Assembly (NCBI RefSeq): GCF_003971195.1 | Contig: NZ_CP034593.1 | Location: forward strand, 2,356,001-2,420,000 | Direction of reading: 5' to 3' | Source of the DNA: Flaviflexus ciconiae | Lineage (GTDB): Bacteria; Actinomycetota; Actinomycetes; Actinomycetales; Actinomycetaceae | DNA: 64,000 bases | Part shown: one piece after another, positions 1 through 64,000 of the stretch | Position numbering within the stretch: position 1 is the stretch's first letter | Layout of the letters: each line of letters opens with the position of its first letter | Notes under the pieces: generated by a model | Told to the model about the DNA's origin: nothing | Databases searched by the model: none | Seen by the model: the letters and a program-made list of their open reading frames with translations, nothing else | Program-made: the position numbers and the translations under genes

Positions 1-1
1 A

Positions 2-208
2 ATCATTGCCCTCGTTGTCGTACTCCTGGGAGGAACCCTCCTCAACGACTCCGGTCCCATCATCTTCCTCACGGGTGGAATGGTGGCGATTCCCCTCCTT
101 GCCTCAATCCTCTATTACGGGAAGCCGCTAGGTGCTCGGAAACAGAAGCTGGCGGGTGACACGGATGAGAAAGCCCGGGGATCAAACAGGGATAGCACTA
201 CGAATTAG
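2..208 (+). CDS. C-terminal fragment of a small membrane protein (5' end outside the window)
   Basis: An open frame enters from the left edge and ends at TAG 206-208, giving 68 residues. It reads as two hydrophobic stretches, IIALVVVLLGGTLL and IIFLTGGMVAIPLLASILYY, followed by a basic, then polar tail rich in K, R, D and N. That is a membrane protein with a cytoplasmic C-terminus. No family can be named from this piece. The next gene lies on the opposite strand and converges on it. Confidence 0.5.
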   Translation: MIALVVVLLGGTLLNDSGPIIFLTGGMVAIPLLASILYYGKPLGARKQKLAGDTDEKARGSNRDSTTN

Positions 209-301
209 CTGAGCGAACATGCCTGAACGGCTGGCTCTCCTCGGCGATGACCCGACTCAGTCAATTGCGTTGCTCAGACGATCACGCAAAGTGAGGTGGT
301 C

Positions 302-1102
302 TCACTCGCTGGTGACGGGCCTGATCTTGTAGGCGCAGAAGGGCTCGCCCGGTCGCTGCGTAGACGGGTCGACTCGATACTGAGAGGTGACGCGGACGCC
401 GCGGAGGCGCCTCATGTTCACCGCCAGGGCAACATCTCGGTACTGGGCGGCCCGGTGGAGGTGCCCGGAGAAGTCGTTACCGGTGGGACGATGCTGAAGG
501 TCGCAGGGAATTTCCTGGAGAGTCATGCCGGCAACCAGCATGTCGATCGTCATGGCCGTTTCCACGCCCCATCCTCGCGCCAGAGGCTTTGCGGCCTCGT
601 AGGCTTCACGGGTCATGCAACGCTGACCAGAGAGCGGCTGGGTCGGTGACCATCCCGTCATGTTCGAGATTGCCTTCCGAGATAGGCCGGTGACGAGGCC
701 GTGGCCACCCGCACCCGCCTGCTTCGGCAGAACGGCAATCGTGCAGTCCGCTTTGCCGGAGGCGACGGGACCAACGAGAGGAGCAGTCTGAACCGAGGTC
801 TCGCCAAGATCAGCATCAATGAACATGAGGAGGCGGGGCTGACGCCCCTCCGCATCTCTCATGGCAACCACGGAGGCTCCCGTTTCAAGGGCCGATGCTT
901 TGCCACGGTTCACGGGGTGGCGGACAACGGTAGCGCCCGCTGCGCGAGCGGCGGACTGGGTGTCGTCGGTGGAGCCATCATCGACCACAACAATGAGGTC
1001 GACGTATGGAATAGCGCGCGCGGCTCGGATTGTCGAGGCGATGAGATCGACCTCGTCCTTTGCCGGAATGACGACAGCGACATGCGCACTTTGGGTGTTC
1101 AC
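302..1102 (-). CDS. Family 2 glycosyltransferase
   Basis: 266 residues with a GT-A fold. The N-terminus VVIPAKDEVDLIASTI is the nucleotide-binding strand and helix; VVDDGSTDDT (about 38-47) and FIDADLGE (about 93-100) supply the acidic residues that bind metal and NDP-sugar. A later segment, RGWGVETAMTIDML, resembles the acceptor region of DPM/GpgS-like enzymes. It probably moves a sugar from a nucleotide or lipid-linked donor to a cell-envelope or compatible-solute acceptor; the substrate cannot be read from sequence. There is no transmembrane anchor. It lies downstream of the DUF5926 gene on the same strand but behind a strong terminator, so it is probably transcribed separately. Confidence 0.8.
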   Translation of the reverse strand: MNTQSAHVAVVIPAKDEVDLIASTIRAARAIPYVDLIVVVDDGSTDDTQSAARAAGATVVRHPVNRGKASALETGASVVAMRDAEGRQPRLLMFIDADLGETSVQTAPLVGPVASGKADCTIAVLPKQAGAGGHGLVTGLSRKAISNMTGWSPTQPLSGQRCMTREAYEAAKPLARGWGVETAMTIDMLVAGMTLQEIPCDLQHRPTGNDFSGHLHRAAQYRDVALAVNMRRLRGVRVTSQYRVDPSTQRPGEPFCAYKIRPVTSE

Positions 1103-1146
1103 GTCTTTAGCTTATCGCGCTACGGACTGAGAGATTGCCAACAGAA

Positions 1147-1190
1147 TAAAAAAAGGGCAGAACGGGCAGTACTATCCACCCGTTCCGCCC
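1147..1190 (-). terminator. Rho-independent terminator of the DUF5926 gene
   Basis: On the minus strand a 12-bp stem (arms 1155-1166 and 1179-1190, one mismatch) is followed by a run of seven Ts at 1147-1153. It starts about 11 bases after the DUF5926 stop codon and separates that gene from the glycosyltransferase. Confidence 0.85.
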
Positions 1191-1201
1191 AGTTTTGGAC
1201 A

Positions 1202-2053
1202 TTATCGCAGTGTCACCTGTCGAGAAACGATGCCCGAACGGGTGCGTCGCTCCTCGGCGGTGAGTGGCTCGGTCGAATTAATGGCGGCTGTGAACTCCTC
1301 GTTGAACGCCTTCATGGGCTCACCGAGCTCGTCAGCTTCCGTACCGGGGGCCAACTGCCATACGGGGATAAGAAGACCGCATGCCCTGAATGCACCGACG
1401 AAACGAGCGTCCTTATCGAAGCCTTCGCTACGGCTCGACTGGAGGCGTGCCAGCCCGTCAAGGACGCGGTCCTGATCTTCGGGCCGGATCCAGCGAATAA
1501 ACTCGTTCGTCATCCGGCACCAGTAGGCACCGCGGACACCCTCGACTGGTGCCGACGGGATAACGTTCTCGCGGGTCTGTTCGATGGCCTGACGTACGTC
1601 CTCGCGGTCGCGCTCCTCGTCGCTCATCCAGTACGAGAAATCCTCGTACAGGGTGAGTTCAATATCCTTGTCGACCAGGACGTCGGGAAGGCGGGGACCA
1701 GGCTCGGCCAGCTCGGCAGACTGAATAGCTGCGCCAGGCTCAAGCTCGAGGGCGTCGATAATGAGAGCTGCGAGGTCGCGGGATGCGTCACCGGATCCCG
1801 TGACGGTCTGAATGGCAACGAGAAGCTCACCGCTTTCGCGGCGTACCGCGGCCGACATGTTCGGAAGCAGTGTCACCAGGGTGATGTCCCGGCTTCCGTA
1901 CTCTTCAGTTGTCGTTACCGTGGTGGTTGCGGCGGGAATGATTTCCCGCATGGCAACCAGTTCAATCTCTGCCTTGAGGCCCTCGTAGGGGCGCTCAACG
2001 AATGGCACCCGCTTCTTCTTCGGCGCTTTCTGCTTGCGGCTTTGCTTACCCAA
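1202..2053 (-). CDS. DUF5926 family protein
   Basis: 283 residues. The N-terminus is strongly basic (MGKQSRKQKAPKKKRVPF) and leads into VERPYEGLKAEIELVAMREIIPAATTT, which I recognise as the actinobacterial DUF5926 family. The rest is a soluble alpha/beta protein with a highly acidic middle (about 140-155, SDEERDREDVRQAIEQ). No catalytic motif, signal peptide or membrane segment is visible and its function is unknown. The rhodanese gene lies 9 bases upstream on the same strand, so the two probably form one transcript that ends at the terminator at 1147-1190. Confidence 0.8.
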   Translation of the reverse strand: MGKQSRKQKAPKKKRVPFVERPYEGLKAEIELVAMREIIPAATTTVTTTEEYGSRDITLVTLLPNMSAAVRRESGELLVAIQTVTGSGDASRDLAALIIDALELEPGAAIQSAELAEPGPRLPDVLVDKDIELTLYEDFSYWMSDEERDREDVRQAIEQTRENVIPSAPVEGVRGAYWCRMTNEFIRWIRPEDQDRVLDGLARLQSSRSEGFDKDARFVGAFRACGLLIPVWQLAPGTEADELGEPMKAFNEEFTAAINSTEPLTAEERRTRSGIVSRQVTLR

Positions 2054-2062
2054 TGAATGTCC

Positions 2063-2413
2063 TTACGCGATAGTGGGGATGTCGCCGTCGGATGACACGA
2101 GCGGGAGCCCGTTGGTCTGCCAGGCTGCCATGCCGTCTGAAAGATCCCAGGCGTCAATGCCGTGCTCTGTCAGGATGGCTGCGGCCTGTGCACTGCGGCG
2201 GCCCAGTCTGCACACGACCATGATGTCCGTATCGGGAACCTCTTCGATACGGTCGGCGAGTTCGTCAAGCGGGATGTGGAGTGCACCGGGAGCATGTCCA
2301 GCGTCCCACTCGTCCTCGCCACGAACGTCAATAAGTGTGAATCCCTCCGGGATGGGATCGTCAGCATTGAGGTCAGTGGTGACAAGCGGTCCCGGATTCT
2401 GTGGAATAGCCAT
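2063..2413 (-). CDS. Single-domain rhodanese-like protein
   Basis: 116 residues from ATG 2411-2413; the open frame continues upstream, but only this start gives a normal single rhodanese domain. LIDVRGEDEWDAGHAPGALHIPL (27-49) is the typical first half, and the active-site loop CRLGRRS begins with Cys68, the persulfide-carrying residue. The family moves sulfane sulfur, often for thiosulfate or cyanide detoxification or sulfur trafficking; the acceptor here is unknown. It is divergent from the CopC-like gene with only 22 bases between start codons, so the two promoters must overlap the opposite genes or be very compact. Confidence 0.85.
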   Translation of the reverse strand: MAIPQNPGPLVTTDLNADDPIPEGFTLIDVRGEDEWDAGHAPGALHIPLDELADRIEEVPDTDIMVVCRLGRRSAQAAAILTEHGIDAWDLSDGMAAWQTNGLPLVSSDGDIPTIA

Positions 2414-2435
2414 GCTTCTAGAGTACGGTGAAAGA

Positions 2436-3125
2436 ATGTTGAGACGAAACTCTGCCCCCGCCTTGATTGTGGCACTACTAGGTTTTCTCTTCTTCGGGAC
2501 CAGCCCGGCAAGCGCCCACGACACCCTTATTTCGGTGGATCCCGAGGACGGTGGACAGGTTGAGACAGCGCCCGACGAAGCTGTCCTGACCTTCTCCGGC
2601 AACCTCATGGATATTTCACCCCAGGCAGTTGTCAGGCAGGGCGACACCACCCTCGAATCGGGCGAGGTCAGCCTTGACGGAACCGACCTTATCGTCCCGC
2701 TACCGCAGCTGGATGCTGGCGACTACGAAATCGTTTACTCGGTTGTATCCTCCGACGGTCACCGGATCGACGGCCTCACCACATTCACGGTCACGACCGG
2801 AACTGGGGTAGGAACCGATGGTTCCCCGGGCGATACGGGAGAGGATGAACAGCCGGTGGCCGATCCGGACGGGCAGGAAACCGATGATCCCGACACTCCC
2901 GTGAACAACGATGAAACCGCTACGGACGCTGACGAACCCGCCACCGATGAAGCGACCGATGATGCTCAGTCCGATGATCGCGGAAGCGATGCGACGACGG
3001 GTGAGGAAGAGCAAGCCGACGAGGATAATGGATCGGCTACAACCTGGATTCGCTGGGGCGGAATTATTGTCGTTGTCCTTGGGCTTGCCGTCATCATTTC
3101 CCGCTACCTCCGCAACAGGGACTAA
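2436..3125 (+). CDS. CopC/YobA-type copper-binding domain protein, membrane anchored
   Basis: 229 residues from ATG 2436, preceded by GGTGAAAG. A signal peptide (LIVALLGFLFFGTSPASA) ends at about residue 27, so the mature protein starts with His28 (HDTLISVDPEDG), the N-terminal copper ligand of CopC proteins; the second conserved His109 lies in SSDGHRIDG. After the roughly 95-residue beta-sandwich comes an Asp/Glu/Thr-rich linker (about 120-200) and one C-terminal membrane helix (WGGIIVVVLGLAVIISRYL) with a short basic tail. It is probably an exported, membrane-tethered copper chaperone or resistance protein. No CopD partner is nearby. Confidence 0.85.
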   Translation: MLRRNSAPALIVALLGFLFFGTSPASAHDTLISVDPEDGGQVETAPDEAVLTFSGNLMDISPQAVVRQGDTTLESGEVSLDGTDLIVPLPQLDAGDYEIVYSVVSSDGHRIDGLTTFTVTTGTGVGTDGSPGDTGEDEQPVADPDGQETDDPDTPVNNDETATDADEPATDEATDDAQSDDRGSDATTGEEEQADEDNGSATTWIRWGGIIVVVLGLAVIISRYLRNRD

Positions 3126-3208
3126 TCGGCAATTCGGAATATTCCGCAGCGAAGACCGACAGCTAACGGATCTTCATCCGTGGCGGATATCTAGAGAATT
3201 AGTTGAGA

Positions 3209-3234
3209 GCCGGGCCGGTTGGCCCGGCTTTCTT
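3209..3234 (+). terminator. Rho-independent terminator after the CopC-like gene
   Basis: An 8-bp GC-only stem (GCCGGGCC and GGCCCGGC) with a GGTT loop is followed by TTTCTT. It lies about 85 bases after the stop codon. The remaining 170 bases up to the next gene hold nothing I can name. Confidence 0.8.
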
Positions 3235-3406
3235 ATGCTCACTTCCGCAGCTCCGACATTCTTGTGTGCCGCCAACTCACTCCCGCTCCTTGCTGGCACG
3301 TTTCCTTTCTGTCCAGGGGAAATGGTTAGCGACATCTCTATCCCAGCAGTACTGCTCTGAGGTCATTGGGAGTAAAGTAGTTCAACTGTATTAATGAAGG
3401 AGTGCA

Positions 3407-5344
3407 GTGAAAAAGCGCGAGAGGGATCTAACCTCGAAGAGGGCATACCGGGGTATGACTCAGGAACAGGCGGAGGCTGCTGAGAAGAAGCATCGGGAGG
3501 TGCTCTCCGTTCTTACGGGGCTCCTGCTTGTTCAGTTCCTTGGCATGTTGGCAAACACCATCGTGTCGAATGCTATGCCAGTCATTGTTGCCGAGATCGG
3601 CGGTAACCAGACCCACTACACGTGGATCCTTACCTCAGGCATTCTCGCCAACACGGTCATGACGGCCCTGTCCGGCAAGCTTGCCGACCTGTACGACAAG
3701 AAAAAGCTCTTCATCATCTCGATGGTGCTGTTCATCCTCGCCTCCCTCCTCTGTGGCCTGGCAACCTCCCCGGAAATGCTTATCGCTTTCCGAGTGCTTC
3801 AGGGAATCGCGATGGGCATGCAGGTCATGATGTCGATGGTCATTATGGCCACCGTTATTCCTCCGCGGGAACGCGGCCGCTACAACGGGTACATGGGTGC
3901 GGTCATGGCTGTTGCCACGGTGTCCGGCCCCCTCATGGGCGGACTTATTGTTGACACCCCGTGGTTGGGGTGGCGCTGGTGCTTCTGGGTAACAATCCCG
4001 TTCATGCTGTCCGCGATCTGGGTCATCAGCAAGCGTCTTGACCTGAAGCAAATGTCCCGCGGCAAGGTCCACCTCGATATCCCCGGTGCCGCTCTCATGG
4101 CGATCGCGGCCGTCTCCTTCCTTCTGTGGGTATCCATGGTGGGCGCTAGCACACCCTTCACTGACCCCGTCGCACTCCTCCTTATCGCTATCGCAATCGT
4201 TGCTACGGTCCTCTTCATTCTTGTCGAACGCAAGAGCCCCGAGCCGCTTATCCCCATGGAGATCCTCCTTCACCGCAACACCGTCCTTGCGATCGTCGGT
4301 GTGATCGGTGCCGGCACGATCATGTTCGGAGCGAACGTCTTCCTTGGCCAATACTTCCAGTATGGTCGCGGGTACAGTCCAACGGTTGCGGGACTCCTTA
4401 CCTTGCCGATGATGGTCGGCATTGTTGTTGCCTCTACCTGGGTGGGCCAGCTGATCACCAAGAACGGCGTCTGGAAACGGTACGTTGTCTCCGGCATGGC
4501 ACTTCTGACTGCCTCTGCATTTGCCCTGTGCTTCGCCCGTCAGGATACAAACCTCGGCTACCTGGGCGTCGTCTTCTTCGCGGCGGGCTGGGGTCTTGGT
4601 GCCGCCAACCAGAACCTTGTTCTTGCGGTCCAGAACACCGTGCCGCTCAGTCAGATGGGAGCGGCAACCTCCACGGTGACGTTCTTCCGCAACCTTGGCG
4701 GTGCCCTCGGCATCCAGGTCCTGGGTGCCGCCTACACGGCCGTCACCGATGACTACATGATCGAACGCCTCGGCTCCTTGCCAGAGGTTCCGGCAGGAGC
4801 GTCCGGTGCCCTCGACCTCGGTGCCCTGCCCGATGATGTTGAGATGGTGGCCAGGGAAGCCTTCGGCAACTCCCTGTGGGCCGTCTTCCTTGCCTCCGGC
4901 ATCATCCTCCTCATCGGCACGATCGCCACCGCCCTCATGAAAGGTACGTCCCTGCGTGACACGGTGGATATTGAAAAGAAGGTCCACCGCACCCTCCGGG
5001 AGGAGGAGATTCAGGCGACCCAGGCCGCTGCCGCCATGCCTGCTCCGGTGGAGCCGTCCCTCACCCAACCCAACCTCCCGAGGAAGCCTCGAGCTTCCAG
5101 GCCTCGGTGCGTGCCGGCCTCGATGAGAATGATCCTAAGTGGGGCGAATCTGCGACCCAGCAGAGGGCCGATACCGAGTCGAGCAAGCAGAACACCAGCG
5201 CCGAATCGGCTGAACAGAGAGCCGGGGATAACCAGGGAGCCGGTAACAGCCGAGCGGAGAAGCAGTAACTGGGTCGATGACAGTGGCTTACACCGTCACT
5301 GGGAAGCACGCGTTGAGCGCTCCCTGCTCTCGGTGTGTTTATGA
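3407..5344 (+). CDS. DHA2-type (EmrB/QacA-like) MFS drug exporter, C-terminal tail frameshifted
   Basis: GTG start with GAAGGAG four bases upstream. Fourteen hydrophobic segments from about residue 35 to 515 and the signature GKLADLYDKKKLF (loop 2-3) and RERGRYNGYMGAVMAVATVSGPLMGG (motif C region) mark a proton-driven multidrug exporter of the 14-TM DHA2 family. After about residue 555 the frame turns into Arg/Pro-rich sequence of unlikely composition. The -1 frame from about 5080 reads a plausible polar tail (EEASSFQASVRAGLDENDPKWG...) ending at TAA 5266-5268. One extra C in the CCC run near 5074-5076 would join them. The transport domain itself is intact, so the protein is probably functional either way. 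Confidence 0.85.
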   Translation: MKKRERDLTSKRAYRGMTQEQAEAAEKKHREVLSVLTGLLLVQFLGMLANTIVSNAMPVIVAEIGGNQTHYTWILTSGILANTVMTALSGKLADLYDKKKLFIISMVLFILASLLCGLATSPEMLIAFRVLQGIAMGMQVMMSMVIMATVIPPRERGRYNGYMGAVMAVATVSGPLMGGLIVDTPWLGWRWCFWVTIPFMLSAIWVISKRLDLKQMSRGKVHLDIPGAALMAIAAVSFLLWVSMVGASTPFTDPVALLLIAIAIVATVLFILVERKSPEPLIPMEILLHRNTVLAIVGVIGAGTIMFGANVFLGQYFQYGRGYSPTVAGLLTLPMMVGIVVASTWVGQLITKNGVWKRYVVSGMALLTASAFALCFARQDTNLGYLGVVFFAAGWGLGAANQNLVLAVQNTVPLSQMGAATSTVTFFRNLGGALGIQVLGAAYTAVTDDYMIERLGSLPEVPAGASGALDLGALPDDVEMVAREAFGNSLWAVFLASGIILLIGTIATALMKGTSLRDTVDIEKKVHRTLREEEIQATQAAAAMPAPVEPSLTQPNLPRKPRASRPRCVPASMRMILSGANLRPSRGPIPSRASRTPAPNRLNREPGITREPVTAERRSSNWVDDSGLHRHWEARVERSLLSVCL

Positions 5345-5349
5345 CAATG

Positions 5350-5383
5350 GAGGAGGGCCGGTGCGAACGTACCGGCCCTCCTC
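5350..5383. terminator. Bidirectional hairpin between the exporter and upp
   Basis: A perfect 13-bp stem (5350-5362 with 5371-5383) around an 8-base loop lies between two convergent genes, 15 bases from the upp stop codon. Neither side has a long T run, so it may act as a weak bidirectional terminator or mRNA end protector. Confidence 0.65.
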
Positions 5384-5398
5384 AGTTAAGGATTGCGT

Positions 5399-6037
5399 TT
5401 AGTCGATAACGCCGTAAAGACGATCGCCAGCATCGCCCAAGCCGGGAACGATGTAGGCGTTCTCATCGAGCTTCTCGTCCACAGCCGCAACGACAACGGT
5501 GACGTTGGCTCGGTCGCCAATGTGCTCCTCCAGGGCGGCGAGACCCTCAGGTGCGCCAAGTAGGCAGATAGCGGTGACGTCCTTAGCCCCGCGCTCAAGC
5601 AGGTAGTCGATCGACGCGATCAGCGTGTGGCCGGTGGCCAGCATCGGGTCAAGGACGTAGCACTGGCGGTTGGCTAGGTCGTCAGGGAGGCGGTTTGCGT
5701 AGGTGATGGCCTCGAGCGTCTTCTCATCCCTCTTCATGCCGAGGAAGCCAACCTCAGCGGTCGGAAGGATGCTCTGCATGCCTGCCAACATGCCTAGGCC
5801 AGCACGGAGGATCGGGACCACAATCGGCGGCGGATCGGTCAGAGCCGTGCCCGTCGTCTTAGCGACAGGGGTCTCGATCTCGATCGTCTCGACGTTGATG
5901 TCACGGGTTGCCTCGTAGGCAAGAAGTGTCATCAGCTCATCAACGAGCTGTCGGAAAACCGGCGATGGGGTCTTCTTCTCACGGAGCACCGTGAGCTTAT
6001 GGGCAACTAGGGGGTGGTCAATGACCTGCAGTCTCAT
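5399..6037 (-). CDS. upp: Uracil phosphoribosyltransferase
   Basis: 212 residues, the usual length. It makes UMP from uracil and PRPP in pyrimidine salvage. The N-terminus [25 protein letters not shown], the segment [14 protein letters not shown], and the PRPP-binding loop [17 protein letters not shown] are all diagnostic, as is the uracil-binding end [16 protein letters not shown]. It is cytoplasmic. It diverges from tadA with a very short gap (ATG at 6035-6037 against tadA at 6061 or 6088), an arrangement seen often in Actinobacteria. Confidence 0.96.
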
Positions 6038-6051
6038 ATCAACTAATCTAA

Positions 6052-6555
<504 letters not shown>

Positions 6556-6621
6556 TTCTGCCACATTCCGCACCAATGATTTGTGTATCTAGGCATACTC
6601 CAAGTAATCTGAATGACCGAT

Positions 6622-6709
6622 GGTGGAGTGTCCGAGCGGCCGATGGTGCAGCACTCGAAATGCTGTTTGGTGAAAGCCAACGTGGGTTCAAATCCCACCT
6701 CCACCGCCA
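6622..6709 (+). tRNA. tRNA-Ser (anticodon CGA), CCA encoded
   Basis: The acceptor stem pairs GGTGGAG (6622-6628) with CTCCACC (6699-6705), followed by discriminator G and CCA at 6707-6709. The anticodon stem GCAGCA/TGCTGT encloses the loop CTCGAAA, giving anticodon CGA (codon UCG). A long variable arm (class II) and the T-loop GTTCAAATC are present. The 3' half from 6682 is part of a direct repeat, so the mature tRNA now takes its 3' end from the inserted element. Confidence 0.95.
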
Positions 6710-6722
6710 TAGATTCCCCCGG
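6682..6722. repeat. Left attachment site (attL core)
   Basis: 41 bases identical to 14342-14382, running from the T arm of the tRNA through CCA and on to the 5' arm of the downstream terminator hairpin. With two mismatches the similarity continues to 6737 (56 bases in all). The overlap keeps the tRNA intact after insertion. Confidence 0.92.
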
Positions 6723-6759
6723 GATACCAACGAAAAGTTGGCCCGGGGGAGTTCTTTTT
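6716..6759 (+). terminator. Terminator of tRNA-Ser, 3' arm supplied by the element
   Basis: An 8-bp stem (6716-6723 with 6742-6749) and an inner 5-bp stem CCAAC/GTTGG around GAAAA are followed by TTCTTTTT at 6752-6759. The 5' arm lies in the attachment core and the 3' arm in element-specific DNA. Confidence 0.85.
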
Positions 6760-6765
6760 GCCCCC

Positions 6766-6786
6766 GCGTGTATCCTACGTGTATCA
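6766..6786. repeat. Left 21-bp repeat, putative integrase arm-type site
   Basis: Identical to 14196-14216 and in the same orientation. Each copy holds two GTGTATC heptamers spaced 11 bp apart (one helical turn), typical of paired binding sites for the N-terminal domain of a lambda-type integrase. It starts 84 bases after the start of the attL core. Confidence 0.6.
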
Positions 6787-7243
6787 GTGGAGGCAACTCT
6801 AAGCCCATTCCAGCGCACTTAGAGAGCTTCAAAATGAGGCACGGACCGAGGGCGCGAGACACCCTCGAGCGGGCACTAGCGTCTACCGCATGACATTCTC
6901 AAGCGACATTGACCGCGAGCGCATGACGGCTCACATAGACACCGAGGTCGACCACGGCACGGCCTCAAGCGGGCACGGCCCGCACCAGCCTCCCATGCTC
7001 CTCGAGCACCTCGGTAAAGCCCCCGGCACCCCGGCACACTCCCTCGAGCACCGACACCGATACATGTAACGGTGTTACACCTGCGTTACATACACCGTTA
7101 CCAACACCAAACGGGCAAACACTCCCCGCAAGCAACCCGCCCCGCCCCGGCACCACCCCGTCTTTAATATTCAGAAAACGGCTCACAGCCACGTCCCGGG
7201 CCTCACCTGGCATATATCCCTCCGGAGGCTCCTTTGTTCCGTA
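6787..7243. other. Gene-poor left end of the element with GTTAC-rich inverted repeats
   Basis: No convincing gene. At 7066-7101 a 10-bp inverted repeat GTAACGGTGT/ACACCGTTAC with a 16-base spacer contains a second palindrome, GTAAC-GGT-GTTAC (7066-7078). One copy of the element's 11-mer ACCGCGAGCGC lies at 6912-6922. A minus-strand frame 6965-7213 has GGAGGG four bases before its ATG, but it lies behind a terminator and shows no recognisable domain. The stretch could hold an operator or a replication or transfer site. Confidence 0.45.
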
Positions 7244-7265
7244 AAACATACCCGCAGGGGTATGA
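7244..7265 (-). terminator. Rho-independent terminator after the DUF262-HNH gene
   Basis: Minus strand: CATACCC-loop-GGGTATG (7248-7265) followed by TTTT at 7244-7247, six bases after the stop codon at 7271. Confidence 0.75.
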
Positions 7266-7270
7266 AGGGT

Positions 7271-8437
7271 TTAGCGGTTGCCCTTGGCGCGGTTGTGGCT
7301 CATGCAGAGCATTTCGCAATTATCGTCGGTTGTGAGCCCGCCCCGGGACCATGCCGTCACGTGATCCGCTTCCATCTCTTTGAACTTGTAGAGACGGGCA
7401 CGGTTGGCGTTAGATCCAACGGCGCATAGCGGGCAATTAGAGACACCGGCTTCCTTGGCGGCCTCCGTCTGTCGGTCATAGGCGGCCTTCTTCGTTGCGG
7501 CAAAGAATACTCGGACATCGAGGAGTCTCGGGTCCGTCTTGCCTCCGAGGAGATACTCATAAATGCCGGCCGGCTTAAATACCGCCCCGTCTTTGAGGAG
7601 TGCTTGCACGTCCGCGTCGAGCTCGCGGGCGTTGTAGGCGTTGTGATGATACGTCTCGTACAACCGGCCCCATTCGAGGCCTCTCATTGTGGGATCCGGG
7701 ATCCCGATAAACACGCTGTCTATCCAATCAATAACGCTCGTGAAGTATGTATTGAGGCCGTGAATATCGGTGTCCTGACGGTGAGCCGCCATATATCCAT
7801 CGATTGATTGACCGTTAGCCGAGGCAACCCATTCGAGGGCTTCCTCGAGGATCTCCTGCCTCTTAGGGTTACCTCGAACGTAGTGAGACCACTTCTGTAT
7901 TAGGGCATTGTTGGAATTGGAGAACTCGGCCTTCGCGGCCGTGACGAACGGTCCGGAATAGATTGCGTTGCGCAGCTCTTGGTCATTGAGTGGCACCCCG
8001 GCAATGTTGATTGTCTTGAACCATTCTTTGATCTCGGCCTCGGTGCCCTTGCATATGTAGACGAGGAGCTCGTGCTCGAGAATTGAGGTCTGTTCCTCCT
8101 CGGTGAGTGAGGAGAATACTTGCTCACGGCCTCCGTGGATCACCGCGAACTTCCCGGTAATGAAGCGTCCGAGGCTCGTTATTCTTTGTTGTCCGTCGAG
8201 CACCTCGAGCTGGTTCCCGGCGTCCACAAAGTAAATGAGACCGAGGGGATAGCCCTTGAGTACTGAGTCAATAACGGCAACGTCTCGCTTACCGTCCCCG
8301 TAAATGTAGTGCCGTTGGTATTCGGGCTGGATCACTAGGTCACCGCTCAACCCGTAGAGCCCCCGGCCCTCTAGCTCGTTGTAGACAAAGCCGTCGACCA
8401 CTTCGGCGACAGTGTATTTCTTGAGTGTTGTCTCCAT
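7271..8437 (-). CDS. DUF262 domain protein with C-terminal HNH nuclease (GmrSD/SspE-like architecture)
   Basis: 388 residues. The N-terminal DUF262 (ParB/Srx-like) domain has [27 protein letters not shown] at about 36-62 and the nucleotide-binding signature DGQQR at 81-85. A helical middle follows, then a C-terminal HNH nuclease: zinc Cys335/Cys338 (CPLC), catalytic Asp358-His359 in [12 protein letters not shown], Asn373, and C378-xx-H381-N. All expected residues are present. In GmrS/GmrD, BrxU and SspE, DUF262 hydrolyses NTP and gates an HNH-type nuclease that reacts to the modification state of DNA. The start codon lies 3 bases after the stop of the methyltransferase gene, so the two are translationally coupled. 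I infer a restriction-like partner; specificity cannot be seen. Confidence 0.85.
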
Positions 8438-8440
8438 GTC

Positions 8441-9568
8441 CTACGGCCTCCGTTGAATTAGTAGCCGGGCATAGGTCGACTTGAGATTACCGTCCGCGTC
8501 GATGTAGGCCGCGCGTCGGTTTAAATCCCCGGCCTTCGGTGTCTCCGGCCCATATTCGCGTGTCTTGAGCCCGTACTCGTTACCGCGATCCGTAATCCCA
8601 AGGATCTCGAACTGGTCCGGGTTGTACTTGTCGAGGAAGGTAATCGGGACTCCCATAACTCCGGCGTAATCGCTCGGGATCGAGTCGGTAAAGCCAACCT
8701 CTATCGCGTCGTAATTGTCGTATTGCGGATAGCCCGTCTCGCGTATCCGTTCGTGTCGGCTGAACTTGACGTTATCGGCCATTGTCATGAGTTGAACCGG
8801 CTCATGCCTCCGGCCGTGCTCGATATTCGTGAACCACCGGACGCCCTTTACTCGAATGTATTTGCGGCCAGCCTCGTCGACTCGAGTCCCGGCAGCGTTG
8901 AGCGGGTAACTATCGGGGACTCTAAACTCTCGGTCTCCACTTGAGATTGACGGACCAAGCCAGAGCAGATTGTTACGAATGAGTGGGAACACTTCTTTAT
9001 ACGTAATTGCGTTTACATTGCCGATGATCGAGAACTCAACGCCACCTCCGACAAGCCATCCTAGGAACTCTCGAAACAGCGAGAACGGTGGATTAGTGAC
9101 AATGATGTCGGCCTCATCTCGCAGCGCGGTTACCTCCGGACTCCGGAAGTCTCCGTCACCTTCGAGGTATTCCCAGCGGAGATCGTCAATATCGACACGG
9201 CCGTCGCCGGTCACGTCCTCCGGCAGGAGAGTAAACACTCGTCCCCGCTCGAGAGACTTCTCGACGTCGTATATGGGCGTCTCCGTCTCGAACAACGTCG
9301 GCTGGTAGAACGCCGCCCCCGCGTTGCTATTAGGCGCGTAGGACGTTGATATGAGCTTCTTGAGTCCAAAGTCTTGGAAGTGTAGCGCGAAAAACTTTGT
9401 AAAGTTGCTCCACTCCGGATCATCGCAAGGTAGCAGGACTACTTTGTCCCTAAAAACGTCCGGGTCATACTCGAGATAGGCGTTCATCTCCCGCTCGATA
9501 TCCGGCCATTGAGTATAGAACTCGTTTGCTTGCGCTTTACGCGCCGCCCCTAAGTCGGTGTTCCCCAT
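8441..9568 (-). CDS. EcoRI-family adenine-specific DNA methyltransferase
   Basis: 375 residues from ATG 9566-9568, chosen over an upstream TTG (9583) because AAGGGG lies six bases before it. The family hallmarks are in order: NEFYTQWPDIEREM (15-28), VVLLPCDDPEWSNFTKFFALHFQDFGLKKL with CDDPEWSNF at 48-56, GDGDFRSPEV (137-146), and the catalytic NPPF at 159-162 within DIIVTNPPFSLFREF. The C-terminal half carries the variable target-recognition part. It should methylate N6 of adenine in a short DNA site; whether that is GAATTC is unknown. No EcoRI-like endonuclease is present; the coupled downstream gene is DUF262-HNH instead. Confidence 0.9.
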   Translation of the reverse strand: MGNTDLGAARKAQANEFYTQWPDIEREMNAYLEYDPDVFRDKVVLLPCDDPEWSNFTKFFALHFQDFGLKKLISTSYAPNSNAGAAFYQPTLFETETPIYDVEKSLERGRVFTLLPEDVTGDGRVDIDDLRWEYLEGDGDFRSPEVTALRDEADIIVTNPPFSLFREFLGWLVGGGVEFSIIGNVNAITYKEVFPLIRNNLLWLGPSISSGDREFRVPDSYPLNAAGTRVDEAGRKYIRVKGVRWFTNIEHGRRHEPVQLMTMADNVKFSRHERIRETGYPQYDNYDAIEVGFTDSIPSDYAGVMGVPITFLDKYNPDQFEILGITDRGNEYGLKTREYGPETPKAGDLNRRAAYIDADGNLKSTYARLLIQRRP

Positions 9569-9687
9569 GCAAAGCCCCTTCAATGTCTCTCAAGCATTGT
9601 AGACACGTCACCGGCAATAACGGGCCACAATCACCCCCGCACGGCCTAACCCCTCCCCGAGGCCCCCTCGGAGCCCCTAGGACACGC

Positions 9688-10182
9688 TCAACCCTCCGCG
9701 AGGCTCTCCAGCTCCACCGCGAGCGCTCGCGGTATCACATCCCCCAGCTGCTCCTCGAGAGTCCAATACTCCTCGCCGTCATCGAGCCACCGCACAACAT
9801 TCGCATAATGGCTATGCCCGGCCTCAAGTGCCCGTCCGCCCTTAACCGAGTAGGTAGCCTCCCGAGGGATCCGCTTAACATCCGGCAGATACATAGCCCC
9901 CGCGAGATATAGCGCGTACGTATCGAGGTCGCTCCCGCCCTGGTTCTCCCACACTCGAGGCGCACCCTCGCCCCAAGTGAGTTGACCTACCCGAACGTAC
10001 CGGCGGGCATTCCCCGGCCGGCTATCGTGCCCGATACGCGTCCAATGCCGAGACGGCACTACCTCCGCGCGGGCAAGCGTGAGAATGTCCTGCAAGCCCG
10101 CGAGAGACATACCTCCGGCTTGGCGGTCCCGAATCATTCCGGGCGTGATCGAGAGACTCCAAAAGTAGGGCGACATAGACAT
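9688..10182 (-). CDS. Hypothetical protein of the element
   Basis: 164 residues from ATG 10180-10182 (GAAAGG about ten bases upstream; an in-frame TTG at 10200 is less likely). I do not recognise a family. The sequence is soluble and rich in Trp and Tyr (TWGEGAPRVWENQGGSDLDTYALYLAGAMYLPDV), with an acidic C-terminus. There is no signal peptide or membrane helix. It is 119 bases upstream of the methyltransferase on the same strand and could be co-transcribed with it, so it may be an accessory of that unit. The 18-bp palindrome ACCGCGAGCGCTCGCGGT (9716-9733) lies inside its 3' end. Confidence 0.6.
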   Translation of the reverse strand: MSMSPYFWSLSITPGMIRDRQAGGMSLAGLQDILTLARAEVVPSRHWTRIGHDSRPGNARRYVRVGQLTWGEGAPRVWENQGGSDLDTYALYLAGAMYLPDVKRIPREATYSVKGGRALEAGHSHYANVVRWLDDGEEYWTLEEQLGDVIPRALAVELESLAEG

Positions 10183-10202
10183 GACGGCGACACCTTTCAA
10201 CG

Positions 10203-10285
10203 GTTGTTATTGACGAATAGGCGCGAGTACCGGGTTTCAATCGAGACACGCGCCGGGCGAGTTGAAACCACCTGCCAATAACAAC
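10203..10285. other. Nested and interleaved inverted repeats (pseudoknot-like)
   Basis: Three pairs of arms: A GTTGTTATTG 10203-10212 with CAATAACAAC 10276-10285; B GGCGCG 10220-10225 with CGCGCC 10249-10254; C GGTTTCAA 10233-10240 with TTGAAACC 10262-10269. The order A-B-C-B'-C'-A' means B and C interleave as in an H-type pseudoknot, closed by A. It lies upstream of the 9688-10182 gene in a stretch of 350 bases without a gene. It may be a structured leader RNA or a replication-origin structure. Confidence 0.5.
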
Positions 10286-10489
10286 AGGCTGACCACTATT
10301 CCCCGCATGAGCGGGTCTTGTATTCGTGATCCTCCCCGGCATTGAGTCGCCAATCCTAGTCCCATCATTGGGGTATTCGTGTCATTGGAGAGCGGGCTTC
10401 AATCGCTTGGCTGAGACGGTATCACAATGTCCGGACCAATCTAGCGAGCTTTGGTCACGTGTACGGGATCCGGTTGGTCTTAGACGGCA

Positions 10490-10532
10490 ATGACCGCGAG
10501 CGCGTCCCGAGATTGAATGCGCTCGCGGTCAT
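10490..10532. repeat. Perfect 14-bp hairpin built from the dispersed element motif
   Basis: ATGACCGCGAGCGC (10490-10503) and its reverse complement (10519-10532) flank a 15-base loop; five more base pairs (TAGAC/GTCTA) occur outside a small internal bulge. No T run follows on either strand, so it is not an ordinary terminator. It sits just downstream of the 10554-11201 gene. Confidence 0.7.
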
Positions 10533-10553
10533 CGTGTCTAGTGCCGTATTGAA

Positions 10554-11201
10554 CTACCCGACTAGTCCAGGTGGGATCTCCTTAGAGGGCGGGGGCGGCC
10601 ACTCGGAGGGACCAAGACTATCGGGTACGGTGCCTTGGCTTCCTTCTCCACTTGAATACCTAACCTTTTCCTCTCCTTGCCTTTCCTTACCTGTCCTATC
10701 CTGTCCTACTCCGGCGTTAGTCACGGGTGCGTCACGCGTGACGGAATAAGGGGAGTCTGTAGCGTGCACCGGGGGAGTGTCCTCGGCTTTCAAGCGGCTG
10801 AGTTCCTCCTCATTCGCTCGGCTACGTTCTCGGTAGCGTCTCGAACGCTCTCGAGATTGGTGGCGTGCCTTTTCCCGCTCTTCGGCGGTTGACTGCCAAA
10901 GCCACGTAACGCGAATGCCTGGGCCCCGCTCGTCGACGTAGTCCTCGGCGAGGCCATACTCTTTCAACTTCGAGATAGTCTCGTCGGCAACCCACGGTAT
11001 CCCCGGGTAGGGATCGTCCTTCGTGTATTCGTCCGCATAAATGACACCGTCCCTACCGGCACCGATTGCAAAGAGCTGTAAACAAATAAGGGCCATGTTC
11101 GCATTCGACCCTATTTTCAATCGACGCGGGTCGCGTAGTATCGCCTCATTTACGCGGACATCGAGGCCGCGAGATCCTGCCTCTTGAGGTTCAAGTCTCA
11201 T
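10554..11201 (-). CDS. Hypothetical protein, winged-helix-like N-terminus, possibly a replication protein
   Basis: 215 residues. The N-terminal 100 residues (RLKIGSNANMALICLQLFAIGAGRDGVIYADEY..., then ISKLKEYGLAEDYVDERGPGIRVTWL) look like the HTH-plus-wing region of phage replisome-organiser or DnaD-like proteins, which is a resemblance and not a firm match. A charged helix rich in Arg/Glu (STAEEREKARHQSRERSRRYRERSRANEEELSRL) and a disordered Pro-rich tail follow. It lies next to the primase-polymerase-like gene (4-base gap) and beside the 14-bp hairpin, a context that fits element replication. Function is inferred only. Confidence 0.5.
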   Translation of the reverse strand: MRLEPQEAGSRGLDVRVNEAILRDPRRLKIGSNANMALICLQLFAIGAGRDGVIYADEYTKDDPYPGIPWVADETISKLKEYGLAEDYVDERGPGIRVTWLWQSTAEEREKARHQSRERSRRYRERSRANEEELSRLKAEDTPPVHATDSPYSVTRDAPVTNAGVGQDRTGKERQGEEKVRYSSGEGSQGTVPDSLGPSEWPPPPSKEIPPGLVG

Positions 11202-11205
11202 GCGG

Positions 11206-11634
11206 TCACCGTCCCCTCGAGAGCGTCGACATAGCCGATGTATCGGGCCCTATGTCTCCCCGGCGTCGACGTGCACGGTATCGCCGTCGTACGGGTGCCC
11301 TGTGCGGCGTGAGAGTGTTCTCAAGCCCGGCCGGTAGGGGAGCCGGGGCGCTCGCGGTAAGCCACGTGTACGGGCGTCCTGTGACGGGGTGTGGTGACGG
11401 CGGCACTACTCCGATAAGGGCGCGCGAGTGCTTCTCCCACGCCTCCCGAATAGCGCCCGGGTCGACTGTCGCCGTGCGTAGTCCGCCATACGGTGACTTA
11501 GCCGGCCCGCTCGCCATGTCGACATGACGGCACGGCACTACTGGCCAACCGAGAAGGCCCGCATAGGTGACCGCAAGGGCCACGTAGTCGCCCCGTATGT
11601 TCCCCGCCGTGAGTAAGTTTGATATTGTGGACAT
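11206..11634 (-). CDS. Short primase-polymerase (PrimPol N-terminal)-like protein, probably truncated
   Basis: 142 residues from ATG 11632-11634 (AAGGGG seven bases upstream); an alternative ATG at 11676 overlaps the previous stop as TAATG. Residues 15-80 (DYVALAVTYAGLLGWPVVPC... KSPYGGLRTATVDPGAIREAWEKHSRALIGVV) match the start of the bifunctional DNA primase/polymerase N-terminal domain seen in actinobacterial plasmids and islands. The acidic catalytic part expected afterwards is missing; an Arg-rich tail of odd composition follows. In another frame the last 60 bases read ARYIGYVDALEGTVTA and end in an ATGA-type overlap with the next gene, which suggests a frameshift or decay. Confidence 0.45.
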   Translation of the reverse strand: MSTISNLLTAGNIRGDYVALAVTYAGLLGWPVVPCRHVDMASGPAKSPYGGLRTATVDPGAIREAWEKHSRALIGVVPPSPHPVTGRPYTWLTASAPAPLPAGLENTLTPHRAPVRRRYRARRRRGDIGPDTSAMSTLSRGR

Positions 11635-11675
11635 ATGGGCACCCCTTACCGGGTGCTCTTCCCCTTTGTGTTCCA

Positions 11676-11909
11676 TTAGTCCAAGCCCTCCCAGCGGCTC
11701 ACCGCAAGAATGAGAGAGCTCGCGAGCGCGAGTGCCTCGCCGGGATCGAGCATTAGGACGGGCGGGGTTGAGAGATCCGCCCCCTTCGCCCTTACCCCGA
11801 TAGGTCTCGCCGTGCGCGAGGCAACGGCAACCGCATAGGTAGGGTTAGGGTCGACCGGAGTGCCTGAGGCCGTCTCCCGGCCATTTGTGGACGATACAGG
11901 TATGGTCAC
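11676..11909 (-). CDS. Small hypothetical protein of the element
   Basis: 77 residues, no recognised family. The start codon overlaps the stop of the upstream HTH gene by four bases (ATGA), and its stop overlaps a possible start of the next gene (TAATG), so it sits inside a compact operon. The C-terminal part (PPVLMLDPGEALALASSLILAVSRWEGL) is a likely amphipathic helix; the N-terminus is polar. No signal peptide is seen. Confidence 0.5.
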   Translation of the reverse strand: MTIPVSSTNGRETASGTPVDPNPTYAVAVASRTARPIGVRAKGADLSTPPVLMLDPGEALALASSLILAVSRWEGLD

Positions 11910-12109
11910 TTTGCACCGCCCTCGCCGTTAAGCGACTCGAGAGTGAGTGCTGAGAGTGGGATCCGTATCGTTCGACCGAGGCGGGCATGAGGCAATTTAC
12001 CGGAGTAGATCATCCTCCGGACCGTGTCGGTCGAGCAAGCGAGGAGAGTGGCAGCTCCCTGGATCGACGTAAATTCGGGCAGAGTAGGTTCAACCGTTGA
12101 CGTTGACAT
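11906..12109 (-). CDS. AlpA/Xis-like helix-turn-helix (MerR-type excisionase) protein
   Basis: 67 residues from ATG 12107-12109, with AAAGGGA six bases upstream; an ATG seven codons earlier lacks an SD. The segment FTSIQGAATLLACSTDTVRRMIYSGKLPHARLGRTIRIPLSAL is a complete MerR/excisionase-family winged HTH, in which the wing residues GRTIRIP follow the recognition helix. Such proteins act as directionality factors for tyrosine integrases or as transcription activators of island genes. Its position at the head of the replication-like operon, 0.8 kb from the integrase, supports that role. It is the first gene of an overlapping series. Confidence 0.75.
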   Translation of the reverse strand: MSTSTVEPTLPEFTSIQGAATLLACSTDTVRRMIYSGKLPHARLGRTIRIPLSALTLESLNGEGGAK

Positions 12110-12280
12110 GAGTTCCCTTTCGAACTTCATGTTTCGGGCGTGCGAAACAAAGGGTCCGCATGAGAGCCACCCAAAGATCGAGCGCGAGCGCTTATGCCCG
12201 TGTCGCCGTTTTCAACGCCTTAAGCCTTGGCCGTAACGGTTAGCCAGTAAGCCCATTCTAGCCCGCTTGTGCGTAAGTGC

Positions 12281-12844
12281 CTAACTGCGGTTCCCGAGGC
12301 GCTTAAGCACCGCCTGAATCGAGACCTCTCCAATACCGTTACGTGCAAGTACATCGAGTATCTCCGCGAGCGCGTCCACTCGAATATCCCGAATTTGAGT
12401 ACCGCAAGGGCACTTCATCCGGTAATACCTTTCGGGACTCCCATCATGGCGCACTACCCTAACCGGGTGCTTAATGATACGGACCGCTGGCCCCAGGTCT
12501 TGCTCGGGAGTCGGTGAGATCATGTTCCACTCGGGGTCATTCGGGTCGGTTGACAGATTAACGTTAGGTCCGTCCCGCTCGTATTCCTCGAGTGCTTCCG
12601 CAAATCTCGCCATAGCCTCGGGAGAGTCGAGATCCTCGGTCTCTGGGATGTAGTCCACCCCGTCACGCTCGGCCACGTATTGAGCTACCCGCCGGGCAGA
12701 CGGAATACCGATCGACCCCCAGTATCCTTCAGAGTCATCGTAGAACAATCCAAGCCAATACCGTTTCGTTCGACCACCGGCCCTGCGGTGCTTAGGCCGA
12801 TCCGCTAGGCAATAGATCCCAATCAAGTGTAGCCCCGTCGACAT
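12281..12844 (-). CDS. Hypothetical protein of the element
   Basis: 187 residues, family not recognised. The N-terminal part (KRYWLGLFYDDSEGYWGSIGIPSARRVAQYVAERDGVDYIP) looks globular; an acidic linker (ETEDLDSPEAMARFAEALEEYERDGPNVNLSTDPNDPEW) follows; the C-terminus has a CPC motif in YYRMKCPCGTQIRDIRVDALAEILDVL, possibly half of a zinc site. No signal peptide or membrane helix. It lies alone between the integrase and the HTH gene, 170 bases upstream of the latter's start, and 100 bases downstream of the integrase stop. Confidence 0.55.
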   Translation of the reverse strand: MSTGLHLIGIYCLADRPKHRRAGGRTKRYWLGLFYDDSEGYWGSIGIPSARRVAQYVAERDGVDYIPETEDLDSPEAMARFAEALEEYERDGPNVNLSTDPNDPEWNMISPTPEQDLGPAVRIIKHPVRVVRHDGSPERYYRMKCPCGTQIRDIRVDALAEILDVLARNGIGEVSIQAVLKRLGNRS

Positions 12845-12944
12845 TCTTTCCCCTCCGTTACCTATCTCCCCGGCCCGAGGTGCCCGCGCTCGCGGTCATC
12901 CCCCGCCCAAAGTCCACCAGTAGCCCTAGGGCACGCTCCCGGCC

Positions 12945-14180
12945 CTAGTTTGCCACCGCCCTACGTTCATCGAGCGACGTCACGCCAGCGGGCCGTTGCA
13001 TGAGATTAGAGATAACCTCCGCCGCCTCCTCGAATTGCTCGGCATATGTGTGCGTATAGCGCCGTGTGATCGACGAATGAGTATGCCCCAGGATCTCCGA
13101 GACAACATGCTCCTGAACGCCATTCGCGAGCAGAATACTCGCCGCCGTATGCCTGAGGTCATGCGGTGCTACGTGACCAATACCGGCACGCTTACCGGCC
13201 CGCGTGAGTGCTTGCCCATACGTTGACGTCGGCATGTACTTCGCCGGGTCATCCTTAGCCGGGAAAAGGATCCCACGCTTACCGGCCACTCGAGCCCATT
13301 CCAATAAGGCGTGAGCCATAGCCTCCGGCACGGGCAACGTGCGAACACTCTTAGGTGTCTTAGGTGTCTTAACGTGCAGGCTCTTACCGTCATTCGAGGC
13401 ACTTTGTTTCACCTCAAGCCATACGGCCCCGTCCGCGTGCTCGATAACGCTTCCTCCCACTAGGGCCCGTACCTCCCCGATACGTAGCCCCATACGGCCC
13501 TGCACCATCGCCATGACCGCATGAGTCTCCGACAACTCCGCCGTGAGCTTCTCGAGCTCCCCGGACGTGAATGCCCGGGGCTCCCGCTTGGCTTGCTTAA
13601 CCTTGCTCGGCTTCACCGGAGCGGCCTTGATACCTTTCAAACCCTTAACCGGGCACGGGTTACGCGGTATGAGGTCATCATTAACGGCGCTATTCAAGAT
13701 ATTCGCGAAAAGGTCATACGCCTTCTTACGGTTCCCCGGCGCACCAGGTGCGAGCGTAACGGCCCAAGACTTAATGTCCGGCGTTGTGATCGAGGAGAGT
13801 GCCACCTCGCCCCAGCGGGGCAATAAATGAGTCCTAAGCCGTGACCGTTCGGGCCGTTCGGTGTTCGGACTCCAGTCCCGCGTGGCAAAGAATGCCTCCG
13901 CGTACTCCCCGAACGTGAATGCGAGTCGGCGTGCCTCGGCGTCGGCAGTGGCTTGCTCGGCCTTCTCTTGCTCGGGGCTCTTCCATGTCCCGGCCGCGAT
14001 ACTTGATTGCACCGTTGCTAGCCAGTTGTCTGCTGCGCGCTTCGTCGTGAATGTTACCGGGCCGTTGATGTAGTTACGGGTCCCGTCATCCTTGAACGGC
14101 ACCTCGGGATGAATGTACCGGGCCTGCATTCGACCACTAGGGAGCGTTCTTATCATTCCGAATCCCCGTCGTGTAGCCAT
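12945..14180 (-). CDS. int: Tyrosine recombinase (site-specific integrase)
   Basis: 411 residues. Residues 1-65 form the arm-binding AP2-like N-terminal domain (MIRTLPSGRMQARYIHP... FTTKRAADNWLATVQSSIAAGTW), 90-170 the SAM-like core-binding domain, 200-390 the catalytic domain with Arg233 (GRMGLRIGEVRAL), His340-xx-Arg343 (HDLRHTA), His366 (LGHTHSS) and nucleophile Tyr375 (RRYTHTY). All catalytic residues are present, so it should be active. It reads inward from attR, with its start codon 162 bases from the core and one arm-type repeat 16 bases upstream of its ATG, where integrase binding could also repress its own promoter. This is the enzyme that would insert the element into tRNA-Ser. Confidence 0.95.
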   Translation of the reverse strand: MATRRGFGMIRTLPSGRMQARYIHPEVPFKDDGTRNYINGPVTFTTKRAADNWLATVQSSIAAGTWKSPEQEKAEQATADAEARRLAFTFGEYAEAFFATRDWSPNTERPERSRLRTHLLPRWGEVALSSITTPDIKSWAVTLAPGAPGNRKKAYDLFANILNSAVNDDLIPRNPCPVKGLKGIKAAPVKPSKVKQAKREPRAFTSGELEKLTAELSETHAVMAMVQGRMGLRIGEVRALVGGSVIEHADGAVWLEVKQSASNDGKSLHVKTPKTPKSVRTLPVPEAMAHALLEWARVAGKRGILFPAKDDPAKYMPTSTYGQALTRAGKRAGIGHVAPHDLRHTAASILLANGVQEHVVSEILGHTHSSITRRYTHTYAEQFEEAAEVISNLMQRPAGVTSLDERRAVAN

Positions 14181-14195
14181 TATGTCCCCTTCCCG

Positions 14196-14216
14196 GCGTG
14201 TATCCTACGTGTATCA
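14196..14216. repeat. Right 21-bp repeat, putative integrase arm-type site
   Basis: Exact copy of 6766-6786 with two GTGTATC heptamers 11 bp apart. It lies between the integrase start and the attR core, in the probable int promoter. Confidence 0.6.
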
Positions 14217-14341
14217 AGCCCAACAAATATGAGCATATACCAGCCTATTCGTGCACACCAGTGGAATGAGGGAGAATGGCTAACTACCAACGAAAAACCC
14301 TCATAATCGCGAGATATCAACACTCCCGAAAAACATGCGAG

Positions 14342-14382
14342 GTGGGTTCAAATCCCACCTCCACCGCCATAGATTCCCCCGG
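14342..14382. repeat. Right attachment site (attR core)
   Basis: 41-bp duplicate of the tRNA-Ser 3' end including CCA. It is preceded by non-tRNA sequence, so it is a partial tRNA copy and not a gene. Confidence 0.92.
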
Positions 14383-14418
14383 AATGCCAACGAAAAGTGG
14401 TTTCCGGGGGAATTCTTG
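14376..14418 (+). terminator. Terminator-like hairpin at attR
   Basis: A 9-bp stem CCCCCGGAA/TTCCGGGGG (14376-14384 with 14402-14410) uses the attachment core as its 5' arm, as at attL. It is followed by AATTCTTG, a weaker T tract than the left copy has. Confidence 0.65.
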
Positions 14419-14427
14419 TCCCCGGCG

Positions 14428-14447
14428 TGGGGACATTCTGGGGACAT
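14428..14447. repeat. TGGGGACAT direct repeat pair just outside attR
   Basis: TGGGGACAT at 14428-14436 and 14439-14447, an 11-bp period. The surrounding GCGTG begins 83 bases from the attR core start; the arm-type repeat on the left begins 84 bases from the attL core start. It looks like the arm site of a different integrase. Confidence 0.5.
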
Positions 14448-14539
14448 CCGCGAATTCTAGGCGAAAAGTGATCGCCTAACCATGGGAATCGAGGCGATAA
14501 GCCGCTTTTTCGTGCAACCTACGCGCAACAGTGAATGAA

Positions 14540-15364
14540 TTAGAGGCCGACCGCGTTCACTCCGTAGGTGGCCTGCTCGAGGGTGAACCCTTCATACAGC
14601 AGTTGGTCGATGAGGCCCTGGCGGGAGAATCCCATGAGCTCCAAGTAGCTTTCCGCGGATAGGCGAGCCTGCTCATTCCAGTCTGGATTGACGGCATCCA
14701 CGCCGTAGGTGGCCTGTGCGTTGGTGAACCCTTCGTACTCAAGCTGGCCAATAAGTCCCGTGCGGGAAAAAGCCGTGAACTCCAGATAGCTTTCTGCAGA
14801 GAGTTGCGCCTGCTCGTCCCAGTTCACGCTGAGGGAGTCGACCGCGAATGTTGCATCGGATGTTGAGTAACCCTCGTATTCGAGCTGGTCGATGAGGCCC
14901 TGGCGGGAGAATGCCGTGAACCGGAGGTAAGACTCGGCTGAGCGCACCGCGTTCTGCTGGGAGACTGAGAGGTCTGAAGCGGGAGCTTCCGTGGGTGCGG
15001 GTGCCGGTGTCGTCGTTGGTGCTGGCGCTACGGTCTCGTTCTTAGCGGCCTCCGGGGTGGCTTTCTTTGTCGCCTCGGAAGATGTCGACTCAACGGCGGC
15101 GACGGTGACGTCGTCTGTCGGCTCCTCACTCTGCTCCTCGTCGGTCGTCTGTACCTCGGTGGCCTTTGGTGACTCCGATTCTGATGCCGTGGTTTCAATG
15201 TTGTCTGCAACCTCGGCCGCTTCGGGAGTCTTCTCCGAGGAACTGCCGGTTGCTATGGCTCCAATGGTGGTGATGATGACAACGATGGCGATGGCCCACA
15301 CCCACCATTGTCGGTACCACTTCTTTGTGGCTGGTGGGTAGTAATTCATGGACATGTCAGACAC
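14540..15364 (-). CDS. Membrane-anchored protein with three Ltp (host cell surface-exposed lipoprotein) repeats
   Basis: 274 residues. A short cytoplasmic start, one membrane helix (WVWAIAIVVIITTIGAIATG, about 22-41), a long disordered Thr/Glu/Ala/Pro linker (45-130), then three tandem repeats of about 47 residues, each with SAESYL...FSRxGLIxQLxYEG and ending near ATYGVDAV, as in PF07553. The family includes Ltp of phage TP-J34, a superinfection-exclusion lipoprotein that blocks DNA injection; many bacterial members have unknown roles. Here the anchor is a membrane helix and not a lipobox. It lies 160 bases outside attR and may belong to an older island. An in-frame ATG at 15355 is an alternative start. 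Confidence 0.8.
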   Translation of the reverse strand: MSDMSMNYYPPATKKWYRQWWVWAIAIVVIITTIGAIATGSSSEKTPEAAEVADNIETTASESESPKATEVQTTDEEQSEEPTDDVTVAAVESTSSEATKKATPEAAKNETVAPAPTTTPAPAPTEAPASDLSVSQQNAVRSAESYLRFTAFSRQGLIDQLEYEGYSTSDATFAVDSLSVNWDEQAQLSAESYLEFTAFSRTGLIGQLEYEGFTNAQATYGVDAVNPDWNEQARLSAESYLELMGFSRQGLIDQLLYEGFTLEQATYGVNAVGL

Positions 15365-15530
15365 TTCCGTTCTTGAGGATTATCTGAACCTTATGATCAT
15401 GCAAGGCCAAAAATGTTGGTTTATTTCAATTGGTGCAAAATCACGCATGGAATCCGAATAGGCGCTTGGCTTGTCCTTTGGGGTTTAGGGCTAAAGTCTG
15501 CTCTTTACCCTATGCTGGGTTGCTTTGTCG

Positions 15531-15914
15531 CTATTGGCGAGAGCCGCAGTAGTCCAGGATATTGTCCAAAGCCTCTTGTGTAGCCTCTTCGTCATTACCG
15601 GGATAGGTCAAGGCTAGGGCGTACCCGTATTCGTTAGCCTGCGTTTTTTCATTTGACGGAATAACGCTCGTGCCACCGAGGAGATTAGCGATGAGGTAAA
15701 GTTGGCGACGCGTTTCTAGGTACTGATCGGAATCTCGTCCTTCGAAGTAAACCTCACCGACCTTAGAGGCCACTTCGCAGGCATAGGTTATTTGGCCTTC
15801 GATGCTTGTCTTGGGTGCATCATCAGACCGGATAAAGAAGCCGATGAATGCGCCGATGCTGAGCGCGGCAACGAGGAGGATCGCAACAATTCCTGCATTA
15901 ACTCATTCAGCCAT
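15531..15914 (-). pseudogene. Small membrane protein interrupted by a stop at codon 4
   Basis: From ATG 15912-15914 the frame reads MAE, then TGA at 15903-15905, then a membrane helix (VNAGIVAILLVAALSIGAFIGFFI) and a soluble domain ending in DNILDYCGSRQ. It aligns with the neighbouring 93-residue protein (MSKGFNGGTVVALTVVALLSG): the TGA falls where the paralogue has Gly (GGA), so a single G-to-T change would explain it. Without read-through, only a GTG at 15773 could start translation, which would remove the membrane helix. I read it as a recent pseudogene or a sequence error. Confidence 0.6.
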
Positions 15915-15998
15915 GCTGAATTCGTTCTTGTGCCCACATCTTCACTTCTCGTCTTGAGGCGGTTGGGTTCTGGGAGGCGGAGGCTGCGAACCGCGGAG

Positions 15999-16280
15999 CT
16001 ACTGAGCATCGCAGTACTCAACAGCGACTCGAACCGCATTGCTGAGCAAAGCTGAGATGGATCGGATTTTGCTGATCTTTCTCCAGTCGTAGCCAAGGTA
16101 GGGCTCGGACAAATCGGCATCACTGAGATCATGTGCAATCGCACAGGCATAGTCGATGCGACCGTCTTTGGAGGTGTCAGGACCGGAGCCACCGGGAATG
16201 TAGTATCCCGCTGCAGTTCCGCTCAGGAGGGCAACCACTGTGAGCGCAACAACGGTTCCTCCATTGAATCCCTTGGACAT
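15999..16280 (-). CDS. Small membrane-anchored or secreted protein, paralogue of the broken gene next to it
   Basis: 93 residues from ATG 16278-16280, with GGGAAGAG about eight bases upstream. An N-terminal hydrophobic segment (GGTVVALTVVALLSGTAAGYYI, about 7-28) acts as signal or anchor; the outer part DGRIDYACAIAHDLSDADLSEPYLGYDWRKI and the C-terminal VEYCDAQ supply two cysteines. The family is unknown. It shares its layout and the YAC...A pattern with the pseudogene at 15531-15914, indicating a tandem duplication. It is part of a run of surface-protein genes on the minus strand beside the integrated element. Confidence 0.6.
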   Translation of the reverse strand: MSKGFNGGTVVALTVVALLSGTAAGYYIPGGSGPDTSKDGRIDYACAIAHDLSDADLSEPYLGYDWRKISKIRSISALLSNAVRVAVEYCDAQ

Positions 16281-16432
16281 CGTTATCTCTTCCCTAGATA
16301 CGTGAGCTTCGGAAAAGACACCAGTGCCACTCATGGAGGGCGTCAGTCAGTTATGTGGGGAGCGGGACCCAGAGTAAGCCGAATGAACCGAGAATTGCGC
16401 GGGTTCGAGGAATTCTTTGAGGCGTTACCGGC

Positions 16433-17074
16433 CTAATTCGCTGGGGGCGTCGTGTCACCGGTTGGTGGCGCAGGATCTCCGGTCGGTGGCGGATCGACAG
16501 GTGGCTGAGTTGGCGACGGGACTGACGGAGTTGGGTCCACTGGCTCGGGCGGGCCGTCAGTAGGAGGTGCAGGATCCTCGGTGGGAGTGACTGTCGGTAT
16601 CGGTTCTCCGGGGTCGTCCGTTGGATCCGCTGGCGTCGGCGTTGGCGTGGGTGTCGGCTGTACCGGAGCTGGATTGACCGGTGCCGGGCGGACGGGAGCA
16701 GGGGTCGGCTGGGCAGGGGGCGCAACCCATTCGGTTGTTGACGGCTCGGCGAGCTCGGGTGTGGACGGCTCCAGTACCTCGCTTATTTCAGGTTCGCTCG
16801 GTTCCTCTGTCTCAGCAGGATCGGTTGACGGAGCGTCCGTGGTTTCTTCCTCGGTCGTTTCCTCGTCCGTTGTCTCCTCCGGCTCGGTCGGGGGCTCGGT
16901 TTCGTCAGTTGAGGAGAAATCAAAGGTACGCAGTTCACCCGTGGGTGGTTCGTCACTGTTGACGATGCTGATGGTGGCTACGCTGACTACCCCGATGAGT
17001 ATTGCAACGGCGAATCCCCACACCAAATAGGGTCGGTCTCGCCACCACGGTGTGCCCGAGGGGTTATACGACAT
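16433..17074 (-). CDS. Single-pass membrane protein with a long Pro/Thr/Glu-rich extracellular tail
   Basis: 213 residues. MSYNPSGTPWWRDRPYLVWG precedes one membrane helix (about 17-38), after which the protein is low complexity: first Glu/Thr-rich (about 55-110), then Pro-rich with PT and PAP repeats to the C-terminus. No folded domain follows, so it may be a cell-wall-spanning stalk or a remnant of a larger surface protein. The N-terminus (short polar start with Trp pair, then helix) resembles that of the Ltp-repeat protein upstream in layout. Composition differs sharply from neighbouring core genes. Confidence 0.55.
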   Translation of the reverse strand: MSYNPSGTPWWRDRPYLVWGFAVAILIGVVSVATISIVNSDEPPTGELRTFDFSSTDETEPPTEPEETTDEETTEEETTDAPSTDPAETEEPSEPEISEVLEPSTPELAEPSTTEWVAPPAQPTPAPVRPAPVNPAPVQPTPTPTPTPADPTDDPGEPIPTVTPTEDPAPPTDGPPEPVDPTPSVPSPTQPPVDPPPTGDPAPPTGDTTPPAN

Positions 17075-17220
17075 GGAGAATCCGATCCGGGTGCTCGGTA
17101 AGCAAGAAGATTGCGAGCAACCCCAAAGCTAGGTGTTACGCCCTATATCTTAGTGATGAATATCCAGAGATAAAGGTATGGAAGTGTCCGTATAGGGTGC
17201 AATGCCTCTCGATCGGGCCA

Positions 17221-18717
17221 TTATCGCTTCCGGTAAAGCTTTTTGACCTGATAGACGGGCTCAGATGTGACCCGCACACCCAGGTTGCGGAAAATGCCTT
17301 CGTCAACGGATCCAAGAATCGTTGTCGTATGAACATCGCAGTCCCGCAAGTTCCTCAGCTGAGCAAGAGCTTCCTGCGCCTGAGTGCTAGTGGCCGCAGA
17401 GACCGACAGGGCAATGAGCACTTCGTCCATGTGCAGGCGCGGGTTCTGGCTCCCCAGATGCTTTGTCTTAAGATCCTGAATTGGCTTGATTGCTTCGGGG
17501 GAGAGGAGCTGCACCTTATCGTGAATGCTGGCAAGGACCTTGAGCGCGTTCAGGAGCATTGCAGACGAACATCCAAGCAGCTCGGAAGTTTTGCCAGTCA
17601 CGATCGTGCCGTCAGCAAGCTCGATCGCGGCTGCGGGATTCTTCGTTTTCTTCTCGATCTTCAGCGCAGGCTCGACAACGGCTCGATCCAGGCGGCTGAT
17701 CCCAAGCTTGCCCATGACGATCGCAATACGATCGGACTCTTCAGACTCCAGATCATTCCGGGTCTCGTTAACAAGCGCCTTATAGTAGCGGCGGATAATT
17801 TCTTCCTTCGCCGCCTGTCTGCACGCCTCATCGTCACTGATGCAGTGGCCGACCATGTTCACACCCATGTCGGTCGGCGACTTGTACGGAGACTCCCCAA
17901 GGATCACTTCCAGCAACCTGGATAGGAGCGGGAAAACCTCAACATCGCGGTTGTAGTTGACCGCCTGCTCCCCGTATGCAGACAGGTGGTAGGGATCGAT
18001 CATGTTGACGTCATCAAGGTCGGCAGTAGCCGACTCGTATGCGAGGTTCACGGGATGGTCGAGAGGTAGGTTCCATACGGGGAACGTCTCAAACTTTGCG
18101 TACCCGGACTTCAAGCCCCTTTGGTGATCGTGGTAGAGCTGAGACAGGCACGTGGCGAGCTTGCCGGAGCCCGGGCCCGGTGCGGTGACAACGATGAGGT
18201 CGCGGGTTGTCTCGATATAGTCGTTCTTCCCGAATCCGTCCTTTGACACAACAAGATCCGGATTAGCGGGATAACCCTTGATTGTCCGGTGGCGGCTGAC
18301 CTTGAAACCGAGGCGCTGCAAGCGTGAACGGAACGCTCGGGCTGACTGGTTATCATCTGCCATTTGCGTCAGCGCGATGTTCTCAACGAGGAAGCCGCGC
18401 TCGCGGAATACGTCAACGAGCCGCAGAACGTCCTCTTCATAGGTGATGCCAAGATCGGCCCGGACCTTTTGCCGTGCAATGTCGTTGGCGTTGAGGACGA
18501 TGATGATTTCAACTTCGTCCTTCATGCGCTCCAGCATGGTGATCTTATTGTCGGGAGTGAACCCGGGAAGAACCCTCGACGCATGATTGTCGTCGAACAG
18601 CTTTCCACCCATCTCCAAATAGAGCTTTCCGCCGATGCTCCTGTGGCGTTCAGCGATGTGCTGGGACTGGAGTTCGATATATTTCGCGCTATCAAAGCCC
18701 ACGGACATGTCAGTCAT
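17221..18717 (-). CDS. DUF1846 domain-containing protein
   Basis: 498 residues, the usual length of this family, which is almost all one conserved domain. Recognisable segments are [47 protein letters not shown] at the N-terminus, and [26 protein letters not shown] (about 178-203), a glycine-rich loop resembling a nucleotide-binding P-loop. Structures are known for the family but no reaction is established. It is soluble and cytoplasmic. It lies alone; a 350-base gap separates it from the divergent DJ-1/PfpI gene. A second in-frame ATG three codons in is an alternative start. Confidence 0.85.
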
Positions 18718-19067
18718 CTTCGCTCAATTCCACGTAGTCGTTTACGGGGGAGCCCTAATGAAGCATAGTGTTTCTTTCGCGAGCATGGCGAGTTACACGG
18801 CGTGTGCCGTCCACCCTATCTGACCAGCCAAGCGTTTTCGCGACGCCTACAGGGCACCAAATTCGTGACTTCTGCTCAACCTGCCACCCGATGGGCGGAT
18901 GGTAGAAACATGTTTCAGCAGAGGGCTCGACGATGCTCCATTCCTGTGTATTTCCGTGATGAGGTTGTGCCCAACACGTAAAAGAGTGTTCATCCTCCGC
19001 TGATTTCCTTGGCTACAGACAGTCTGGCCACCAGGCTGGAGGTCAGAGTAGGAGAAGGGAAGTCATC
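18718..19067. other. Intergenic stretch of 350 bases
   Basis: Lies between two divergent genes and must hold both promoters. I see a good ribosome-binding site (GGAGAAGGGA) before 19068, but no RNA gene, repeat or further reading frame that I can support. Confidence 0.5.
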
Positions 19068-19622
19068 ATGTCGAATGAACTCGCAGGCCACAAGATCGCA
19101 TTCCTCTGCAAGCGCGGAGTGGAGCAGCCAGAACTGACGGAACCGTGGAAGGCAGTCCTTGAAGCGGGCGGTCAGCCGGTACTGGTCAGTGAAGAGGCGG
19201 GCACTATTACCGCAATGATTCACGACTGGGACTACGGCGATGATTTCACCGTCGATGTCACCCTCGACGACGCGAAGCCTGCTGACTATCTTGCACTCGT
19301 CCTGCCCGGAGGAACACTGAACTCCGACAAGATCAGGACGAACGAGAAGGCGCAGGACTTCGTCCGAGCATTTGTGGAGGATGGCAAGCCCGTCGCCCCG
19401 ATCTGCCACGGTGCGTGGATCATGATCGACGCCGAGGTTATTGCCGGTCGCACGCTGACGTCCACACCACGGATCCGGAAGGATCTCGAGAACGCCGGGG
19501 CAACCTGGGTGGATGAAGAATTCCACCGCGACGGCAACCTGCTGTCCAGCAGAAGCCCTCGAGACCTTGACGCGTTCAACCGCGGTATTGTCGAAGTTTT
19601 CGCCGAAGCAGCATCCAAGTAG
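19068..19622 (+). CDS. DJ-1/PfpI family glutamine amidotransferase-like protein (YhbO type)
   Basis: 184 residues, GGAGAAGGGA upstream of ATG 19068. The fold is set by KIAFLCKRGVEQPELTEPWKAVLEAGGQPVLVS at the N-terminus and ALVLPGGTLNSDKIR (about 76-90); the nucleophile elbow PICHGAW places Cys113 next to His114, and Glu19 (GVEQPE) is the conserved acidic partner. Members act as stress-induced chaperone, protease or glyoxal-related deglycase; which applies here is open. It is cytoplasmic and apparently monocistronic. Confidence 0.88.
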   Translation: MSNELAGHKIAFLCKRGVEQPELTEPWKAVLEAGGQPVLVSEEAGTITAMIHDWDYGDDFTVDVTLDDAKPADYLALVLPGGTLNSDKIRTNEKAQDFVRAFVEDGKPVAPICHGAWIMIDAEVIAGRTLTSTPRIRKDLENAGATWVDEEFHRDGNLLSSRSPRDLDAFNRGIVEVFAEAASK

Positions 19623-19819
19623 CCTAAGCACGACGGTTGCAAGCTAGGTATTGCCGCCCGGGATTTCTCACCAGCGGCAGTGGGCCCGTGTCACACCTGT
19701 GCCATGGGCCCACTTAGTGCCAGCGTGCGCGGCCAGAGAATCCGTGGTTTGCCCGCTGGGTGCGTGAATTCAGTTTCTCCACATTGACAGGATGTCGCGC
19801 GCCGAGGAGTGTTTAGCCT

Positions 19820-20530
19820 ATGGCTTTTGATGATTTCATCCCCTCGGGTAACCAGGCGGTTAATCCCGGTGTGTACGACATTGAGAATGAGGGGATCGAT
19901 CCGGAAGGGACCCTGTGGCGGGCCCTCGTTGAGGCAGCACCCTGGACAGATAAGTCCCTGGTTGATCTGGGATGTGGGGCGGGTTGGTGGCTCCCAAAAT
20001 ACTCCGATGCTGCTGAGCTGTACGGTGTTGAGCCCGATGAGACGCTCCTGGATATAGCTCGTGGTCGCGACTCGAAAGCAAAGATTCTTCACAGTTCGGC
20101 CGAGCATATTCCCCTTGCCGATGACTCGGTTGACGTTGTGCACGCCCGGTTCGCCTACTTTTTCCCACACCCCACATACGACGTGTCCCAGGGCCTACGT
20201 GAGGTCGCTCGTGTTCTCCGCCCGGGAGGGACCCTCGTCGTGATCGATAACGACACCGTGCGAGGGGAGTTTGCGAAGCTACTCAAGGTCAGTGTTGCGG
20301 CTGAGAGGCAGGGCGAGAATACGTACACCAGGCAGTGGTGGGCTGAGCAGGGAGCCGAGACCCGTGCCATTATGAGCTCCTGGGAGTTTCAATCACGGAG
20401 CGATCTCGAGTCGGTTATTCGGCTCGAATTCCCATCCGAGGTCGCCGAGAACTGGCTTGCCGAGCATCCCGAACGCACCGGCCTCAGTTACGGGTACCTG
20501 CTCCACATCTGGGTTAAGCCGGGCGCATGA
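19820..20530 (+). CDS. Class I SAM-dependent methyltransferase
   Basis: 236 residues. The SAM-binding motif I is LVDLGCGAGWWLPKYS (about 47-62); YGVEPDETLLDIA carries the acidic residue that holds the ribose; the motif DDSVDVVHARFAYFF follows, and LREVARVLRPGGTLVVIDND is the typical post-motif of UbiE/COQ5-type small-molecule methyltransferases. The substrate is unknown. The stop overlaps the next start by four bases (ATGA), so it is coupled to the small protein at 20527. Confidence 0.82.
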   Translation: MAFDDFIPSGNQAVNPGVYDIENEGIDPEGTLWRALVEAAPWTDKSLVDLGCGAGWWLPKYSDAAELYGVEPDETLLDIARGRDSKAKILHSSAEHIPLADDSVDVVHARFAYFFPHPTYDVSQGLREVARVLRPGGTLVVIDNDTVRGEFAKLLKVSVAAERQGENTYTRQWWAEQGAETRAIMSSWEFQSRSDLESVIRLEFPSEVAENWLAEHPERTGLSYGYLLHIWVKPGA

Positions 20531-20919
20531 TGGCTAGATTTATTATTCGCTCGGCTCTTGACGTGCAGGAGGCTGTCCGCAGGATCGTCACAGCCGAGGA
20601 GCATCGGGTGCCGTTCACGACCGTGAAACGCGATGGTCGGCGGATTGTAGCCACGACGACCGTTGGCCCGATTCGCTTCGACGACACGATGGTGATCGCC
20701 GATGTGGATGTGAGGGAAGATCATGCCCGCGGGACAATCATTAAAGAAGGCCCCGTTCTCCTCGGCACGATCCGATTTGCGGTCACAGCTACGGAGGGTG
20801 GATGCGTTGTGGGATGGGATCAGAATATTCGTGGCGGACGATGGTCGATCCTGAACCCGCTTCTCCGGGCCGTCATGTTCGCGGGGTATCGGATCTCGCT
20901 TGGTGCCCTACTGCGGTAA
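20527..20919 (+). CDS. Hypothetical protein, possibly a polyketide-cyclase/START-like fold
   Basis: 130 residues coupled to the methyltransferase by a 4-base overlap. The pattern of alternating strands and the start FIIRSALDVQEAVRRIVTAEEHRVPFTT recalls SRPBCC-type ligand-binding proteins (suggestive only). The C-terminus has a hydrophobic helix, NPLLRAVMFAGYRISLGALL, that could be amphipathic or contact the membrane. No catalytic motif is apparent. Its link with a methyltransferase could mean that it binds the same small molecule. Confidence 0.55.
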   Translation: MMARFIIRSALDVQEAVRRIVTAEEHRVPFTTVKRDGRRIVATTTVGPIRFDDTMVIADVDVREDHARGTIIKEGPVLLGTIRFAVTATEGGCVVGWDQNIRGGRWSILNPLLRAVMFAGYRISLGALLR

Positions 20920-20954
20920 GCCTCGGCAGTTACGGAAGTAGTCCGCCATAAAAC

Positions 20955-20992
20955 AAGGATGCTGGTACCTCAGCTGAGATACCAGCATCCTT
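20955..20992. terminator. Bidirectional terminator between 20919 and tRNA-Pro
   Basis: A perfect 13-bp stem (20955-20967 with 20980-20992) lies between two convergent transcripts, followed by TTCTCT on the plus strand and preceded by AAAAC, which is a T-rich tract on the minus strand. Confidence 0.75.
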
Positions 20993-20993
20993 C

Positions 20994-21072
<79 letters not shown>

Positions 21073-21145
21073 TGCAACTCATCCATGATACCGAATCCGG
21101 CGTGCGAACGAAAAACAGGGGGCTGGATCGGTTGTGACTACTTGG

Positions 21146-22033
21146 TCACGCCAGGTCGATGATTTGAACCTCGGGTCGGCAGGCCAGACGGAACGGCGCG
21201 TACGGGGAGGTTCCCAGCCCGCGGGAGATTGCTACGGTCATTGTCTTTTCCTGCGCGATTGCAGGCCAGCCGAAGACTCCGGCAACATGCGCGGTGTCGA
21301 GATCGCAGTTGGTGATAAGAGCACCGTAGCCAGGGACGCAGACCTGACCGCCGTGAGTATGACCGGCGAGGGCAAGCGTGACGCTGTCCGCCTCCATAGC
21401 GTTAAGGACCCGAGCGTACGGGGCATGCGTTAGGCCGATTGTGAAGCCCTCCTGCTCCTTGGGAGCCGGGTATTCGTCGAGATCGATGTGCGGGTCGTCC
21501 ACGCCAACAAGCTGAATCTTTTGGTTGTTTACCTGGATCGACGACCGAGTGTTGCGCATATCGGTCCAGCCGAAGTCGCGGAACGCTTCCGCCATCGCGG
21601 CGTGGGGGAGGTCCTCCGGGTCCTTCTCGGGTCCACCGAGGAACGGCAGAACGTAGCTGAGTGGGTTCTTCCAGACCGGTGCGTGATAGTCGTGGGAGCC
21701 AAACACGAAGGCTCCCGGGATCCCGTTGAGGGGTTGCAGGGCACGCAAAAGCGACGGGAGGGACTTTGTGGATGACAGCTGATCGCCGGTGAGGAACACG
21801 GCATCCGGCTTGAGGTCGGCAAGGTCGCGAAGGAACTCCACCTTTTTCTCATCCCCGGGCATGAGGTGAATGTCGGAAATGTTGAGGATCCTCATCGGCT
21901 CCATGCCGTCAGGGAGGATATTGAGGTGGTGGAAGGACCGTTGGAAGCTACGGGCTTCCCACAGTGACCATCCGGCAACTCCTGCACCAATGCCTACGCC
22001 AAGGCCCGTGACGGTGGCGATACCGCGGATCAT
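21146..22033 (-). CDS. Membrane-anchored calcineurin-like metallophosphoesterase
   Basis: 295 residues. The N-terminal hydrophobic segment (ATVTGLGVGIGAGVAGWSLW) is a membrane anchor. The five metal-binding blocks occur in order: SDIHL, FLTGDQL, FGSHDYH (Asp/His in place of the usual Asn-His), LTHAP and GHTHGGQV. It resembles the actinobacterial phosphoesterases found next to a class A penicillin-binding protein. Its start overlaps the PBP stop by four bases, so the pair is translationally coupled. The substrate is unknown; a phosphoester in the cell-envelope pathway is likely by context. Confidence 0.85.
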   Translation of the reverse strand: MIRGIATVTGLGVGIGAGVAGWSLWEARSFQRSFHHLNILPDGMEPMRILNISDIHLMPGDEKKVEFLRDLADLKPDAVFLTGDQLSSTKSLPSLLRALQPLNGIPGAFVFGSHDYHAPVWKNPLSYVLPFLGGPEKDPEDLPHAAMAEAFRDFGWTDMRNTRSSIQVNNQKIQLVGVDDPHIDLDEYPAPKEQEGFTIGLTHAPYARVLNAMEADSVTLALAGHTHGGQVCVPGYGALITNCDLDTAHVAGVFGWPAIAQEKTMTVAISRGLGTSPYAPFRLACRPEVQIIDLA

Positions 22034-24432
22034 TCGTCGCCCCCGGTGTCTCCACTACGGGGGTTCCCCTGACCGGGATTCTCCCCCTCGGTCTGTCCGG
22101 GAGGTGGTTCGGGGCTCGGTGGAGTGGGTGGCTCCGGGCTTGCCGGTGCGGGTGCCTCAGTCGTGCCATTATCGGTCGGCACTTCCTCCGGTTCCGTCGT
22201 CGGATCCGGGGTGGGTTCGGCAGCCTCAGGCTCGGGTTCAGGCTCAGGCTCAGGCTCAGGTTGCGGTGCCGGAGCGGGTTGCTGTGTCTGGCGGATTGCC
22301 GGATTGTCCCGGCCCTGCGGGAGGATTGTTGCGCCGCTTTCGTCACTACCTTCGGTTGTTTGAAGGTCGAAGGGGACGGGCTCGACGCCCTCGAGGATTC
22401 TCGTGTGGTAGGTGGAGAACACCATGGCCGGGTACAGGCCGCCATAAACTTCGACGTTGTATTGGCCGTTAATGGTGGTGTAGAACATCGAAATGTTCCC
22501 CTCCATGTGACCAAGCCACACCGCGGTGGCCTCCTGGGTTGTATATCCCATAAACCAGGCGTGGTAGTCCATGTTGGCGGTACCGGTCTTGCCGGCAGCC
22601 TCGTGGCCCGGGATCTGCGCACGGAAGCCCGTACCACCGTCAGCCACGACCGTCTGGAGTACCTCGGTGGTCGTGTCGGCCACGTCCTCCTCGAGTGCGC
22701 GGCTGCAGGACGGCTGAAGTTCGGCGATAACCTCGCCGTCCTGGTCCTCGATCTTCGTGAACGACATGGGCTCGCACATGATGCCGCCGGAGGAGAGCGT
22801 AGCCATCGAGTTGGCAGTGGACAGCGGGGTCACGTTGTTCGAGCCAAGGACGGAGGAGGGGCGCGGCATAAGAGGATCGCCGCTACCGCTCCGCACACCC
22901 ATCTGCTCCGCAACACCCGTGATATTGCACAGGTCCAGCTGCGTCGCCATATCAATGAACGACAGGTTCACCGAGCGAGTTGTCGATTCCAGGACGGTCA
23001 TCATGCCCGAACCAATGCCCTCAATGTTCGACGGATTGTAATCATCGGCAAGATCTGGGGCGCACGAGATTGTGAAGTCATCCCTCGAATAGGTGTCGCG
23101 AGACGCGTCAACGCGTTCCTGCACGCTACGTCCCGAACGGATCCATTCGATCAGCGTGTACACCTTGAAAGTTGAGCCGGACTGGAAGCCGAAGCCACCG
23201 CCGCGGTCGGTGCCAACGTTGAGATTAACCGTTGTGGCGTTCGGATCCTCGGGCGAGGCGGTGCCGTAGTTCGTGTTCTGAACCATGGCGACGATCTTGC
23301 CCGTGCCGGGCTCAACGGATGACATCGCCATCTCGACACCCGAGGGGTCGTTGACCGGGATGTGTTGGATAACGGACTCGTAGGCCGCGCGCTGCTTCAC
23401 GGGGTCAAGAGTCGTGTGAATAACGAGACCGCCGCGGTACAGCAGATTGAGGCGGTCCTCCTGGGACTCACCCCAGGACTCGGAAGCCAGCAGGTCCTTG
23501 ACGACGTATTCGCAGAAGTAGACCGAGATTCCCGCCGACTCACAACCGTTTGTCGGGGTAGAAATATCGAGCATGTCATCGATCGACAGGGCTACGGCCT
23601 CGCGGAACTCCTGTTCGTTGATGTAGCCCAGCTCGTACATTTTCGCGAGCACCGTGTCGCGCCTGTTCTTCGCCTGATCCGGGTTCGTCAGCGGGTTCCA
23701 ACGGCCCGGCGACTGAGTGATGCCGGCAAGCATTGCGGCCTGCGGAATGGATAGGTCCTTCGCGGGAACGGAGAAGAAGAACTGCGATGCTGCCTCGGCG
23801 CCGTACTGGGAGGGGCCGAACATGGCGATGTTGATATAGCCGGTGAGGATTTCGTCCTTCGTCAGCTGCTTCTCGATCGCCATGGCGGTCCGAGCCTCGG
23901 AGAGCTTACGGGCGATCGTCCGCTCCGTCGCTGCCGCAATCAGCTCCGGATCGTTCGAGTTACGACCCTCCTCGATTAGGAGGTTCTTGACGTACTGCTG
24001 GGTGATCGTGGAACCACCGGCGAGCTCACCACCGGTGAAGTTGTTGAACGCGGCGCCAATCAGGCCCTGCGGGTCAATGCCGTTGTGCTCGTAGAACCGT
24101 TCATCCTCAATCGCGACAACAGCGTCCTTGAGGTGCTGAGCGATGTCTTCCGAGCCGACCACGACGCGGTTCTCCGCGTAAAAACGGGCTAATTCCGACC
24201 CGTCGGAAGCGAGAATGACTGACTGCTCGGAAGGTTCCGTGAACGTCAGCTCGGTCGGCAGGTCATCAAACAGGGATGTCGTGGCCGTCGTGACCGTTCC
24301 GGTTGCTGCCACGATGGGCATGGCAAGACCGGCGAGGGCAATACCTCCTGCGGTGCACGCAAGCAGGAATGCAAGGAGCGCCGCGACGATCTTTCCGGGA
24401 GCGGCCCCGGGGGCCTTCTGTGAGCTCGGCAT
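22030..24432 (-). CDS. Class A penicillin-binding protein (bifunctional transglycosylase/transpeptidase)
   Basis: 800 residues from ATG 24430-24432; the frame continues 33 codons upstream, but this start puts the membrane helix (IVAALLAFLLACTAGGIALAG) where the family has it. The transglycosylase domain (about 70-260) has AIEDERFYEHNGID with the catalytic Glu and GGSTITQQYVKNL. The transpeptidase domain has the SxxK nucleophile in SGSTFKVYT, SVN, and KTGTAN. A roughly 100-residue tail of Pro/Glu/Thr, with a run of EP dipeptides, follows. It polymerises and cross-links peptidoglycan at the outer face of the membrane. It diverges from whiB and is coupled to the phosphoesterase. Confidence 0.94.
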   Translation of the reverse strand: MPSSQKAPGAAPGKIVAALLAFLLACTAGGIALAGLAMPIVAATGTVTTATTSLFDDLPTELTFTEPSEQSVILASDGSELARFYAENRVVVGSEDIAQHLKDAVVAIEDERFYEHNGIDPQGLIGAAFNNFTGGELAGGSTITQQYVKNLLIEEGRNSNDPELIAAATERTIARKLSEARTAMAIEKQLTKDEILTGYINIAMFGPSQYGAEAASQFFFSVPAKDLSIPQAAMLAGITQSPGRWNPLTNPDQAKNRRDTVLAKMYELGYINEQEFREAVALSIDDMLDISTPTNGCESAGISVYFCEYVVKDLLASESWGESQEDRLNLLYRGGLVIHTTLDPVKQRAAYESVIQHIPVNDPSGVEMAMSSVEPGTGKIVAMVQNTNYGTASPEDPNATTVNLNVGTDRGGGFGFQSGSTFKVYTLIEWIRSGRSVQERVDASRDTYSRDDFTISCAPDLADDYNPSNIEGIGSGMMTVLESTTRSVNLSFIDMATQLDLCNITGVAEQMGVRSGSGDPLMPRPSSVLGSNNVTPLSTANSMATLSSGGIMCEPMSFTKIEDQDGEVIAELQPSCSRALEEDVADTTTEVLQTVVADGGTGFRAQIPGHEAAGKTGTANMDYHAWFMGYTTQEATAVWLGHMEGNISMFYTTINGQYNVEVYGGLYPAMVFSTYHTRILEGVEPVPFDLQTTEGSDESGATILPQGRDNPAIRQTQQPAPAPQPEPEPEPEPEPEAAEPTPDPTTEPEEVPTDNGTTEAPAPASPEPPTPPSPEPPPGQTEGENPGQGNPRSGDTGGDE

Positions 24433-24652
24433 GGTTACGAGTTTAGGCGCTGAGTCCGGCGTTGTCTGGTTCGAGTAACCGAAAACGCAAAAAGCCTGCC
24501 TTATTACCAGATTCTGCGTCCTCTTTTTCATAAATTAATATCGCATTTCGCATTTTCCCAGGTAAACAGATATATTGAAAAGGTAGGTGACAGTCATCAC
24601 GTCAAACAAAATAATCGCCAGAGTCGAGGAAGCCTCGGGTGAAGGAGCGCAA

Positions 24653-24979
24653 ATGTCTCTTTTGTTAGAAGGACAGACCTGGGCCGCGCAAGCCGCGTGC
24701 TCAAACGTGGATCCGGACAGTCTTTTCGTCCGGGGTGCCGCACAGAGACAGGTTCGGCAAGTCTGCTTTAGTTGCCCGGTCAGGTTGGAATGCCTGTCGG
24801 ATGCATTGGACTCGAACACAACATACGGAGTTTGGGGTGGCCTCACCGAACGGGAGCGTCGTGCACTCCAGCGTCGATTCCCGAACGAGCAGAACTGGTA
24901 TAAACGTCTGCACACCTCGCAAGATCCCATCTCTGTGGAGCTCCGGGCCGGACGAATTCCCAGATTTAGTAATCGATAG
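24653..24979 (+). CDS. WhiB family iron-sulfur transcriptional regulator
   Basis: 108 residues from ATG 24653 (GAAGGAG upstream); a GTG at 24587 is in frame but has no good SD. The four cluster cysteines are Cys16, Cys38, Cys41 and Cys47 (C-x21-C-x2-C-x5-C), followed by GVWGG (59-63) and the basic ERERRALQRRF stretch that contacts DNA. WhiB-like proteins bind a redox- or NO-sensitive 4Fe-4S cluster and the sigma-A subunit. It diverges from the class A PBP gene, an arrangement common in Actinobacteria, and may help control envelope genes. The exact WhiB subgroup is not certain. Confidence 0.93.
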   Translation: MSLLLEGQTWAAQAACSNVDPDSLFVRGAAQRQVRQVCFSCPVRLECLSDALDSNTTYGVWGGLTERERRALQRRFPNEQNWYKRLHTSQDPISVELRAGRIPRFSNR

Positions 24980-25013
24980 AGCGTCGGATGAGGTTGTTCG
25001 GTAGAATCCAAGC

Positions 25014-25175
25014 ATGACCAAATGGGAATACTTGACTGCACCGCTTCTCATCCACAACACGAAGACCATTCTTGATAACTTCGGAAGTCAGGGCTGGGAA
25101 CTTGTGACAATCACCCCCGGGCCTGCCGGGACCGAAAACGTTATCGCTTACTTCAAGCGTCCAAAGGAGTCTTGA
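25014..25175 (+). CDS. Small DUF4177-like protein
   Basis: 53 residues from ATG 25014 to TGA 25173-25175: it begins MTKWEYLTAPLLIHNTKTI, then DNFGSQGWELVTITPGPAG, and ends AYFKRPKES. The pattern WEY...(I)LDxxGxQGWELV...FKRP is typical of the small DUF4177-type proteins that precede ridA in many Actinobacteria. Its function is unknown. The following ridA start codon (GTG 25176) directly abuts its stop, so both are surely translated from one message. There is no signal peptide. Confidence 0.8.
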   Translation: MTKWEYLTAPLLIHNTKTILDNFGSQGWELVTITPGPAGTENVIAYFKRPKES

Positions 25176-25652
25176 GTGACTGTACCAAGCCGCCGCCTCG
25201 CAGAACTGGGGCTCGTGTTGCCTCCGGTCGCGAAGCCGCTCGCGGCTTACGTTCCTTCGAAGATGATCGGGAACGTTGCGCGTAGCTCGGGGCAGCTCCC
25301 CTTCGTTGACGGCGAGATCAAGACCGTCGGGAAGGTTGGCGCCGAGGTATCCCTCGACGATGCCTACGAGGCGGCCAGGGCATGTGCACTCAACGCACTG
25401 GCGGCAGTTGCGCAGACAACAGGCGGGATTGATTCGATCGCCTCGATTATTCACGTCACCGGCTTCGTAGCATCGGCGCCCGACTTCTATGACCAGCCCA
25501 AGGTCGTCAACGGAGCATCGGAGCTTCTTGGCGAAATCTTCGGGCAGGGCGGGAAGCACACCCGTTCAGCCGTTGGAGTTGCTGCGCTACCTATGAACGT
25601 TCCGGTAGAAATAGAGATAACGTGTCAGATCGTGAAATCGCGAAATGACTAA
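25176..25652 (+). CDS. RidA (YjgF/YER057c) family protein
   Basis: 158 residues, GTG start adjoining the DUF4177 stop. RARSSGQLP-like segment (NVARSSGQLPFVDGEI), AYEAARACALNALAAVAQTTGGIDSIASIIHVTGFVASAPDF, and the C-terminal SAVGVAALPMNVPVEIEI are typical of the longer Rid subgroup. RidA deaminates reactive enamine/imine intermediates from PLP enzymes; the usual catalytic Arg is replaced here by a Val-Gly-Val region (AVGVAAL), as in subgroups whose reaction is not established. It is cytoplasmic and ends before a strong terminator. Confidence 0.85.
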   Translation: MTVPSRRLAELGLVLPPVAKPLAAYVPSKMIGNVARSSGQLPFVDGEIKTVGKVGAEVSLDDAYEAARACALNALAAVAQTTGGIDSIASIIHVTGFVASAPDFYDQPKVVNGASELLGEIFGQGGKHTRSAVGVAALPMNVPVEIEITCQIVKSRND

Positions 25653-25714
25653 CTGAACCCTTTTAGTCTAGGCACCGTGTGGCCGTGCCAAGGTTAAAAG
25701 TTAGCCGAAAGGCG

Positions 25715-25747
25715 GAATGCGGCGGGGATTTCCCCGCCGCATTCTTT
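25715..25747. terminator. Terminator between ridA and the CRP-type regulator
   Basis: A GC-rich stem (25715-25726 with 25733-25744) with TTT following on the plus strand separates two convergent genes and may work in both directions. Confidence 0.85.
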
Positions 25748-25791
25748 ATGGTCTGGATCCCGTAACTGTGAGTAGCTACGGGCCGTGAGAT

Positions 25792-26469
25792 CTACGAAGC
25801 CCGCTTCTCGAGGCGTCCGATCTCGATAAGGGTGACAGCGCGTCCCTCGAGGCGGATCCAGCCGCGGGAAACGAAGTCAGCAAGGGACTTGTTGACGGTC
25901 TCGCGGGAAGCGCCAACCAGGTGGGCGATCTCTTCCTGTGTGAGGTCGTGGGCGACGTAGACGCCCTCCTGGGTCCGCTCACCAAAGCGAGAGGCAAGAT
26001 CAAGGAGTGCCTTGGCGACACGGCCGGGCACGTCTGCGAACACGAGGTCAGCCATGAGCTCATTCGTGCGGCGCAGGCGCTGCGCGAGCTGGCGGAGCAT
26101 GTGCTTAGCCATGTCTGGGTTGGTGTCGATAAAGCCCATGAGGTCCTCGTGGGAGAGTGACAGGAGCGTGGTCGGAGCAACGGCGGTGGCCGAGGTCGAG
26201 CGCTTGCCCAGGTCAAACAGCGATAGCTCGCCGATGATCTCACGGGGGCCAAGGATGGCGATGAGGTTCTCACGACCATCGTCAGAGGCGTGGCCGAGCT
26301 TGATCTTGCCGTCGACAATGATGAACAGGTTGTCTCCGGAGTCGCCCTCGTGGAAGAGGGACTCGCCGCGGCGGAGCGTTTCCTCAGACATGAGCTCGGT
26401 GAGCCTTGCCTGATCCTCCTCCGACAGGCCCGCAAAGAGCGGAACCGAAGCGATGATGCTTGTCTCCAA
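25792..26469 (-). CDS. glxR: CRP/FNR family global regulator, GlxR type
   Basis: 225 residues. The cyclic-nucleotide domain (about 10-115) has [24 protein letters not shown] and the phosphate-binding cassette [23 protein letters not shown], with the Glu and Arg-Ser that hold cAMP. After the C-helix comes the [37 protein letters not shown], nearly the consensus of corynebacterial GlxR and mycobacterial Crp. It should bind TGTGA-type palindromes in a cAMP-dependent way. It diverges from nth, the same neighbour as in many Actinobacteria. Confidence 0.92.
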
Positions 26470-26573
26470 TGCTTTCTACCTTTCAAATATGTCTAGCGTT
26501 GCCGAGCCGACCGACTGGCATTGGCAGGTCATGGATAAGACTATCCTATGTGACAAGGGGCATAATATGGATT

Positions 26574-27251
26574 ATGACGGTCCAGAAGAAGAAGTTCCCT
26601 CCCAGGCCACGTTCAAAATCCGCTCGGATAGAACAGGCAGTGGCAGTGAACGAGGCTCTGACCAGGTACTATCCCGATGCTCGATGTGAACTGGACTACC
26701 GTACCCCTCTCGAGTTACTTGTTGCCACCGTGTTGTCTGCACAGACGACGGATGTGCGGGTGAACTCGGTGACTCCGGAGCTGTTTGATTGTTATCCGAC
26801 TGCGCTGGATTATGCGGAGGCAGACAGGGAAGAAATGGAAGACATCCTCCGCCCCCTGGGGTTCTTCCGTGCGAAAGCCAAGTCGCTGATCGGCATGGGG
26901 CAGGCGCTGACCGAACGTTACGACGGGGAAGTCCCCGCCGATCAGAAGAAGCTGATCGGTCTTCCCGGAGTTGGTAGGAAGACCGCGAACGTCGTTCTCG
27001 GTAATGCGTTCGGAATACCTGGAATCACGGTCGATACGCATGTGGGTCGCCTGGCTAGGCGACTGGGTTGGTCGAGAAATGAAGATCCGGTCAAGGTAGA
27101 AGCCGACATTGCCGAACTGCTTCCCGAAGAGGAGTGGACCATGGCCTGTCACCGGCTGATATTCCATGGGCGAAGGATCTGCCACTCTCGTAAGCCAGCA
27201 TGTGAAGCGTGCCCGATCGCTGACCTGTGCCCCTCATACCCCCTTACCTAG
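26574..27251 (+). CDS. nth: Endonuclease III
   Basis: 225 residues from ATG 26574. It excises oxidised pyrimidines and nicks the AP site in base-excision repair. The helix-hairpin-helix [14 protein letters not shown] begins at 130 with catalytic Lys136; catalytic Asp154 is in [10 protein letters not shown]; the 4Fe-4S cysteines are 203, 210, 213 and 219 (C-x6-C-x2-C-x5-C). All catalytic and cluster residues are present. The SD is weak (AAGGGG 14 bases upstream), so the exact start is less certain than the identity. It diverges from glxR. Confidence 0.94.
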
Positions 27252-27316
27252 GGTGCGGGTGGATGGGCTGAAGAAGGTTCAGCGGAGCCTGACAACGAGC
27301 GCAGTGCAGCGTTCTG

Positions 27317-28243
27317 CTAGGAGGCGTGCTCGGCGAGAAACTCGAGTAGCAGCCGGTTGATCTCGTCGGGGTTCTCCTCGTGCGCGAGGTAGCCCGTGTC
27401 CGGAAGGACAACGTGGCGGTAGTCGGCGGCTACATGCTTCTTCGTGCTGGCCCAAGCCCTGGTGGGCAGGAGTGGATCGAGATCGCCACGGACAGTGAGG
27501 ACCGGGATGTTTAGCGGGCTAGAGAGTTTATCGAGGTGCTTGCGGCCCGAGGGACGCCGCGTCATACCCCACGTCCACTGAAGCTGTTGGAGCTGAGTCT
27601 TTGCGGCATTGGGAAGCTGAAGGGCCTGCGAATAGTAGTCGACAGCTTCGACTGCGCCCCGGTTGCCGGGTGCGGACACCGCGGCAAGAAGCTTCTTCAG
27701 TTTGTCGCGGCTGGTCAGGCTCTTCTCGGCAAGCTGGGGGAGGAACGCCGATAGGTAGTGGCGCCACGTGCGGAACGTGACGTGAAGACCGAGCCGGAAC
27801 GTGTCAACGGGATGGGGTGCCGAGATCGTGGCTACTCCTGCGATCAGGCTCGGAGCAAGTGAGGCCGCGGACCAGGCCAGCGCACCGCCGGAGCCGGTAC
27901 CGACCAGAATCGCTTTTGAGGCTCCCACAGCGCGGATCACACCAATGACATCGTTAGCCAGAGTGGGGGTATCGAACGTGTGCCGGGTGCGGTCGCTTCC
28001 GCCCGCGCCGCGAACATCCATGGCCGCAACCGCGTAGCCGGCTTCGGCGAGAGCCGGGATCTGGTGACGCCACGCGTACCAGTACTCGGGGAAGCCGTGG
28101 ATGAGAAGGATAAGAGGCCTGTCTTCTTTCAGGGTGCCCGCCTGGGCCACGTGGAACTGGGCGCCACTCGCCCGAACGAGGCGATGCTGCCAGGGGCCCG
28201 GCAGTGTCACGCACGAATTGTCGACAGGCACGATTCTCCTCAT
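27317..28243 (-). CDS. Alpha/beta hydrolase, epoxide-hydrolase-like, with an unusual nucleophile elbow
   Basis: 308 residues from ATG 28243; a GTG at 28279 is also in frame. LILLIHGFPEYWYAWRHQIPALAEAGYAVAAMDVRGAGGSD is the classic HGxP oxyanion and strand 3-4 region of epoxide hydrolases. The strand-5 elbow reads VGTGSGGALAW where the family has VGHDWGG, so Gly stands in the place of the nucleophile Asp; a Ser two positions on could form a TGSGG elbow. The acid (RGDLDPLLP) and His (DTGYLAHEENP) positions look normal. It may be an esterase-like variant or a non-catalytic homologue. It is cytoplasmic. Confidence 0.75.
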   Translation of the reverse strand: MRRIVPVDNSCVTLPGPWQHRLVRASGAQFHVAQAGTLKEDRPLILLIHGFPEYWYAWRHQIPALAEAGYAVAAMDVRGAGGSDRTRHTFDTPTLANDVIGVIRAVGASKAILVGTGSGGALAWSAASLAPSLIAGVATISAPHPVDTFRLGLHVTFRTWRHYLSAFLPQLAEKSLTSRDKLKKLLAAVSAPGNRGAVEAVDYYSQALQLPNAAKTQLQQLQWTWGMTRRPSGRKHLDKLSSPLNIPVLTVRGDLDPLLPTRAWASTKKHVAADYRHVVLPDTGYLAHEENPDEINRLLLEFLAEHAS

Positions 28244-28300
28244 AGATGTTGCGGGTGCAGGCAGAGCCCGCACCCGCACTGGTATACGTCCGAGAATAGC

Positions 28301-29578
28301 CTAGGAGTTTGGGTTCCTCGACAGGAGAACGGCTCGGCGGCCGGTGACATCTCCCCGGTCTGTTCCGAACCGGCGGGCGGAATGGGAGACGATTCCGGTC
28401 ATGAACAGAACGAATCCGTAAACCGTGAGCCTGCCAGACGCCGCATCGTTTGTCAGGTGGTAGGCAACGTTGCCGGTGAAGTCGCTGATCTCCGAGAAGT
28501 TACGCATCGCGGATCCGGTCAGAAGATCCTGAGCAAAAGCCGGAGCGAAAATCGCAATGGCACCGGCGATCGCAATGATCAGGCCGATAACGATTGCTCC
28601 AACGGAGGAGAAGCTGGCCAGGTACCAGAGAACAGCGAGGCAGAGGAGTGCGCCAAGAAGCTCGAGGACGACGAGCCAATCCACGGTTCCCGTGTTCCAG
28701 GCAGAATCTTCGAGGCCGACAAGGCGAACCCCGGAATCGGCAACGAGATACCAGGCCAGTGGCGCAACGATCAGGGTCGCGAAGAACACGCCAACGTGCG
28801 CCCATCCGCGGCCGCGCGGCTCTTCGGGGATCGGCTCCTGGAACCGGAAACCGTTCGTGTCGTGGCGGGGCGCGACAGTCTCGGGAGGAGTGGCGATCGT
28901 CGAGGGCGACGAAGCTACGTTTTCTGCACCGACCCGGTTAAACACCGATGTGCGGTTCGGGTAGTTAGCTCCTGCCGGGGCCGCGACGGGAGGCGTCATG
29001 ACAGTCTGATCGGTAGCTGCTGGGCTACGAACTGCAGTGGCATCGGTTGCCGGGTCATTGCCCGCAATCACCGTGTCGTCCTCGGAGCGTGGCGTGGTAT
29101 CGACGTTGCCGAACTCGCGTTCCCAGCGTTCGCGTGCGGCCGCCCTGTCCTCCGGGGTTTCCCGGGTGAGGTTATCCTCGGAACGCTTTGCTCCAGCAGG
29201 TTCATCCACATCATCATCGAACGAGGGCGTCCACGACCTGGTGGACTCAGTTTCAGACTCGGTGAACTCCGGATCATCAGCCACGGAAGCTTCGCCCTCG
29301 TGCGAGTTCGAAGGAATTGGCCCGCCCTGCGTCGGCTGGTTCTGTGCCGGCTCGCTGTCGAAACGGGAAGCGTTGCGGAAAGCGGGGGAGTCGTCTGACG
29401 GAGGCGGAGTGAGGGCCTCGTCGTTGTTCACGGGCGCGTCAGCGGGCGCCTCGTGTGCCGGAGTGTCAGAGGGCTCGGCGATATTGCGTTCCTCGCGCTC
29501 CTCGGGAAGCGGATCGAGAATATCGTCGTGGCCGTCCTCGTGGTCCGGTCGGGAATAAGGATCGGTTGGTGTCGACAC
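28301..29578 (-). CDS. Hypothetical membrane protein with a long acidic N-terminal region
   Basis: 425 residues. Residues 1-245 are disordered and rich in Asp, Glu, Pro, Thr and Ser (MSTPTDPYSRPDHEDGHDDILDPLPEEREERN...). The C-terminal third has four hydrophobic segments (VGVFFATLIVAPLAWYLVA, LVVLELLGALLCLAVLWYLA, AIVIGLIIAIAGAIAIFAPAF, GRLTVYGFVLFMTGIVSHSA). Such proteins are common and uncharacterised in Actinobacteria. The hydrolase follows 57 bases downstream on the same strand. I see no catalytic motif. Confidence 0.7.
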   Translation of the reverse strand: MSTPTDPYSRPDHEDGHDDILDPLPEEREERNIAEPSDTPAHEAPADAPVNNDEALTPPPSDDSPAFRNASRFDSEPAQNQPTQGGPIPSNSHEGEASVADDPEFTESETESTRSWTPSFDDDVDEPAGAKRSEDNLTRETPEDRAAARERWEREFGNVDTTPRSEDDTVIAGNDPATDATAVRSPAATDQTVMTPPVAAPAGANYPNRTSVFNRVGAENVASSPSTIATPPETVAPRHDTNGFRFQEPIPEEPRGRGWAHVGVFFATLIVAPLAWYLVADSGVRLVGLEDSAWNTGTVDWLVVLELLGALLCLAVLWYLASFSSVGAIVIGLIIAIAGAIAIFAPAFAQDLLTGSAMRNFSEISDFTGNVAYHLTNDAASGRLTVYGFVLFMTGIVSHSARRFGTDRGDVTGRRAVLLSRNPNS

Positions 29579-29666
29579 TGTGGCCTCCTAGTCGGTATAA
29601 GTCGACGCTATACCGAATCTGGCGCATTTTTGTGGAACACGCGCCCGTCGACATACCGTTGGGTTT

Positions 29667-30470
29667 ATGGATTCGGCAGATACTCCCCTGGTCACAGCGC
29701 TGAAGACACTTGGCAAACTGCCCGAAGCTAGCGCCGGTGCGGCACGAGTTTCCCAAGCCGTCAGGTCCGTCAGATTCTCGACGGGGCTCCGCCGAGGCTG
29801 GGAAGGTGCCAGGACAGAATCGAGTATCCGCTGGGTTCTTGCCGACTGCCGCAGGTCCGGCATCGATGTCACGGCAAAGACACTGCGGGAGCAGGTTGCC
29901 TGGCAGGGTGAACCGGAAGACAGGGTCGCGGCGGCCTCCTGGCGATGCCACAGTGACGCTGTTGCCGAAATGCCTCCGCTTAATACGAAGGATCTTTCCC
30001 CGCCCTCGCACCGTCCGGTCCGGGCCATGCTCGCGAGCCTGCACCGAGACGCGGGCTCAACTGATCCCCAAGACTACGTCAGGGAAGAAGCTGGGATCCT
30101 CTCCGAGGAAGACGCTGCAAAGCAGGAGCTCATCATCGAAGTCGCCGAAGCAAATGCTCCCGGCCTCATTGTCCTCTCCGTGCTTGCCGGCCAATGGATC
30201 ATGCAACCGCTATCGGTCGATGCTGACCGGACGATCAGGGATTCGTTTATCAGGTGGCTCGGAACAGGGCGCGGCTTCGAACCAACGGGAACCGCTGTAC
30301 TTAACCTTGACTCGCTCGAAAGCCAGATTGCTCTTTACAGCGCAGGAACACAGGAAGGAATGGATGCGTGGATTGGTGCCGTTGCCGACGTCTACGTTGA
30401 TGCGATGAGTGAATCCTTGCGGATTTCCCAATCGGTTCTTGCCGGGCGTACTGATCCCCTCGTTGACTGA
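29667..30470 (+). CDS. Hypothetical protein upstream of the Tad pilus cluster
   Basis: 267 residues, not recognised. It is soluble, with no signal peptide or membrane helix, and mostly helical by composition. The segment GWEGARTESSIRWVLADCRRSGIDVTAKTLREQVAW (about 44-80) followed by RVAAASWRCHSDAVAEMPPL looks like the N-terminal helical region of some Fic/DOC-like or HTH proteins, but no HPFxxGN motif is present. It is 64 bases upstream of ssd in the same direction and may be part of the pilus transcription unit. Confidence 0.6.
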   Translation: MDSADTPLVTALKTLGKLPEASAGAARVSQAVRSVRFSTGLRRGWEGARTESSIRWVLADCRRSGIDVTAKTLREQVAWQGEPEDRVAAASWRCHSDAVAEMPPLNTKDLSPPSHRPVRAMLASLHRDAGSTDPQDYVREEAGILSEEDAAKQELIIEVAEANAPGLIVLSVLAGQWIMQPLSVDADRTIRDSFIRWLGTGRGFEPTGTAVLNLDSLESQIALYSAGTQEGMDAWIGAVADVYVDAMSESLRISQSVLAGRTDPLVD

Positions 30471-30534
30471 ATTCATCCACAGGATGACCTGAGCGGAACA
30501 GAGCCTCACGGGGTGTCGGAGCAAACTCGGGGGT

Positions 30535-31551
30535 ATGAACGACAAGGTCTCACACCGCAGGATTCGGACGCAGCCCCTGACAACTGTGCTCATCAGGGCC
30601 TCGTCGACCGATCTGATTACCGACATTGAACGGCTCGCCACGGTGGCCGGCGTCGATACTTCGACCGCGCCACCTGGCGGTGATGCTCCGCCCGCGATTC
30701 TCACTCTCGTCCAAGAACCCGGGGACCCTCGGGCAGTCAGCGCGAGGTTCAATGAGCTGTTCCAGCCCGAATTCGCCGGACAGCACGTGGTGGTGAACCC
30801 GAGAACCCAGCCTGGCGACCTTCTCGAACTATTTGTGGCCGCCGGAGCGACCCAGCGAGGAATCATCGTCGGAGTGATCGGTGCCCACGGGGGAGCGGGA
30901 GCAACAGTACTATCGGCAATGTTGGCAAGAGAGCTCGCCCTCGACGGTAGTGCGAGCCTGGTTGACCTTGATCCGCTCTCGCCCGGCTACGGTGTCCTGC
31001 TCAGCCTCCCGGAGACCGGCAAACGATGGGCGGATGTGGCACGAGAAACTGGGACACTTCTTCCCGGCAGGCTCGTGGAATCACTCCCCGAATGGAAGAA
31101 AGTTCGGGTGTTGAGCGGTGATCAACGCGGCGGTGTGCCAATCGCGGATCGCACCGGGGTGCTTGTTGCCTCCGCGGTCGCACAGATCAGTGCCGTCACC
31201 ATAGTTGATTTACCGCGACATGCCATCCTCCGTCACGGGCCGACAGCGGAACTCCTCGGTTGGCTTGACCACCTCGTCCTTGTCACTCGGGCGGATATTC
31301 TGAGCCTGGCAGCCGCGGAGCGGGTGCTCACACTCCTGCCGGAAACAATGTCGTTCACCCTTGTTATTGCCGGGGTGAAAAGCATCGGGCAAGCCGAGGA
31401 CGCGGCTCACCAGCTCGGTCCGGAAGCGGTTCCCCTGAGATTTGAGAGAACCTTCGACGGGGATATTTCCCACGGCATGACACCGGGTGACCGGCTTAGA
31501 TCCGGTTCGTCCCGCGATATTCGACGCATCGCGACCAGGGTGGCATCGTGA
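30535..31551 (+). CDS. ssd: Septum-site-determining protein Ssd / CpaE-like ATPase
   Basis: 338 residues. After a receiver-like N-terminal domain (about 15-105) comes a MinD/ParA-type ATPase domain: the deviant Walker A VIGAHGGAGATVLSAMLA lacks the signature lysine (GGAGAT), and SLVDLDPLSPGYGVLLSL is the Walker B region. This matches actinobacterial Ssd/CpaE proteins (Rv3660c type) that head the Tad/Flp locus and position the secretion machine. The stop overlaps the next start by four bases. Because of the missing Lys, ATPase activity may be low (family knowledge). Confidence 0.87.
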   Translation: MNDKVSHRRIRTQPLTTVLIRASSTDLITDIERLATVAGVDTSTAPPGGDAPPAILTLVQEPGDPRAVSARFNELFQPEFAGQHVVVNPRTQPGDLLELFVAAGATQRGIIVGVIGAHGGAGATVLSAMLARELALDGSASLVDLDPLSPGYGVLLSLPETGKRWADVARETGTLLPGRLVESLPEWKKVRVLSGDQRGGVPIADRTGVLVASAVAQISAVTIVDLPRHAILRHGPTAELLGWLDHLVLVTRADILSLAAAERVLTLLPETMSFTLVIAGVKSIGQAEDAAHQLGPEAVPLRFERTFDGDISHGMTPGDRLRSGSSRDIRRIATRVAS

Positions 31552-32699
31552 AAGCCGCGGACCTGGCGCAGGCCCGCGCCGCAGTTGTCGGCGGGGACCC
31601 CATCGGCACCGTCATTGCCAGTGCCGTACCGGGCGCTATTTCCATTGCTTCCGTGGCATCGCTTGGCCAGGGCATCCTCCAACAGCTTGAAGGAGCGGGC
31701 CCCGTTCTTCAGCCCCTGCTCGAAGACCTCAGTGTCACCGACGTTCTCGTTAACGGAACGAAAGGCGTATGGGTTGACCGAGGTAACGGGCTTCAACAGG
31801 TCCACGAAAGTGCGGCAGAGCTGGATGATGATGAAGAGGTCAGGAAACTAGCTGTGCGGCTCGCTGCCCGATGTGGGCAGCGGCTCGATGATGCCTCCCC
31901 AATTGTCGACGGTACCTTCCCGAACGGCGTGCGGCTCCATGCGGTCCTGCCGCCACTCGCCGCCGAAGGCACCCTCATCTCCCTACGAACCCAGAGATCC
32001 GTTGCCCTTACCCTCGAGGACCTGGGCGAATTTGGAACCGTTGACCCAACGGTCGCCGCAGTCCTTACCGCCATGGTCAACCAGCGAGCCAACGTCATGA
32101 TTTCGGGTGCCACGGGCTCGGGAAAGACAACACTGCTCGCGGCGCTTCTTGGCCTCGTTCCCCACGAAGAACGAATCATCGTTATTGAGGAGTCGGCCGA
32201 GCTACGGCCCACCCATCCCCACTGCATTCACCTCCAAGTGCGGCACGCAAACGTGCAGGGTGCGGGTGAAGTGTCGATGAGTGACCTGGTTCGTGCCGCC
32301 ATGCGCATGAGACCCGATCGTCTTGTTCTCGGAGAGTGTCGCGGTGCGGAAGTGCGCGACGTCCTCGCGGCCCTCAATACCGGGCACGAGGGCGGCTGGG
32401 CAACGATCCACGCCAATGCCGCGCAGGACGTGCCGGCGCGCCTCGTTGCGCTTGGTGCACTTGCAGGAATGTCGGAGCAGACGGTCGCAGCCCAGGCATC
32501 TGCGGCCCTTGACGCCGTCGTCCACATCAAGAGGACACCCCGGGGGCGGAAGGTTGACCACATCTCCGTTCTCACACGCACGAGCCAACGGCTCGTGTCT
32601 ACCGCAGCTCTGCGCATGGTTGACGGGGTTCCCGAACGTGGGCAAGCCTGGGACCGGCTCAGCGAGCGGCTTGGTCTGGACAAGGACCTCATACCGTGA
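31548..32699 (+). CDS. TadA/CpaF family pilus-assembly ATPase
   Basis: 383 residues. It powers assembly of Flp/Tad pili at the inner face of the membrane. The N-terminal domain ends near 130; the RecA-like core has Walker A ISGATGSGKTTLLAAL, the Asp box IIVIEESAELRPTHPH, the RPDRLVLGECRGAEVRDVLAALNTGHEG Walker B region, and the His box WATIHANAAQDVPARL. All catalytic motifs are present. It overlaps ssd and tadB by four bases on each side. It should not be confused with the tRNA deaminase tadA at 6088. Confidence 0.93.
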   Translation: MKAADLAQARAAVVGGDPIGTVIASAVPGAISIASVASLGQGILQQLEGAGPVLQPLLEDLSVTDVLVNGTKGVWVDRGNGLQQVHESAAELDDDEEVRKLAVRLAARCGQRLDDASPIVDGTFPNGVRLHAVLPPLAAEGTLISLRTQRSVALTLEDLGEFGTVDPTVAAVLTAMVNQRANVMISGATGSGKTTLLAALLGLVPHEERIIVIEESAELRPTHPHCIHLQVRHANVQGAGEVSMSDLVRAAMRMRPDRLVLGECRGAEVRDVLAALNTGHEGGWATIHANAAQDVPARLVALGALAGMSEQTVAAQASAALDAVVHIKRTPRGRKVDHISVLTRTSQRLVSTAALRMVDGVPERGQAWDRLSERLGLDKDLIP

Positions 32700-33415
32700 G
32701 TGTCATCATCGGGTTGGTTCTCGCGGTAGCTATCATCGCTGCAGGCCCGGCCCGCCGTCTGCCGAAGCCGCGTCAGCAACGACAAATTTCCCGCAGGAAG
32801 CTTCCTACGCTCCCGAAGCGTCACGATATTGATTTGGGGGTTCTCGCCTCCGAAGTGGCTACGCGGCTACGGGCCGGCATGGGAGTGGAAAAAGCCTGGC
32901 AGGTGTCCCTGGAACGTACCGGACTACCCGTCCGCCAACCCGTTCTTGACCGACGGGGGACACCGCGGATCCTCACCGAGCTGGACAGACAGTCCGGCCC
33001 GGCGGACCGCGTCCGAGCGTTCCTGACCGGAGCTCCCCGAATCACTCACGTCACGAGAATTGCACTGCCTTCCTTGCTGGCGGCGACACGGTTGACCTGG
33101 GAGACAGGTGCTCCCATGGCTGATGTGCTCGATGAGTGTGCCGAGGGGTTGACCGAGGCGGGGGAGGCGCAAGCTGCCCGGGAGATTGCGCTAAGAGGGC
33201 CCCAGTCGACGGCCACGATGTTGGCCTGGCTTCCCATCATTGGGATTGGGCTGGGGTTCATGATGGGAGTTGACCCGGTCGGGTTCCTCCTCGGCTCAGC
33301 CCTTGGTCGGGTCTTTCTAATCCTCGGAATCTGCTTCGAGATTGCGGGAGTCATCATTGTCCGCAGGCTCGTCCGTACGGCGCAGACCGACGGGGCGATT
33401 GGCAGGCAACCGTGA
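32696..33415 (+). CDS. TadB-like type II secretion F-domain protein
   Basis: 239 residues. A membrane helix at the very N-terminus (SVIIGLVLAVAIIAAGPA) is followed by a cytoplasmic helical domain with VATRLRAGMGVEKAWQVSLE, then GAPMADVLDECAEGLTEAGEAQAAREIALRGPQSTATMLAWLPIIGIGLGFMMGVDP, the usual T2SF signature, and a final helix (VFLILGICFEIAGVIIVRRL). It forms, with TadC, the inner-membrane platform of the pilus machine. It is translationally coupled to its neighbours by 4-base overlaps. Confidence 0.87.
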   Translation: MSVIIGLVLAVAIIAAGPARRLPKPRQQRQISRRKLPTLPKRHDIDLGVLASEVATRLRAGMGVEKAWQVSLERTGLPVRQPVLDRRGTPRILTELDRQSGPADRVRAFLTGAPRITHVTRIALPSLLAATRLTWETGAPMADVLDECAEGLTEAGEAQAAREIALRGPQSTATMLAWLPIIGIGLGFMMGVDPVGFLLGSALGRVFLILGICFEIAGVIIVRRLVRTAQTDGAIGRQP

Positions 33416-33939
33416 TCGTTGTTGTCTGCATCCTTCTTGTCGTGCTCCTGGCGCTACCCGGCAGGCGGCTACCTAAACAAAAGCCGCTTCCACCCCCGAA
33501 GCCACAGCCAATCGACGAGGCCATGGTCATCGACCTGGCAACTGCTCTCGTTGTCTCCGGCTCCTCAATCCCGTCGGCCCTTCGGGCGCTCGGTCGGTGC
33601 TTGCCGCCCGGACCGGAAGCGGAGGACGCAAAGAGCGCGGCCCGGTCACTCCTCATGGGAGCGGGATGGGATGAGGCATGGGAAGGCAGATCCGGGAGGC
33701 TCACCAGACTGTCGAAGGCCCTTGAACCAGCCTGGGTTGATGGTGCCCCACCCGCAATTATGCTCCGCCGGGCCGCTTCCGCGGTGCGTGCCAGGCGTCT
33801 CAAAGACTCCCAGGAGGCAGCCGCCCGTCTTGGCGTGCGGCTTGTCCTCCCACTTGGTCTCTGCTTCCTGCCTGCCTTCTTCCTCCTCGGAGTCGCCCCG
33901 ATCATCATTTCGCTCGGGATGACAGTCCTCGGAGGCTAG
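33412..33939 (+). CDS. TadC-like type II secretion F-domain protein (short)
   Basis: 175 residues. It has an N-terminal helix (IVVVCILLVVLLALPG), a cytoplasmic region with VIDLATALVVSGSSIPSALRALGRCLPPG, a segment RAASAVRARRLKDSQEAAARLGVRLVLPLGLCFLPAFFLLGVAPIIISL, and a C-terminal helix. This is the short TadC form found in Actinobacteria (Rv3657c type). It is the last gene of the ATPase/platform operon. A convergent aldo/keto reductase gene begins only 12 bases away and separates it from the pilin genes. Confidence 0.83.
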   Translation: MIVVVCILLVVLLALPGRRLPKQKPLPPPKPQPIDEAMVIDLATALVVSGSSIPSALRALGRCLPPGPEAEDAKSAARSLLMGAGWDEAWEGRSGRLTRLSKALEPAWVDGAPPAIMLRRAASAVRARRLKDSQEAAARLGVRLVLPLGLCFLPAFFLLGVAPIIISLGMTVLGG

Positions 33940-33951
33940 GGGTGACGTGTT

Positions 33952-34926
33952 CTAGAAGAGCGCGACCTTTGGCGTGGGCGGGAAGATCTCGCTGAGCTCC
34001 TCAAGATCGTCCTCGGTGGGAACCCAGGAGGCCGCCTTCGCATTGGCGGTAATCTGGTCCGGTCTTGTCGCTCCGGCGATCACCGATGCAACGGGGTAGG
34101 AAGCCAGGAGGAAAGCGAAGGCAACATTTAGCTCGGTCAGGTCGCGTGCTTGAGCGAACTCCCGGAACTCCTTCAACTGATCGAAGTCGGTGGTCTCCAT
34201 GAGCTGCGGCTTAACCACATCGAGTCGCGACCCGTCGGGGGCCTTGCCATCCGTGTACTTGCCGGTCAGGAGACCGTTGGCGAGCGGATAGTAGGGAACA
34301 ACGCCGAGACCAAAATGGGCTGCGGCAGGCAGTACTTCAAGCTCTGCTCGTCGGTCCAGGAGATTGAAGTTGTTCTGGGACGCAATGAACCGTTCCGTAC
34401 CGAGCTCCCGAGCCAGGTGGTCGGCGTGGGCAATCTGCCAGCCCGTCATGTTCGAATGACCGATGTAACGAACCTTGCCCGACGTGACCAGGTCATCGAG
34501 GGCCGCGAGGGTCTCCTCAAACGGCGTATTTTCGTCAACCGTGTGGTAGTAGAACAGATCAATGTAGTCCGTTCCCAGCCTCCGAAGCGATGCTTCGGCC
34601 GCGCGAACGATATAGCTCCGGGAACCGCGAGCGCCGAAGTCCTTGCCGTTTGCGCCCTTCATGTTCATGCCGAACTTCGTGGCCAGAACAATGTCGTCCC
34701 GGTTCTTGTCGAGAGCCTGACCGAGAAGCGTCTCCGACAGTCCAGGCTCCATGCCGTACATATCCGCGGTATCGAACATCGTGATCCCCGCGTCCAATGC
34801 CGCGTTCACGAGAGCGCGCGTGCCCTCAAGATCCTCCGTAGCCGTGTTCTTCCGCCCGAAATTGTTGCCGCCGAGGCCGATCGCCGAGACCGTCAGACCC
34901 GAATCGCCCATGTGCCTTAGTTCCAT
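33952..34926 (-). CDS. Aldo/keto reductase
   Basis: 324 residues from ATG 34924-34926 (the frame is open upstream but not in the family). The TIM-barrel oxidoreductase has FDTADMYG with catalytic Asp and Tyr, VLATKFGMNMKG with Lys, and IDLFYYHTVDENTP with His. NADPH binding is through VIAGATRPDQITANAKA near the C-terminus. It reduces aldehydes or ketones; the substrate is unknown. Its place inside the pilus cluster, on the opposite strand, looks like an insertion that split an ancestral tad operon. Confidence 0.9.
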   Translation of the reverse strand: MELRHMGDSGLTVSAIGLGGNNFGRKNTATEDLEGTRALVNAALDAGITMFDTADMYGMEPGLSETLLGQALDKNRDDIVLATKFGMNMKGANGKDFGARGSRSYIVRAAEASLRRLGTDYIDLFYYHTVDENTPFEETLAALDDLVTSGKVRYIGHSNMTGWQIAHADHLARELGTERFIASQNNFNLLDRRAELEVLPAAAHFGLGVVPYYPLANGLLTGKYTDGKAPDGSRLDVVKPQLMETTDFDQLKEFREFAQARDLTELNVAFAFLLASYPVASVIAGATRPDQITANAKAASWVPTEDDLEELSEIFPPTPKVALF

Positions 34927-35063
34927 GACCACCAGTCTACGGATCGGTCCACACCCTGCAACGGACAAGCCACTTCCACGAGGGCCATTCGGCCCCGGAG
35001 TGGATGTTGCGTTCCGCGGGAAAGTAGGTCCGTGCTCAACCGGGCACAGATACAAGGAAAGCA

Positions 35064-35285
35064 ATGTCTATGAAAGGGACAGTCATGAACGCTGAGAACA
35101 TCGAAGAAAACATCGAGCTGACAGCCTCACTGGAGGACCCGGAAGCCGGCATGGCAACTGCGGAATATGCCATCGGAACGGTGGCGGCCACATCCTTTGC
35201 TGGACTCCTCGTCTGGATTTTGGACCAGCCCTGGGTCAAGGAAGCCATCGAAAACATCTTCCAGGCCATCTTCAACTTCTTCTAG
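35064..35285 (+). CDS. DUF4244 Flp-type pilin
   Basis: 73 residues from ATG 35064; a second ATG at 35085 has an equally good SD (AAAGGGA). The core GMATAEYAIGTVAATSFAGLLVWIL is the conserved prepilin motif: a Gly before Met-Ala-Thr-Ala-Glu, with Glu at +5 of the cleavage site, then a hydrophobic helix; a short C-terminal end WVKEAIENIFQAIFNFF follows. It is the major Flp pilus subunit, processed by a TadV-type prepilin peptidase that is not in this window. A strong hairpin follows. Confidence 0.88.
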   Translation: MSMKGTVMNAENIEENIELTASLEDPEAGMATAEYAIGTVAATSFAGLLVWILDQPWVKEAIENIFQAIFNFF

Positions 35286-35295
35286 GAAGCGAACG

Positions 35296-35321
35296 CGGGC
35301 CGGCCTTTCGGGGCCGGCCCG
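35296..35321 (+). terminator. Intra-operon hairpin after the pilin gene
   Basis: A 10-bp GC-only stem (35296-35305 with 35312-35321) has no T run and stands directly before the SD of the next gene. It probably attenuates transcription or protects the pilin message, making pilin more abundant than the TadE proteins. Confidence 0.6.
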
Positions 35322-35331
35322 GGAGGTCACC

Positions 35332-35727
35332 ATGACAATCACAAAACCAACCCTGGAAGATTCGGAAGACGAACGGAATAACCAAGATGACAGCGAGCGT
35401 GGAATGGTCACAGCCGAACTGGCCATGACAATTCCCGTAGTCATCGCCGTCCTCTTCCTCGTCGCCAGCCTTGGCGTATCGCTCGTAGGTCAGCTGAGGG
35501 TCACCGATGCTGCAAGAGAAGCTGCCCGCGCATACGCGATGGAGATGAGCGACCGCGAGGTTGCCGAACTTGTCGCGGATCGGGCCGGTGACGATGCGTC
35601 ATATACCGTCCGTCAACACGGCAGAACATTGACCGTAACCGTCAGTGCGCCGGTTGGTGGCCCCTGGTCGATCCTTGACCTCACTGCCGAGTCGTCCATG
35701 ACTGCGCTCGCGGAGGCCGAACGATGA
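35332..35727 (+). CDS. TadE-like minor pseudopilin
   Basis: 131 residues from ATG 35332 with GGGAGG six bases upstream. After an acidic start comes RGMVTAELAMTIPVVIAVLFLVASLGVSLVGQLRVTDAAREAARAYAM, the TadE prepilin-like motif (Gly before Met-Val-Thr-Ala-Glu) and helix. The C-terminal part forms a small beta-rich pilus domain (TVRQHGRTLTVTVSAPVGG). It is thought to join the pilus as a minor subunit. The stop overlaps the next start by four bases. Confidence 0.86.
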   Translation: MTITKPTLEDSEDERNNQDDSERGMVTAELAMTIPVVIAVLFLVASLGVSLVGQLRVTDAAREAARAYAMEMSDREVAELVADRAGDDASYTVRQHGRTLTVTVSAPVGGPWSILDLTAESSMTALAEAER

Positions 35728-36086
35728 GTGAGAAGCCAGGATGTGACGATCCAGAGCGAGGATCGGGCACCGTGCTATCGCTCGGCCTAATCGCCGTGCT
35801 TGCATCAGTGGCCATCTTCCTCGGCTGGCTGTCCGCCGCCTTCGACGCAAAACAGCGGGCGGATGGTGCGGCGGACTTTGCGGCACTAGCTGCGGCTCAG
35901 GTTCTCCATGACCCGTTCGAAACTGGAGACCCCTGTGTCGTGGCAAGCGAAGTGGTGCGGGATGCTGAGCTGGTCTCGTGCACCGTTACGAACGACCGGA
36001 TTGTCGTGTCCACACAGGCGGAAGTGCGGCTGGGAATCCTCGGTGGAACGGCAATGACGGGAGAGGCCGAGGCCGGGCCACGCTAG
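35724..36086 (+). CDS. Rv3654c-like TadE/secretion-neighbourhood protein
   Basis: 120 residues. The N-terminus DPERGSGTVLSLGLIAVLASVAIFLGWLSAAFDAKQRADGAADFAALAAAQVL matches the actinobacterial family that closes the Flp pilus cluster: a Gly-Ser-Gly-Thr start to a hydrophobic helix, then an Ala-rich amphipathic helix. Two cysteines (CVVASEV... LVSCTVTN) could form a disulfide outside. Its stop overlaps the convergent helicase stop by four bases (36083-36086). Confidence 0.83.
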   Translation: MSEKPGCDDPERGSGTVLSLGLIAVLASVAIFLGWLSAAFDAKQRADGAADFAALAAAQVLHDPFETGDPCVVASEVVRDAELVSCTVTNDRIVVSTQAEVRLGILGGTAMTGEAEAGPR

Positions 36087-38446
36087 CTCATGCCGGACAC
36101 GATCGCTCGCCCGAGAATCAGTGCACCGACCTTGGATAGCGGGGAGTTTCCGTTTCCACACTTCGGGGACTGAATGCATGAGGGGCACCCGTCCCGGCAG
36201 GGGCAGGACTCGAGGCGGCTTACCGTCGCCTCGAGCCAGGGCCTCGCCGCATGGAAACCTCGTTCCGCACACCCCGAACCTCCCGGAGACGCATCGTGAA
36301 TGATGATCGTCGGACTCCCGGTCTGCACGTGAAGTGCGGTCGACAGTCCGCCAATGTCCCACCGGTCGCAGGTGGCAAAAAGTGGAAGCAGCCCGATTGC
36401 GGCGTGCTCCAAGCCGTGCAGTGCACCGGGCAGGATATCGGGAGTCAGCTTGAGTTCGGCACACCGCACGTCCGAGATCGTCCACCAGCAGGCTTGGGTA
36501 GGTAGCTCCCGCAACGGCATCTCCAGCGGAGACCGGCCGAGATAAAGACCGTCCCTGCTCCGCCTTGTGTCGTAACCCGTCACGCGAGAAGCGACAAGCA
36601 CATCGCCGAATGCGAGGACGCCATCCCTAAGGGGAACCTCGTGCTTGGTCTCAGCGATTTCCACGGCCGTCTCCGCAACGGCAAACGTACGGATTTCCTC
36701 GTCCCGATAAGGCTCGACTATTGCTCGTTCGGCGTCGAGCGACTCAACAATGAAAGGAGAGCCCTGATGAATATAGACAGCTTGGGGGTGGACAGTGGTG
36801 TCTGCCTGACCGGCCGATACCGTGCCGAGAAGCGAACCCGTGGAGCCCTCGATGATCGAAATCTCGCTTCCCCCGCCCCGAATGTCAACGAGTTCGTGCG
36901 CGGAGGCTCCGAGAGCCACATTCCAGCGCCATGCCCCGCTTCGGTAGGTGAGCAGTCCAGCTTCAACGAGCTCATCGAAATGTTCCGTTGTCTGGAACCC
37001 GAAGATCTGAGCGTCGTCGGCGGTCAGCGGAAGCTCGGAAGCTGCGGCGCACACGTGCCCCGAAAGAATGTACGGATTGCTCGGGTCAAAGACCTGAGCT
37101 TCGACAGGTTGTTCAAGGAGCCCGGCAACGTTCTCGGCCAAGTACTGGTCGAGAGGATCGTCGCGCGCAATAAGAACGGCAATCCCATCCTGTGAAGCCC
37201 TGCCCGCTCGGCCCATCTGCTGCCGGAACGAAGCATGCGTGCCCGGCCACCCGGACATGACAACCGTGTCGAGGCCCGAGATATCGATGCCGAGCTCGAG
37301 CGCATTCGTCGTGGCAAGTGCTCGAATGTCTCCGCTACGGAGACCTTCCTCGAGTTCTCGGCGTTCTTCTGGCAGGTAGCCGCCGCGATATGCGGCGACC
37401 CGATCCTTATAGGGAGATCCGTGATCGGCAAGATCCTCGCGAACCAGCTGGCTGATCGTTTCCGCACCCGCCCGGGAACGGCTGAACACGAGCGTCGAGG
37501 CGCCGGACGCAACGGCGCGGGAGGCCGCCTGGGCGGCTTCCTTGAGCGCGGAGCGCCGCACCGGTTGTTCTTCTTGGTCGATGACTACGATGCTGTCCTC
37601 GTTAAGGGACTGATCGGACCTTTGGGGGATGGCCCGCCCCCGGGCAATCACGAGGCTCGATGCGCTGTGGGACGACGTGTCTTCGTCGATAACCGATATT
37701 TGGTTGGCGTCAACGCCGAGAAAGCGCGCGGCGGTACCACCCGGGTTTGCCGCAGTTGCAGACAAGAATATGACTGTCGGGTTAGCCCCGTAGTGCCGTG
37801 CCATGCGAAGCATCCTGCGGACCACGAGTGCAACTTGCGCTCCTGTCATTCCGCGATAGGTGTGGAACTCGTCGATGACGATGGCGGTAAGACCACTCCA
37901 CAGACGGGGCCACCGCTCGTGGCCAGCCAACATCGAAAAGTGTGCGAAGTCCGGATTCGTCAGGATGATGTTGGCGTGGGCTCTTGCCCATCGCCGCACC
38001 TCGGAGGGTGTATCGCCATCAACTGTTGCAGGTTTGATGCTGTCTCCCGTGACGGAAACAAGGTGCGTGAGGCTGTCGAGTTGATCTGCCGCGAGTGCTT
38101 TCGTGGGAGCCAGATAGAGGACCGTTGGTTTCTTACGGATCTCGGAGAGCCTGGTAGCCTCCCTGTGCGAAAGGATGTGCGACAGGAGCGGGGCCCACGC
38201 TGTCAGCGACTTGCCCGAGCCGGTTCCGGTTGCAATCACGGTGTGGTGGCCAGCGTGGATGGCTTCCATGCCGTCGACCTGATGGCTCCATGGCGACGGT
38301 ACGCCAAGGGAGGCAAGTCCAGCGGGAATGGCTTCGTGCACCCAGCTCGGCCACGGTGCGCGAGTGCCTTCGCGGGCGGGGGCGAAGAGGGTACCGGCGA
38401 TCTGATCGGCAGCAAAGCCGTCGAGGATCGCCTTCCAGATGGTCAT
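36083..38446 (-). CDS. DEAD/DEAH-box helicase with DUF1998 domain (MrfA/YprA type)
   Basis: 787 residues from ATG 38444-38446. Helicase domain 1 has WSHQVDGMEAIHAGHHTVIATGTGSGKSLTAW (Q motif plus Walker A), VLYLAPTKALAADQL and VIDEFHTYRGMTGAQV (DEFH box); domain 2 has ALATTNALELGIDISGLDTVVMSGWPGTHASFRQQMGRAGR (motifs V and VI). The C-terminal DUF1998 part carries the Cys cluster CPCRDGCPSCIQSPKCG. Bacillus MrfA, with the same layout, repairs mitomycin C lesions together with a nuclease partner. In Actinobacteria this gene conventionally sits beside the Tad cluster, as here. Mode of regulation is not visible. Confidence 0.9.
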   Translation of the reverse strand: MTIWKAILDGFAADQIAGTLFAPAREGTRAPWPSWVHEAIPAGLASLGVPSPWSHQVDGMEAIHAGHHTVIATGTGSGKSLTAWAPLLSHILSHREATRLSEIRKKPTVLYLAPTKALAADQLDSLTHLVSVTGDSIKPATVDGDTPSEVRRWARAHANIILTNPDFAHFSMLAGHERWPRLWSGLTAIVIDEFHTYRGMTGAQVALVVRRMLRMARHYGANPTVIFLSATAANPGGTAARFLGVDANQISVIDEDTSSHSASSLVIARGRAIPQRSDQSLNEDSIVVIDQEEQPVRRSALKEAAQAASRAVASGASTLVFSRSRAGAETISQLVREDLADHGSPYKDRVAAYRGGYLPEERRELEEGLRSGDIRALATTNALELGIDISGLDTVVMSGWPGTHASFRQQMGRAGRASQDGIAVLIARDDPLDQYLAENVAGLLEQPVEAQVFDPSNPYILSGHVCAAASELPLTADDAQIFGFQTTEHFDELVEAGLLTYRSGAWRWNVALGASAHELVDIRGGGSEISIIEGSTGSLLGTVSAGQADTTVHPQAVYIHQGSPFIVESLDAERAIVEPYRDEEIRTFAVAETAVEIAETKHEVPLRDGVLAFGDVLVASRVTGYDTRRSRDGLYLGRSPLEMPLRELPTQACWWTISDVRCAELKLTPDILPGALHGLEHAAIGLLPLFATCDRWDIGGLSTALHVQTGSPTIIIHDASPGGSGCAERGFHAARPWLEATVSRLESCPCRDGCPSCIQSPKCGNGNSPLSKVGALILGRAIVSGMS

Positions 38447-38640
38447 GGTGCAAATGTAGTCCCTGTGCCGGGCAATCGACCCGAGCACCTCGCGAACTCA
38501 TCTGAGAATGTAATCGGTAAGATTCGCGACCAGGCACAAGATGTAGTGGTGGTTCGGCGTGTCGCCACAAGTCCTAGTGTTTGGGGCATACCTTGGGGAC
38601 TGTTCGCGCTCAACGCGGAGCGATTGACATGGAGGAAGAA

Positions 38641-40487
38641 ATGAACAGAAAGCCCGTCAGCGTCGACCCGGTATCGACCATCAATGAGTACCTTGACCGT
38701 TCGGATTGGCGCGTTAACGCCAACGCCAATCAGGATTATTCGCTGGGAGGGATGATCCTCAACACCTCGGGCAAAGTGGTGGCCAACTATTGGCTAACCG
38801 AGGTGTATTCAGAAGCGGCTGCGGCCGCGCACCGCGACGGAGACATTCACATTCACGATCTCGACATGCTGTCGGGCTACTGCGCAGGATGGTCGCTCCG
38901 CCAGCTGATAGAGCAGGGCTTCAACGGAGTCCCGGGAGCCATCGCTTCGAAGCCGCCGAAACACTTCTCATCGGCCTGCGGTCAGATCGTGAACTTCCTG
39001 GGCACACTGCAGAACGAGTGGGCGGGCGCCCAGGCATTCTCGTCGTTCGACACGTACATGGCGCCATTCGTGCGCCTGGATTCGATGACGTTCGACCAGG
39101 TGAAGCAGTGCATGCAGGAACTGATCTTTAACCTCAACGTGCCGTCCCGGTGGGGAGCCAGTGCCCGTTCACGAACCTGACGTTCGACTGGACCTGCCCC
39201 GAGGACATTGCCGATAACCAGCCGATGATTGGCGAAGAAATTTGCGACTTCACCTACGGTGACCTGGCTGAGGAAATGGCAATGATCAATCGTGCCTACA
39301 TCGAGGTCATGATCGAGGGGGATGCCGATGGGCGGGTCTTTACCTTCCCGATCCCCACTTACAACATCACGCCCGACTTCGATTGGGATACCGAGAACGC
39401 CAACCGGATGTTTGAGATGACGGCGAAGTACGGGCTTCCCTACTTCCAGAACTTCATCAACTCGGACCTGGATCCCGGCATGATCCGTTCGATGTGCTGC
39501 CGCCTCCAACTCGACATGAGGGAACTTCTCAAGCGTGGTAACGGGCTGTTTGGTTCAGCCGAGCTGACCGGTTCAATCGGCGTCGTCACGGTCAACATGG
39601 CAAGGCTTGGCTACCTCTATGCCAATGATGAAGAGGGGCTCCTTGCGCGCTTGGATGAGCTCATGGACCTGGGTCGCGACACGCTGGAGGCCAAGCGGGT
39701 TGCCGTTCAGGGACTCATGGATGGTGGGCTGTACCCGTTTTCGAAGCGGTGGCTCGGTCACCTCAACAACCACTTCTCCACTATTGGCGTGAATGGCATG
39801 AATGAGATGGTCCGCAACTTCACCCTCGATGAGCATGATCTTTCAGACGAATGGGGCACGGACATGTGCCTGCGGATACTCGACCACGTCAATGAGCGAC
39901 TTATTTCCTACCAGGAGCAGACCGGTAACCTGTACAACCTGGAAGCCACCCCCGCCGAAGGTGCCACATACCGGTTTGCAAAGGAGGATGGCAAGCGCTT
40001 CCCGACGATCCTCCGGGCAGGAACCGAGGCCAACCCGTATTACACGAACTCATCTCAGCTTCCCGTTGGCTACACGGATGATGCGTTCGAGGAGCTCATG
40101 CTTCAGGACGATCTTCAGAAGAAATACACGGGTGGTACGGTCCTTCACCTGTATATGAACGAGAAGATGAGTTCGGGCGAGGCGTGCAAGCAGCTTGTGA
40201 GGCGGGCCCTCACGAAGTTCCGCCTGCCCTACCTGACGATTACGCCCACCTTCTCGATCTGCCCCACCCACGGCTATCTTGCCGGTGAGCACTTCACCTG
40301 CGACCGGTGTGCGGCAGAGAATCCGGGTGCAGAACCCGTGGAGTGTGAAGTGTGGACGCGCGTCATGGGCTACTTCCGTCCCGTGAAGTCGTTCAACATC
40401 GGAAAGAAGGGGGAATACGCCGAGCGGCTCATGCTGACCGAGAACAAGATCGGCAGCCGCGCTCCGGTTGAGGCTACGAGCCGATGA
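38641..40487 (+). pseudogene. nrdD: Anaerobic ribonucleoside-triphosphate reductase, interrupted by a 1-base frameshift
   Basis: The start ATG 38641 has GGAGG five bases upstream. The first frame (to 39180) covers the N-terminal half up to IFNLNVPSRWG; the rest continues in another frame from about 39150 (SQCPFTNLTFDW...) to 40487. One extra G in the GGGG run at 39152-39155 restores the full protein of about 615 residues. It reduces NTPs to dNTPs by a glycyl radical without oxygen. The zinc cysteines lie in CPTHGYLAGEHFTCDRC, and the radical Gly is probably in RVMGYFRPV. There is no N-terminal ATP-cone, so the allosteric activity control of the longer NrdD type is absent. nrdG overlaps by four bases and is intact, so a sequence error is more likely than gene loss. 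Confidence 0.85.
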
Positions 40488-41212
40488 GCGTCTCCGTTGC
40501 CACCGACCTGTCGATAGCGGGCCACGTTCCGCTATCGACAGTCGACTGGCCCGGCAAACTCGTCTCCACCGTATTCCTGCAGGGCTGCCCCTGGGCGTGC
40601 GGCTACTGCCAGAACACGGAAATACTGGACCCGAAAACGCCGGGAGTTGTTCACTGGGGTGATGTCGTGAAGCATCTGGATAACAGGCGAGGGTTGCTTG
40701 ACGGCGTTGTTTTCACCGGAGGGGAAGCCCTGCGTCAAGAGGCGCTTGGCCACGCCATTGACGACGTCAAGGCGCGAGGCTTCCTTGTCGGCGTCCACAC
40801 TGCAGGCCCATATCCGTCCAGGCTTGAACGGTTCATTGACCGGATTGACTGGGTGGGTCTCGACATTAAGGCCCTTGTTGGTGACTACAGGAGCGTTGTC
40901 GGCTACGACCAGGGCGCCAGATCCTGGAAGTGCCTCGACATAGTCCTAGAATCGGGAGTTGACTACGAGATCAGGACAACCGTCCACCCGGGTTCCCCCG
41001 CAGCTGTGCAATTCCCGGAGCTCCTTAGTCGGCTGAAGGAAAAGGGAGTGACGTCCTTTGCTCTCCAAGAGGCACGCGCAATTGGTACTTCGGAAACCTT
41101 CCAACGGGAGGCGCAAGCGTGGGATCTAAAGGAATGGTCAAAAGAATTTGCCGGCCTTGCTGAGCTGGCAACGACTGCCGGATTCAACTCGGTGGAAATC
41201 AGGGCGGCCTAG
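40484..41212 (+). CDS. nrdG: Anaerobic ribonucleotide reductase activating protein (radical SAM)
   Basis: 242 residues. It makes the glycyl radical on NrdD from SAM. The cluster motif C-x3-C-x2-C is in LQGCPWACGYCQN, preceded by STVDWPGKLVSTVF; GVVFTGGEALRQ is the GGE SAM-binding motif. It is at the long end for NrdG and belongs to the NrdG2 or PFL-activase-like subgroup. The start overlaps the nrdD stop by four bases. Confidence 0.92.
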   Translation: MSVSVATDLSIAGHVPLSTVDWPGKLVSTVFLQGCPWACGYCQNTEILDPKTPGVVHWGDVVKHLDNRRGLLDGVVFTGGEALRQEALGHAIDDVKARGFLVGVHTAGPYPSRLERFIDRIDWVGLDIKALVGDYRSVVGYDQGARSWKCLDIVLESGVDYEIRTTVHPGSPAAVQFPELLSRLKEKGVTSFALQEARAIGTSETFQREAQAWDLKEWSKEFAGLAELATTAGFNSVEIRAA

Positions 41213-41328
41213 GAGTAGGTGTTGGCTGGGCCGGCTGCGGGCTGTTGTTTGAAAGTGCGCAACCGGCCCTGCCATCTGGCGTTGCGGGAAGGTCAATTCC
41301 CTGGTTGAAGCTGGAATCGAACCACGGT

Positions 41329-42741
41329 TCAGACGGTGTCCTGGCCCCTGCCCTTGACGGCGTCGATGAGTGCAATGCAGAGGGCAAGAACCATGAAAAG
41401 CGCAATGAGGGAGTAACCCCAGAGGAACGCAACATCGTGTCCGGATGAGATGTGGCTGAAGTAGAGGCCGGTGACGGCTGCCGTGCCCACTGACGTGCCG
41501 ATGCGCTGACCGGTCTGCATGATCCCGCCCGCGGTCCCGCCGTGGTTTGTGGGAACCTCTCGAAGCGTTAGCGTCTGGTTTGGTGAAGTGATCCAGCCGG
41601 CCCCGAACCCGATCGGGAGCACGGCGAGGGAGAGGACCCAGACGGGCGCTCCATTAACAATCGCAAAGGCCGCCCACACCGCGAGGCAGAGACCCGTAAT
41701 GTTCAGAAGCAGGCCAGTGACAACGAGCCAGCGGCCGTGCTTCACGACCAGCTTTCCTCCGATATAGGAGGTGTAGATCGAAACCACCGCTGACGGTAAG
41801 CCAACCATTCCCGCAACCAGCGCAGACTCGCCGGCGCCGTTCTGGACAAACTGCGCGATAAGGACCCAGATGGTTGTGGTACCAGCGAAGAAGACCGTGA
41901 TCATCGCCGAGCCCAGCGTGAAGGTGCGAATACGGAAGAGGGACAGATTAACCATGGGGGAACGCCCCGAATAACGGTAGTGCTGTTCCCAGGCAAGCCA
42001 GGCAATCCCGAGGATGACACCAACTGGAGCGAACCACCAGGTGGCGCGATTGTCGGATGCCATCATGAACGGAAGCATGAACAAGAGGACAGCCGCACCG
42101 AGCAGTAGCGCACCAACCGGATCGAGATCGTGCTTCACGGCCTGAGCGCGAGGCGTCTTCGGTAGCCACATAAGGGCGAGAATAATGGAGATGATTGACA
42201 GGGGAACGTTGATTCCCATTGTCCACCGCCACCCCACCCCTTCGGGAAAGATATTGATAATCGTGCCGCCGAGAACCGGTCCAATAGCAACGGCAACACC
42301 AACAACTGCGCCGAACATGCCGAAGGCACGCGCCCTCTCCGGCCCCCGATAGTGTTGCTGAATGATTCCGGTGGTTTGAGGGTTCATGAGGCCTGCACCA
42401 ATTCCCATGAAGGCGCGGGAAATGTTGAGAACAAGGATCGTTGGCGCGAGGGCCGCGAGGAGGGAAAAGATGCCGAACACGGCCACGCCAGCAATAAACA
42501 GGCGCTCGCGGCCGAGGAGGTCGCCAGCTCGACCGGCGGCAACGAGAACGATTCCAAAAGTTAGGGAGTAGCCGGACAGCACCCACTGAAGTCCCGTTGA
42601 AGAAGCCCCGAGCCCCTTCTCAATCGAAGGGAGGGCAACGTTGATGATCGACACGGCGACGAGCGCCATGAATAGCGAAGAAAGCAGGACAACGAGGACT
42701 TTGTTACGGTCCTTCGGTGCGAGCGTGGAATCAGCGGTCAC
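41329..42741 (-). CDS. DHA2-type MFS transporter (14 TM)
   Basis: 470 residues with about fourteen hydrophobic segments. SGYSLTFGIVLVAAGRAGDLLGRERLFIAG is the loop 2-3 motif A, and AFGMFGAVVGVAVAIGPVLGGTIINIFPEGVGWRWTMGINVPL is the motif C region of proton-linked exporters. It probably exports drugs or other hydrophobic compounds. It is convergent with nrdG and divergent from the methyltransferase at 42835. No regulator gene is adjacent. Confidence 0.87.
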   Translation of the reverse strand: MTADSTLAPKDRNKVLVVLLSSLFMALVAVSIINVALPSIEKGLGASSTGLQWVLSGYSLTFGIVLVAAGRAGDLLGRERLFIAGVAVFGIFSLLAALAPTILVLNISRAFMGIGAGLMNPQTTGIIQQHYRGPERARAFGMFGAVVGVAVAIGPVLGGTIINIFPEGVGWRWTMGINVPLSIISIILALMWLPKTPRAQAVKHDLDPVGALLLGAAVLLFMLPFMMASDNRATWWFAPVGVILGIAWLAWEQHYRYSGRSPMVNLSLFRIRTFTLGSAMITVFFAGTTTIWVLIAQFVQNGAGESALVAGMVGLPSAVVSIYTSYIGGKLVVKHGRWLVVTGLLLNITGLCLAVWAAFAIVNGAPVWVLSLAVLPIGFGAGWITSPNQTLTLREVPTNHGGTAGGIMQTGQRIGTSVGTAAVTGLYFSHISSGHDVAFLWGYSLIALFMVLALCIALIDAVKGRGQDTV

Positions 42742-42834
42742 AACTTCACACCATAGTCCCGTATCGGACAGAAGAGCAGAACGGGTGTTGGGTTAGACAG
42801 AATTTCAGATAACATTCCAGTTAGTTTCAAGAAA

Positions 42835-44316
42835 GTGTCAAGTTTAGGGATGGTGAACGTGTTGAAACTCCTAGAATTGGCTGATCGGCTCTGCGAGGAT
42901 CTTGCTGGTTACACAGAATCGGCGGTCGCAACGGCCCTCGGCCCGGTTGGCATGGCCGGCATTGCGAGAGAGCAACGCCTCCCTGGAATCTGTTCCGTGG
43001 ATCGCAATCCCAGCCGCATGGCACTCGTTGCCGCCCTGTTCATGCTCGGTGGGAGGCTCAGCTTGGAAGAGTATGAGCAGGTGCTCCCCTCAATCCCGCT
43101 CGAGGAAGCCATCGAAGCTGGCCTCGTCACTGACTCAATCCGATCCTGCATTGCTATCCGTCCCGTCCCGGTTGATGATCGGCACGGCGGAGGGGAACTC
43201 CTTATCGCCTCCGACCTCGGCCCTCTCCAAGGCAAGGCTCCCAGTACGGATCACGTCATGCCGGTGGGCGGGGCAACAAAGACCCTCGCCAGCCTGACCT
43301 CCTTCGAGGCGGGTCAGACAGTTCTCGACCTGGGAACCGGGTGTGGCTATCACGCGCTTCTTGCCGCCAAGGCGGGCGCCAAGGTCGTTACCACCGATGT
43401 CTCGGAGCGGGCGCTAGCGTTCACGAAGCTCAACGCCAGCCTCGCGGGGCTCGAGGTGGAGACCCGTCTCGGATCCCTCTACGAGCCAGCCCCCGAACGA
43501 TTCGACCGGATCGTCTCCAACCCGCCCTTCGTTATTACGCCCGCCAAGGTCCGCGCCATGATCGGGACCTTCGAATATCGGGACGGCGGCGTGGAAGGTG
43601 ATTCCCTCCTGCAGGAAGCAATCGTCGGCACCAAGGATCACCTCACCGAAGACGGAATAGCCTGGATGCTCGGCAACTGGCAGGTCGCAGCGGATGTGAC
43701 AAGCGGAAGTTTCGGCGAAGCGTGGAAGCAACCGGTTGAGGAATGGCTGGGGGACCAGAAGGCCTGGGTAGTCCTTCGAGACGCTATTGACCCAGCCCAA
43801 TACGCCGAGATGTGGTTGCGGGAAAGCCAGTTAACCGGCTCTGCCTACGATTCTGCCTACTGCGTTTGGCTCGGAGAGTCCGCCAAGGACACCTCAATCG
43901 CCTTTGGCTACCTGACGATCGCGGCAGAGGATGGGCCGCAGCGCCTCGAAGACTATCGCGGGCCGATTGCCGACACTTTTGTTGATTCAACATGGGCGGG
44001 GCTTGAGCTGGCGGGAGCCTCCGATCAGGAGTTGCTTGCCATGCGCCTGGTTTCGAAGGCTGTTCTCGAGACGCGGCTCCACACGCCGGGCCAACCCGAC
44101 CCTTGGCACATCTCCATCACCGCCCACGGTCGGGAGATTCCCGTCAGTGCAGAAGTTGCAGGATTCCTGGGAGCAAGCGATGGGGAATTGACCACGGGAC
44201 AGATCATTGCGGCACTTGCCCAGCTCCTGTCCGTCCCCGAAGACGAGATGACGGAAGCTGTTCTACCGGCCGTGAGAGAGTTGATTGGAGCTGGCGCCCT
44301 CGTCCTTGGCGGGTGA
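42835..44316 (+). CDS. HemK/RlmG-like class I methyltransferase with N- and C-terminal extensions
   Basis: Up to 493 residues; GTG 42835, ATG 42850 and GTG 42859 are all possible starts, and the family alignment (LELADRLCEDLAGYTESAV) favours the later ones. The SAM-binding motif is TVLDLGTGCGYHALLAAKAGAKVVTTDVS (about 162-190), and the catalytic NPPF is in DRIVSNPPFVITP. The NPPF motif points to methylation of a base or amide in rRNA, tRNA or a release factor, or DNA. Such fused proteins are widespread and uncharacterised in Actinobacteria. topA follows in the same direction after 101 bases. Confidence 0.85.
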   Translation: MSSLGMVNVLKLLELADRLCEDLAGYTESAVATALGPVGMAGIAREQRLPGICSVDRNPSRMALVAALFMLGGRLSLEEYEQVLPSIPLEEAIEAGLVTDSIRSCIAIRPVPVDDRHGGGELLIASDLGPLQGKAPSTDHVMPVGGATKTLASLTSFEAGQTVLDLGTGCGYHALLAAKAGAKVVTTDVSERALAFTKLNASLAGLEVETRLGSLYEPAPERFDRIVSNPPFVITPAKVRAMIGTFEYRDGGVEGDSLLQEAIVGTKDHLTEDGIAWMLGNWQVAADVTSGSFGEAWKQPVEEWLGDQKAWVVLRDAIDPAQYAEMWLRESQLTGSAYDSAYCVWLGESAKDTSIAFGYLTIAAEDGPQRLEDYRGPIADTFVDSTWAGLELAGASDQELLAMRLVSKAVLETRLHTPGQPDPWHISITAHGREIPVSAEVAGFLGASDGELTTGQIIAALAQLLSVPEDEMTEAVLPAVRELIGAGALVLGG

Positions 44317-44417
44317 TATCGTGAGCCCGAGTGCGAGCGGCGAGTTGAACAACGGGGTGCTACTCCTTATATATTGTGCCTAGTCCCTCGCCGGATCCAT
44401 CAACCGAAGGAAGTTCA

Positions 44418-47156
44418 GTGACCAAGCTTGTCATCGTGGAGTCTCCAGCCAAGGCCCGCACCATTGCGGCCTATCTTGGCTCGGAATTTGTGGTCGAAGC
44501 ATCAGTCGGCCACATCCGGGACCTAGCGGAGCCACGGGAACTTCCTGCTGACATGAAGAAGGGGCCTTACGGGCGCTTCGCCGTCAACACGGAAGACGGA
44601 TTCGACCCTTACTACATCGTTGACGCGAACAAGAAGAAGACAGTCACAGAGCTGAAGAAGCTCCTGAAAGACGCCGACGAACTCTATCTCGCAACGGATG
44701 AGGACCGGGAGGGCGAGGCAATCGCCTGGCACCTCCTGCAGGTCCTCAACCCGAAAGTTCCGGTCAAGCGCATGGTGTTCCACGAAATCACCCGCGAAGC
44801 AATTGACCGGGCCCTCGAGAACACCCGCGAGATCGACACGCAGCTCGTCGACGCACAAGAGTCCCGCCGAATCCTTGACCGGCTCTACGGCTACGAGGTC
44901 TCGCCGGTCCTCTGGCGGAAGATCGGTCCCGGCCTCTCCGCGGGCCGCGTACAGTCCGTCGCCACCCGCCTCGTCGTTGAGCGCGAACGCGAACGCATGG
45001 CGTTTGTGTCGTCCAACTACTGGTCCGTGGCCGTCAAAGTCCACGGCGGTGAAGAGGGCGCCGAAGAGACATTTAAGGCACGACTCACCAGCGTCGACGA
45101 TCGTCCCGTTGCTCAGGGCCGCGACTTCGGTGACGATGGCAAACTCAACCCTGCCGCAATCCGCAAGGACGTAGCAGTCCTCGACGAAGAGAGTGCGAAG
45201 GCGCTCGCGGAAGCCCTGACGGGTGCACATATCGGTGTGCTCAAGGTCGAGTCGAAGCCCTCGAAGAGACGCCCGTCTCCGCCGTTCACCACATCGACGC
45301 TTCAGCAGGAAGCCTCTCGCAAGCTTGGACTCAACTCCCGTCAAACCATGAGCCAGGCCCAGCAACTATACGAGAACGGTTTCATTACCTACATGCGTAC
45401 CGACTCCGTCGACCTATCGAAGGAAGCGGTTTCTGCGGCACGGTCCCAGGTGAAGGAACGCTACGGTGACTCCTACATCCCGGAAAAGCCCCGCTTCTAT
45501 TCGAAGAAGGCGAAGGGCGCCCAAGAGGCCCACGAAGCAATCCGTCCGGCGGGCGATAAGTTCCGTAGCCCGGACCAGGTGAAGTCCGCCCTGTCCGGCA
45601 TGCAGTACAAGCTATACGAGCTTATTTGGAAGCGCACCCTAGCGTCGCAGATGTCGGATGCAAACCTCCTGACATCGTCGGTACAGATGAGCACGGAAGT
45701 GCAGGCAGCGGGCTTCTCGAAGGCCGGCCTCTCGGCCTCCGGCACGGTCGTTACCTTCCCCGGCTACCTTGCCGTGTACGAGGAAGGTAAAGACAAGTCC
45801 CGGTATGAGGAGAAGGACGGAGAGTCCCGCCTGCCGGAGCTGTCCGAGGGCGACATTGTTGACGTTGTCGATCCCGGTGCGGTTGCCGAGGGTCACGAAA
45901 CGACCCCGCCGCCCCGCTTTACGGATGCTTCGCTCGTCCGAAAGCTTGAGGAGCTTGGCATTGGTCGCCCCTCGACCTACGCCTCGACGATCTCGGTTAT
46001 TACCGATCGCGGATACGTGGAGCGCCGCGGACAGGCCATGGTGCCCACGTGGATTGCCTTCTCCGTCATCCGTCTTCTCGAGGAGAACCTCCCCGGGTAT
46101 GTTGACTACGACTTTACGGCCCAGATGGAGAATTCACTCGACTGGATCGCGAGCGGCAAGACCGATCGCGTTGCCTACCTGGAATCCTTCTACCACGGCG
46201 ATGACGACCATAAGGGTCTTCAGCACGAGGTCGAGAACCTCGGCGAAATCGATGCTCGAGCCCTGAATACGATGAGCCTCGGTGAAGGTGTCGATTTGCG
46301 AGTCGGCAAGTACGGCCCCTACATCGAGAAGGCCATTGAAGACGGCGACCCGCTCCGCGCGAACGTTCCGGTTGAACTCACCCCGGATGAGCTCACGCTT
46401 GAGAAAGCGAAGGAGCTCCTGGAGAAGGGCAAGGATGACGGCCGGATCCTTGGCGTCCACCCCGATACCGGCAAGGAGATTGTCGCGAAGAACGGCCGTT
46501 TCGGCCCCTACGTCTCCGAGGTCCTCCCGGAGGACAGCCCGAAGACAGCGAAGCCGAAGACCGCATCCCTGTTTAAGAACATGGATCTCAGCACGATCTC
46601 TCTTGACCAGGCAGTTGAGCTCCTGTCGCTTCCCCGCGACGTCGGACCCGACGCCGAGGGCACGATGATTACCGCCCACAACGGAAAGTTCGGTCCCTAC
46701 CTGAAGAAGGGAAGCGACTCCCGGAGCCTCGAAACCGAGGAGCAACTCCTCAAGATCACCGTTGAAGAGGCCGAGGCGATTTTTGCTCAGCCGAAGAGGC
46801 GCGGACGCGCCGCTGCCGCCGCTCCGCTCAAGGAGTTCGGCGAAGACCCGATCTCGAAGAAGCCCGTTGTTCTTAAGAACGGTCGCTTTGGTCACTACGT
46901 CACCGATGGTGAGATCAACGCATCACTGCGAGTAGCGGACAACATCGAGACGATCTCGCCCGAGCGAGCATTCGAGCTACTCGAAATGAGGCGCGAGAAG
47001 CTCAAGAATGATCCGCCAAAGAAGAGCACTCGTAAGGCACCCGCCAAGAAGACCACCGCGGCAAAAAAGACGACAACGACGCGGAAGCCTGCGGCGAAGA
47101 AGACCACAACTCGCAGGGCTCCTGCGAAGAAGGCCACGGAGGAGAGCGGGTCGTGA
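44418..47156 (+). CDS. topA: DNA topoisomerase I
   Basis: 912 residues from GTG 44418 (GAAGGAAG five bases upstream; an upstream ATG at 44376 is not family-like). It relaxes negative supercoils. The Toprim domain starts at once (KLVIVESPAKARTIAAYLG, later YLATDEDREGEAIAWHLLQ); the active-site tyrosine is in YMRTDSVDLS; the helix after RPSTYASTISVITDRGYVERRG is also diagnostic. There is no zinc finger; instead the C-terminus has repeated TOPRIM C-Rpt units (KYGPYI, NGRFGPYV, NGKFGPYL, NGRFGHYV) and a Lys/Ala tail (KKTTTTRKPAAKK), as in actinobacterial TopA. It heads the topA-tmk-holB operon. Confidence 0.95.
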   Translation: MTKLVIVESPAKARTIAAYLGSEFVVEASVGHIRDLAEPRELPADMKKGPYGRFAVNTEDGFDPYYIVDANKKKTVTELKKLLKDADELYLATDEDREGEAIAWHLLQVLNPKVPVKRMVFHEITREAIDRALENTREIDTQLVDAQESRRILDRLYGYEVSPVLWRKIGPGLSAGRVQSVATRLVVERERERMAFVSSNYWSVAVKVHGGEEGAEETFKARLTSVDDRPVAQGRDFGDDGKLNPAAIRKDVAVLDEESAKALAEALTGAHIGVLKVESKPSKRRPSPPFTTSTLQQEASRKLGLNSRQTMSQAQQLYENGFITYMRTDSVDLSKEAVSAARSQVKERYGDSYIPEKPRFYSKKAKGAQEAHEAIRPAGDKFRSPDQVKSALSGMQYKLYELIWKRTLASQMSDANLLTSSVQMSTEVQAAGFSKAGLSASGTVVTFPGYLAVYEEGKDKSRYEEKDGESRLPELSEGDIVDVVDPGAVAEGHETTPPPRFTDASLVRKLEELGIGRPSTYASTISVITDRGYVERRGQAMVPTWIAFSVIRLLEENLPGYVDYDFTAQMENSLDWIASGKTDRVAYLESFYHGDDDHKGLQHEVENLGEIDARALNTMSLGEGVDLRVGKYGPYIEKAIEDGDPLRANVPVELTPDELTLEKAKELLEKGKDDGRILGVHPDTGKEIVAKNGRFGPYVSEVLPEDSPKTAKPKTASLFKNMDLSTISLDQAVELLSLPRDVGPDAEGTMITAHNGKFGPYLKKGSDSRSLETEEQLLKITVEEAEAIFAQPKRRGRAAAAAPLKEFGEDPISKKPVVLKNGRFGHYVTDGEINASLRVADNIETISPERAFELLEMRREKLKNDPPKKSTRKAPAKKTTAAKKTTTTRKPAAKKTTTRRAPAKKATEESGS

Positions 47157-47758
47157 CCGGCCGCTTCATCTCCTTTGAAGGCGGTGACGGATCCGGGAAA
47201 ACCACCCAGATTCGGAAGCTAGCAGAACGAATCCGGCAGGCAGGCGGCGACGTTGTTGTCACCCGCGAGCCGGGAGGTACCGACCTGGGGCTGAAGATCC
47301 GCCAGGCACTGCTTCACGGCGAAGATCTGTCCCCTCGGACGGAAGCTCTCCTCTATTCAGCCGACCGTGCGCACCACATGGCAACGGTTGTTCGCCCCGC
47401 CCTCGAGCGGAGCGCCACCGTGATCACCGATCGCTTCATGGACTCCTCGATCGCATACCAGGGCGGTGCCCGCGGACTCGGCATCGATACGATCACGAAA
47501 CTCAACCGGTGGGCCGTGGAGGACCTTGTCCCGGACATGACGATCCTTCTTGACCTTGATCCCGTCATTGGTGCACAGCGCGTAGGAGCCAAAAAGGACC
47601 GGCTCGAATCCGCAGGCGACGCATTCCATGCGGAGGTCCGCCAGACCTTCCTCGACCTTGCCGCCAAAGAGCCAGACCGGTTCGTGGTCGTTGACGCAAG
47701 CAGGACACCCGAGGAGATCTCCGCAGACATCGGAACGGCCTATGACCGTCTTCGATGA
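47153..47758 (+). CDS. tmk: Thymidylate kinase
   Basis: 201 residues; GTG start overlapping the topA stop by four bases. It phosphorylates dTMP to dTDP. It has the P-loop FEGGDGSGKTTQIRKL, the DR(E/R)PGG motif as TREPGGTDLGLKIR, the DRF(M) motif ITDRFMDSSIAYQGGARGLG, and LDPVIGAQRVGAKKDRLE as the lid. The order topA-tmk-holB is common in Actinobacteria and points to a DNA replication operon. Confidence 0.94.
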   Translation: MTGRFISFEGGDGSGKTTQIRKLAERIRQAGGDVVVTREPGGTDLGLKIRQALLHGEDLSPRTEALLYSADRAHHMATVVRPALERSATVITDRFMDSSIAYQGGARGLGIDTITKLNRWAVEDLVPDMTILLDLDPVIGAQRVGAKKDRLESAGDAFHAEVRQTFLDLAAKEPDRFVVVDASRTPEEISADIGTAYDRLR

Positions 47759-48890
47759 CCTTGCAGGGCAGGAAGCGGCAATCGAAGTGCTGACTCGAGC
47801 CGCTACGGCTGCCCGCACCGGCAGCGCGGGAATGACGCACTCCTGGTTGATCACCGGGCCCCCCGGTTCGGGACGATCAACCGCCGCTAAGGCCTTCGCC
47901 GCTGCTCTCCAGTGCACCGGCGAGCCAGTGGGGTGCGGTGAGTGCTCGGGATGTCGGACAGTCATGTCCGATTCCCATCCGGATGTTGAAATTCTGGCCA
48001 CAGAAGCAACGACCATCACCGTCGCATCGGTACGTGAACTCGTTTCCCACGCACAGTCAACACCGACGGTTGGCGCGTGGCGAGTCATGATCATCAAAGA
48101 GGCCGACCGCATGGTTGAGAGAACAACAAATGTTCTCCTCAAGGCAATTGAAGAGCCGCCGCCCCGTACCGTGTGGATTCTGTGCACACCATCGCCCCGC
48201 GATGTGCTGACAACAATTAGGTCAAGATGTCGGGGGCTCAATCTCGTGATCCCCGCGGCGGAAAAAGTTGCAGACCTGCTGGTGCGCCGTGACGGCATTG
48301 ATCCTGACGCCGCCCTAATCGCCGCGAAAGCAGCTCAGTCCCACGTGGGGGCCGCGAAAGCCCTTGCGAGAGACCCCGGTGCGGGCGAGCGCAGACGAGA
48401 GAATCTTCGTGGCGCCTACGGGATTAGGACGGCAGGGCATGCGGCCCTAGCTGCGCAGGCACTCATCGACCGCTCGAAGGTCCAAGCGGAGGCTGAAGGT
48501 GAGAATCGTGCGGACCGCGAAATTGCGGAACTCCGCAGGACCCTGGGCCTGGCACCCGATGAAACCATTCCGCCAGCAATGAGAAGCCACTTTAAGCAAC
48601 TGGAGTCCGAGCACAAGAAGCGAGAAACACGACGGATTCGCGACGCTCACGACCGCGCTCTCATCGATCTGCTATCTCTCTACCGGGACGTCCTTGTCGT
48701 ACAGCTGGAGGCTGGCACCGATCTTGTGAATGTTGATTTCGAGAAGGAGATCGAAGACATCGCGGGATCGATCACGGCTGACAAAACGATTGCGATCATG
48801 GATGAAATCTCGCTGGCTCGTGAACGCATCGGAGCCAACGTTGCACCGCAGCTCGCTATCGAAGCGATGATGATGGTGATGAGGCGCTGA
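47742..48890 (+). CDS. holB: DNA polymerase III delta-prime subunit
   Basis: 382 residues from ATG 47742, overlapping tmk by 17 bases. It is part of the sliding-clamp loader. FDDLAGQEAAIEVLTRAA begins the AAA+ domain; the Walker A site is GPPGSGRSTAA with Arg instead of Lys, as is usual for this non-hydrolysing subunit; the zinc cysteines lie in CTGEPVGCGECSGCRTV; the SRC motif is in TTIRSRCRGLNL. The last 150 residues are a helical collar domain. All segments are present. Confidence 0.9.
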   Translation: MTVFDDLAGQEAAIEVLTRAATAARTGSAGMTHSWLITGPPGSGRSTAAKAFAAALQCTGEPVGCGECSGCRTVMSDSHPDVEILATEATTITVASVRELVSHAQSTPTVGAWRVMIIKEADRMVERTTNVLLKAIEEPPPRTVWILCTPSPRDVLTTIRSRCRGLNLVIPAAEKVADLLVRRDGIDPDAALIAAKAAQSHVGAAKALARDPGAGERRRENLRGAYGIRTAGHAALAAQALIDRSKVQAEAEGENRADREIAELRRTLGLAPDETIPPAMRSHFKQLESEHKKRETRRIRDAHDRALIDLLSLYRDVLVVQLEAGTDLVNVDFEKEIEDIAGSITADKTIAIMDEISLARERIGANVAPQLAIEAMMMVMRR

Positions 48891-48959
48891 CCGGGGGATC
48901 AATCCCCAGACAGTCTTCCGCCGTCGAGGATAGGCAGGTATCTGGTCTAGTCTGAAGGC

Positions 48960-50507
48960 GTGAAACGCTCTATCGCCGCCCTCGGTTCTCTGTTCCTCTT
49001 CCTCGGCGCCTGCTCATCATCTGTGCCCGGTGAAGAGCTCTCCTCTGATGGGTCTAGAGACCCCGGGGAGTCAACGGCCCCGATTCCCGAGGGTCTCGAA
49101 GCCTTCTACGAACAGGAGGTGACGTGGGAGGCTTGCGAGGAATCCGGAACAATCAACTCGGAATGCACCGAAATCACGGTTCCCCTCGACTATGACGATC
49201 CCGATGGTGAAACGATCGAGATCTCTGTCCTGAAGGCAAACGCGACAGGCGAAGCTCAAGGCTCGCTGTTCGTTAACCCCGGTGGCCCTGGAAGCTCTGG
49301 TAAGGATGTGGCGGAGAGCGCGACTTTCTATTTCAATGATCCCATTATCGAGAATTACGACATCATTGGCTTTGATCCACGCGGAGTCGGCGACTCGGCA
49401 CCGGTTGACTGCATGCCCGATGATGAGCTTGGCCTCGTGCTCGATGCGAGCTACCCGGACACTGACGAAGGCTCTGCGGAGTCGCTTGAAGACACGAAAG
49501 AAATCGTCCAGTCCTGTGTCGATACCTCGGGTGACCTCCTCGAGCACGTGTCAACGATCGACGCTGCCAGGGACATGGATGTCATGAGGGCGGCACTTGG
49601 AGAGAACAAGCTCGATTACTTCGGCTTCTCCTACGGCACCCATCTTGGTGGCCAGTACGCCGAGCTCTTCCCCGACAACGTGGGACGCATGGTTCTTGAC
49701 GGAGCCGTTGACCCTGCGATTTCCTCTCTTGACTCCAGCTACTTCCAGGCGGTCGGCTTCGAAAAGGCGCTGACGGCCTACGTCGAATACTGCCTGGAGG
49801 ACGGGGACTGCCCGCTGGAAGGCGACACTGCTGACGAGGCCAAGGAGTTCCTCCAGGGACAGATTGAGGACAGCCTCGAAAACCCACTTCCCACGATGAT
49901 TGATGACCGCTCCGTGACCCCGGGAATTTACTACACCGGTATCGCCACCACTCTCTATGCCGAAGAGTCCTGGCCCTACCTCACGGAAGCTCTGAGCATG
50001 GCAATCGAGCGGGGTGACGGAAGCCTCCTTCTGTCATTTAATGACCTCATGATCGGACGTGACACCATGTCCGGTGAGTTTATGGACAACTCCCTGGAGG
50101 CGCGTTGGGCGATCAACTGCATTGACTACCCCGCCGATGCTGATGAAGAAGCCGTTGCGGAAAACGATGCTCGACTCCACGAAGATGCTCCGACATTCGC
50201 TCCCTACTTTGAGGGTGGAGATGTCTTTTGCAACGAATGGCCGCACACGGCCGATGAGGTCCCTGGACCGTTCGTAGCGGAAGGCTCCTCCGAGATTATT
50301 GTCATCGGAACCGTCGGCGACCCGGCAACCCCATACGAGGCTGCAGTCAGCCTGGCTGAGCAACTCGACAACGGCATCCTCCTGACCTGGGAAGGGGAGG
50401 GTCACGTCGCATACGGCACGGCTGGCTCCTGTATTGATGATGCAGTGGACAACTACTTCGTCGATGGGACAATCCCCGAAGACGGATTAACCTGCCCTGC
50501 CAACTAG
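48960..50507 (+). CDS. Secreted TAP-like alpha/beta hydrolase lipoprotein (tripeptidyl aminopeptidase-like)
   Basis: 515 residues from GTG 48960. The signal peptide ends in the lipobox LGAC (Cys18-19 region), so it is a lipoprotein on the outer face of the membrane. VTWEACEE...INSECTEITVPLDYDDP and FVNPGGPGSSGKD (oxyanion) lead to the nucleophile elbow DYFGFSYGTHLGGQYAELF with Ser in GFSYG. The C-terminal TAP-like domain has the acid in VIGTVGDPATPYE and the His in EGEGHVAYG. Streptomyces Tap homologues release tripeptides from secreted proteins. It ends at a hairpin terminator. Confidence 0.9.
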   Translation: MKRSIAALGSLFLFLGACSSSVPGEELSSDGSRDPGESTAPIPEGLEAFYEQEVTWEACEESGTINSECTEITVPLDYDDPDGETIEISVLKANATGEAQGSLFVNPGGPGSSGKDVAESATFYFNDPIIENYDIIGFDPRGVGDSAPVDCMPDDELGLVLDASYPDTDEGSAESLEDTKEIVQSCVDTSGDLLEHVSTIDAARDMDVMRAALGENKLDYFGFSYGTHLGGQYAELFPDNVGRMVLDGAVDPAISSLDSSYFQAVGFEKALTAYVEYCLEDGDCPLEGDTADEAKEFLQGQIEDSLENPLPTMIDDRSVTPGIYYTGIATTLYAEESWPYLTEALSMAIERGDGSLLLSFNDLMIGRDTMSGEFMDNSLEARWAINCIDYPADADEEAVAENDARLHEDAPTFAPYFEGGDVFCNEWPHTADEVPGPFVAEGSSEIIVIGTVGDPATPYEAAVSLAEQLDNGILLTWEGEGHVAYGTAGSCIDDAVDNYFVDGTIPEDGLTCPAN

Positions 50508-50525
50508 TCCGTCAACTACGATCCA

Positions 50526-50551
50526 GCGCCCCGGTTCACCCACCGGGGCGC
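50526..50551 (+). terminator. Rho-independent-type terminator after the TAP-like gene
   Basis: A 10-bp stem GCGCCCCGGT/ACCGGGGCGC (50526-50535 with 50542-50551) starts 18 bases after the stop codon; only a short T-poor tract follows. Confidence 0.7.
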
Positions 50552-50629
50552 AATCGTGTTTAGCGCCATAGCTGAGTATTTGAAATCGAGCTCCGGGCTT
50601 GGGTAAGCTCGGTTTGCTGATAACCCAGC

Positions 50630-50702
50630 GCCGCCTTAGCTCAGTCGGTAGAGCGATTCACTCGTAATGAATAGGTCGTCGGTTCGATTCCGACAGGCGG
50701 CT
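50630..50702 (+). tRNA. tRNA-Thr (anticodon CGT), CCA not encoded
   Basis: The acceptor GCCGCCT pairs with AGGCGGC, with discriminator T at 50702. The anticodon stem ATTCA/TGAAT encloses CTCGTAA, giving anticodon CGT (codon ACG). The T arm GTCGGTTCGATTCCGAC is normal. Downstream sequence CAG shows that CCA is added after transcription. Confidence 0.94.
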
Positions 50703-50708
50703 CAGCTC

Positions 50709-50735
50709 CGAAACCCCCGCCCTGCGGGGGTTTCG
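50709..50735 (+). terminator. Terminator of tRNA-Thr
   Basis: A perfect 12-bp stem CGAAACCCCCGC/GCGGGGGTTTCG with a 3-base loop begins seven bases after the tRNA end. Confidence 0.75.
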
Positions 50736-50831
50736 CATGTAATCGGCCCGATGACGTCATTGGCGCCTCGGGGTTTTGCCCGGCGGGTGGGAGTTATCGC
50801 GACCGATTCGATCTTTGGGTCTGTTTGCTGT

Positions 50832-51629
50832 TTATGGCGCCTCGTATGGTTCCAGCAGTAGCCACATCCGAACCTGCGTGGCGTCGGGCCCGAGGTAGAT
50901 TGCCTGGAGTTCTTCGTCGATAGGCTTTTCCAGATAGGTCACGGCGATGACGCTGTCGCCAGTGCGAAGATCCTCGGCAAAGGCTTCATCGAAGAGCTGG
51001 TCGTTAATGAAGTCCAGGGCAGGGTCTGACGGTTGCTCGTATTCGGTGTCGTCGATGACTATGCCGGTTGGCAGTTCGGGAACACCTGGAGTGCTACCGA
51101 TGTGGTCGTATTGGATCGTTACCTTGCACAGCTCCTGATTTGCTTTGCCAATATAAGAGTCTGTCAGGTTGTCGCGATATTCCTCATTCAATGCACCGGG
51201 GTCCACCCCGCATACAACCTCGTGCAGGGTCGCGTCCCACTGGAACGGCTCTTCGTCCCCGACTTGTTCTGCGGAACGGTAAGCAGGCTCTCCGAAATAC
51301 CACGGCAGTGCAGGAATTGTACCGTCAGGTCCGGGTGCAACATCCCAGTCCATCGGTCCATCGGAATAGTCCGGGATTTCTACGTCATCAATATCCGGGG
51401 TGAGAGTCCGAGGCTCATAGACAGGTTCCTCCGGCTCGCTAGGCTCACCCTCCGTTGCCTCATCTGTCTCCCCAGTCTCGTCGGGCGTGGGTGACTCCGT
51501 GGCCTCGGTGGTGTTGTCGTCGGCTCCGGTGTTGTCGGTGGCATCCTCGTCGGATGTGGTTGCATCGCTACATGCGGCAACGATAAGTAGTGCTACCGCC
51601 GCAGACGTTGTCAGCTTCATTGCTCTCAT
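50832..51629 (-). CDS. Hypothetical lipoprotein
   Basis: 265 residues from ATG 51629 (alternative ATG 51620). The signal peptide MKLTTSAAVALLIVAACS contains the lipobox VAAC, so the mature protein starts at Cys. A long acidic, Thr-rich linker (about 20-80) is followed by a soluble domain with no recognised family (GPMDWDVAPGPDGTIPALPWYFGEPAYRSA..., two cysteines in HEVVCGVDPG and NQELCKVTIQYD). The acidic region and the NTGADDNTTEATESPTPDE composition fit a cell-wall spacer. No partner gene is near. Confidence 0.7.
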   Translation of the reverse strand: MRAMKLTTSAAVALLIVAACSDATTSDEDATDNTGADDNTTEATESPTPDETGETDEATEGEPSEPEEPVYEPRTLTPDIDDVEIPDYSDGPMDWDVAPGPDGTIPALPWYFGEPAYRSAEQVGDEEPFQWDATLHEVVCGVDPGALNEEYRDNLTDSYIGKANQELCKVTIQYDHIGSTPGVPELPTGIVIDDTEYEQPSDPALDFINDQLFDEAFAEDLRTGDSVIAVTYLEKPIDEELQAIYLGPDATQVRMWLLLEPYEAP

Positions 51630-51880
51630 GACCACCACACTACGGAACCAGGGCACACGGGGCGCGGCGAAAGATTGGTAGATACCGAGCTGGAATCTTC
51701 TGTTATCGGACTGCAGTGTTCCTATTTTCTGTCGAACTTTCCATCATCATGTTGCATGCCCCGCACGGAAATCGTTTCGGGTCCAGTGGCTTGGGACCTT
51801 TGGCCAGGTTGCACTAATTGGTGTCGTTAGGCTGATTATGAACCGCCGCTTTCGGCGTCGTGTCGGCAATTGAGAGATGA

Positions 51881-52357
51881 GTGATTTGCGTGCCTGCTAT
51901 TCAACACATGAAGAGTGCTGGATTCATTCTGTGGGGCATTTTGTCGTCCTTTTTCGGAATCCTATTGGGTGGGATTGCCTATTGCATCGCTGTCGATTCG
52001 TGGAACTCATATTCTTACTCGTATTCCAGCCGGTCGGACGACACCATTGAAGTGCTGGTCATCTTCGGCATTGTTTTCCTATTCTTGGGTGCAGTACTGC
52101 TAACCATCGGTATCTATCGTGCGTTCCGTATGTTTGATGCGATGGGGGAAAAATTTCTTTTTGAGCCCCACGTGCAACAGTCCTATGCCTGGGGCCGCCC
52201 AGTCGATCCTAGCTTTGAGGAGAATGTGCCGGTTGGCCCGGCTCCTGGGGCTCATCGGTACCACAGTGTGAGCGCGGAGAACGTCGCGAACCAAGATGAT
52301 CTCTCCGGTGCTCGAGAGCAACAGTTCCGTCCGGATTCCACGCAACAAGAGTTTTGA
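51881..52357 (+). CDS. Hypothetical two-helix membrane protein
   Basis: Up to 158 residues; the start is unclear (GTG 51881, GTG 51890 or ATG 51908). There are two hydrophobic helices (SAGFILWGILSSFFGILLGGIAYCIAV and VLVIFGIVFLFLGAVLLTIGIYRAF) joined by a polar loop with an SYSYSYSS run, then a hydrophilic C-terminal tail of about 70 residues. No family is recognised. It could be one of the many small actinobacterial membrane proteins without known function. Confidence 0.6.
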   Translation: MICVPAIQHMKSAGFILWGILSSFFGILLGGIAYCIAVDSWNSYSYSYSSRSDDTIEVLVIFGIVFLFLGAVLLTIGIYRAFRMFDAMGEKFLFEPHVQQSYAWGRPVDPSFEENVPVGPAPGAHRYHSVSAENVANQDDLSGAREQQFRPDSTQQEF

Positions 52358-52830
52358 CGCTAAGCCCTGAATGTGCGCTCTTGAATGCTCGCACCCCAAC
52401 ACCCTCGACGTTATCGGGTTGCTGGGGACGTAGGTCGTTCGGCGAACTCGCCCCGTAAAAAGTAAGGCCCGTCCGATCGGGACGGGCCTTACCAACTATG
52501 ACACTTGGGAAGTAATGTCGTGACTTCACTCTAAGGCGCCCTTCGAGTCCTTTTCCGGGACTAAAGGCTGGGGATGATGCGCATCACGTATCCGGATGTT
52601 GACGCGTAATGGGTGCTGTACTTGATCTGCTCGGAAAGTGCTTGCCGTGGTGATGTCTTCGTCATGGTTTCCGACCCATAGCCTGACCTATTGGCGATTT
52701 CTAGCGGATTGTCGACGGTCTCACCGTGGGGAATTGTGCTGATCTGAAAGGTATGCGGTGTAGCATCGAGCCACATCCCAGGAATTCGAGGGGACCTGGG
52801 CGCGGTCTCCTACGAGATAAAAGGACGTTG
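52358..52830. other. Intergenic stretch of 470 bases
   Basis: It contains one hairpin terminator (52462-52492) and, close to 52831, a good SD (AAAGGA) for the transporter. A minus-strand frame at 52561-52674 has no family resemblance and only a weak SD. I see no RNA gene or repeat. Confidence 0.45.
52462..52492 (-). terminator. Hairpin terminator, T run on the minus strand
   Basis: A 12-bp stem GTAAGGCCCGTC/GACGGGCCTTAC (52462-52473 with 52481-52492) is preceded on the plus strand by five As, that is TTTTT when read on the minus strand. It is also placed to stop the 51881 transcript. Confidence 0.65.
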
Positions 52831-54204
52831 ATGAATACTTCTGCAGATGATCAAGCATCGCGCGACGAAGAGGTGCTTGCACGGTCGGAGCGGCTGGAGC
52901 GGCTGCCGTTTACGAAGAAACTCGGGAAGCTTCTTGGAACATCGGGTGTTGGATGGGCGCTGGACGCGATGGATGTTGGACTCATCTCCTTCATTGTCGC
53001 TGCGCTTGCTGAACAGTGGGGACTGACCGACAGCGAGAAGTCGTGGGTTTTCTCCGTCGGCTTTATTGGCATGGCAGCGGGAGCGACTCTTGGTGGTCTG
53101 CTTGCGGACAAGATTGGTCGCCGCTCTGTCTTTGCCCTCACCCTCCTGATCTACGGAATTGCAACAGGGGCTTCGGCCCTTGCTACCTCCCTCGGGGTTC
53201 TTCTGGTATTCCGCTTCCTTGTTGGCCTTGGCCTGGGTGCCGAGCTGCCCGTGGCTTCTACGCTGGTATCGGAGTTTGCGCCGAAGAGAATCCGCGGACG
53301 CGTCATCGTCTGGCTTGAAGCCTTCTGGGCTATCGGCTGGATCCTTGCCGCTCTGATTGGCTACTTCATTGTCGCCGGTTCGGATGATGGATGGCGGTGG
53401 GGCCTTGTCATTGGCGCCGTGCCCGCGATCTACGCACTTGTTATTCGTCTCCACGCACCCGAATCGGTTCGTTTCTTGGAGACCAAGGGCAAGTATGACG
53501 AAGCCGAGAAGATTGTTCAGGAATACGAGGAATCTGCCGGCCCTGAATACGAGTACACGGGACCGACCGTCCAGTCCGAGGTGGATGCTGAGAAGTACAA
53601 GCTTCCGCAGGTCGATAAGCACCTGACTATTTGGTCGCCCTCGATGAGGCGCCGCACGATTGCCCTGTGGATCATCTGGTTCGCCATCAACTTCTCCTAC
53701 TACGGCGCCTTCACCTGGATCCCGTCCCTCCTGACAGCGCAGGGCTTCTCGCTGGTTAAGTCCTTCGAGTTCACTCTTATCATCACGCTGGCCCAGATCC
53801 CGGGCTATGCTCTCTCGGCCTACCTCATTGAGAAAATTGGCCGCCGTTCCACGCTCGCGATCTTCCTCGCAGGGTCTGCTGTGGCAGCAATTCTCTACGG
53901 TCAGGCGGCTGTGGACTGGCAGATCATTGCAGCCGGCATGATGCTGTCCTTCTTCAACCTCGGTGCGTGGGGTGCGCTCTACGCGATTGGCCCAGAGCTA
54001 TACCCGACGACCGTCCGAGGAACAGGCACGGGAGCCGCTGCCGGCTTTGGTCGTATCGCCTCGATCATCACTCCGCTTCTTGTCCCCCTCTTTATCGGCT
54101 GGGGAGGAAACGTTCTCACGTTCACGGTCTTCTCCATTGCGTTTGCAATAGCGGCCGGGGCCGCGTTCTTCCTGCCCGAGCAAAGAGGCAAATCTATTCA
54201 CTAG
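52831..54204 (+). CDS. MFS transporter, sugar/aromatic-acid porter type (12 TM)
   Basis: 457 residues from ATG 52831 (AAAGGA upstream). Twelve hydrophobic segments; GLLADKIGRRSVFALT is motif A after TM2 and YLIEKIGRRSTLAIFLAG its repeat after TM8; FRFLVGLGLGAELPVASTLVSEFAPKRIRGRVIVWLEAFWAIGW is typical of proton symporters for organic acids and of YceI/NiaP-like carriers. It probably imports a small carboxylate or vitamin-like compound. A terminator follows. It is convergent with the marR gene. Confidence 0.87.
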   Translation: MNTSADDQASRDEEVLARSERLERLPFTKKLGKLLGTSGVGWALDAMDVGLISFIVAALAEQWGLTDSEKSWVFSVGFIGMAAGATLGGLLADKIGRRSVFALTLLIYGIATGASALATSLGVLLVFRFLVGLGLGAELPVASTLVSEFAPKRIRGRVIVWLEAFWAIGWILAALIGYFIVAGSDDGWRWGLVIGAVPAIYALVIRLHAPESVRFLETKGKYDEAEKIVQEYEESAGPEYEYTGPTVQSEVDAEKYKLPQVDKHLTIWSPSMRRRTIALWIIWFAINFSYYGAFTWIPSLLTAQGFSLVKSFEFTLIITLAQIPGYALSAYLIEKIGRRSTLAIFLAGSAVAAILYGQAAVDWQIIAAGMMLSFFNLGAWGALYAIGPELYPTTVRGTGTGAAAGFGRIASIITPLLVPLFIGWGGNVLTFTVFSIAFAIAAGAAFFLPEQRGKSIH

Positions 54205-54255
54205 AAAGTTCATGAGCTAACCAGATGCTCGATGGCGAACGCCATCGACAAACGT

Positions 54256-54302
54256 GAATATCCCCGGCTTCATCATTTGATTGCCGGGGATATTCATTTT
54301 TC
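54256..54302 (+). terminator. Rho-independent terminator after the MFS gene
   Basis: A 13-bp stem GAATATCCCCGGC/GCCGGGGATATTC (54256-54268 with 54283-54295) followed by ATTTTTCT. It ends at the stop codon of the convergent marR. Confidence 0.9.
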
Positions 54303-54798
54303 TAACTGTCTGTGTCGAGGTGGCAGCCAACGTCCTCGAAGACACGGAGGAGCACCTCGGCGTCGCCGGGCTGGAGGCGGTTCAGGAACAGTTCCTCCAC
54401 CTGGGCTGAATGGAGCTGTGCCGCATCACGGAAACAGTCCCTGCCAGCATCGGTGATCGTGGCGACCGCACCACGACGGTCCGCCCTTCGACTTCGCGCG
54501 TGACGTAGCCGCGTTCCACAAGGTGCTTGATTCGGTACGTTATTCGTGAAGGAGCGAACACCATCCGGTTGGCGAGCTCGCCCATCCTCATCGAGCCCCC
54601 TGCTTCTTTCAGCAGAAGAAGCAGGTTGTAGTCGGTGAGGCTGAGATTTGCTTCGTCCTTGAGCTGCTTTTCCAAGCGGTCACGAAGAAGCGCGGTTGCT
54701 TCCCAGTAGGCGCGCCACGCCTGTCGGTCAGTGCCGTGCTCGCGGTGGGCGGGGTTCGCGGACCGAGTCCAGCGACTAACCGTTGAGGAGCTGGTCAA
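54302..54798 (-). pseudogene. MarR family regulator, C-terminal frameshift
   Basis: From a TTG start at 54796-54798 the frame gives a normal MarR core: AYWEATALLRDRLEKQLKDEANLSLTDYNLLLLLKEAGGSMRMGELANRMVFAPSRITYRIKHLVERGYVTRE, with HTH and wing. It then leaves the family; a different frame continues ADRRGAVATITDAGRDCFRDAAQLHSAQVEELFLN to TAG 54302-54304. One extra base in the three-base run at 54484-54486 would restore DRRGA, the wing motif that every MarR has. It probably represses the FMN reductase-monooxygenase operon through the palindrome at 56670-56687. It overlaps the reductase stop. Confidence 0.8.
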
Positions 54799-55464
54799 AG
54801 GGAATCACCTCGAGATCCTCAAGATTCGTCTCCTTCTTTTTCCGCGGGCGTGCTGGACGACCCTCGAGGAGGCTGGCGAAGCTGGCACCGGCCTTCGCGA
54901 TCCGCTGATGGATCGGCTCGGTGCGAGTGGAGTCAGCTCCGCCCTCGACCCGGCCCCAGTCGTCCGAGGCGGCGAATACGCTCATGGGCGCCGTAACACC
55001 CTTGAGGTAGGCGAACAGCGGCCTCATGGCCTGGTCGATAACGAGCGAGTGGCGGGCGGTTCCTCCCGTGGCTCCCAAGAGAACCGGGGTGCCCGCGAAC
55101 TCCTCCTCATCGATAAGGTCCCAGAAGGACTTGAACAGGCCCGAGTAGGAAGCCTTGAAGGTCGGGGTGACGGCAATGACGCCGTCTGCCTGCATGACCT
55201 GGTCAATAGCCTCTTGGAGCGCGGGGAGTTGTTGTGCGCGATCAGCGCGTTGGAGATGTCCGAGGCGAGGAGCCGAAGCTCAACAACGTGGACCTCGGGT
55301 ACGACACCGGACCCTGACAGTGCGTCGGTGGCTGCCTCGGCGAGGCGGTCGGCCAACATTCGGCTCTGCGAAGGGTCGCCGAGTCCGCCGGAAACAACGG
55401 CGATGTGCCGTGCCTCGGGAGTGAACGGATCGGTCGATTCGAAAGCGTTCTCGATAGCTACCAT
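54776..55464 (-). pseudogene. CE1759 family FMN reductase, interrupted by a 1-base frameshift
   Basis: The N-terminal half begins with ATG 55462-55464 and has HIAVVSGGLGDPSQSRMLADRLAEAA, the flavodoxin-fold FMN loop, up to ALIAHNNSP; the C-terminal half lies in another frame from ALQEAIDQVMQADGVIAVTPTFKASYSGLFKSFWDLID to 54776. One more C in the run complementary to 55223-55226 joins both to about 230 residues. It reduces FMN with NAD(P)H for the partner monooxygenase, whose stop codon shares one base with this start. The pairing is as in Corynebacterium CE1758/CE1759. Confidence 0.82.
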
Positions 55465-56648
55465 CAGTTGTTTTCCATCTCCTTAGCGGCGGCCTCAAGC
55501 TTGGCCTTGCGCTCCTGTGCGTCCTCCCATGCCTTCGAGCCTTCCTTGCCTCCGGGAACCGGGTCCTCGCCAGCCTGGTGGCGCTTAACAAGGAAGTCGT
55601 GGGTCGGTGCGGAAGGAACGTCCTCAGGACGGTTCTTCTTGAATTCTTTGCGCAATACCGGCAGAACGTCTTCGCCGAAGATGTCGAGCTGCTCAAGAAC
55701 GGTCTTTAGCGGCAGGCCGGCATGGTCGATGAGGAACATCTGACGCTGGTAGTCGCCAACCCAGTCACGGAACTCGAGAGTGCGGTCGATGACCTGCTGG
55801 GGCGAGCCGACGGTCAGCGGTGTCATCTCCGTGAAGTCCTCCATCGAGGGCCCGTGGCCGTAAACCGGGGCATTGTCGAAGTAGGGACGGAACTGGCGGA
55901 CTGCCTCCTGCGAGTTCTTGTGCATGAATACCTGGCCACCGAGAGCGACATAAGCCTGGTGGGCCTTGCCGTGACCGTAGTACTCGTAGCGCTGACGGTA
56001 GAGGCGCACCATCTGGATGACGTGCTCCTTGTTCCAGAAAATGTTGTTGTGGAAGAAGCCGTCACCGTAGTAGGCGGCCTGCTCTGCGATCTCGGGGGAG
56101 CGGATCGAACCGTGCCACACGAAGGGGGCAACGTCGTCCAGCGGCCTCGGGGTTGCTGTGAAATTTGAGAGCGGCGTGCGGTTCTTACCCTGCCAGTCCA
56201 CCTGCTCCTCGTGCCAGAGGCGGTAGAGAAGGTTGTAGTTTTCAACGGCGAGGGGGATGCCGGCGCGAATGTCCTTACCGAACCAGGGGTAGACGGGGCC
56301 CGTGTTGCCACGACCCATTGTCAGGTCGACACGACCGTCGGCAAGATGCTGCAGGTAGGCGTAATCCTCGGCAAGGCGAACCGGATCCATCGTCGTAATC
56401 AGGGTTGTCGCGGTCGACAGCGTGATCTTCTCCGTCTGTGCCGCAAGGAACGAAAGGAGGGTAGGCGGGTTGCCGGGGGCAACGAATGGCGGGTTGTGGT
56501 GCTGGCCGGTTGCGAAAACGTCGAAGCCGACCTCTTCCGCATGCTTGGCAATCTCAACGGTTGCCTTGATGCGCTCGTTCTCTGTGGGCGTCTCGCCCGT
56601 CGTGGGATCGGTCGTGACGTCACCGATTGTGAAAACTCCGAACTGCAT
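55464..56648 (-). CDS. Luciferase-like flavin-dependent monooxygenase, CE1758 family
   Basis: 394 residues. It is a TIM-barrel LLM enzyme that uses FMNH2 and oxygen: QFGVFTIGDVTTDPTTGETPTENERIKATVEIAKHAEEVGFDVFATGQHHNPPFV at the N-terminus, ITLSTATTLITTMDPVRLAEDYAYLQHLADGRVDLTMGRGNTGPVYPWFGKD in the middle. The long C-terminal extension ends in a charged helix (KEGSKAWEDAQERKAKLEAAAKEMENN). The substrate is unknown. It is the first gene of the LLM-reductase-marR operon and has a MarR-type palindrome in its promoter. Confidence 0.9.
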   Translation of the reverse strand: MQFGVFTIGDVTTDPTTGETPTENERIKATVEIAKHAEEVGFDVFATGQHHNPPFVAPGNPPTLLSFLAAQTEKITLSTATTLITTMDPVRLAEDYAYLQHLADGRVDLTMGRGNTGPVYPWFGKDIRAGIPLAVENYNLLYRLWHEEQVDWQGKNRTPLSNFTATPRPLDDVAPFVWHGSIRSPEIAEQAAYYGDGFFHNNIFWNKEHVIQMVRLYRQRYEYYGHGKAHQAYVALGGQVFMHKNSQEAVRQFRPYFDNAPVYGHGPSMEDFTEMTPLTVGSPQQVIDRTLEFRDWVGDYQRQMFLIDHAGLPLKTVLEQLDIFGEDVLPVLRKEFKKNRPEDVPSAPTHDFLVKRHQAGEDPVPGGKEGSKAWEDAQERKAKLEAAAKEMENN

Positions 56649-56669
56649 GCTGCTCCCCTTCTCGAAAAA

Positions 56670-56687
56670 TAGTTTAAATTTGAACTA
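56670..56687 (-). promoter_or_regulatory. Putative MarR operator in the monooxygenase promoter
   Basis: An 18-bp near-perfect palindrome TAGTTTAAATTTGAACTA (one mismatched pair) lies 22 bases upstream of the monooxygenase start. The size, AT content and TAGTT half-site match operators of MarR-family repressors. The operon's last gene is a marR, so feedback control is likely. Confidence 0.7.
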
Positions 56688-56689
56688 TA

Positions 56690-57097
56690 TAAGACAACGC
56701 GGAATCTGCTGATCTATTCCCTAGCATCCCGGACGTGACAGAAGCAACAGAATTGATGTCGCTGTGGAGATGGTTAGGTGTCGACCCGGTGTAAGCATCT
56801 GTGCCTGTCGTGGATGACTGTCGTGGAGCGCGAGCGTCCGGCAAGTGCCGGAGGTGCCGGTGCTCTGTTGGGTATCCGTGCTGAGTTGGCTGCCGGGAAT
56901 AGTCCGCCGTGGCCAGTTGGCACGGTTGTTCCCCCAAGTGCGAAATGACGGGACACGATGCTGCCTGGGCGATTAGCGTAAGTGTGGCGGGGAAGTCGCG
57001 AACAGAATGCAGGTGTCGACTTGCGTCTTAAAGCGTTAGGGAATTCGCCGCCACTGCGAGCCCGTTTGGGCTCGCAGAAACCTATGGAAGGGAAGCC
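56690..57097. other. Intergenic stretch of about 400 bases
   Basis: Lies between the divergent monooxygenase and ABM genes. I find no reading frame with family resemblance and no RNA gene. A good SD (GGAAGG) directly precedes the ATG at 57098. Confidence 0.45.
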
Positions 57098-57418
57098 ATG
57101 ATTCTCATCGTCGTTAAGTTTCCGATTAAGCCCGAGTATGCCGACCGCTGGCCCGAGATCAGTGCAGAGTTCACCGAGGCCACCCTCGCTGAGGACGGCA
57201 ATAAGTTCTTTGAATGGTCAAGGTCGGTGAACGAACCGAACACCTATGTCCTCGTAGAGGGCTTCGAGGACGATGGGGCAGGGCCCCATGTCCAATCCGA
57301 TCATTTTAAGAAGATGCAGGAAGAGTTCCCGCAGTACCTGACGGCAACCCCGAAGATCATCTCCCGTCAGATCGACGGCAACGACTGGGACGACATGGGG
57401 GAACTCCAGGTCGACTAG
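57098..57418 (+). CDS. Antibiotic biosynthesis monooxygenase (ABM/YgiN) domain protein
   Basis: 106 residues: ILIVVKFPIKPEYADRWPEISAEFTEATLAEDGNKFFEWSRSVNEPNTYVLVEGFEDDGAGPHVQSDHFKKMQEEFPQYL is one ABM ferredoxin-like domain, with the conserved His in the ...SDHFKK segment. Members are small quinol or anthrone monooxygenases or heme-degrading enzymes; the residues visible here fit the putative quinol monooxygenase type. It acts in the cytoplasm, probably as a dimer. It stands alone, close to another oxygen-using flavin system. Confidence 0.85.
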   Translation: MILIVVKFPIKPEYADRWPEISAEFTEATLAEDGNKFFEWSRSVNEPNTYVLVEGFEDDGAGPHVQSDHFKKMQEEFPQYLTATPKIISRQIDGNDWDDMGELQVD

Positions 57419-57624
57419 TCGAATTGCGACGGTCAATTTCTCTTGCCAACCCAGGCACAGTTCCGTCTCGCCTCGGCTAGCAGTAGCCCACAAGTCTCTG
57501 GGATGCCGGTATGGGCGGTGCGTTTGAGGCGGGAGAGTCCGCGTGGGGCCTGTGGTGGCTGGCCGGGCCGGGAAGCGGCCGACATAATTGAAGATGCCGG
57601 GATGGTGCCCGGCAGGAGGTATGT

Positions 57625-58341
57625 ATGGAACCGCGTTTGCCCGAACCGCTAACGGGAGCGTCCCCCGTCCCCGCATTGATTGTCTCCGTTTTTGGAGCAC
57701 CTTCCGAGATTCCGGCTCAGCTCGCTGAGGCCCGTGAGGCGGGTGCTGACTGCATCGAGTGGCGTGCTGACTTGAGCGATGACTGGGATGCGTGCGCGGA
57801 GCAATTCGAGGGCATCGAATTGCCCGTGATCGCCACGATCCGAACCGATCGTGAGGGCGGTAAGTTCCCGGGGCACGGCCATGACTACGCAGCCGCTGCC
57901 ATGAGGCTTGCTCGCCCGCCTTTTGCTGCGATCGATGTTGAGGTTGGCAGGTCTGCCGCCTACCAGGTTGTTCCGATGGCGCACGATGCTGGTATTCCCG
58001 TCATCGCATCCCACCACGACTTCACTAGCACTCCCCGCAACGACGATATTCTGGCGACGTTGAATGACATGGCAGAGATTGAGGCGGATCTGTTGAAGAT
58101 TGCCTACATGCCGAAGCATTCGGATGATACCTGGCGTCAAATGGAACTGACCCGTGAAGCAAAGGGCCGCTTCGGCCTTCCCGTTATTTCAATCTCCATG
58201 GGTCAGGAAGCCGCGTGGACGCGGGTTGCGGCTAAAGCCTGCGGATCCGTCGCAACGTTCGGAGCGCTCGGCGGAGGCTCAGCACCAGGCCAGCTGGATA
58301 CTCACCTTCTCCGTCGTGTTATCGACGCGCTTGGACGTTAG
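57625..58341 (+). CDS. aroD: Type I 3-dehydroquinate dehydratase
   Basis: 238 residues. It removes water from 3-dehydroquinate in the shikimate pathway by a Schiff base. Key motifs are DCIEWRADL, VIATIRTDREGG, ASHHDF with the catalytic His, LLKIAYMP with the Schiff-base Lys, and ISISMGQEAAWTRVAAKACGS. All active-site residues are present. Most Actinobacteria use the unrelated type II enzyme AroQ, so this type is noteworthy. No other aro gene is next to it. Position ATG 57625 is the likely start; SD AGGAGG is upstream. Confidence 0.92.
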   Translation: MEPRLPEPLTGASPVPALIVSVFGAPSEIPAQLAEAREAGADCIEWRADLSDDWDACAEQFEGIELPVIATIRTDREGGKFPGHGHDYAAAAMRLARPPFAAIDVEVGRSAAYQVVPMAHDAGIPVIASHHDFTSTPRNDDILATLNDMAEIEADLLKIAYMPKHSDDTWRQMELTREAKGRFGLPVISISMGQEAAWTRVAAKACGSVATFGALGGGSAPGQLDTHLLRRVIDALGR

Positions 58342-58350
58342 ACTAATCCC

Positions 58351-58515
58351 GTGGAGAACCTACTTGCAGTCCTGCCTTCAATCCTTGCGCTTGGCGCCTT
58401 CGCCGCGGTCATGAAGCTCATCATGAACTCGGACCGTCTCGAAAGGAACGCTGAGGCGGAGCTCGATGCTCGCGAGGCCGCGGAGGCCAAGGCCCACGAA
58501 ACGTCGGCAGACTAG
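58351..58515 (+). CDS. Small membrane protein
   Basis: 54 residues from GTG 58351 to TAG 58513-58515. One hydrophobic helix (LLAVLPSILALGAFAAVMKLIM, about 4-25) and a charged, Ala/Glu-rich helix (SDRLERNAEAELDAREAAEAKAHETSAD). This layout of a small anchored protein with an acidic cytoplasmic coiled tail is common in Actinobacteria and has no known function. It starts nine bases after the aroD stop and ends 47 bases before gpmA, so it is probably co-transcribed. Confidence 0.65.
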   Translation: MENLLAVLPSILALGAFAAVMKLIMNSDRLERNAEAELDAREAAEAKAHETSAD

Positions 58516-58562
58516 GTCCGCCGTCCCCCACCCGTTAACCACTGACATGGAAAGATAGGTAC

Positions 58563-59300
58563 ATGGTCTACAAACTGGTTCTGCTCCGCCACGGCGAGAG
58601 CGAATGGAACGCAAAGAATCTCTTCACTGGATGGGTTGATGTCCCACTGTCCGAGAAGGGCGTGGGAGAGGCAAAGCGCGGCGGCACGCTCCTGAAGGAT
58701 GCTGGCGTTACGCCCGACATTCTCCACACCTCGCTGCTACGCAGGGCAATCTCGACCGCCAACCTCGCCCTCGACGAAGCCGATCTGCACTGGATTCCGG
58801 TCAAGCGCAACTGGCGCCTGAACGAACGCCACTACGGCGCTCTCCAGGGCAAGAACAAGAAGGAAATCCGCGACGAGTACGGTGAAGAGCAGTTCATGCA
58901 GTGGCGTCGTTCCTACGATGTTCCGCCGCCGCCGATCGAGCTCGGATCCGAGTTCTCGCAGGATCAGGAAGCCCGCTACGCAGGTGAGCCGATCCCCGCA
59001 ACCGAGTGCCTCAAGGACGTCCTCGAGCGTCTTCTCCCGTACTGGGATGAGGAGATTGTTCCGGACATCAAGTCGGGTAAGACCGTCCTGATTGCCGCAC
59101 ACGGCAACTCGCTCCGCGCAATCGTTAAGCACCTCGACGGTGTTTCCGACGAGGAGATCTCTGGCCTCAACATCCCGACCGGTATCCCGCTCTACTACGA
59201 GCTGGATGAAGACCTGAAGCCGATCAAGGCCGGTGGCACCTACCTCGATCCCGAGGCAGCAGAAGCCGCGATCGCGGCCGTTGCCAACCAGGGCAAGTAA
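58563..59300 (+). CDS. gpmA: 2,3-bisphosphoglycerate-dependent phosphoglycerate mutase
   Basis: 245 residues, the standard length. It interconverts 3- and 2-phosphoglycerate in glycolysis. The phosphohistidine is His10 in [24 protein letters not shown] carries the substrate-binding residues; the second His is in [11 protein letters not shown]. In many Actinobacteria gpm lies next to senX3-regX3, as here. It ends at a perfect palindromic terminator. Confidence 0.96.
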
Positions 59301-59315
59301 GTCCCCTGAAGTAGC

Positions 59316-59349
59316 TGAGGGCCCCCGTTCAATTGAACGGGGGCCCTCA
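59316..59349. terminator. Perfect 34-bp palindrome after gpmA
   Basis: Arms 59316-59332 and 59333-59349 are exact reverse complements (17 bp). It lies 15 bases after the gpmA stop, with no T tract. The convergent phoU transcript approaches from the other side, so it may serve both. Confidence 0.85.
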
Positions 59350-59467
59350 CTGTGCGTGGGTGGGATTCTCGAAGTGACTGGTTGGGTATGCCGGTGCCGG
59401 TCCCTACGGAATCCTTGGGGAGCTAGCGCTTTGTCCTGTAAAAGTTAGCGCAGGTTCCTCGAATGGA

Positions 59468-60160
59468 TTATTGACGCTCCTCGTAGCCCAGGGCTACGTC
59501 GCCAATTGACATGTTTCGTTCGGCGTGGATACCGGTGACAAGGAACGTAATGCGGCGGGCGATCGAAACGCCGTGGTCGCCGTAGCGCTCCATGTAGCGG
59601 GCAAGGAGAACGGTGTCGATGAGCTCCTGACGCTCCATGTGCTGCTTCTCGTCAAGGATGAGGGAGAACGACTTCTGGTGAAGCTTGTCGAGAATCGAGT
59701 CCTCTTCTTCGATCCTTTCGGCGAGCTCCAGATCGTGGCTGTCGAGTAGCTCGGCAACGCGGTGGCCAACGATCGTGGCGTGCTCCGCCATCTCAACCAG
59801 CAGGTCATAGACTTCGCCGGAGTTGACGCGCTCGGGGTAGCGGCCGCGTGCAACGTAGGCAACGTGGCGCGCAAGGTCACCCATGCGCTCGAGGGTGGAA
59901 GAAATACGGAGGGCTGAAACAACGGTACGAAGATCTGCTGCGACGGGTGCTTGACGGGCGAGGAGGGAAATTCCCATCTCGTCGAGGTTGCGCTCGAGAG
60001 CATCGATCCTCTTGTCGGCGTCGATGACCTGCTCGGCAAGCGCTAGATTGGCGTTCTTGAGGGACTCGGCGGCCCCCTCCATTGAGCGCGCAGCTTCGCG
60101 CCCCTGCTTGAGCAGATCGTCGCCGAGCTGCTGCATTTCCTGCTTGAAGATCTCGCGCAC
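59468..60160 (-). CDS. phoU: Phosphate signalling complex protein PhoU
   Basis: 230 residues from GTG 60158-60160 (AAGGAG six bases upstream); the frame continues upstream but without a signal. Two three-helix bundles carry the acid-rich metal motifs: LERMGDLARHVAYVARGRYPE and LARYMERYGDHGVSIARRITFLVTG. PhoU restrains phosphate uptake and links the Pst transporter to the SenX3-type sensor. It diverges from senX3, 158 bases between start codons, which keeps the phosphate-signalling set together. The C-terminus is complete. Confidence 0.94.
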   Translation of the reverse strand: MREIFKQEMQQLGDDLLKQGREAARSMEGAAESLKNANLALAEQVIDADKRIDALERNLDEMGISLLARQAPVAADLRTVVSALRISSTLERMGDLARHVAYVARGRYPERVNSGEVYDLLVEMAEHATIVGHRVAELLDSHDLELAERIEEEDSILDKLHQKSFSLILDEKQHMERQELIDTVLLARYMERYGDHGVSIARRITFLVTGIHAERNMSIGDVALGYEERQ

Positions 60161-60318
60161 TTTGACTCCTTGATGTTGGTGATTCTGGAGTGGGTAAACA
60201 ATTTCCGAGCTTGATCTCATCATAGCCGGGTTAACTACTTGTAAGGATGAGGTAAACAGAAAGTCATTCACGTGGAACTAGATGGGTGATTCTTGCTTTG
60301 ACGGTCTAGTCTGGAAGC

Positions 60319-61482
60319 ATGCCTGCCTCTGGGATCGTCTACATGATCGTTGCAGCGCTCCTAGGAATTGTTGTAGGAGCCTACACCATGCATGCCTACC
60401 GGTCGTCACGAGAGGGTCAGAAAGGCATGGAAGTTGACGAGCCCGGGCCGTCGGAAGGCGACGTGCAGGCTATCCTTTCGGCCATGCCGCAAGCCCATAT
60501 CCTTCTGAACCGCATGGGAGATGTTGAGCGCGCCTCCACGGTTGCCTATTCCCTCGGGTTGGTCCGCGGATCACGTGTTACTCGCTCCGAGATTGCTACC
60601 GCCGTTGCCGAGGTCCGCGAGAGCGGGGAAGCTATGGATATGGAAGTGTCGATGCGGCGGTCCTTTGAGGAGGCCGGCAAACTCATCCTGTCCGTCCGGG
60701 TAGCGCCGATGAGCGGAAACCGTTTCCTTGTCCTGTTCTTTGATTCCACGGAAGCGAAAAGACTGGAAGAAACAAGGCGCGACTTCGTTGCCAATATTTC
60801 TCACGAACTAAAAACACCGGTGGGAGCGATCGGATTGCTCGCTGAAACCATCGAGGAATGTGCGGACGAACCTGAGAACGTCATTATGTTCACCGAGAAG
60901 CTGCAGAGGGAATCTGTGCGCCTTGCTTCTCTCGTGCAGGACATCATTGAACTGTCCCGCCTTCAAGACGGTGCCGCGCTCGTTAATTCCGAGCTCGTTG
61001 ATCTGGGTCAGGTGATCTCCGAGGCGATCGACCGCTGCCGCGTTGAGGCCGACAACCGAGGTATCTCCCTCGTGTCCGCGCCGGTGGAGCAGGCGACAGC
61101 TTTCGGTGACAAGTCGCTACTGACAACAGCGGTACGCAATCTCATCGACAACGCGATCCGGTACTCGAACGAGGGCGGTCGCGTTTCAATTGGGCTGAGC
61201 GAACTCGATGGCGAAATGAGGATTGCTGTCGTTGACCAGGGCGTTGGCATCTCCACCGAGCAACGCGAACGCGTCTTTGAACGTTTCTACCGTGGCGATG
61301 AGGCCAGGACACGGGATACTGGTGGTAGTGGCCTTGGCCTTTCAATCGTTAAGCACGTCGCAGCCGACCACGGCGGGCGTGTCACCCTGTGGAGCGAGCC
61401 AGGTAAAGGCTCGACCTTCACGTTCATCGTTCCAGCGGCGTATGCGAATACGCCGGACACCAAGGAAGAGGTAATCCGATGA
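60319..61482 (+). CDS. senX3: Phosphate-responsive sensor histidine kinase, SenX3 type
   Basis: 387 residues. An N-terminal membrane helix (IVYMIVAALLGIVVGAYTM), a PAS-like domain (about 50-145), then the kinase core: H box FVANISHELKTPVGAIGLLAETI with His162, N box NLIDNAIRYSNEGG, and glycine boxes DQGVGISTEQRERVFERFYRG and GGSGLGLSIVKHVAADHGG. It autophosphorylates His and hands the phosphate to RegX3 under phosphate limitation, with PhoU as a negative partner. The stop overlaps the regX3 start by four bases. Confidence 0.93.
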   Translation: MPASGIVYMIVAALLGIVVGAYTMHAYRSSREGQKGMEVDEPGPSEGDVQAILSAMPQAHILLNRMGDVERASTVAYSLGLVRGSRVTRSEIATAVAEVRESGEAMDMEVSMRRSFEEAGKLILSVRVAPMSGNRFLVLFFDSTEAKRLEETRRDFVANISHELKTPVGAIGLLAETIEECADEPENVIMFTEKLQRESVRLASLVQDIIELSRLQDGAALVNSELVDLGQVISEAIDRCRVEADNRGISLVSAPVEQATAFGDKSLLTTAVRNLIDNAIRYSNEGGRVSIGLSELDGEMRIAVVDQGVGISTEQRERVFERFYRGDEARTRDTGGSGLGLSIVKHVAADHGGRVTLWSEPGKGSTFTFIVPAAYANTPDTKEEVIR

Positions 61483-62167
61483 CTGCGATTCTGCTCGTCG
61501 AAGACGAAGCGTCCTACCGAGACACTCTCGCATTCAAGCTCCGCCGTGACGGCTACGAAGTTGTCGCCGTCGGGACGGTAAGGAGGCTGTGGACAGCTTC
61601 GACCGGGTCGAGCCCGATATTGTCCTTCTCGATCTCATGCTCCCGGGCCTCAGCGGCACCGAGGTGTGCAGGCAGATCCGCCAAAAGTCCTCCGTCCCCG
61701 TCATCATGCTGACCGCGAAGGACTCGGAGATCGATAAGGTTGTTGGCCTGGAGATCGGGGCCGACGACTACGTGACAAAGCCCTACTCGTACCGCGAGCT
61801 CGTGGCCCGCATGAGAGCCGTGCTACGTCGCGGAGCAAGCGAGGACTCCGGCGAAGAAGAGGTGTCGCTGTCCGTCGGTCGGGTCACGATGAACACCGAC
61901 CGCCACGAAGTCCACATCGACGGCGAGACGGTCGCCATGCCGCTGCGCGAATTCGAGCTTCTCGAGCTCTTCATGCGGAACCCGAACCGTGTCCTCACCC
62001 GAGGTCAGATCATTGACCGGATTTGGGGCCCGAACTACATTGGCGACACAAAGACCCTCGACGTGCACGTGAAGCGCGTGCGTTCAAAAATTGAACTGGA
62101 TCCTTCGAAGCCCCAGATGCTGAAGACCGTTCGTGGCCTCGGCTACAAGCTGGAAGCCACCGAATAA
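61479..62167 (+). pseudogene. regX3: Response regulator RegX3, interrupted by a 1-base frameshift
   Basis: The first frame from ATG 61479 reads MTAILLVEDEASYRDTLAFKLRRDGYEVVAVG, then leaves the family; another frame continues DGKEAVDSFDRVEPDIVLLDLMLPGLSGTEV to 62167. One added G in GGG near 61571-61573 gives a normal 230-residue OmpR-type regulator: receiver Asp in IVLLDLMLP, Thr in IMLTAKDSE, Lys in VTKPYS, and winged helix with RVLTRGQIIDRIWG and TLDVHVKRVRSKIE. It activates phosphate-starvation genes. The intact coupled senX3 argues for a sequence error. Confidence 0.88.
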
Positions 62168-62181
62168 GACGAAATAACAAG

Positions 62182-62225
62182 CCGGGTGGGCGGGGAGTAT
62201 TCGTGCTCCTGGCCCACCCGGTTCA
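62182..62225 (+). terminator. Terminator after regX3
   Basis: Stem CCGGGTGGGC/GCCCACCCGG (62182-62191 with 62212-62221) with an inner GGAG/CTCC stem begins 14 bases after the stop; GTTC follows on the plus strand. Confidence 0.75.
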
Positions 62226-62377
62226 TGTTTGACGAGGGAATGCTTGCTCGCGGGATGTGGTCGAGCAACAGATTGCTTACGCGTTGCTTCGCCACCGCGT
62301 GGTGACGGCGAATGCGCGCGGGAATACGCCCGCACGACGGAGGTACTCCTTATGACCGACGTTTGTGGAACGTGGAA

Positions 62378-62398
62378 GGCCCCGTCAGTGACGGGGCC
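62378..62398 (-). terminator. Terminator of the lipoprotein gene
   Basis: A 9-bp stem GGCCCCGTC/GACGGGGCC lies 25 bases after the minus-strand stop codon at 62423, followed on that strand by TTCC. Confidence 0.6.
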
Positions 62399-62422
62399 GA
62401 CCGAAGAAGAGTGTCAGTGTGG

Positions 62423-62896
62423 CTAGTCGCACTGCGCGTCAGGGAAAGCGTCCTCATATCCCGATGCACATGCCGTGATCACGGGGATCGTGGCGGGGGC
62501 TTCTGCACCACCGGCAGTGACAATGGCGTCGACGTTGTAGCCCGGCTGGAAGTCGCCTTCGATCAGGATGAGCTCATCGTTCTCCGCGAGTTCAGCGGTG
62601 CTGAAGTTCAGGTGGGAGCTAGCTTCGACGTCGAAAGACTCGGTGATGTCACCGCCCGAGATCTCTGCGGTGACGGCCTCCTCGGAGCGGTTGTTGACGA
62701 GGCCGTAGAGAACGCCTTCGCCGTTGCCGTCCGAAATAATCATGAGGTTCTCGAACACCACGTCGGAATCAAGGTGGACGCGGATGCCATCAGACGGTGC
62801 GTACGGCTTCTGAGTGATCGCCTCGGTTGTCATCGAGCATGCTGCCGTTGTGAGTAGCACGAGAGCGCCGGCGGCGGTAAGACGCTTAAGATTCAC
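62423..62896 (-). CDS. Hypothetical lipoprotein
   Basis: 157 residues. The signal peptide RLTAAGALVLLTTAACS has the lipobox TAAC at about 17-20. The mature domain is beta-rich (SDGIRVHLDSDVVFENLMIISDGNGEGVLYGLVNNRSEEAVTAEI) and resembles small actinobacterial lipoproteins of the DUF461/PCu(A)C-like size class, but no His/Met copper motif is visible. It ends with a CxxxxxDAFPDAQC pair of cysteines. It diverges from carD and shares that promoter region. Confidence 0.75.
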   Translation of the reverse strand: MNLKRLTAAGALVLLTTAACSMTTEAITQKPYAPSDGIRVHLDSDVVFENLMIISDGNGEGVLYGLVNNRSEEAVTAEISGGDITESFDVEASSHLNFSTAELAENDELILIEGDFQPGYNVDAIVTAGGAEAPATIPVITACASGYEDAFPDAQCD

Positions 62897-63046
62897 ATGA
62901 CCTCCTATGTCAGTTCCCCAGAATAGCGTACCGTGCGCGCTCTGATTGGCGAATAGTAGACGAATACTCGGATCCTGTGAGCCGGATTGTGCGTGATGCT
63001 AGAATAGATTTCTAGTTGGGCTCATTCCGTGAAAGGCTTTCTATTT

Positions 63047-63526
63047 ATGTCGCTTAAGATCGGCGAGACTGTTGTCTACCCGCACCATGGGGCTGCTTAC
63101 ATTGAAGACATCGAGACCAAGGTCATCGATGGCGAAGAACTGAAGTACCTTACGTTGCGCGTGATCCAGGGAGATCTCGTCATCCAGGTTCCCGCCGCCA
63201 GCATCGAAGACGTTGGCGTTCGTGACGTCTCGAACGAGGCAAAGCTCGAGCAGGTCTTTGAGGTCCTGCGCGAGGAAATGACAGAGGAGCCGTCGAACTG
63301 GTCCCGTCGCTTTAAGGCGAACGGTGAAAAGCTCACGAGCGGGGACGTCATCAAGGTCGCCGAAGTTGTTCGTGACCTGACGCGCCGTGACGAGGACCGT
63401 CACCTCTCGGCAGGTGAAAAGCGAATGCTGACCCAGGCCCGCCAGATCCTCGGATCCGAGGTCGCCCTGGCAAAGGACATCAACGAGGAAGAAGCATCTG
63501 ACCTCCTCGACGAAATCCTCGGCTGA
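63047..63526 (+). CDS. carD: CarD family transcriptional regulator
   Basis: 159 residues from ATG 63047; GAAAGG lies ten bases upstream. The RNA-polymerase-interacting Tudor-like domain is [47 protein letters not shown]; the helical DNA-binding domain with [27 protein letters not shown] follows, containing the Trp that contacts the upstream edge of the bubble. Mycobacterial CarD stabilises open complexes at rRNA promoters and is essential. ispD follows one base after the stop, the usual actinobacterial order. Confidence 0.95.
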
Positions 63527-63527
63527 C

Positions 63528-64000
63528 ATGACCACCGCCGTTGTTGTGACGGCCGCCGGCATGGGGACCCGACTCGGGTTCAACATGCCCAAAGCACTCG
63601 TGCCTTTGCACGGGCGCACACTCATTGAGCGGGCTTTGGATGGTGTCATCGCCTCCGGCATTGCCGACCAAATCGTCGTGACGATCCCGCCGGGTACGGA
63701 GGATGTGTTCTCCGGCCTGGTCGGAAACGACATTGATATCGTCCCCGGAGGGGACACCCGCCAGCAGTCCGTCAAAAACGGCATTGACCAAACGGGCACT
63801 GCCGACATCATTCTCGTTCATGACGCGGCACGTTGCCTAACCCCACCTCCCGTGATCGTCCGCGTGCGAGACGCTATTGCCGCAGGGCAGGCTGGGGCCG
63901 TTCCGGGGCTTCCCGTGACCGACACGGTTAAAGTGGTGCGCCCCGAACCTCCGTACGAGCCCGTTATCGACACGCTTGAGCGGAGTGTTCTCCGCGGGGT
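63528..64000 (+). CDS. ispD: 2-C-methyl-D-erythritol 4-phosphate cytidylyltransferase (3' end outside the window)
   Basis: 157 codons are visible from ATG 63528 to the window edge. The P-loop-like TAAGMGTRLGFNMPKALVPLHGRTLIERAL is the CTP-binding signature, PGGDTRQQSVKNGI the second motif, and ILVHDAARCLTPP the catalytic HDAAR motif. It joins CMP to methylerythritol phosphate in the non-mevalonate isoprenoid pathway. It directly follows carD, with one base between stop and start. Confidence 0.94.
   Translation, partial: MTTAVVVTAAGMGTRLGFNMPKALVPLHGRTLIERALDGVIASGIADQIVVTIPPGTEDVFSGLVGNDIDIVPGGDTRQQSVKNGIDQTGTADIILVHDAARCLTPPPVIVRVRDAIAAGQAGAVPGLPVTDTVKVVRPEPPYEPVIDTLERSVLRG

Follow-up and report, generated by a model that had tools for sequence, protein, structure and literature searches.

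The window, a stretch of 64,000 nucleotides from contig NZ_CP034593.1 of Flaviflexus ciconiae, carries on its minus strand the gene of an EcoRI-family adenine methyltransferase (MTase), followed after a gap of 3 nt (8438-8440) by the gene of a nuclease joining a DUF262 domain to an HNH domain (Table 1). This arrangement, which an earlier note had read from the DNA letters, was confirmed by the Pfam matches and the coordinates. The MTase matches EcoRI_methylase (PF13651) over residues 6-373 (1.3e-125; 419.7 bits, curated cut-off 26.4). The N-terminus of the nuclease matches GmrSD_N (PF03235, formerly DUF262; 1e-20; 75.1 bits, curated cut-off 33.2) and its C-terminus matches HNH (PF01844; 3.4e-6) over residues 353-388. 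Fold comparison gave HNH-fold matches for residues 312-388 and, at the N-terminus, a DUF262 fold resembling that of BrxU and SspE. With Pfam, no match to PF07510 (DUF1524) was found at the C-terminus, which is occupied by PF01844 instead, and neither Pfam nor fold comparison revealed a helicase (ResIII/DEAD) or a PD-(D/E)XK domain in the nuclease. The PADLOC Type II models cover both proteins over nearly their full length (REase_II, 1.8e-91; MTase_II, 1.3e-91), and the pair as a class is already recognised by such automatic models. The EcoRI-type restriction endonuclease (REase) family PF02963 has no match in the whole genome, but 14 control genomes likewise gave none, so that the absence of such an REase is tentative.

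Table 1. Features of the gene pair, of the element carrying it, and of related loci with additional cassettes
Feature	Position	Strand	Details
DUF262-HNH nuclease	7271..8437 (stop included)	-	388 aa; Pfam and PADLOC matches
Zinc-HNH nuclease domain	7274..7435	-	nuclease residues 335-388: C335, C338, D358, H359, N373, C378, N382
GmrSD_N/DUF262 match, ParB/Srx-like NTP-binding fold	7958..8335	-	nuclease residues 35-160
DGQQR motif	8183..8197	-	nuclease residues 81-85
EcoRI-family adenine MTase	8441..9568	-	375 aa; ATG at 9568, stop at 8441; PF13651
Hypervariable block B, putative target-recognition cassette	8474..8596	-	MTase residues 325-365; inverted in some Bacteroidales
Hypervariable block A, putative target-recognition cassette	8837..8953	-	MTase residues 206-244
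NPPF catalytic motif	9083..9094	-	MTase residues 159-162
Orphan 164-aa ORF upstream of the MTase, outside the system	9688..10182	-	no family match
tRNA-Ser (CGA), integration site	6622..6709	+	tRNA prediction
Attachment repeat, left copy	6682..6749	+	68 nt; begins on the 3' part of tRNA-Ser
Attachment repeat, right copy	14342..14409	+	first 41 nt same as left copy
Tyrosine integrase of the element	12945..14180	-	Phage_integrase, 5.2e-24
Invertible/silent C-terminal cassettes in relatives	L040:1627-3098, L201:235-1598, L122:907-2446, L119:1675-3098, L043:2378-3957		tyrosine recombinase after the nuclease

The motifs that had been picked out beforehand all lie at the residues given for them, namely NPPF at 159-162 and CDDPEWSNF at 48-56 in the MTase, and DGQQR at 81-85, C335/C338, D358-H359 and C378-x2-H381 in the nuclease. 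In the MTase, N159, P161 and F162 are invariant across 131 aligned rows. The invariant residues of the nuclease in a 113-row alignment include the DGQQR motif, C335, C338, D358, H359, N373, C378, N382 and K385; in a wider alignment of 138 rows, DGQQR is still invariant and C335 only nearly so. Position 381 is H, D or C in a 13-row alignment, which indicates that the fourth zinc ligand varies among the nucleases. The catalytic H-N-N set of the nuclease is more likely formed by H359, N373 and N382.

The pair was previously suggested to be the cargo of an element integrated at tRNA-Ser, and this is borne out by an attachment repeat at the 3' end of the tRNA gene, a tyrosine integrase, and empty sites in three of the five other congeners searched, all of them features of tRNA integrative elements. 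The two copies of the repeat are 90% identical over 68 nt and stand 7.66 kb apart, delimiting an element of 7.7 kb. In the three congeners, both flanks of the element match and are merely 49, 57 and 85 nt apart, which identifies the element as an insertion; in the remaining two, the right flank gave no match. The nuclease is present in one of the six genomes of the genus. The 164-aa ORF upstream of the MTase, which the earlier note considered a possible third component, matches no family of Pfam, PADLOC, NCBIfam or PHROGs, and in a protein search with 151 candidates the sole match was the ORF itself; being without relatives, it was rejected as a conserved component. The reading of the locus as a two-gene unit is thus retained for the conserved mobile pair with its DUF262 fold and abandoned for the third component.

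The element and its surroundings show three further features. A short protein encoded at 11206-11676 matches only the first third of a Prim-Pol domain (2.5e-9); it is probably the replication protein of the element in truncated form. A sequence of 14-15 nt, TGACCGCGAGCGC, occurs together with its complement, in both orientations, at 6910-6924, at about 10490-10533, where two copies form an inverted pair 15 nt apart, and at 12885-12900; these repeats could be an operator or a replication site. Just beyond the element, at 14540-15364, lies the gene of a secreted-looking protein of 274 aa with three 47-residue repeats (141-nt units).

With regard to the linkage of the two genes, homologues of the nuclease number at least 8000 at E<=0.001, and loci were fetched by the nuclease alone. 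Among the best 80 of 387 confirmed loci from species-representative genomes, 77 have an MTase upstream on the same strand, as do 77 of 81 distinct loci from viral contigs (the best 80 of 158 confirmed and one from a second scan). An MTase next to its nuclease is the arrangement of a classical Type II restriction-modification (RM) system. The contig ends less than 640 nt upstream in six of the seven loci without an MTase; the other, L051, has an intact nuclease but no MTase in the 4 kb upstream, and 125 nt of its contig are left downstream. Nuclease matches also brought 22 named loci from plasmids or phages, of which 21 show the MTase, broken in L008 and truncated by an IS in L203; in the sole exception, a phage record that is unverified, the nuclease is fragmentary. 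In a sample of 396 genomes of the phylum, the MTase family was found in 11 genomes, a nuclease match (E<=1e-20) in 10, and both in adjacent position in eight; the three genomes with an MTase only are G263 (broken), G313 and G383 (at a contig edge), and the two genomes with a nuclease only (G218 and G295) gave weak partial matches of 87-89 bits. In a sample of 396 genomes of the order, the nuclease (E<=1e-60) was found in 17, including the genome under study, and MTase matches adjoin it at all 16 other loci, some of these MTases being disrupted or running into a contig end. The earlier note had held that homologues rarely found as neighbours would speak against a conserved unit; the pair withstood this check, with near-obligate adjacency across genome, viral and plasmid loci. 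At two loci, L141 (1615-4004) and L130 (1534-3850), two EcoRI-family MTases that differ in the variable blocks described below precede one DUF262-HNH nuclease, and no locus with two nucleases was found.

This linkage bears on the idea that the nuclease is an independent Type IV enzyme, which would attack modified phage DNA like GmrSD and BrxU and for which the MTase, sometimes phase-variable, would be a mere genetic companion. Such an enzyme would not need to read a sequence, and a precedent exists in GmrSD and BrxU, which excerpts of PMC12707154 and PMC8565348 describe as having an NTP-stimulated DUF262 domain and modified cytosines as their target. Nevertheless, the near-obligate linkage in fixed order with a single MTase family makes this explanation very improbable, as does the finding that neither 396-genome sample contains a full-length solitary nuclease, L051 being the one candidate elsewhere.

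The MTases were aligned for 167 loci that passed length filters, comprising 72 of the 80 genome loci, 69 of the 81 viral loci, 19 of the 22 named loci, six of 12 further genome loci, and the window. Two hypervariable blocks are observed inside conserved flanks: block A between W203-x-G205 and W245, and block B between G324 and Y366. The identity of the MTase core tracks that of the nuclease, from 0.56 to 0.99. The mean identity of block A is 0.23-0.29 and that of block B 0.15-0.21 in every bin of nuclease identity between 0.3 and 0.8, with a rise only in the closest pairs. After dereplication of the 167 pairs to 158, Mantel tests against the nuclease gave r = 0.762 for the core (reached by 0 of 500 shuffles), about 0.06 for block A (0.061-0.062; 4 of 500) and 0.076 for block B (0 of 500). 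The values for the blocks are small yet above most shuffles, which leaves a slight sign of co-inheritance. Block A is tracked by none of the 15-residue nuclease windows, and block B marginally by the window 276-290 (0.063 against a threshold of 0.053). Given this window and the block correlations, the nuclease may make a weak contribution.

The blocks also combine freely. Clustering at 50% yielded 30 types of A and 62 types of B, which occur in 122 A-B combinations; 15 of the 16 A types with several members have at least two B partners, and 28 of 36 B types have several A partners. The A type of the window MTase comprises 28 members, which have 21 B partners, and its B type comprises 11 members, which have five A partners. 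Even at a nuclease identity of at least 0.8, both blocks differ in 95 of 143 comparisons. The loci L119 and L122 illustrate this: their nucleases are one residue apart, whereas their MTases share 27% identity in block A and 12% in block B against 94% in the core. A constant nuclease beside an MTase with a hypervariable recognition region, as these block comparisons indicate, is a feature of Type III systems. We assign two putative swappable target-recognition blocks to the MTase and none to the nuclease.

EcoRI systems provide a natural control. A PF13651 MTase is present at seven of the eight EcoRI-type REase loci examined, and these seven pairs (from E. coli, Klebsiella, Leuconostoc, Staphylococcus rostri, Rhodococcus and two viral contigs) were compared. 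The eighth locus, L216 (417-2307, on an Acinetobacter schindleri plasmid), which has an EcoRI-family REase beside an MTase without a match to the M.EcoRI family, was left out for this reason. The REases share 0.60-0.91 identity among the six that are full-length and 0.45-0.60 in comparisons with the truncated REase of L212. In all 21 comparisons, the MTases share 0.62-0.95 identity in block A and 0.76-0.94 in block B, next to 0.63-0.86 in the core. By contrast, only 0.28% of 9345 comparisons between DUF262 pairs at nuclease identities of 0.45-0.91 reach both block minima of the EcoRI pairs. The blocks are thus held next to a nuclease that recognises the sequence on its own and free beside the DUF262-HNH nuclease, the control representing one specificity by descent in seven pairs, one of them with a truncated REase. 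This contrast also lends support to a role of blocks A and B, which align to M.EcoRI residues 187-225 and 297-313, in setting the specificity of the MTase. On the Rhodococcus pyridinivorans plasmid of L210 (2123-6618), a DUF262 protein, annotated separately and about 596 aa long, lies farther on from the EcoRI-type REase-MTase pair.

A classical Type II RM system, in which MTase and nuclease each recognise the same site, is implied by PADLOC and by automatic annotation. The REase_II and MTase_II matches, the MTase family shared with EcoRI and the compact two-gene mobile format all suit it. In such a system, the recognition regions of the MTase are matched to the REase. Tested indirectly, through the block comparisons, no such match was found, unlike in the EcoRI-type pairs, and a nuclease whose sequence is independent of the MTase blocks makes it improbable that each protein reads the site alone. 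The behaviour of block B in relatives points in the same direction.

Behind the MTase, four Phocaeicola-type loci (L040, L119, L122 and L201) and an Alloprevotella locus (L043) carry silent block-B cassettes in antisense orientation; L043 has an additional cassette on the coding strand. The silent cassettes start with (F/V)EILG and end with Y/F-x-R; that of L201, with a degenerate end, was recognised by eye, and one in L122 belongs to the block-B type that is active in the window. In L070, a second block B lies in tandem inside one MTase ORF and is not an inverted cassette. Outside a 397-nt segment, the loci L040 (on a chromosome contig of P. massiliensis DSM 17679) and L201 (on a plasmid of P. 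massiliensis) share 100% identity over 1232 nt and 99.7% over 4586 nt. The segment itself (98%) is present in opposite orientations, and the MTase is thereby completed by a different cassette in each locus. Some Bacteroidales relatives thus switch block B by DNA inversion, leaving an intact nuclease unchanged. Such inversion would expose all sites of a nuclease that reads the sequence, which further weakens the classical Type II explanation.

A scan of 196 loci with a strict cassette pattern gave no hit in 66, one in 124 and more than one in six, and no hits in a control with reversed sequences. One of these six, L196, owes its extra hit to a fortuitous overlap on the other strand. In the window, the sole match is the active block B itself (8456-8611) and no silent block-B cassette was found, so the locus studied here shows no sign of inversion and counts as a fixed family member. 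A tyrosine recombinase gene directly follows the nuclease gene in eight of the 151 loci with room for it. It is found in five of six loci with extra cassettes against three of 145 others, and in all five loci with antisense cassettes against three of 146. The corresponding Fisher value of 5e-7 overstates the association, since L040, L119, L122 and L201 are close relatives and the loci represent, in effect, two lineages. Simple repeats (CA x21, AG x20, GA x13, GAACA x7 and others) are present in seven of 167 MTase genes and in none of 167 nuclease genes. Six of the seven lie in or near block B (L044, L053, L096, L114, L147 and L159; gene nt 990-1106), and these candidate tracts may serve phase variation.

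Based on these observations, we propose that the pair forms a two-gene RM system in which sequence specificity resides in the MTase alone and the nuclease is directed by the MTase, an interpretation to which we give an even chance of being correct. The MTase would read its site through the exchangeable cassettes A and B and methylate adenine in the host DNA. The nuclease, in which a probably NTP-dependent switch is joined to an HNH domain, would be unable to read the site itself. A complex of the two proteins, the most likely form, would find an unmethylated site and set off the cleavage, much like Mod and Res of Type III systems, and could thereby restrict phages.

The same data would be explained by a nuclease that reads the mark, as SspE does. 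It would sense the adenine methylation of its partner in any sequence context, be freed from self DNA by the mark and NTP hydrolysis, and nick or cut unmarked DNA, with no need for a complex with the MTase. However, this nuclease would have to recognise m6A whatever the context, and other m6A marks of the host, such as those of Dam, would blind it. Dam methylation is presumably present in Pasteurellaceae and Aeromonas, the hosts of L058 and L209. We consider mark reading unlikely, though less so than a classical Type II or an independent Type IV system.

The design is best read, from the sequences compared, as the logic of Type III and Type I systems carried out with GmrSD-type parts. Like the Mod-Res pairs of Type III, it has two genes, a constant nuclease, and a hypervariable recognition region with phase variation in the MTase. 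The pair as proposed would also share a nuclease that depends on nucleotides and requires the MTase, features of Type III that are in part described in PMC13076061. Unlike in Type III, the nuclease is a DUF262-HNH protein without a helicase or PD-(D/E)XK domain, and the MTase is an EcoRI-family enzyme with two blocks instead of a Mod subunit. Two independently recombining recognition blocks, with inversion beside a constant nuclease, are also seen in Type I systems with inverting hsdS, for which excerpts of PMC5903667 and PMC5608340 give precedents of inversion-driven changes in specificity. In contrast to Type I, there is no separate HsdS or HsdR, and what switches is the 3' end of the gene for an EcoRI-family MTase that stands alone. 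EcoRI RM systems share the MTase family PF13651, but have a sequence-reading REase and conserved blocks A and B. Their gene order in E. coli, Klebsiella, Leuconostoc and Rhodococcus is REase then MTase, whereas here the MTase comes first.

With regard to the parts, the nuclease resembles GmrSD and BrxU in combining a DUF262 N-terminus containing DGQQR with a C-terminal His-Me/HNH nuclease. It differs from them by its PF01844 zinc-HNH domain in place of DUF1524, by its length of 388 aa against 557-580 residues for BrxU chains, and by its tie to an adenine MTase. SspABCD-SspE, as described in PMC9646914, likewise links a DUF262 switch and a nuclease to a mark on host DNA, mark reading being a candidate property here. 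Here, however, a single MTase would supply the mark by methylating adenine, in place of phosphorothioate. Somewhat more tentatively than the two-gene system itself, we suggest that the family represents a new type of RM system. In this type, an EcoRI-family MTase with two combinatorial cassettes, invertible in some lineages, would be the specificity subunit for an NTP-gated DUF262-HNH nuclease without a specificity of its own, and inversion would re-aim methylation and restriction together.

In the open-access literature, we found no description of a pair formed by a DUF262-HNH nuclease and an EcoRI-family MTase, REBASE, preprints and subscription journals lying outside this search. The same search gave no description of an invertible EcoRI-family MTase or of specificity split from the nuclease, and the one paper that it returned for PF13651 concerns chlorovirus. 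In Prevotella intermedia ATCC 25611, according to PMC5608340, an EcoRI-homologous MTase (51% identity) has an REase gene directly downstream, the expected GAATTC methylation was not observed, and inactivity of the system was proposed. If this locus were a member of the family, the free blocks could explain the missing GAATTC methylation.

If the proposed reading is true, a family annotated as Type II would run on MTase-only specificity and a steered nuclease. GAATTC could then not be assigned to such genes by homology, nor would there be a sequence-specific REase to harvest from them. The pair would constitute a compact two-protein system, possibly retargetable. DUF262 switches of the GmrSD type would gain a role in methylation-guided restriction, and an EcoRI-type MTase would be added to the enzymes switched by DNA inversion.
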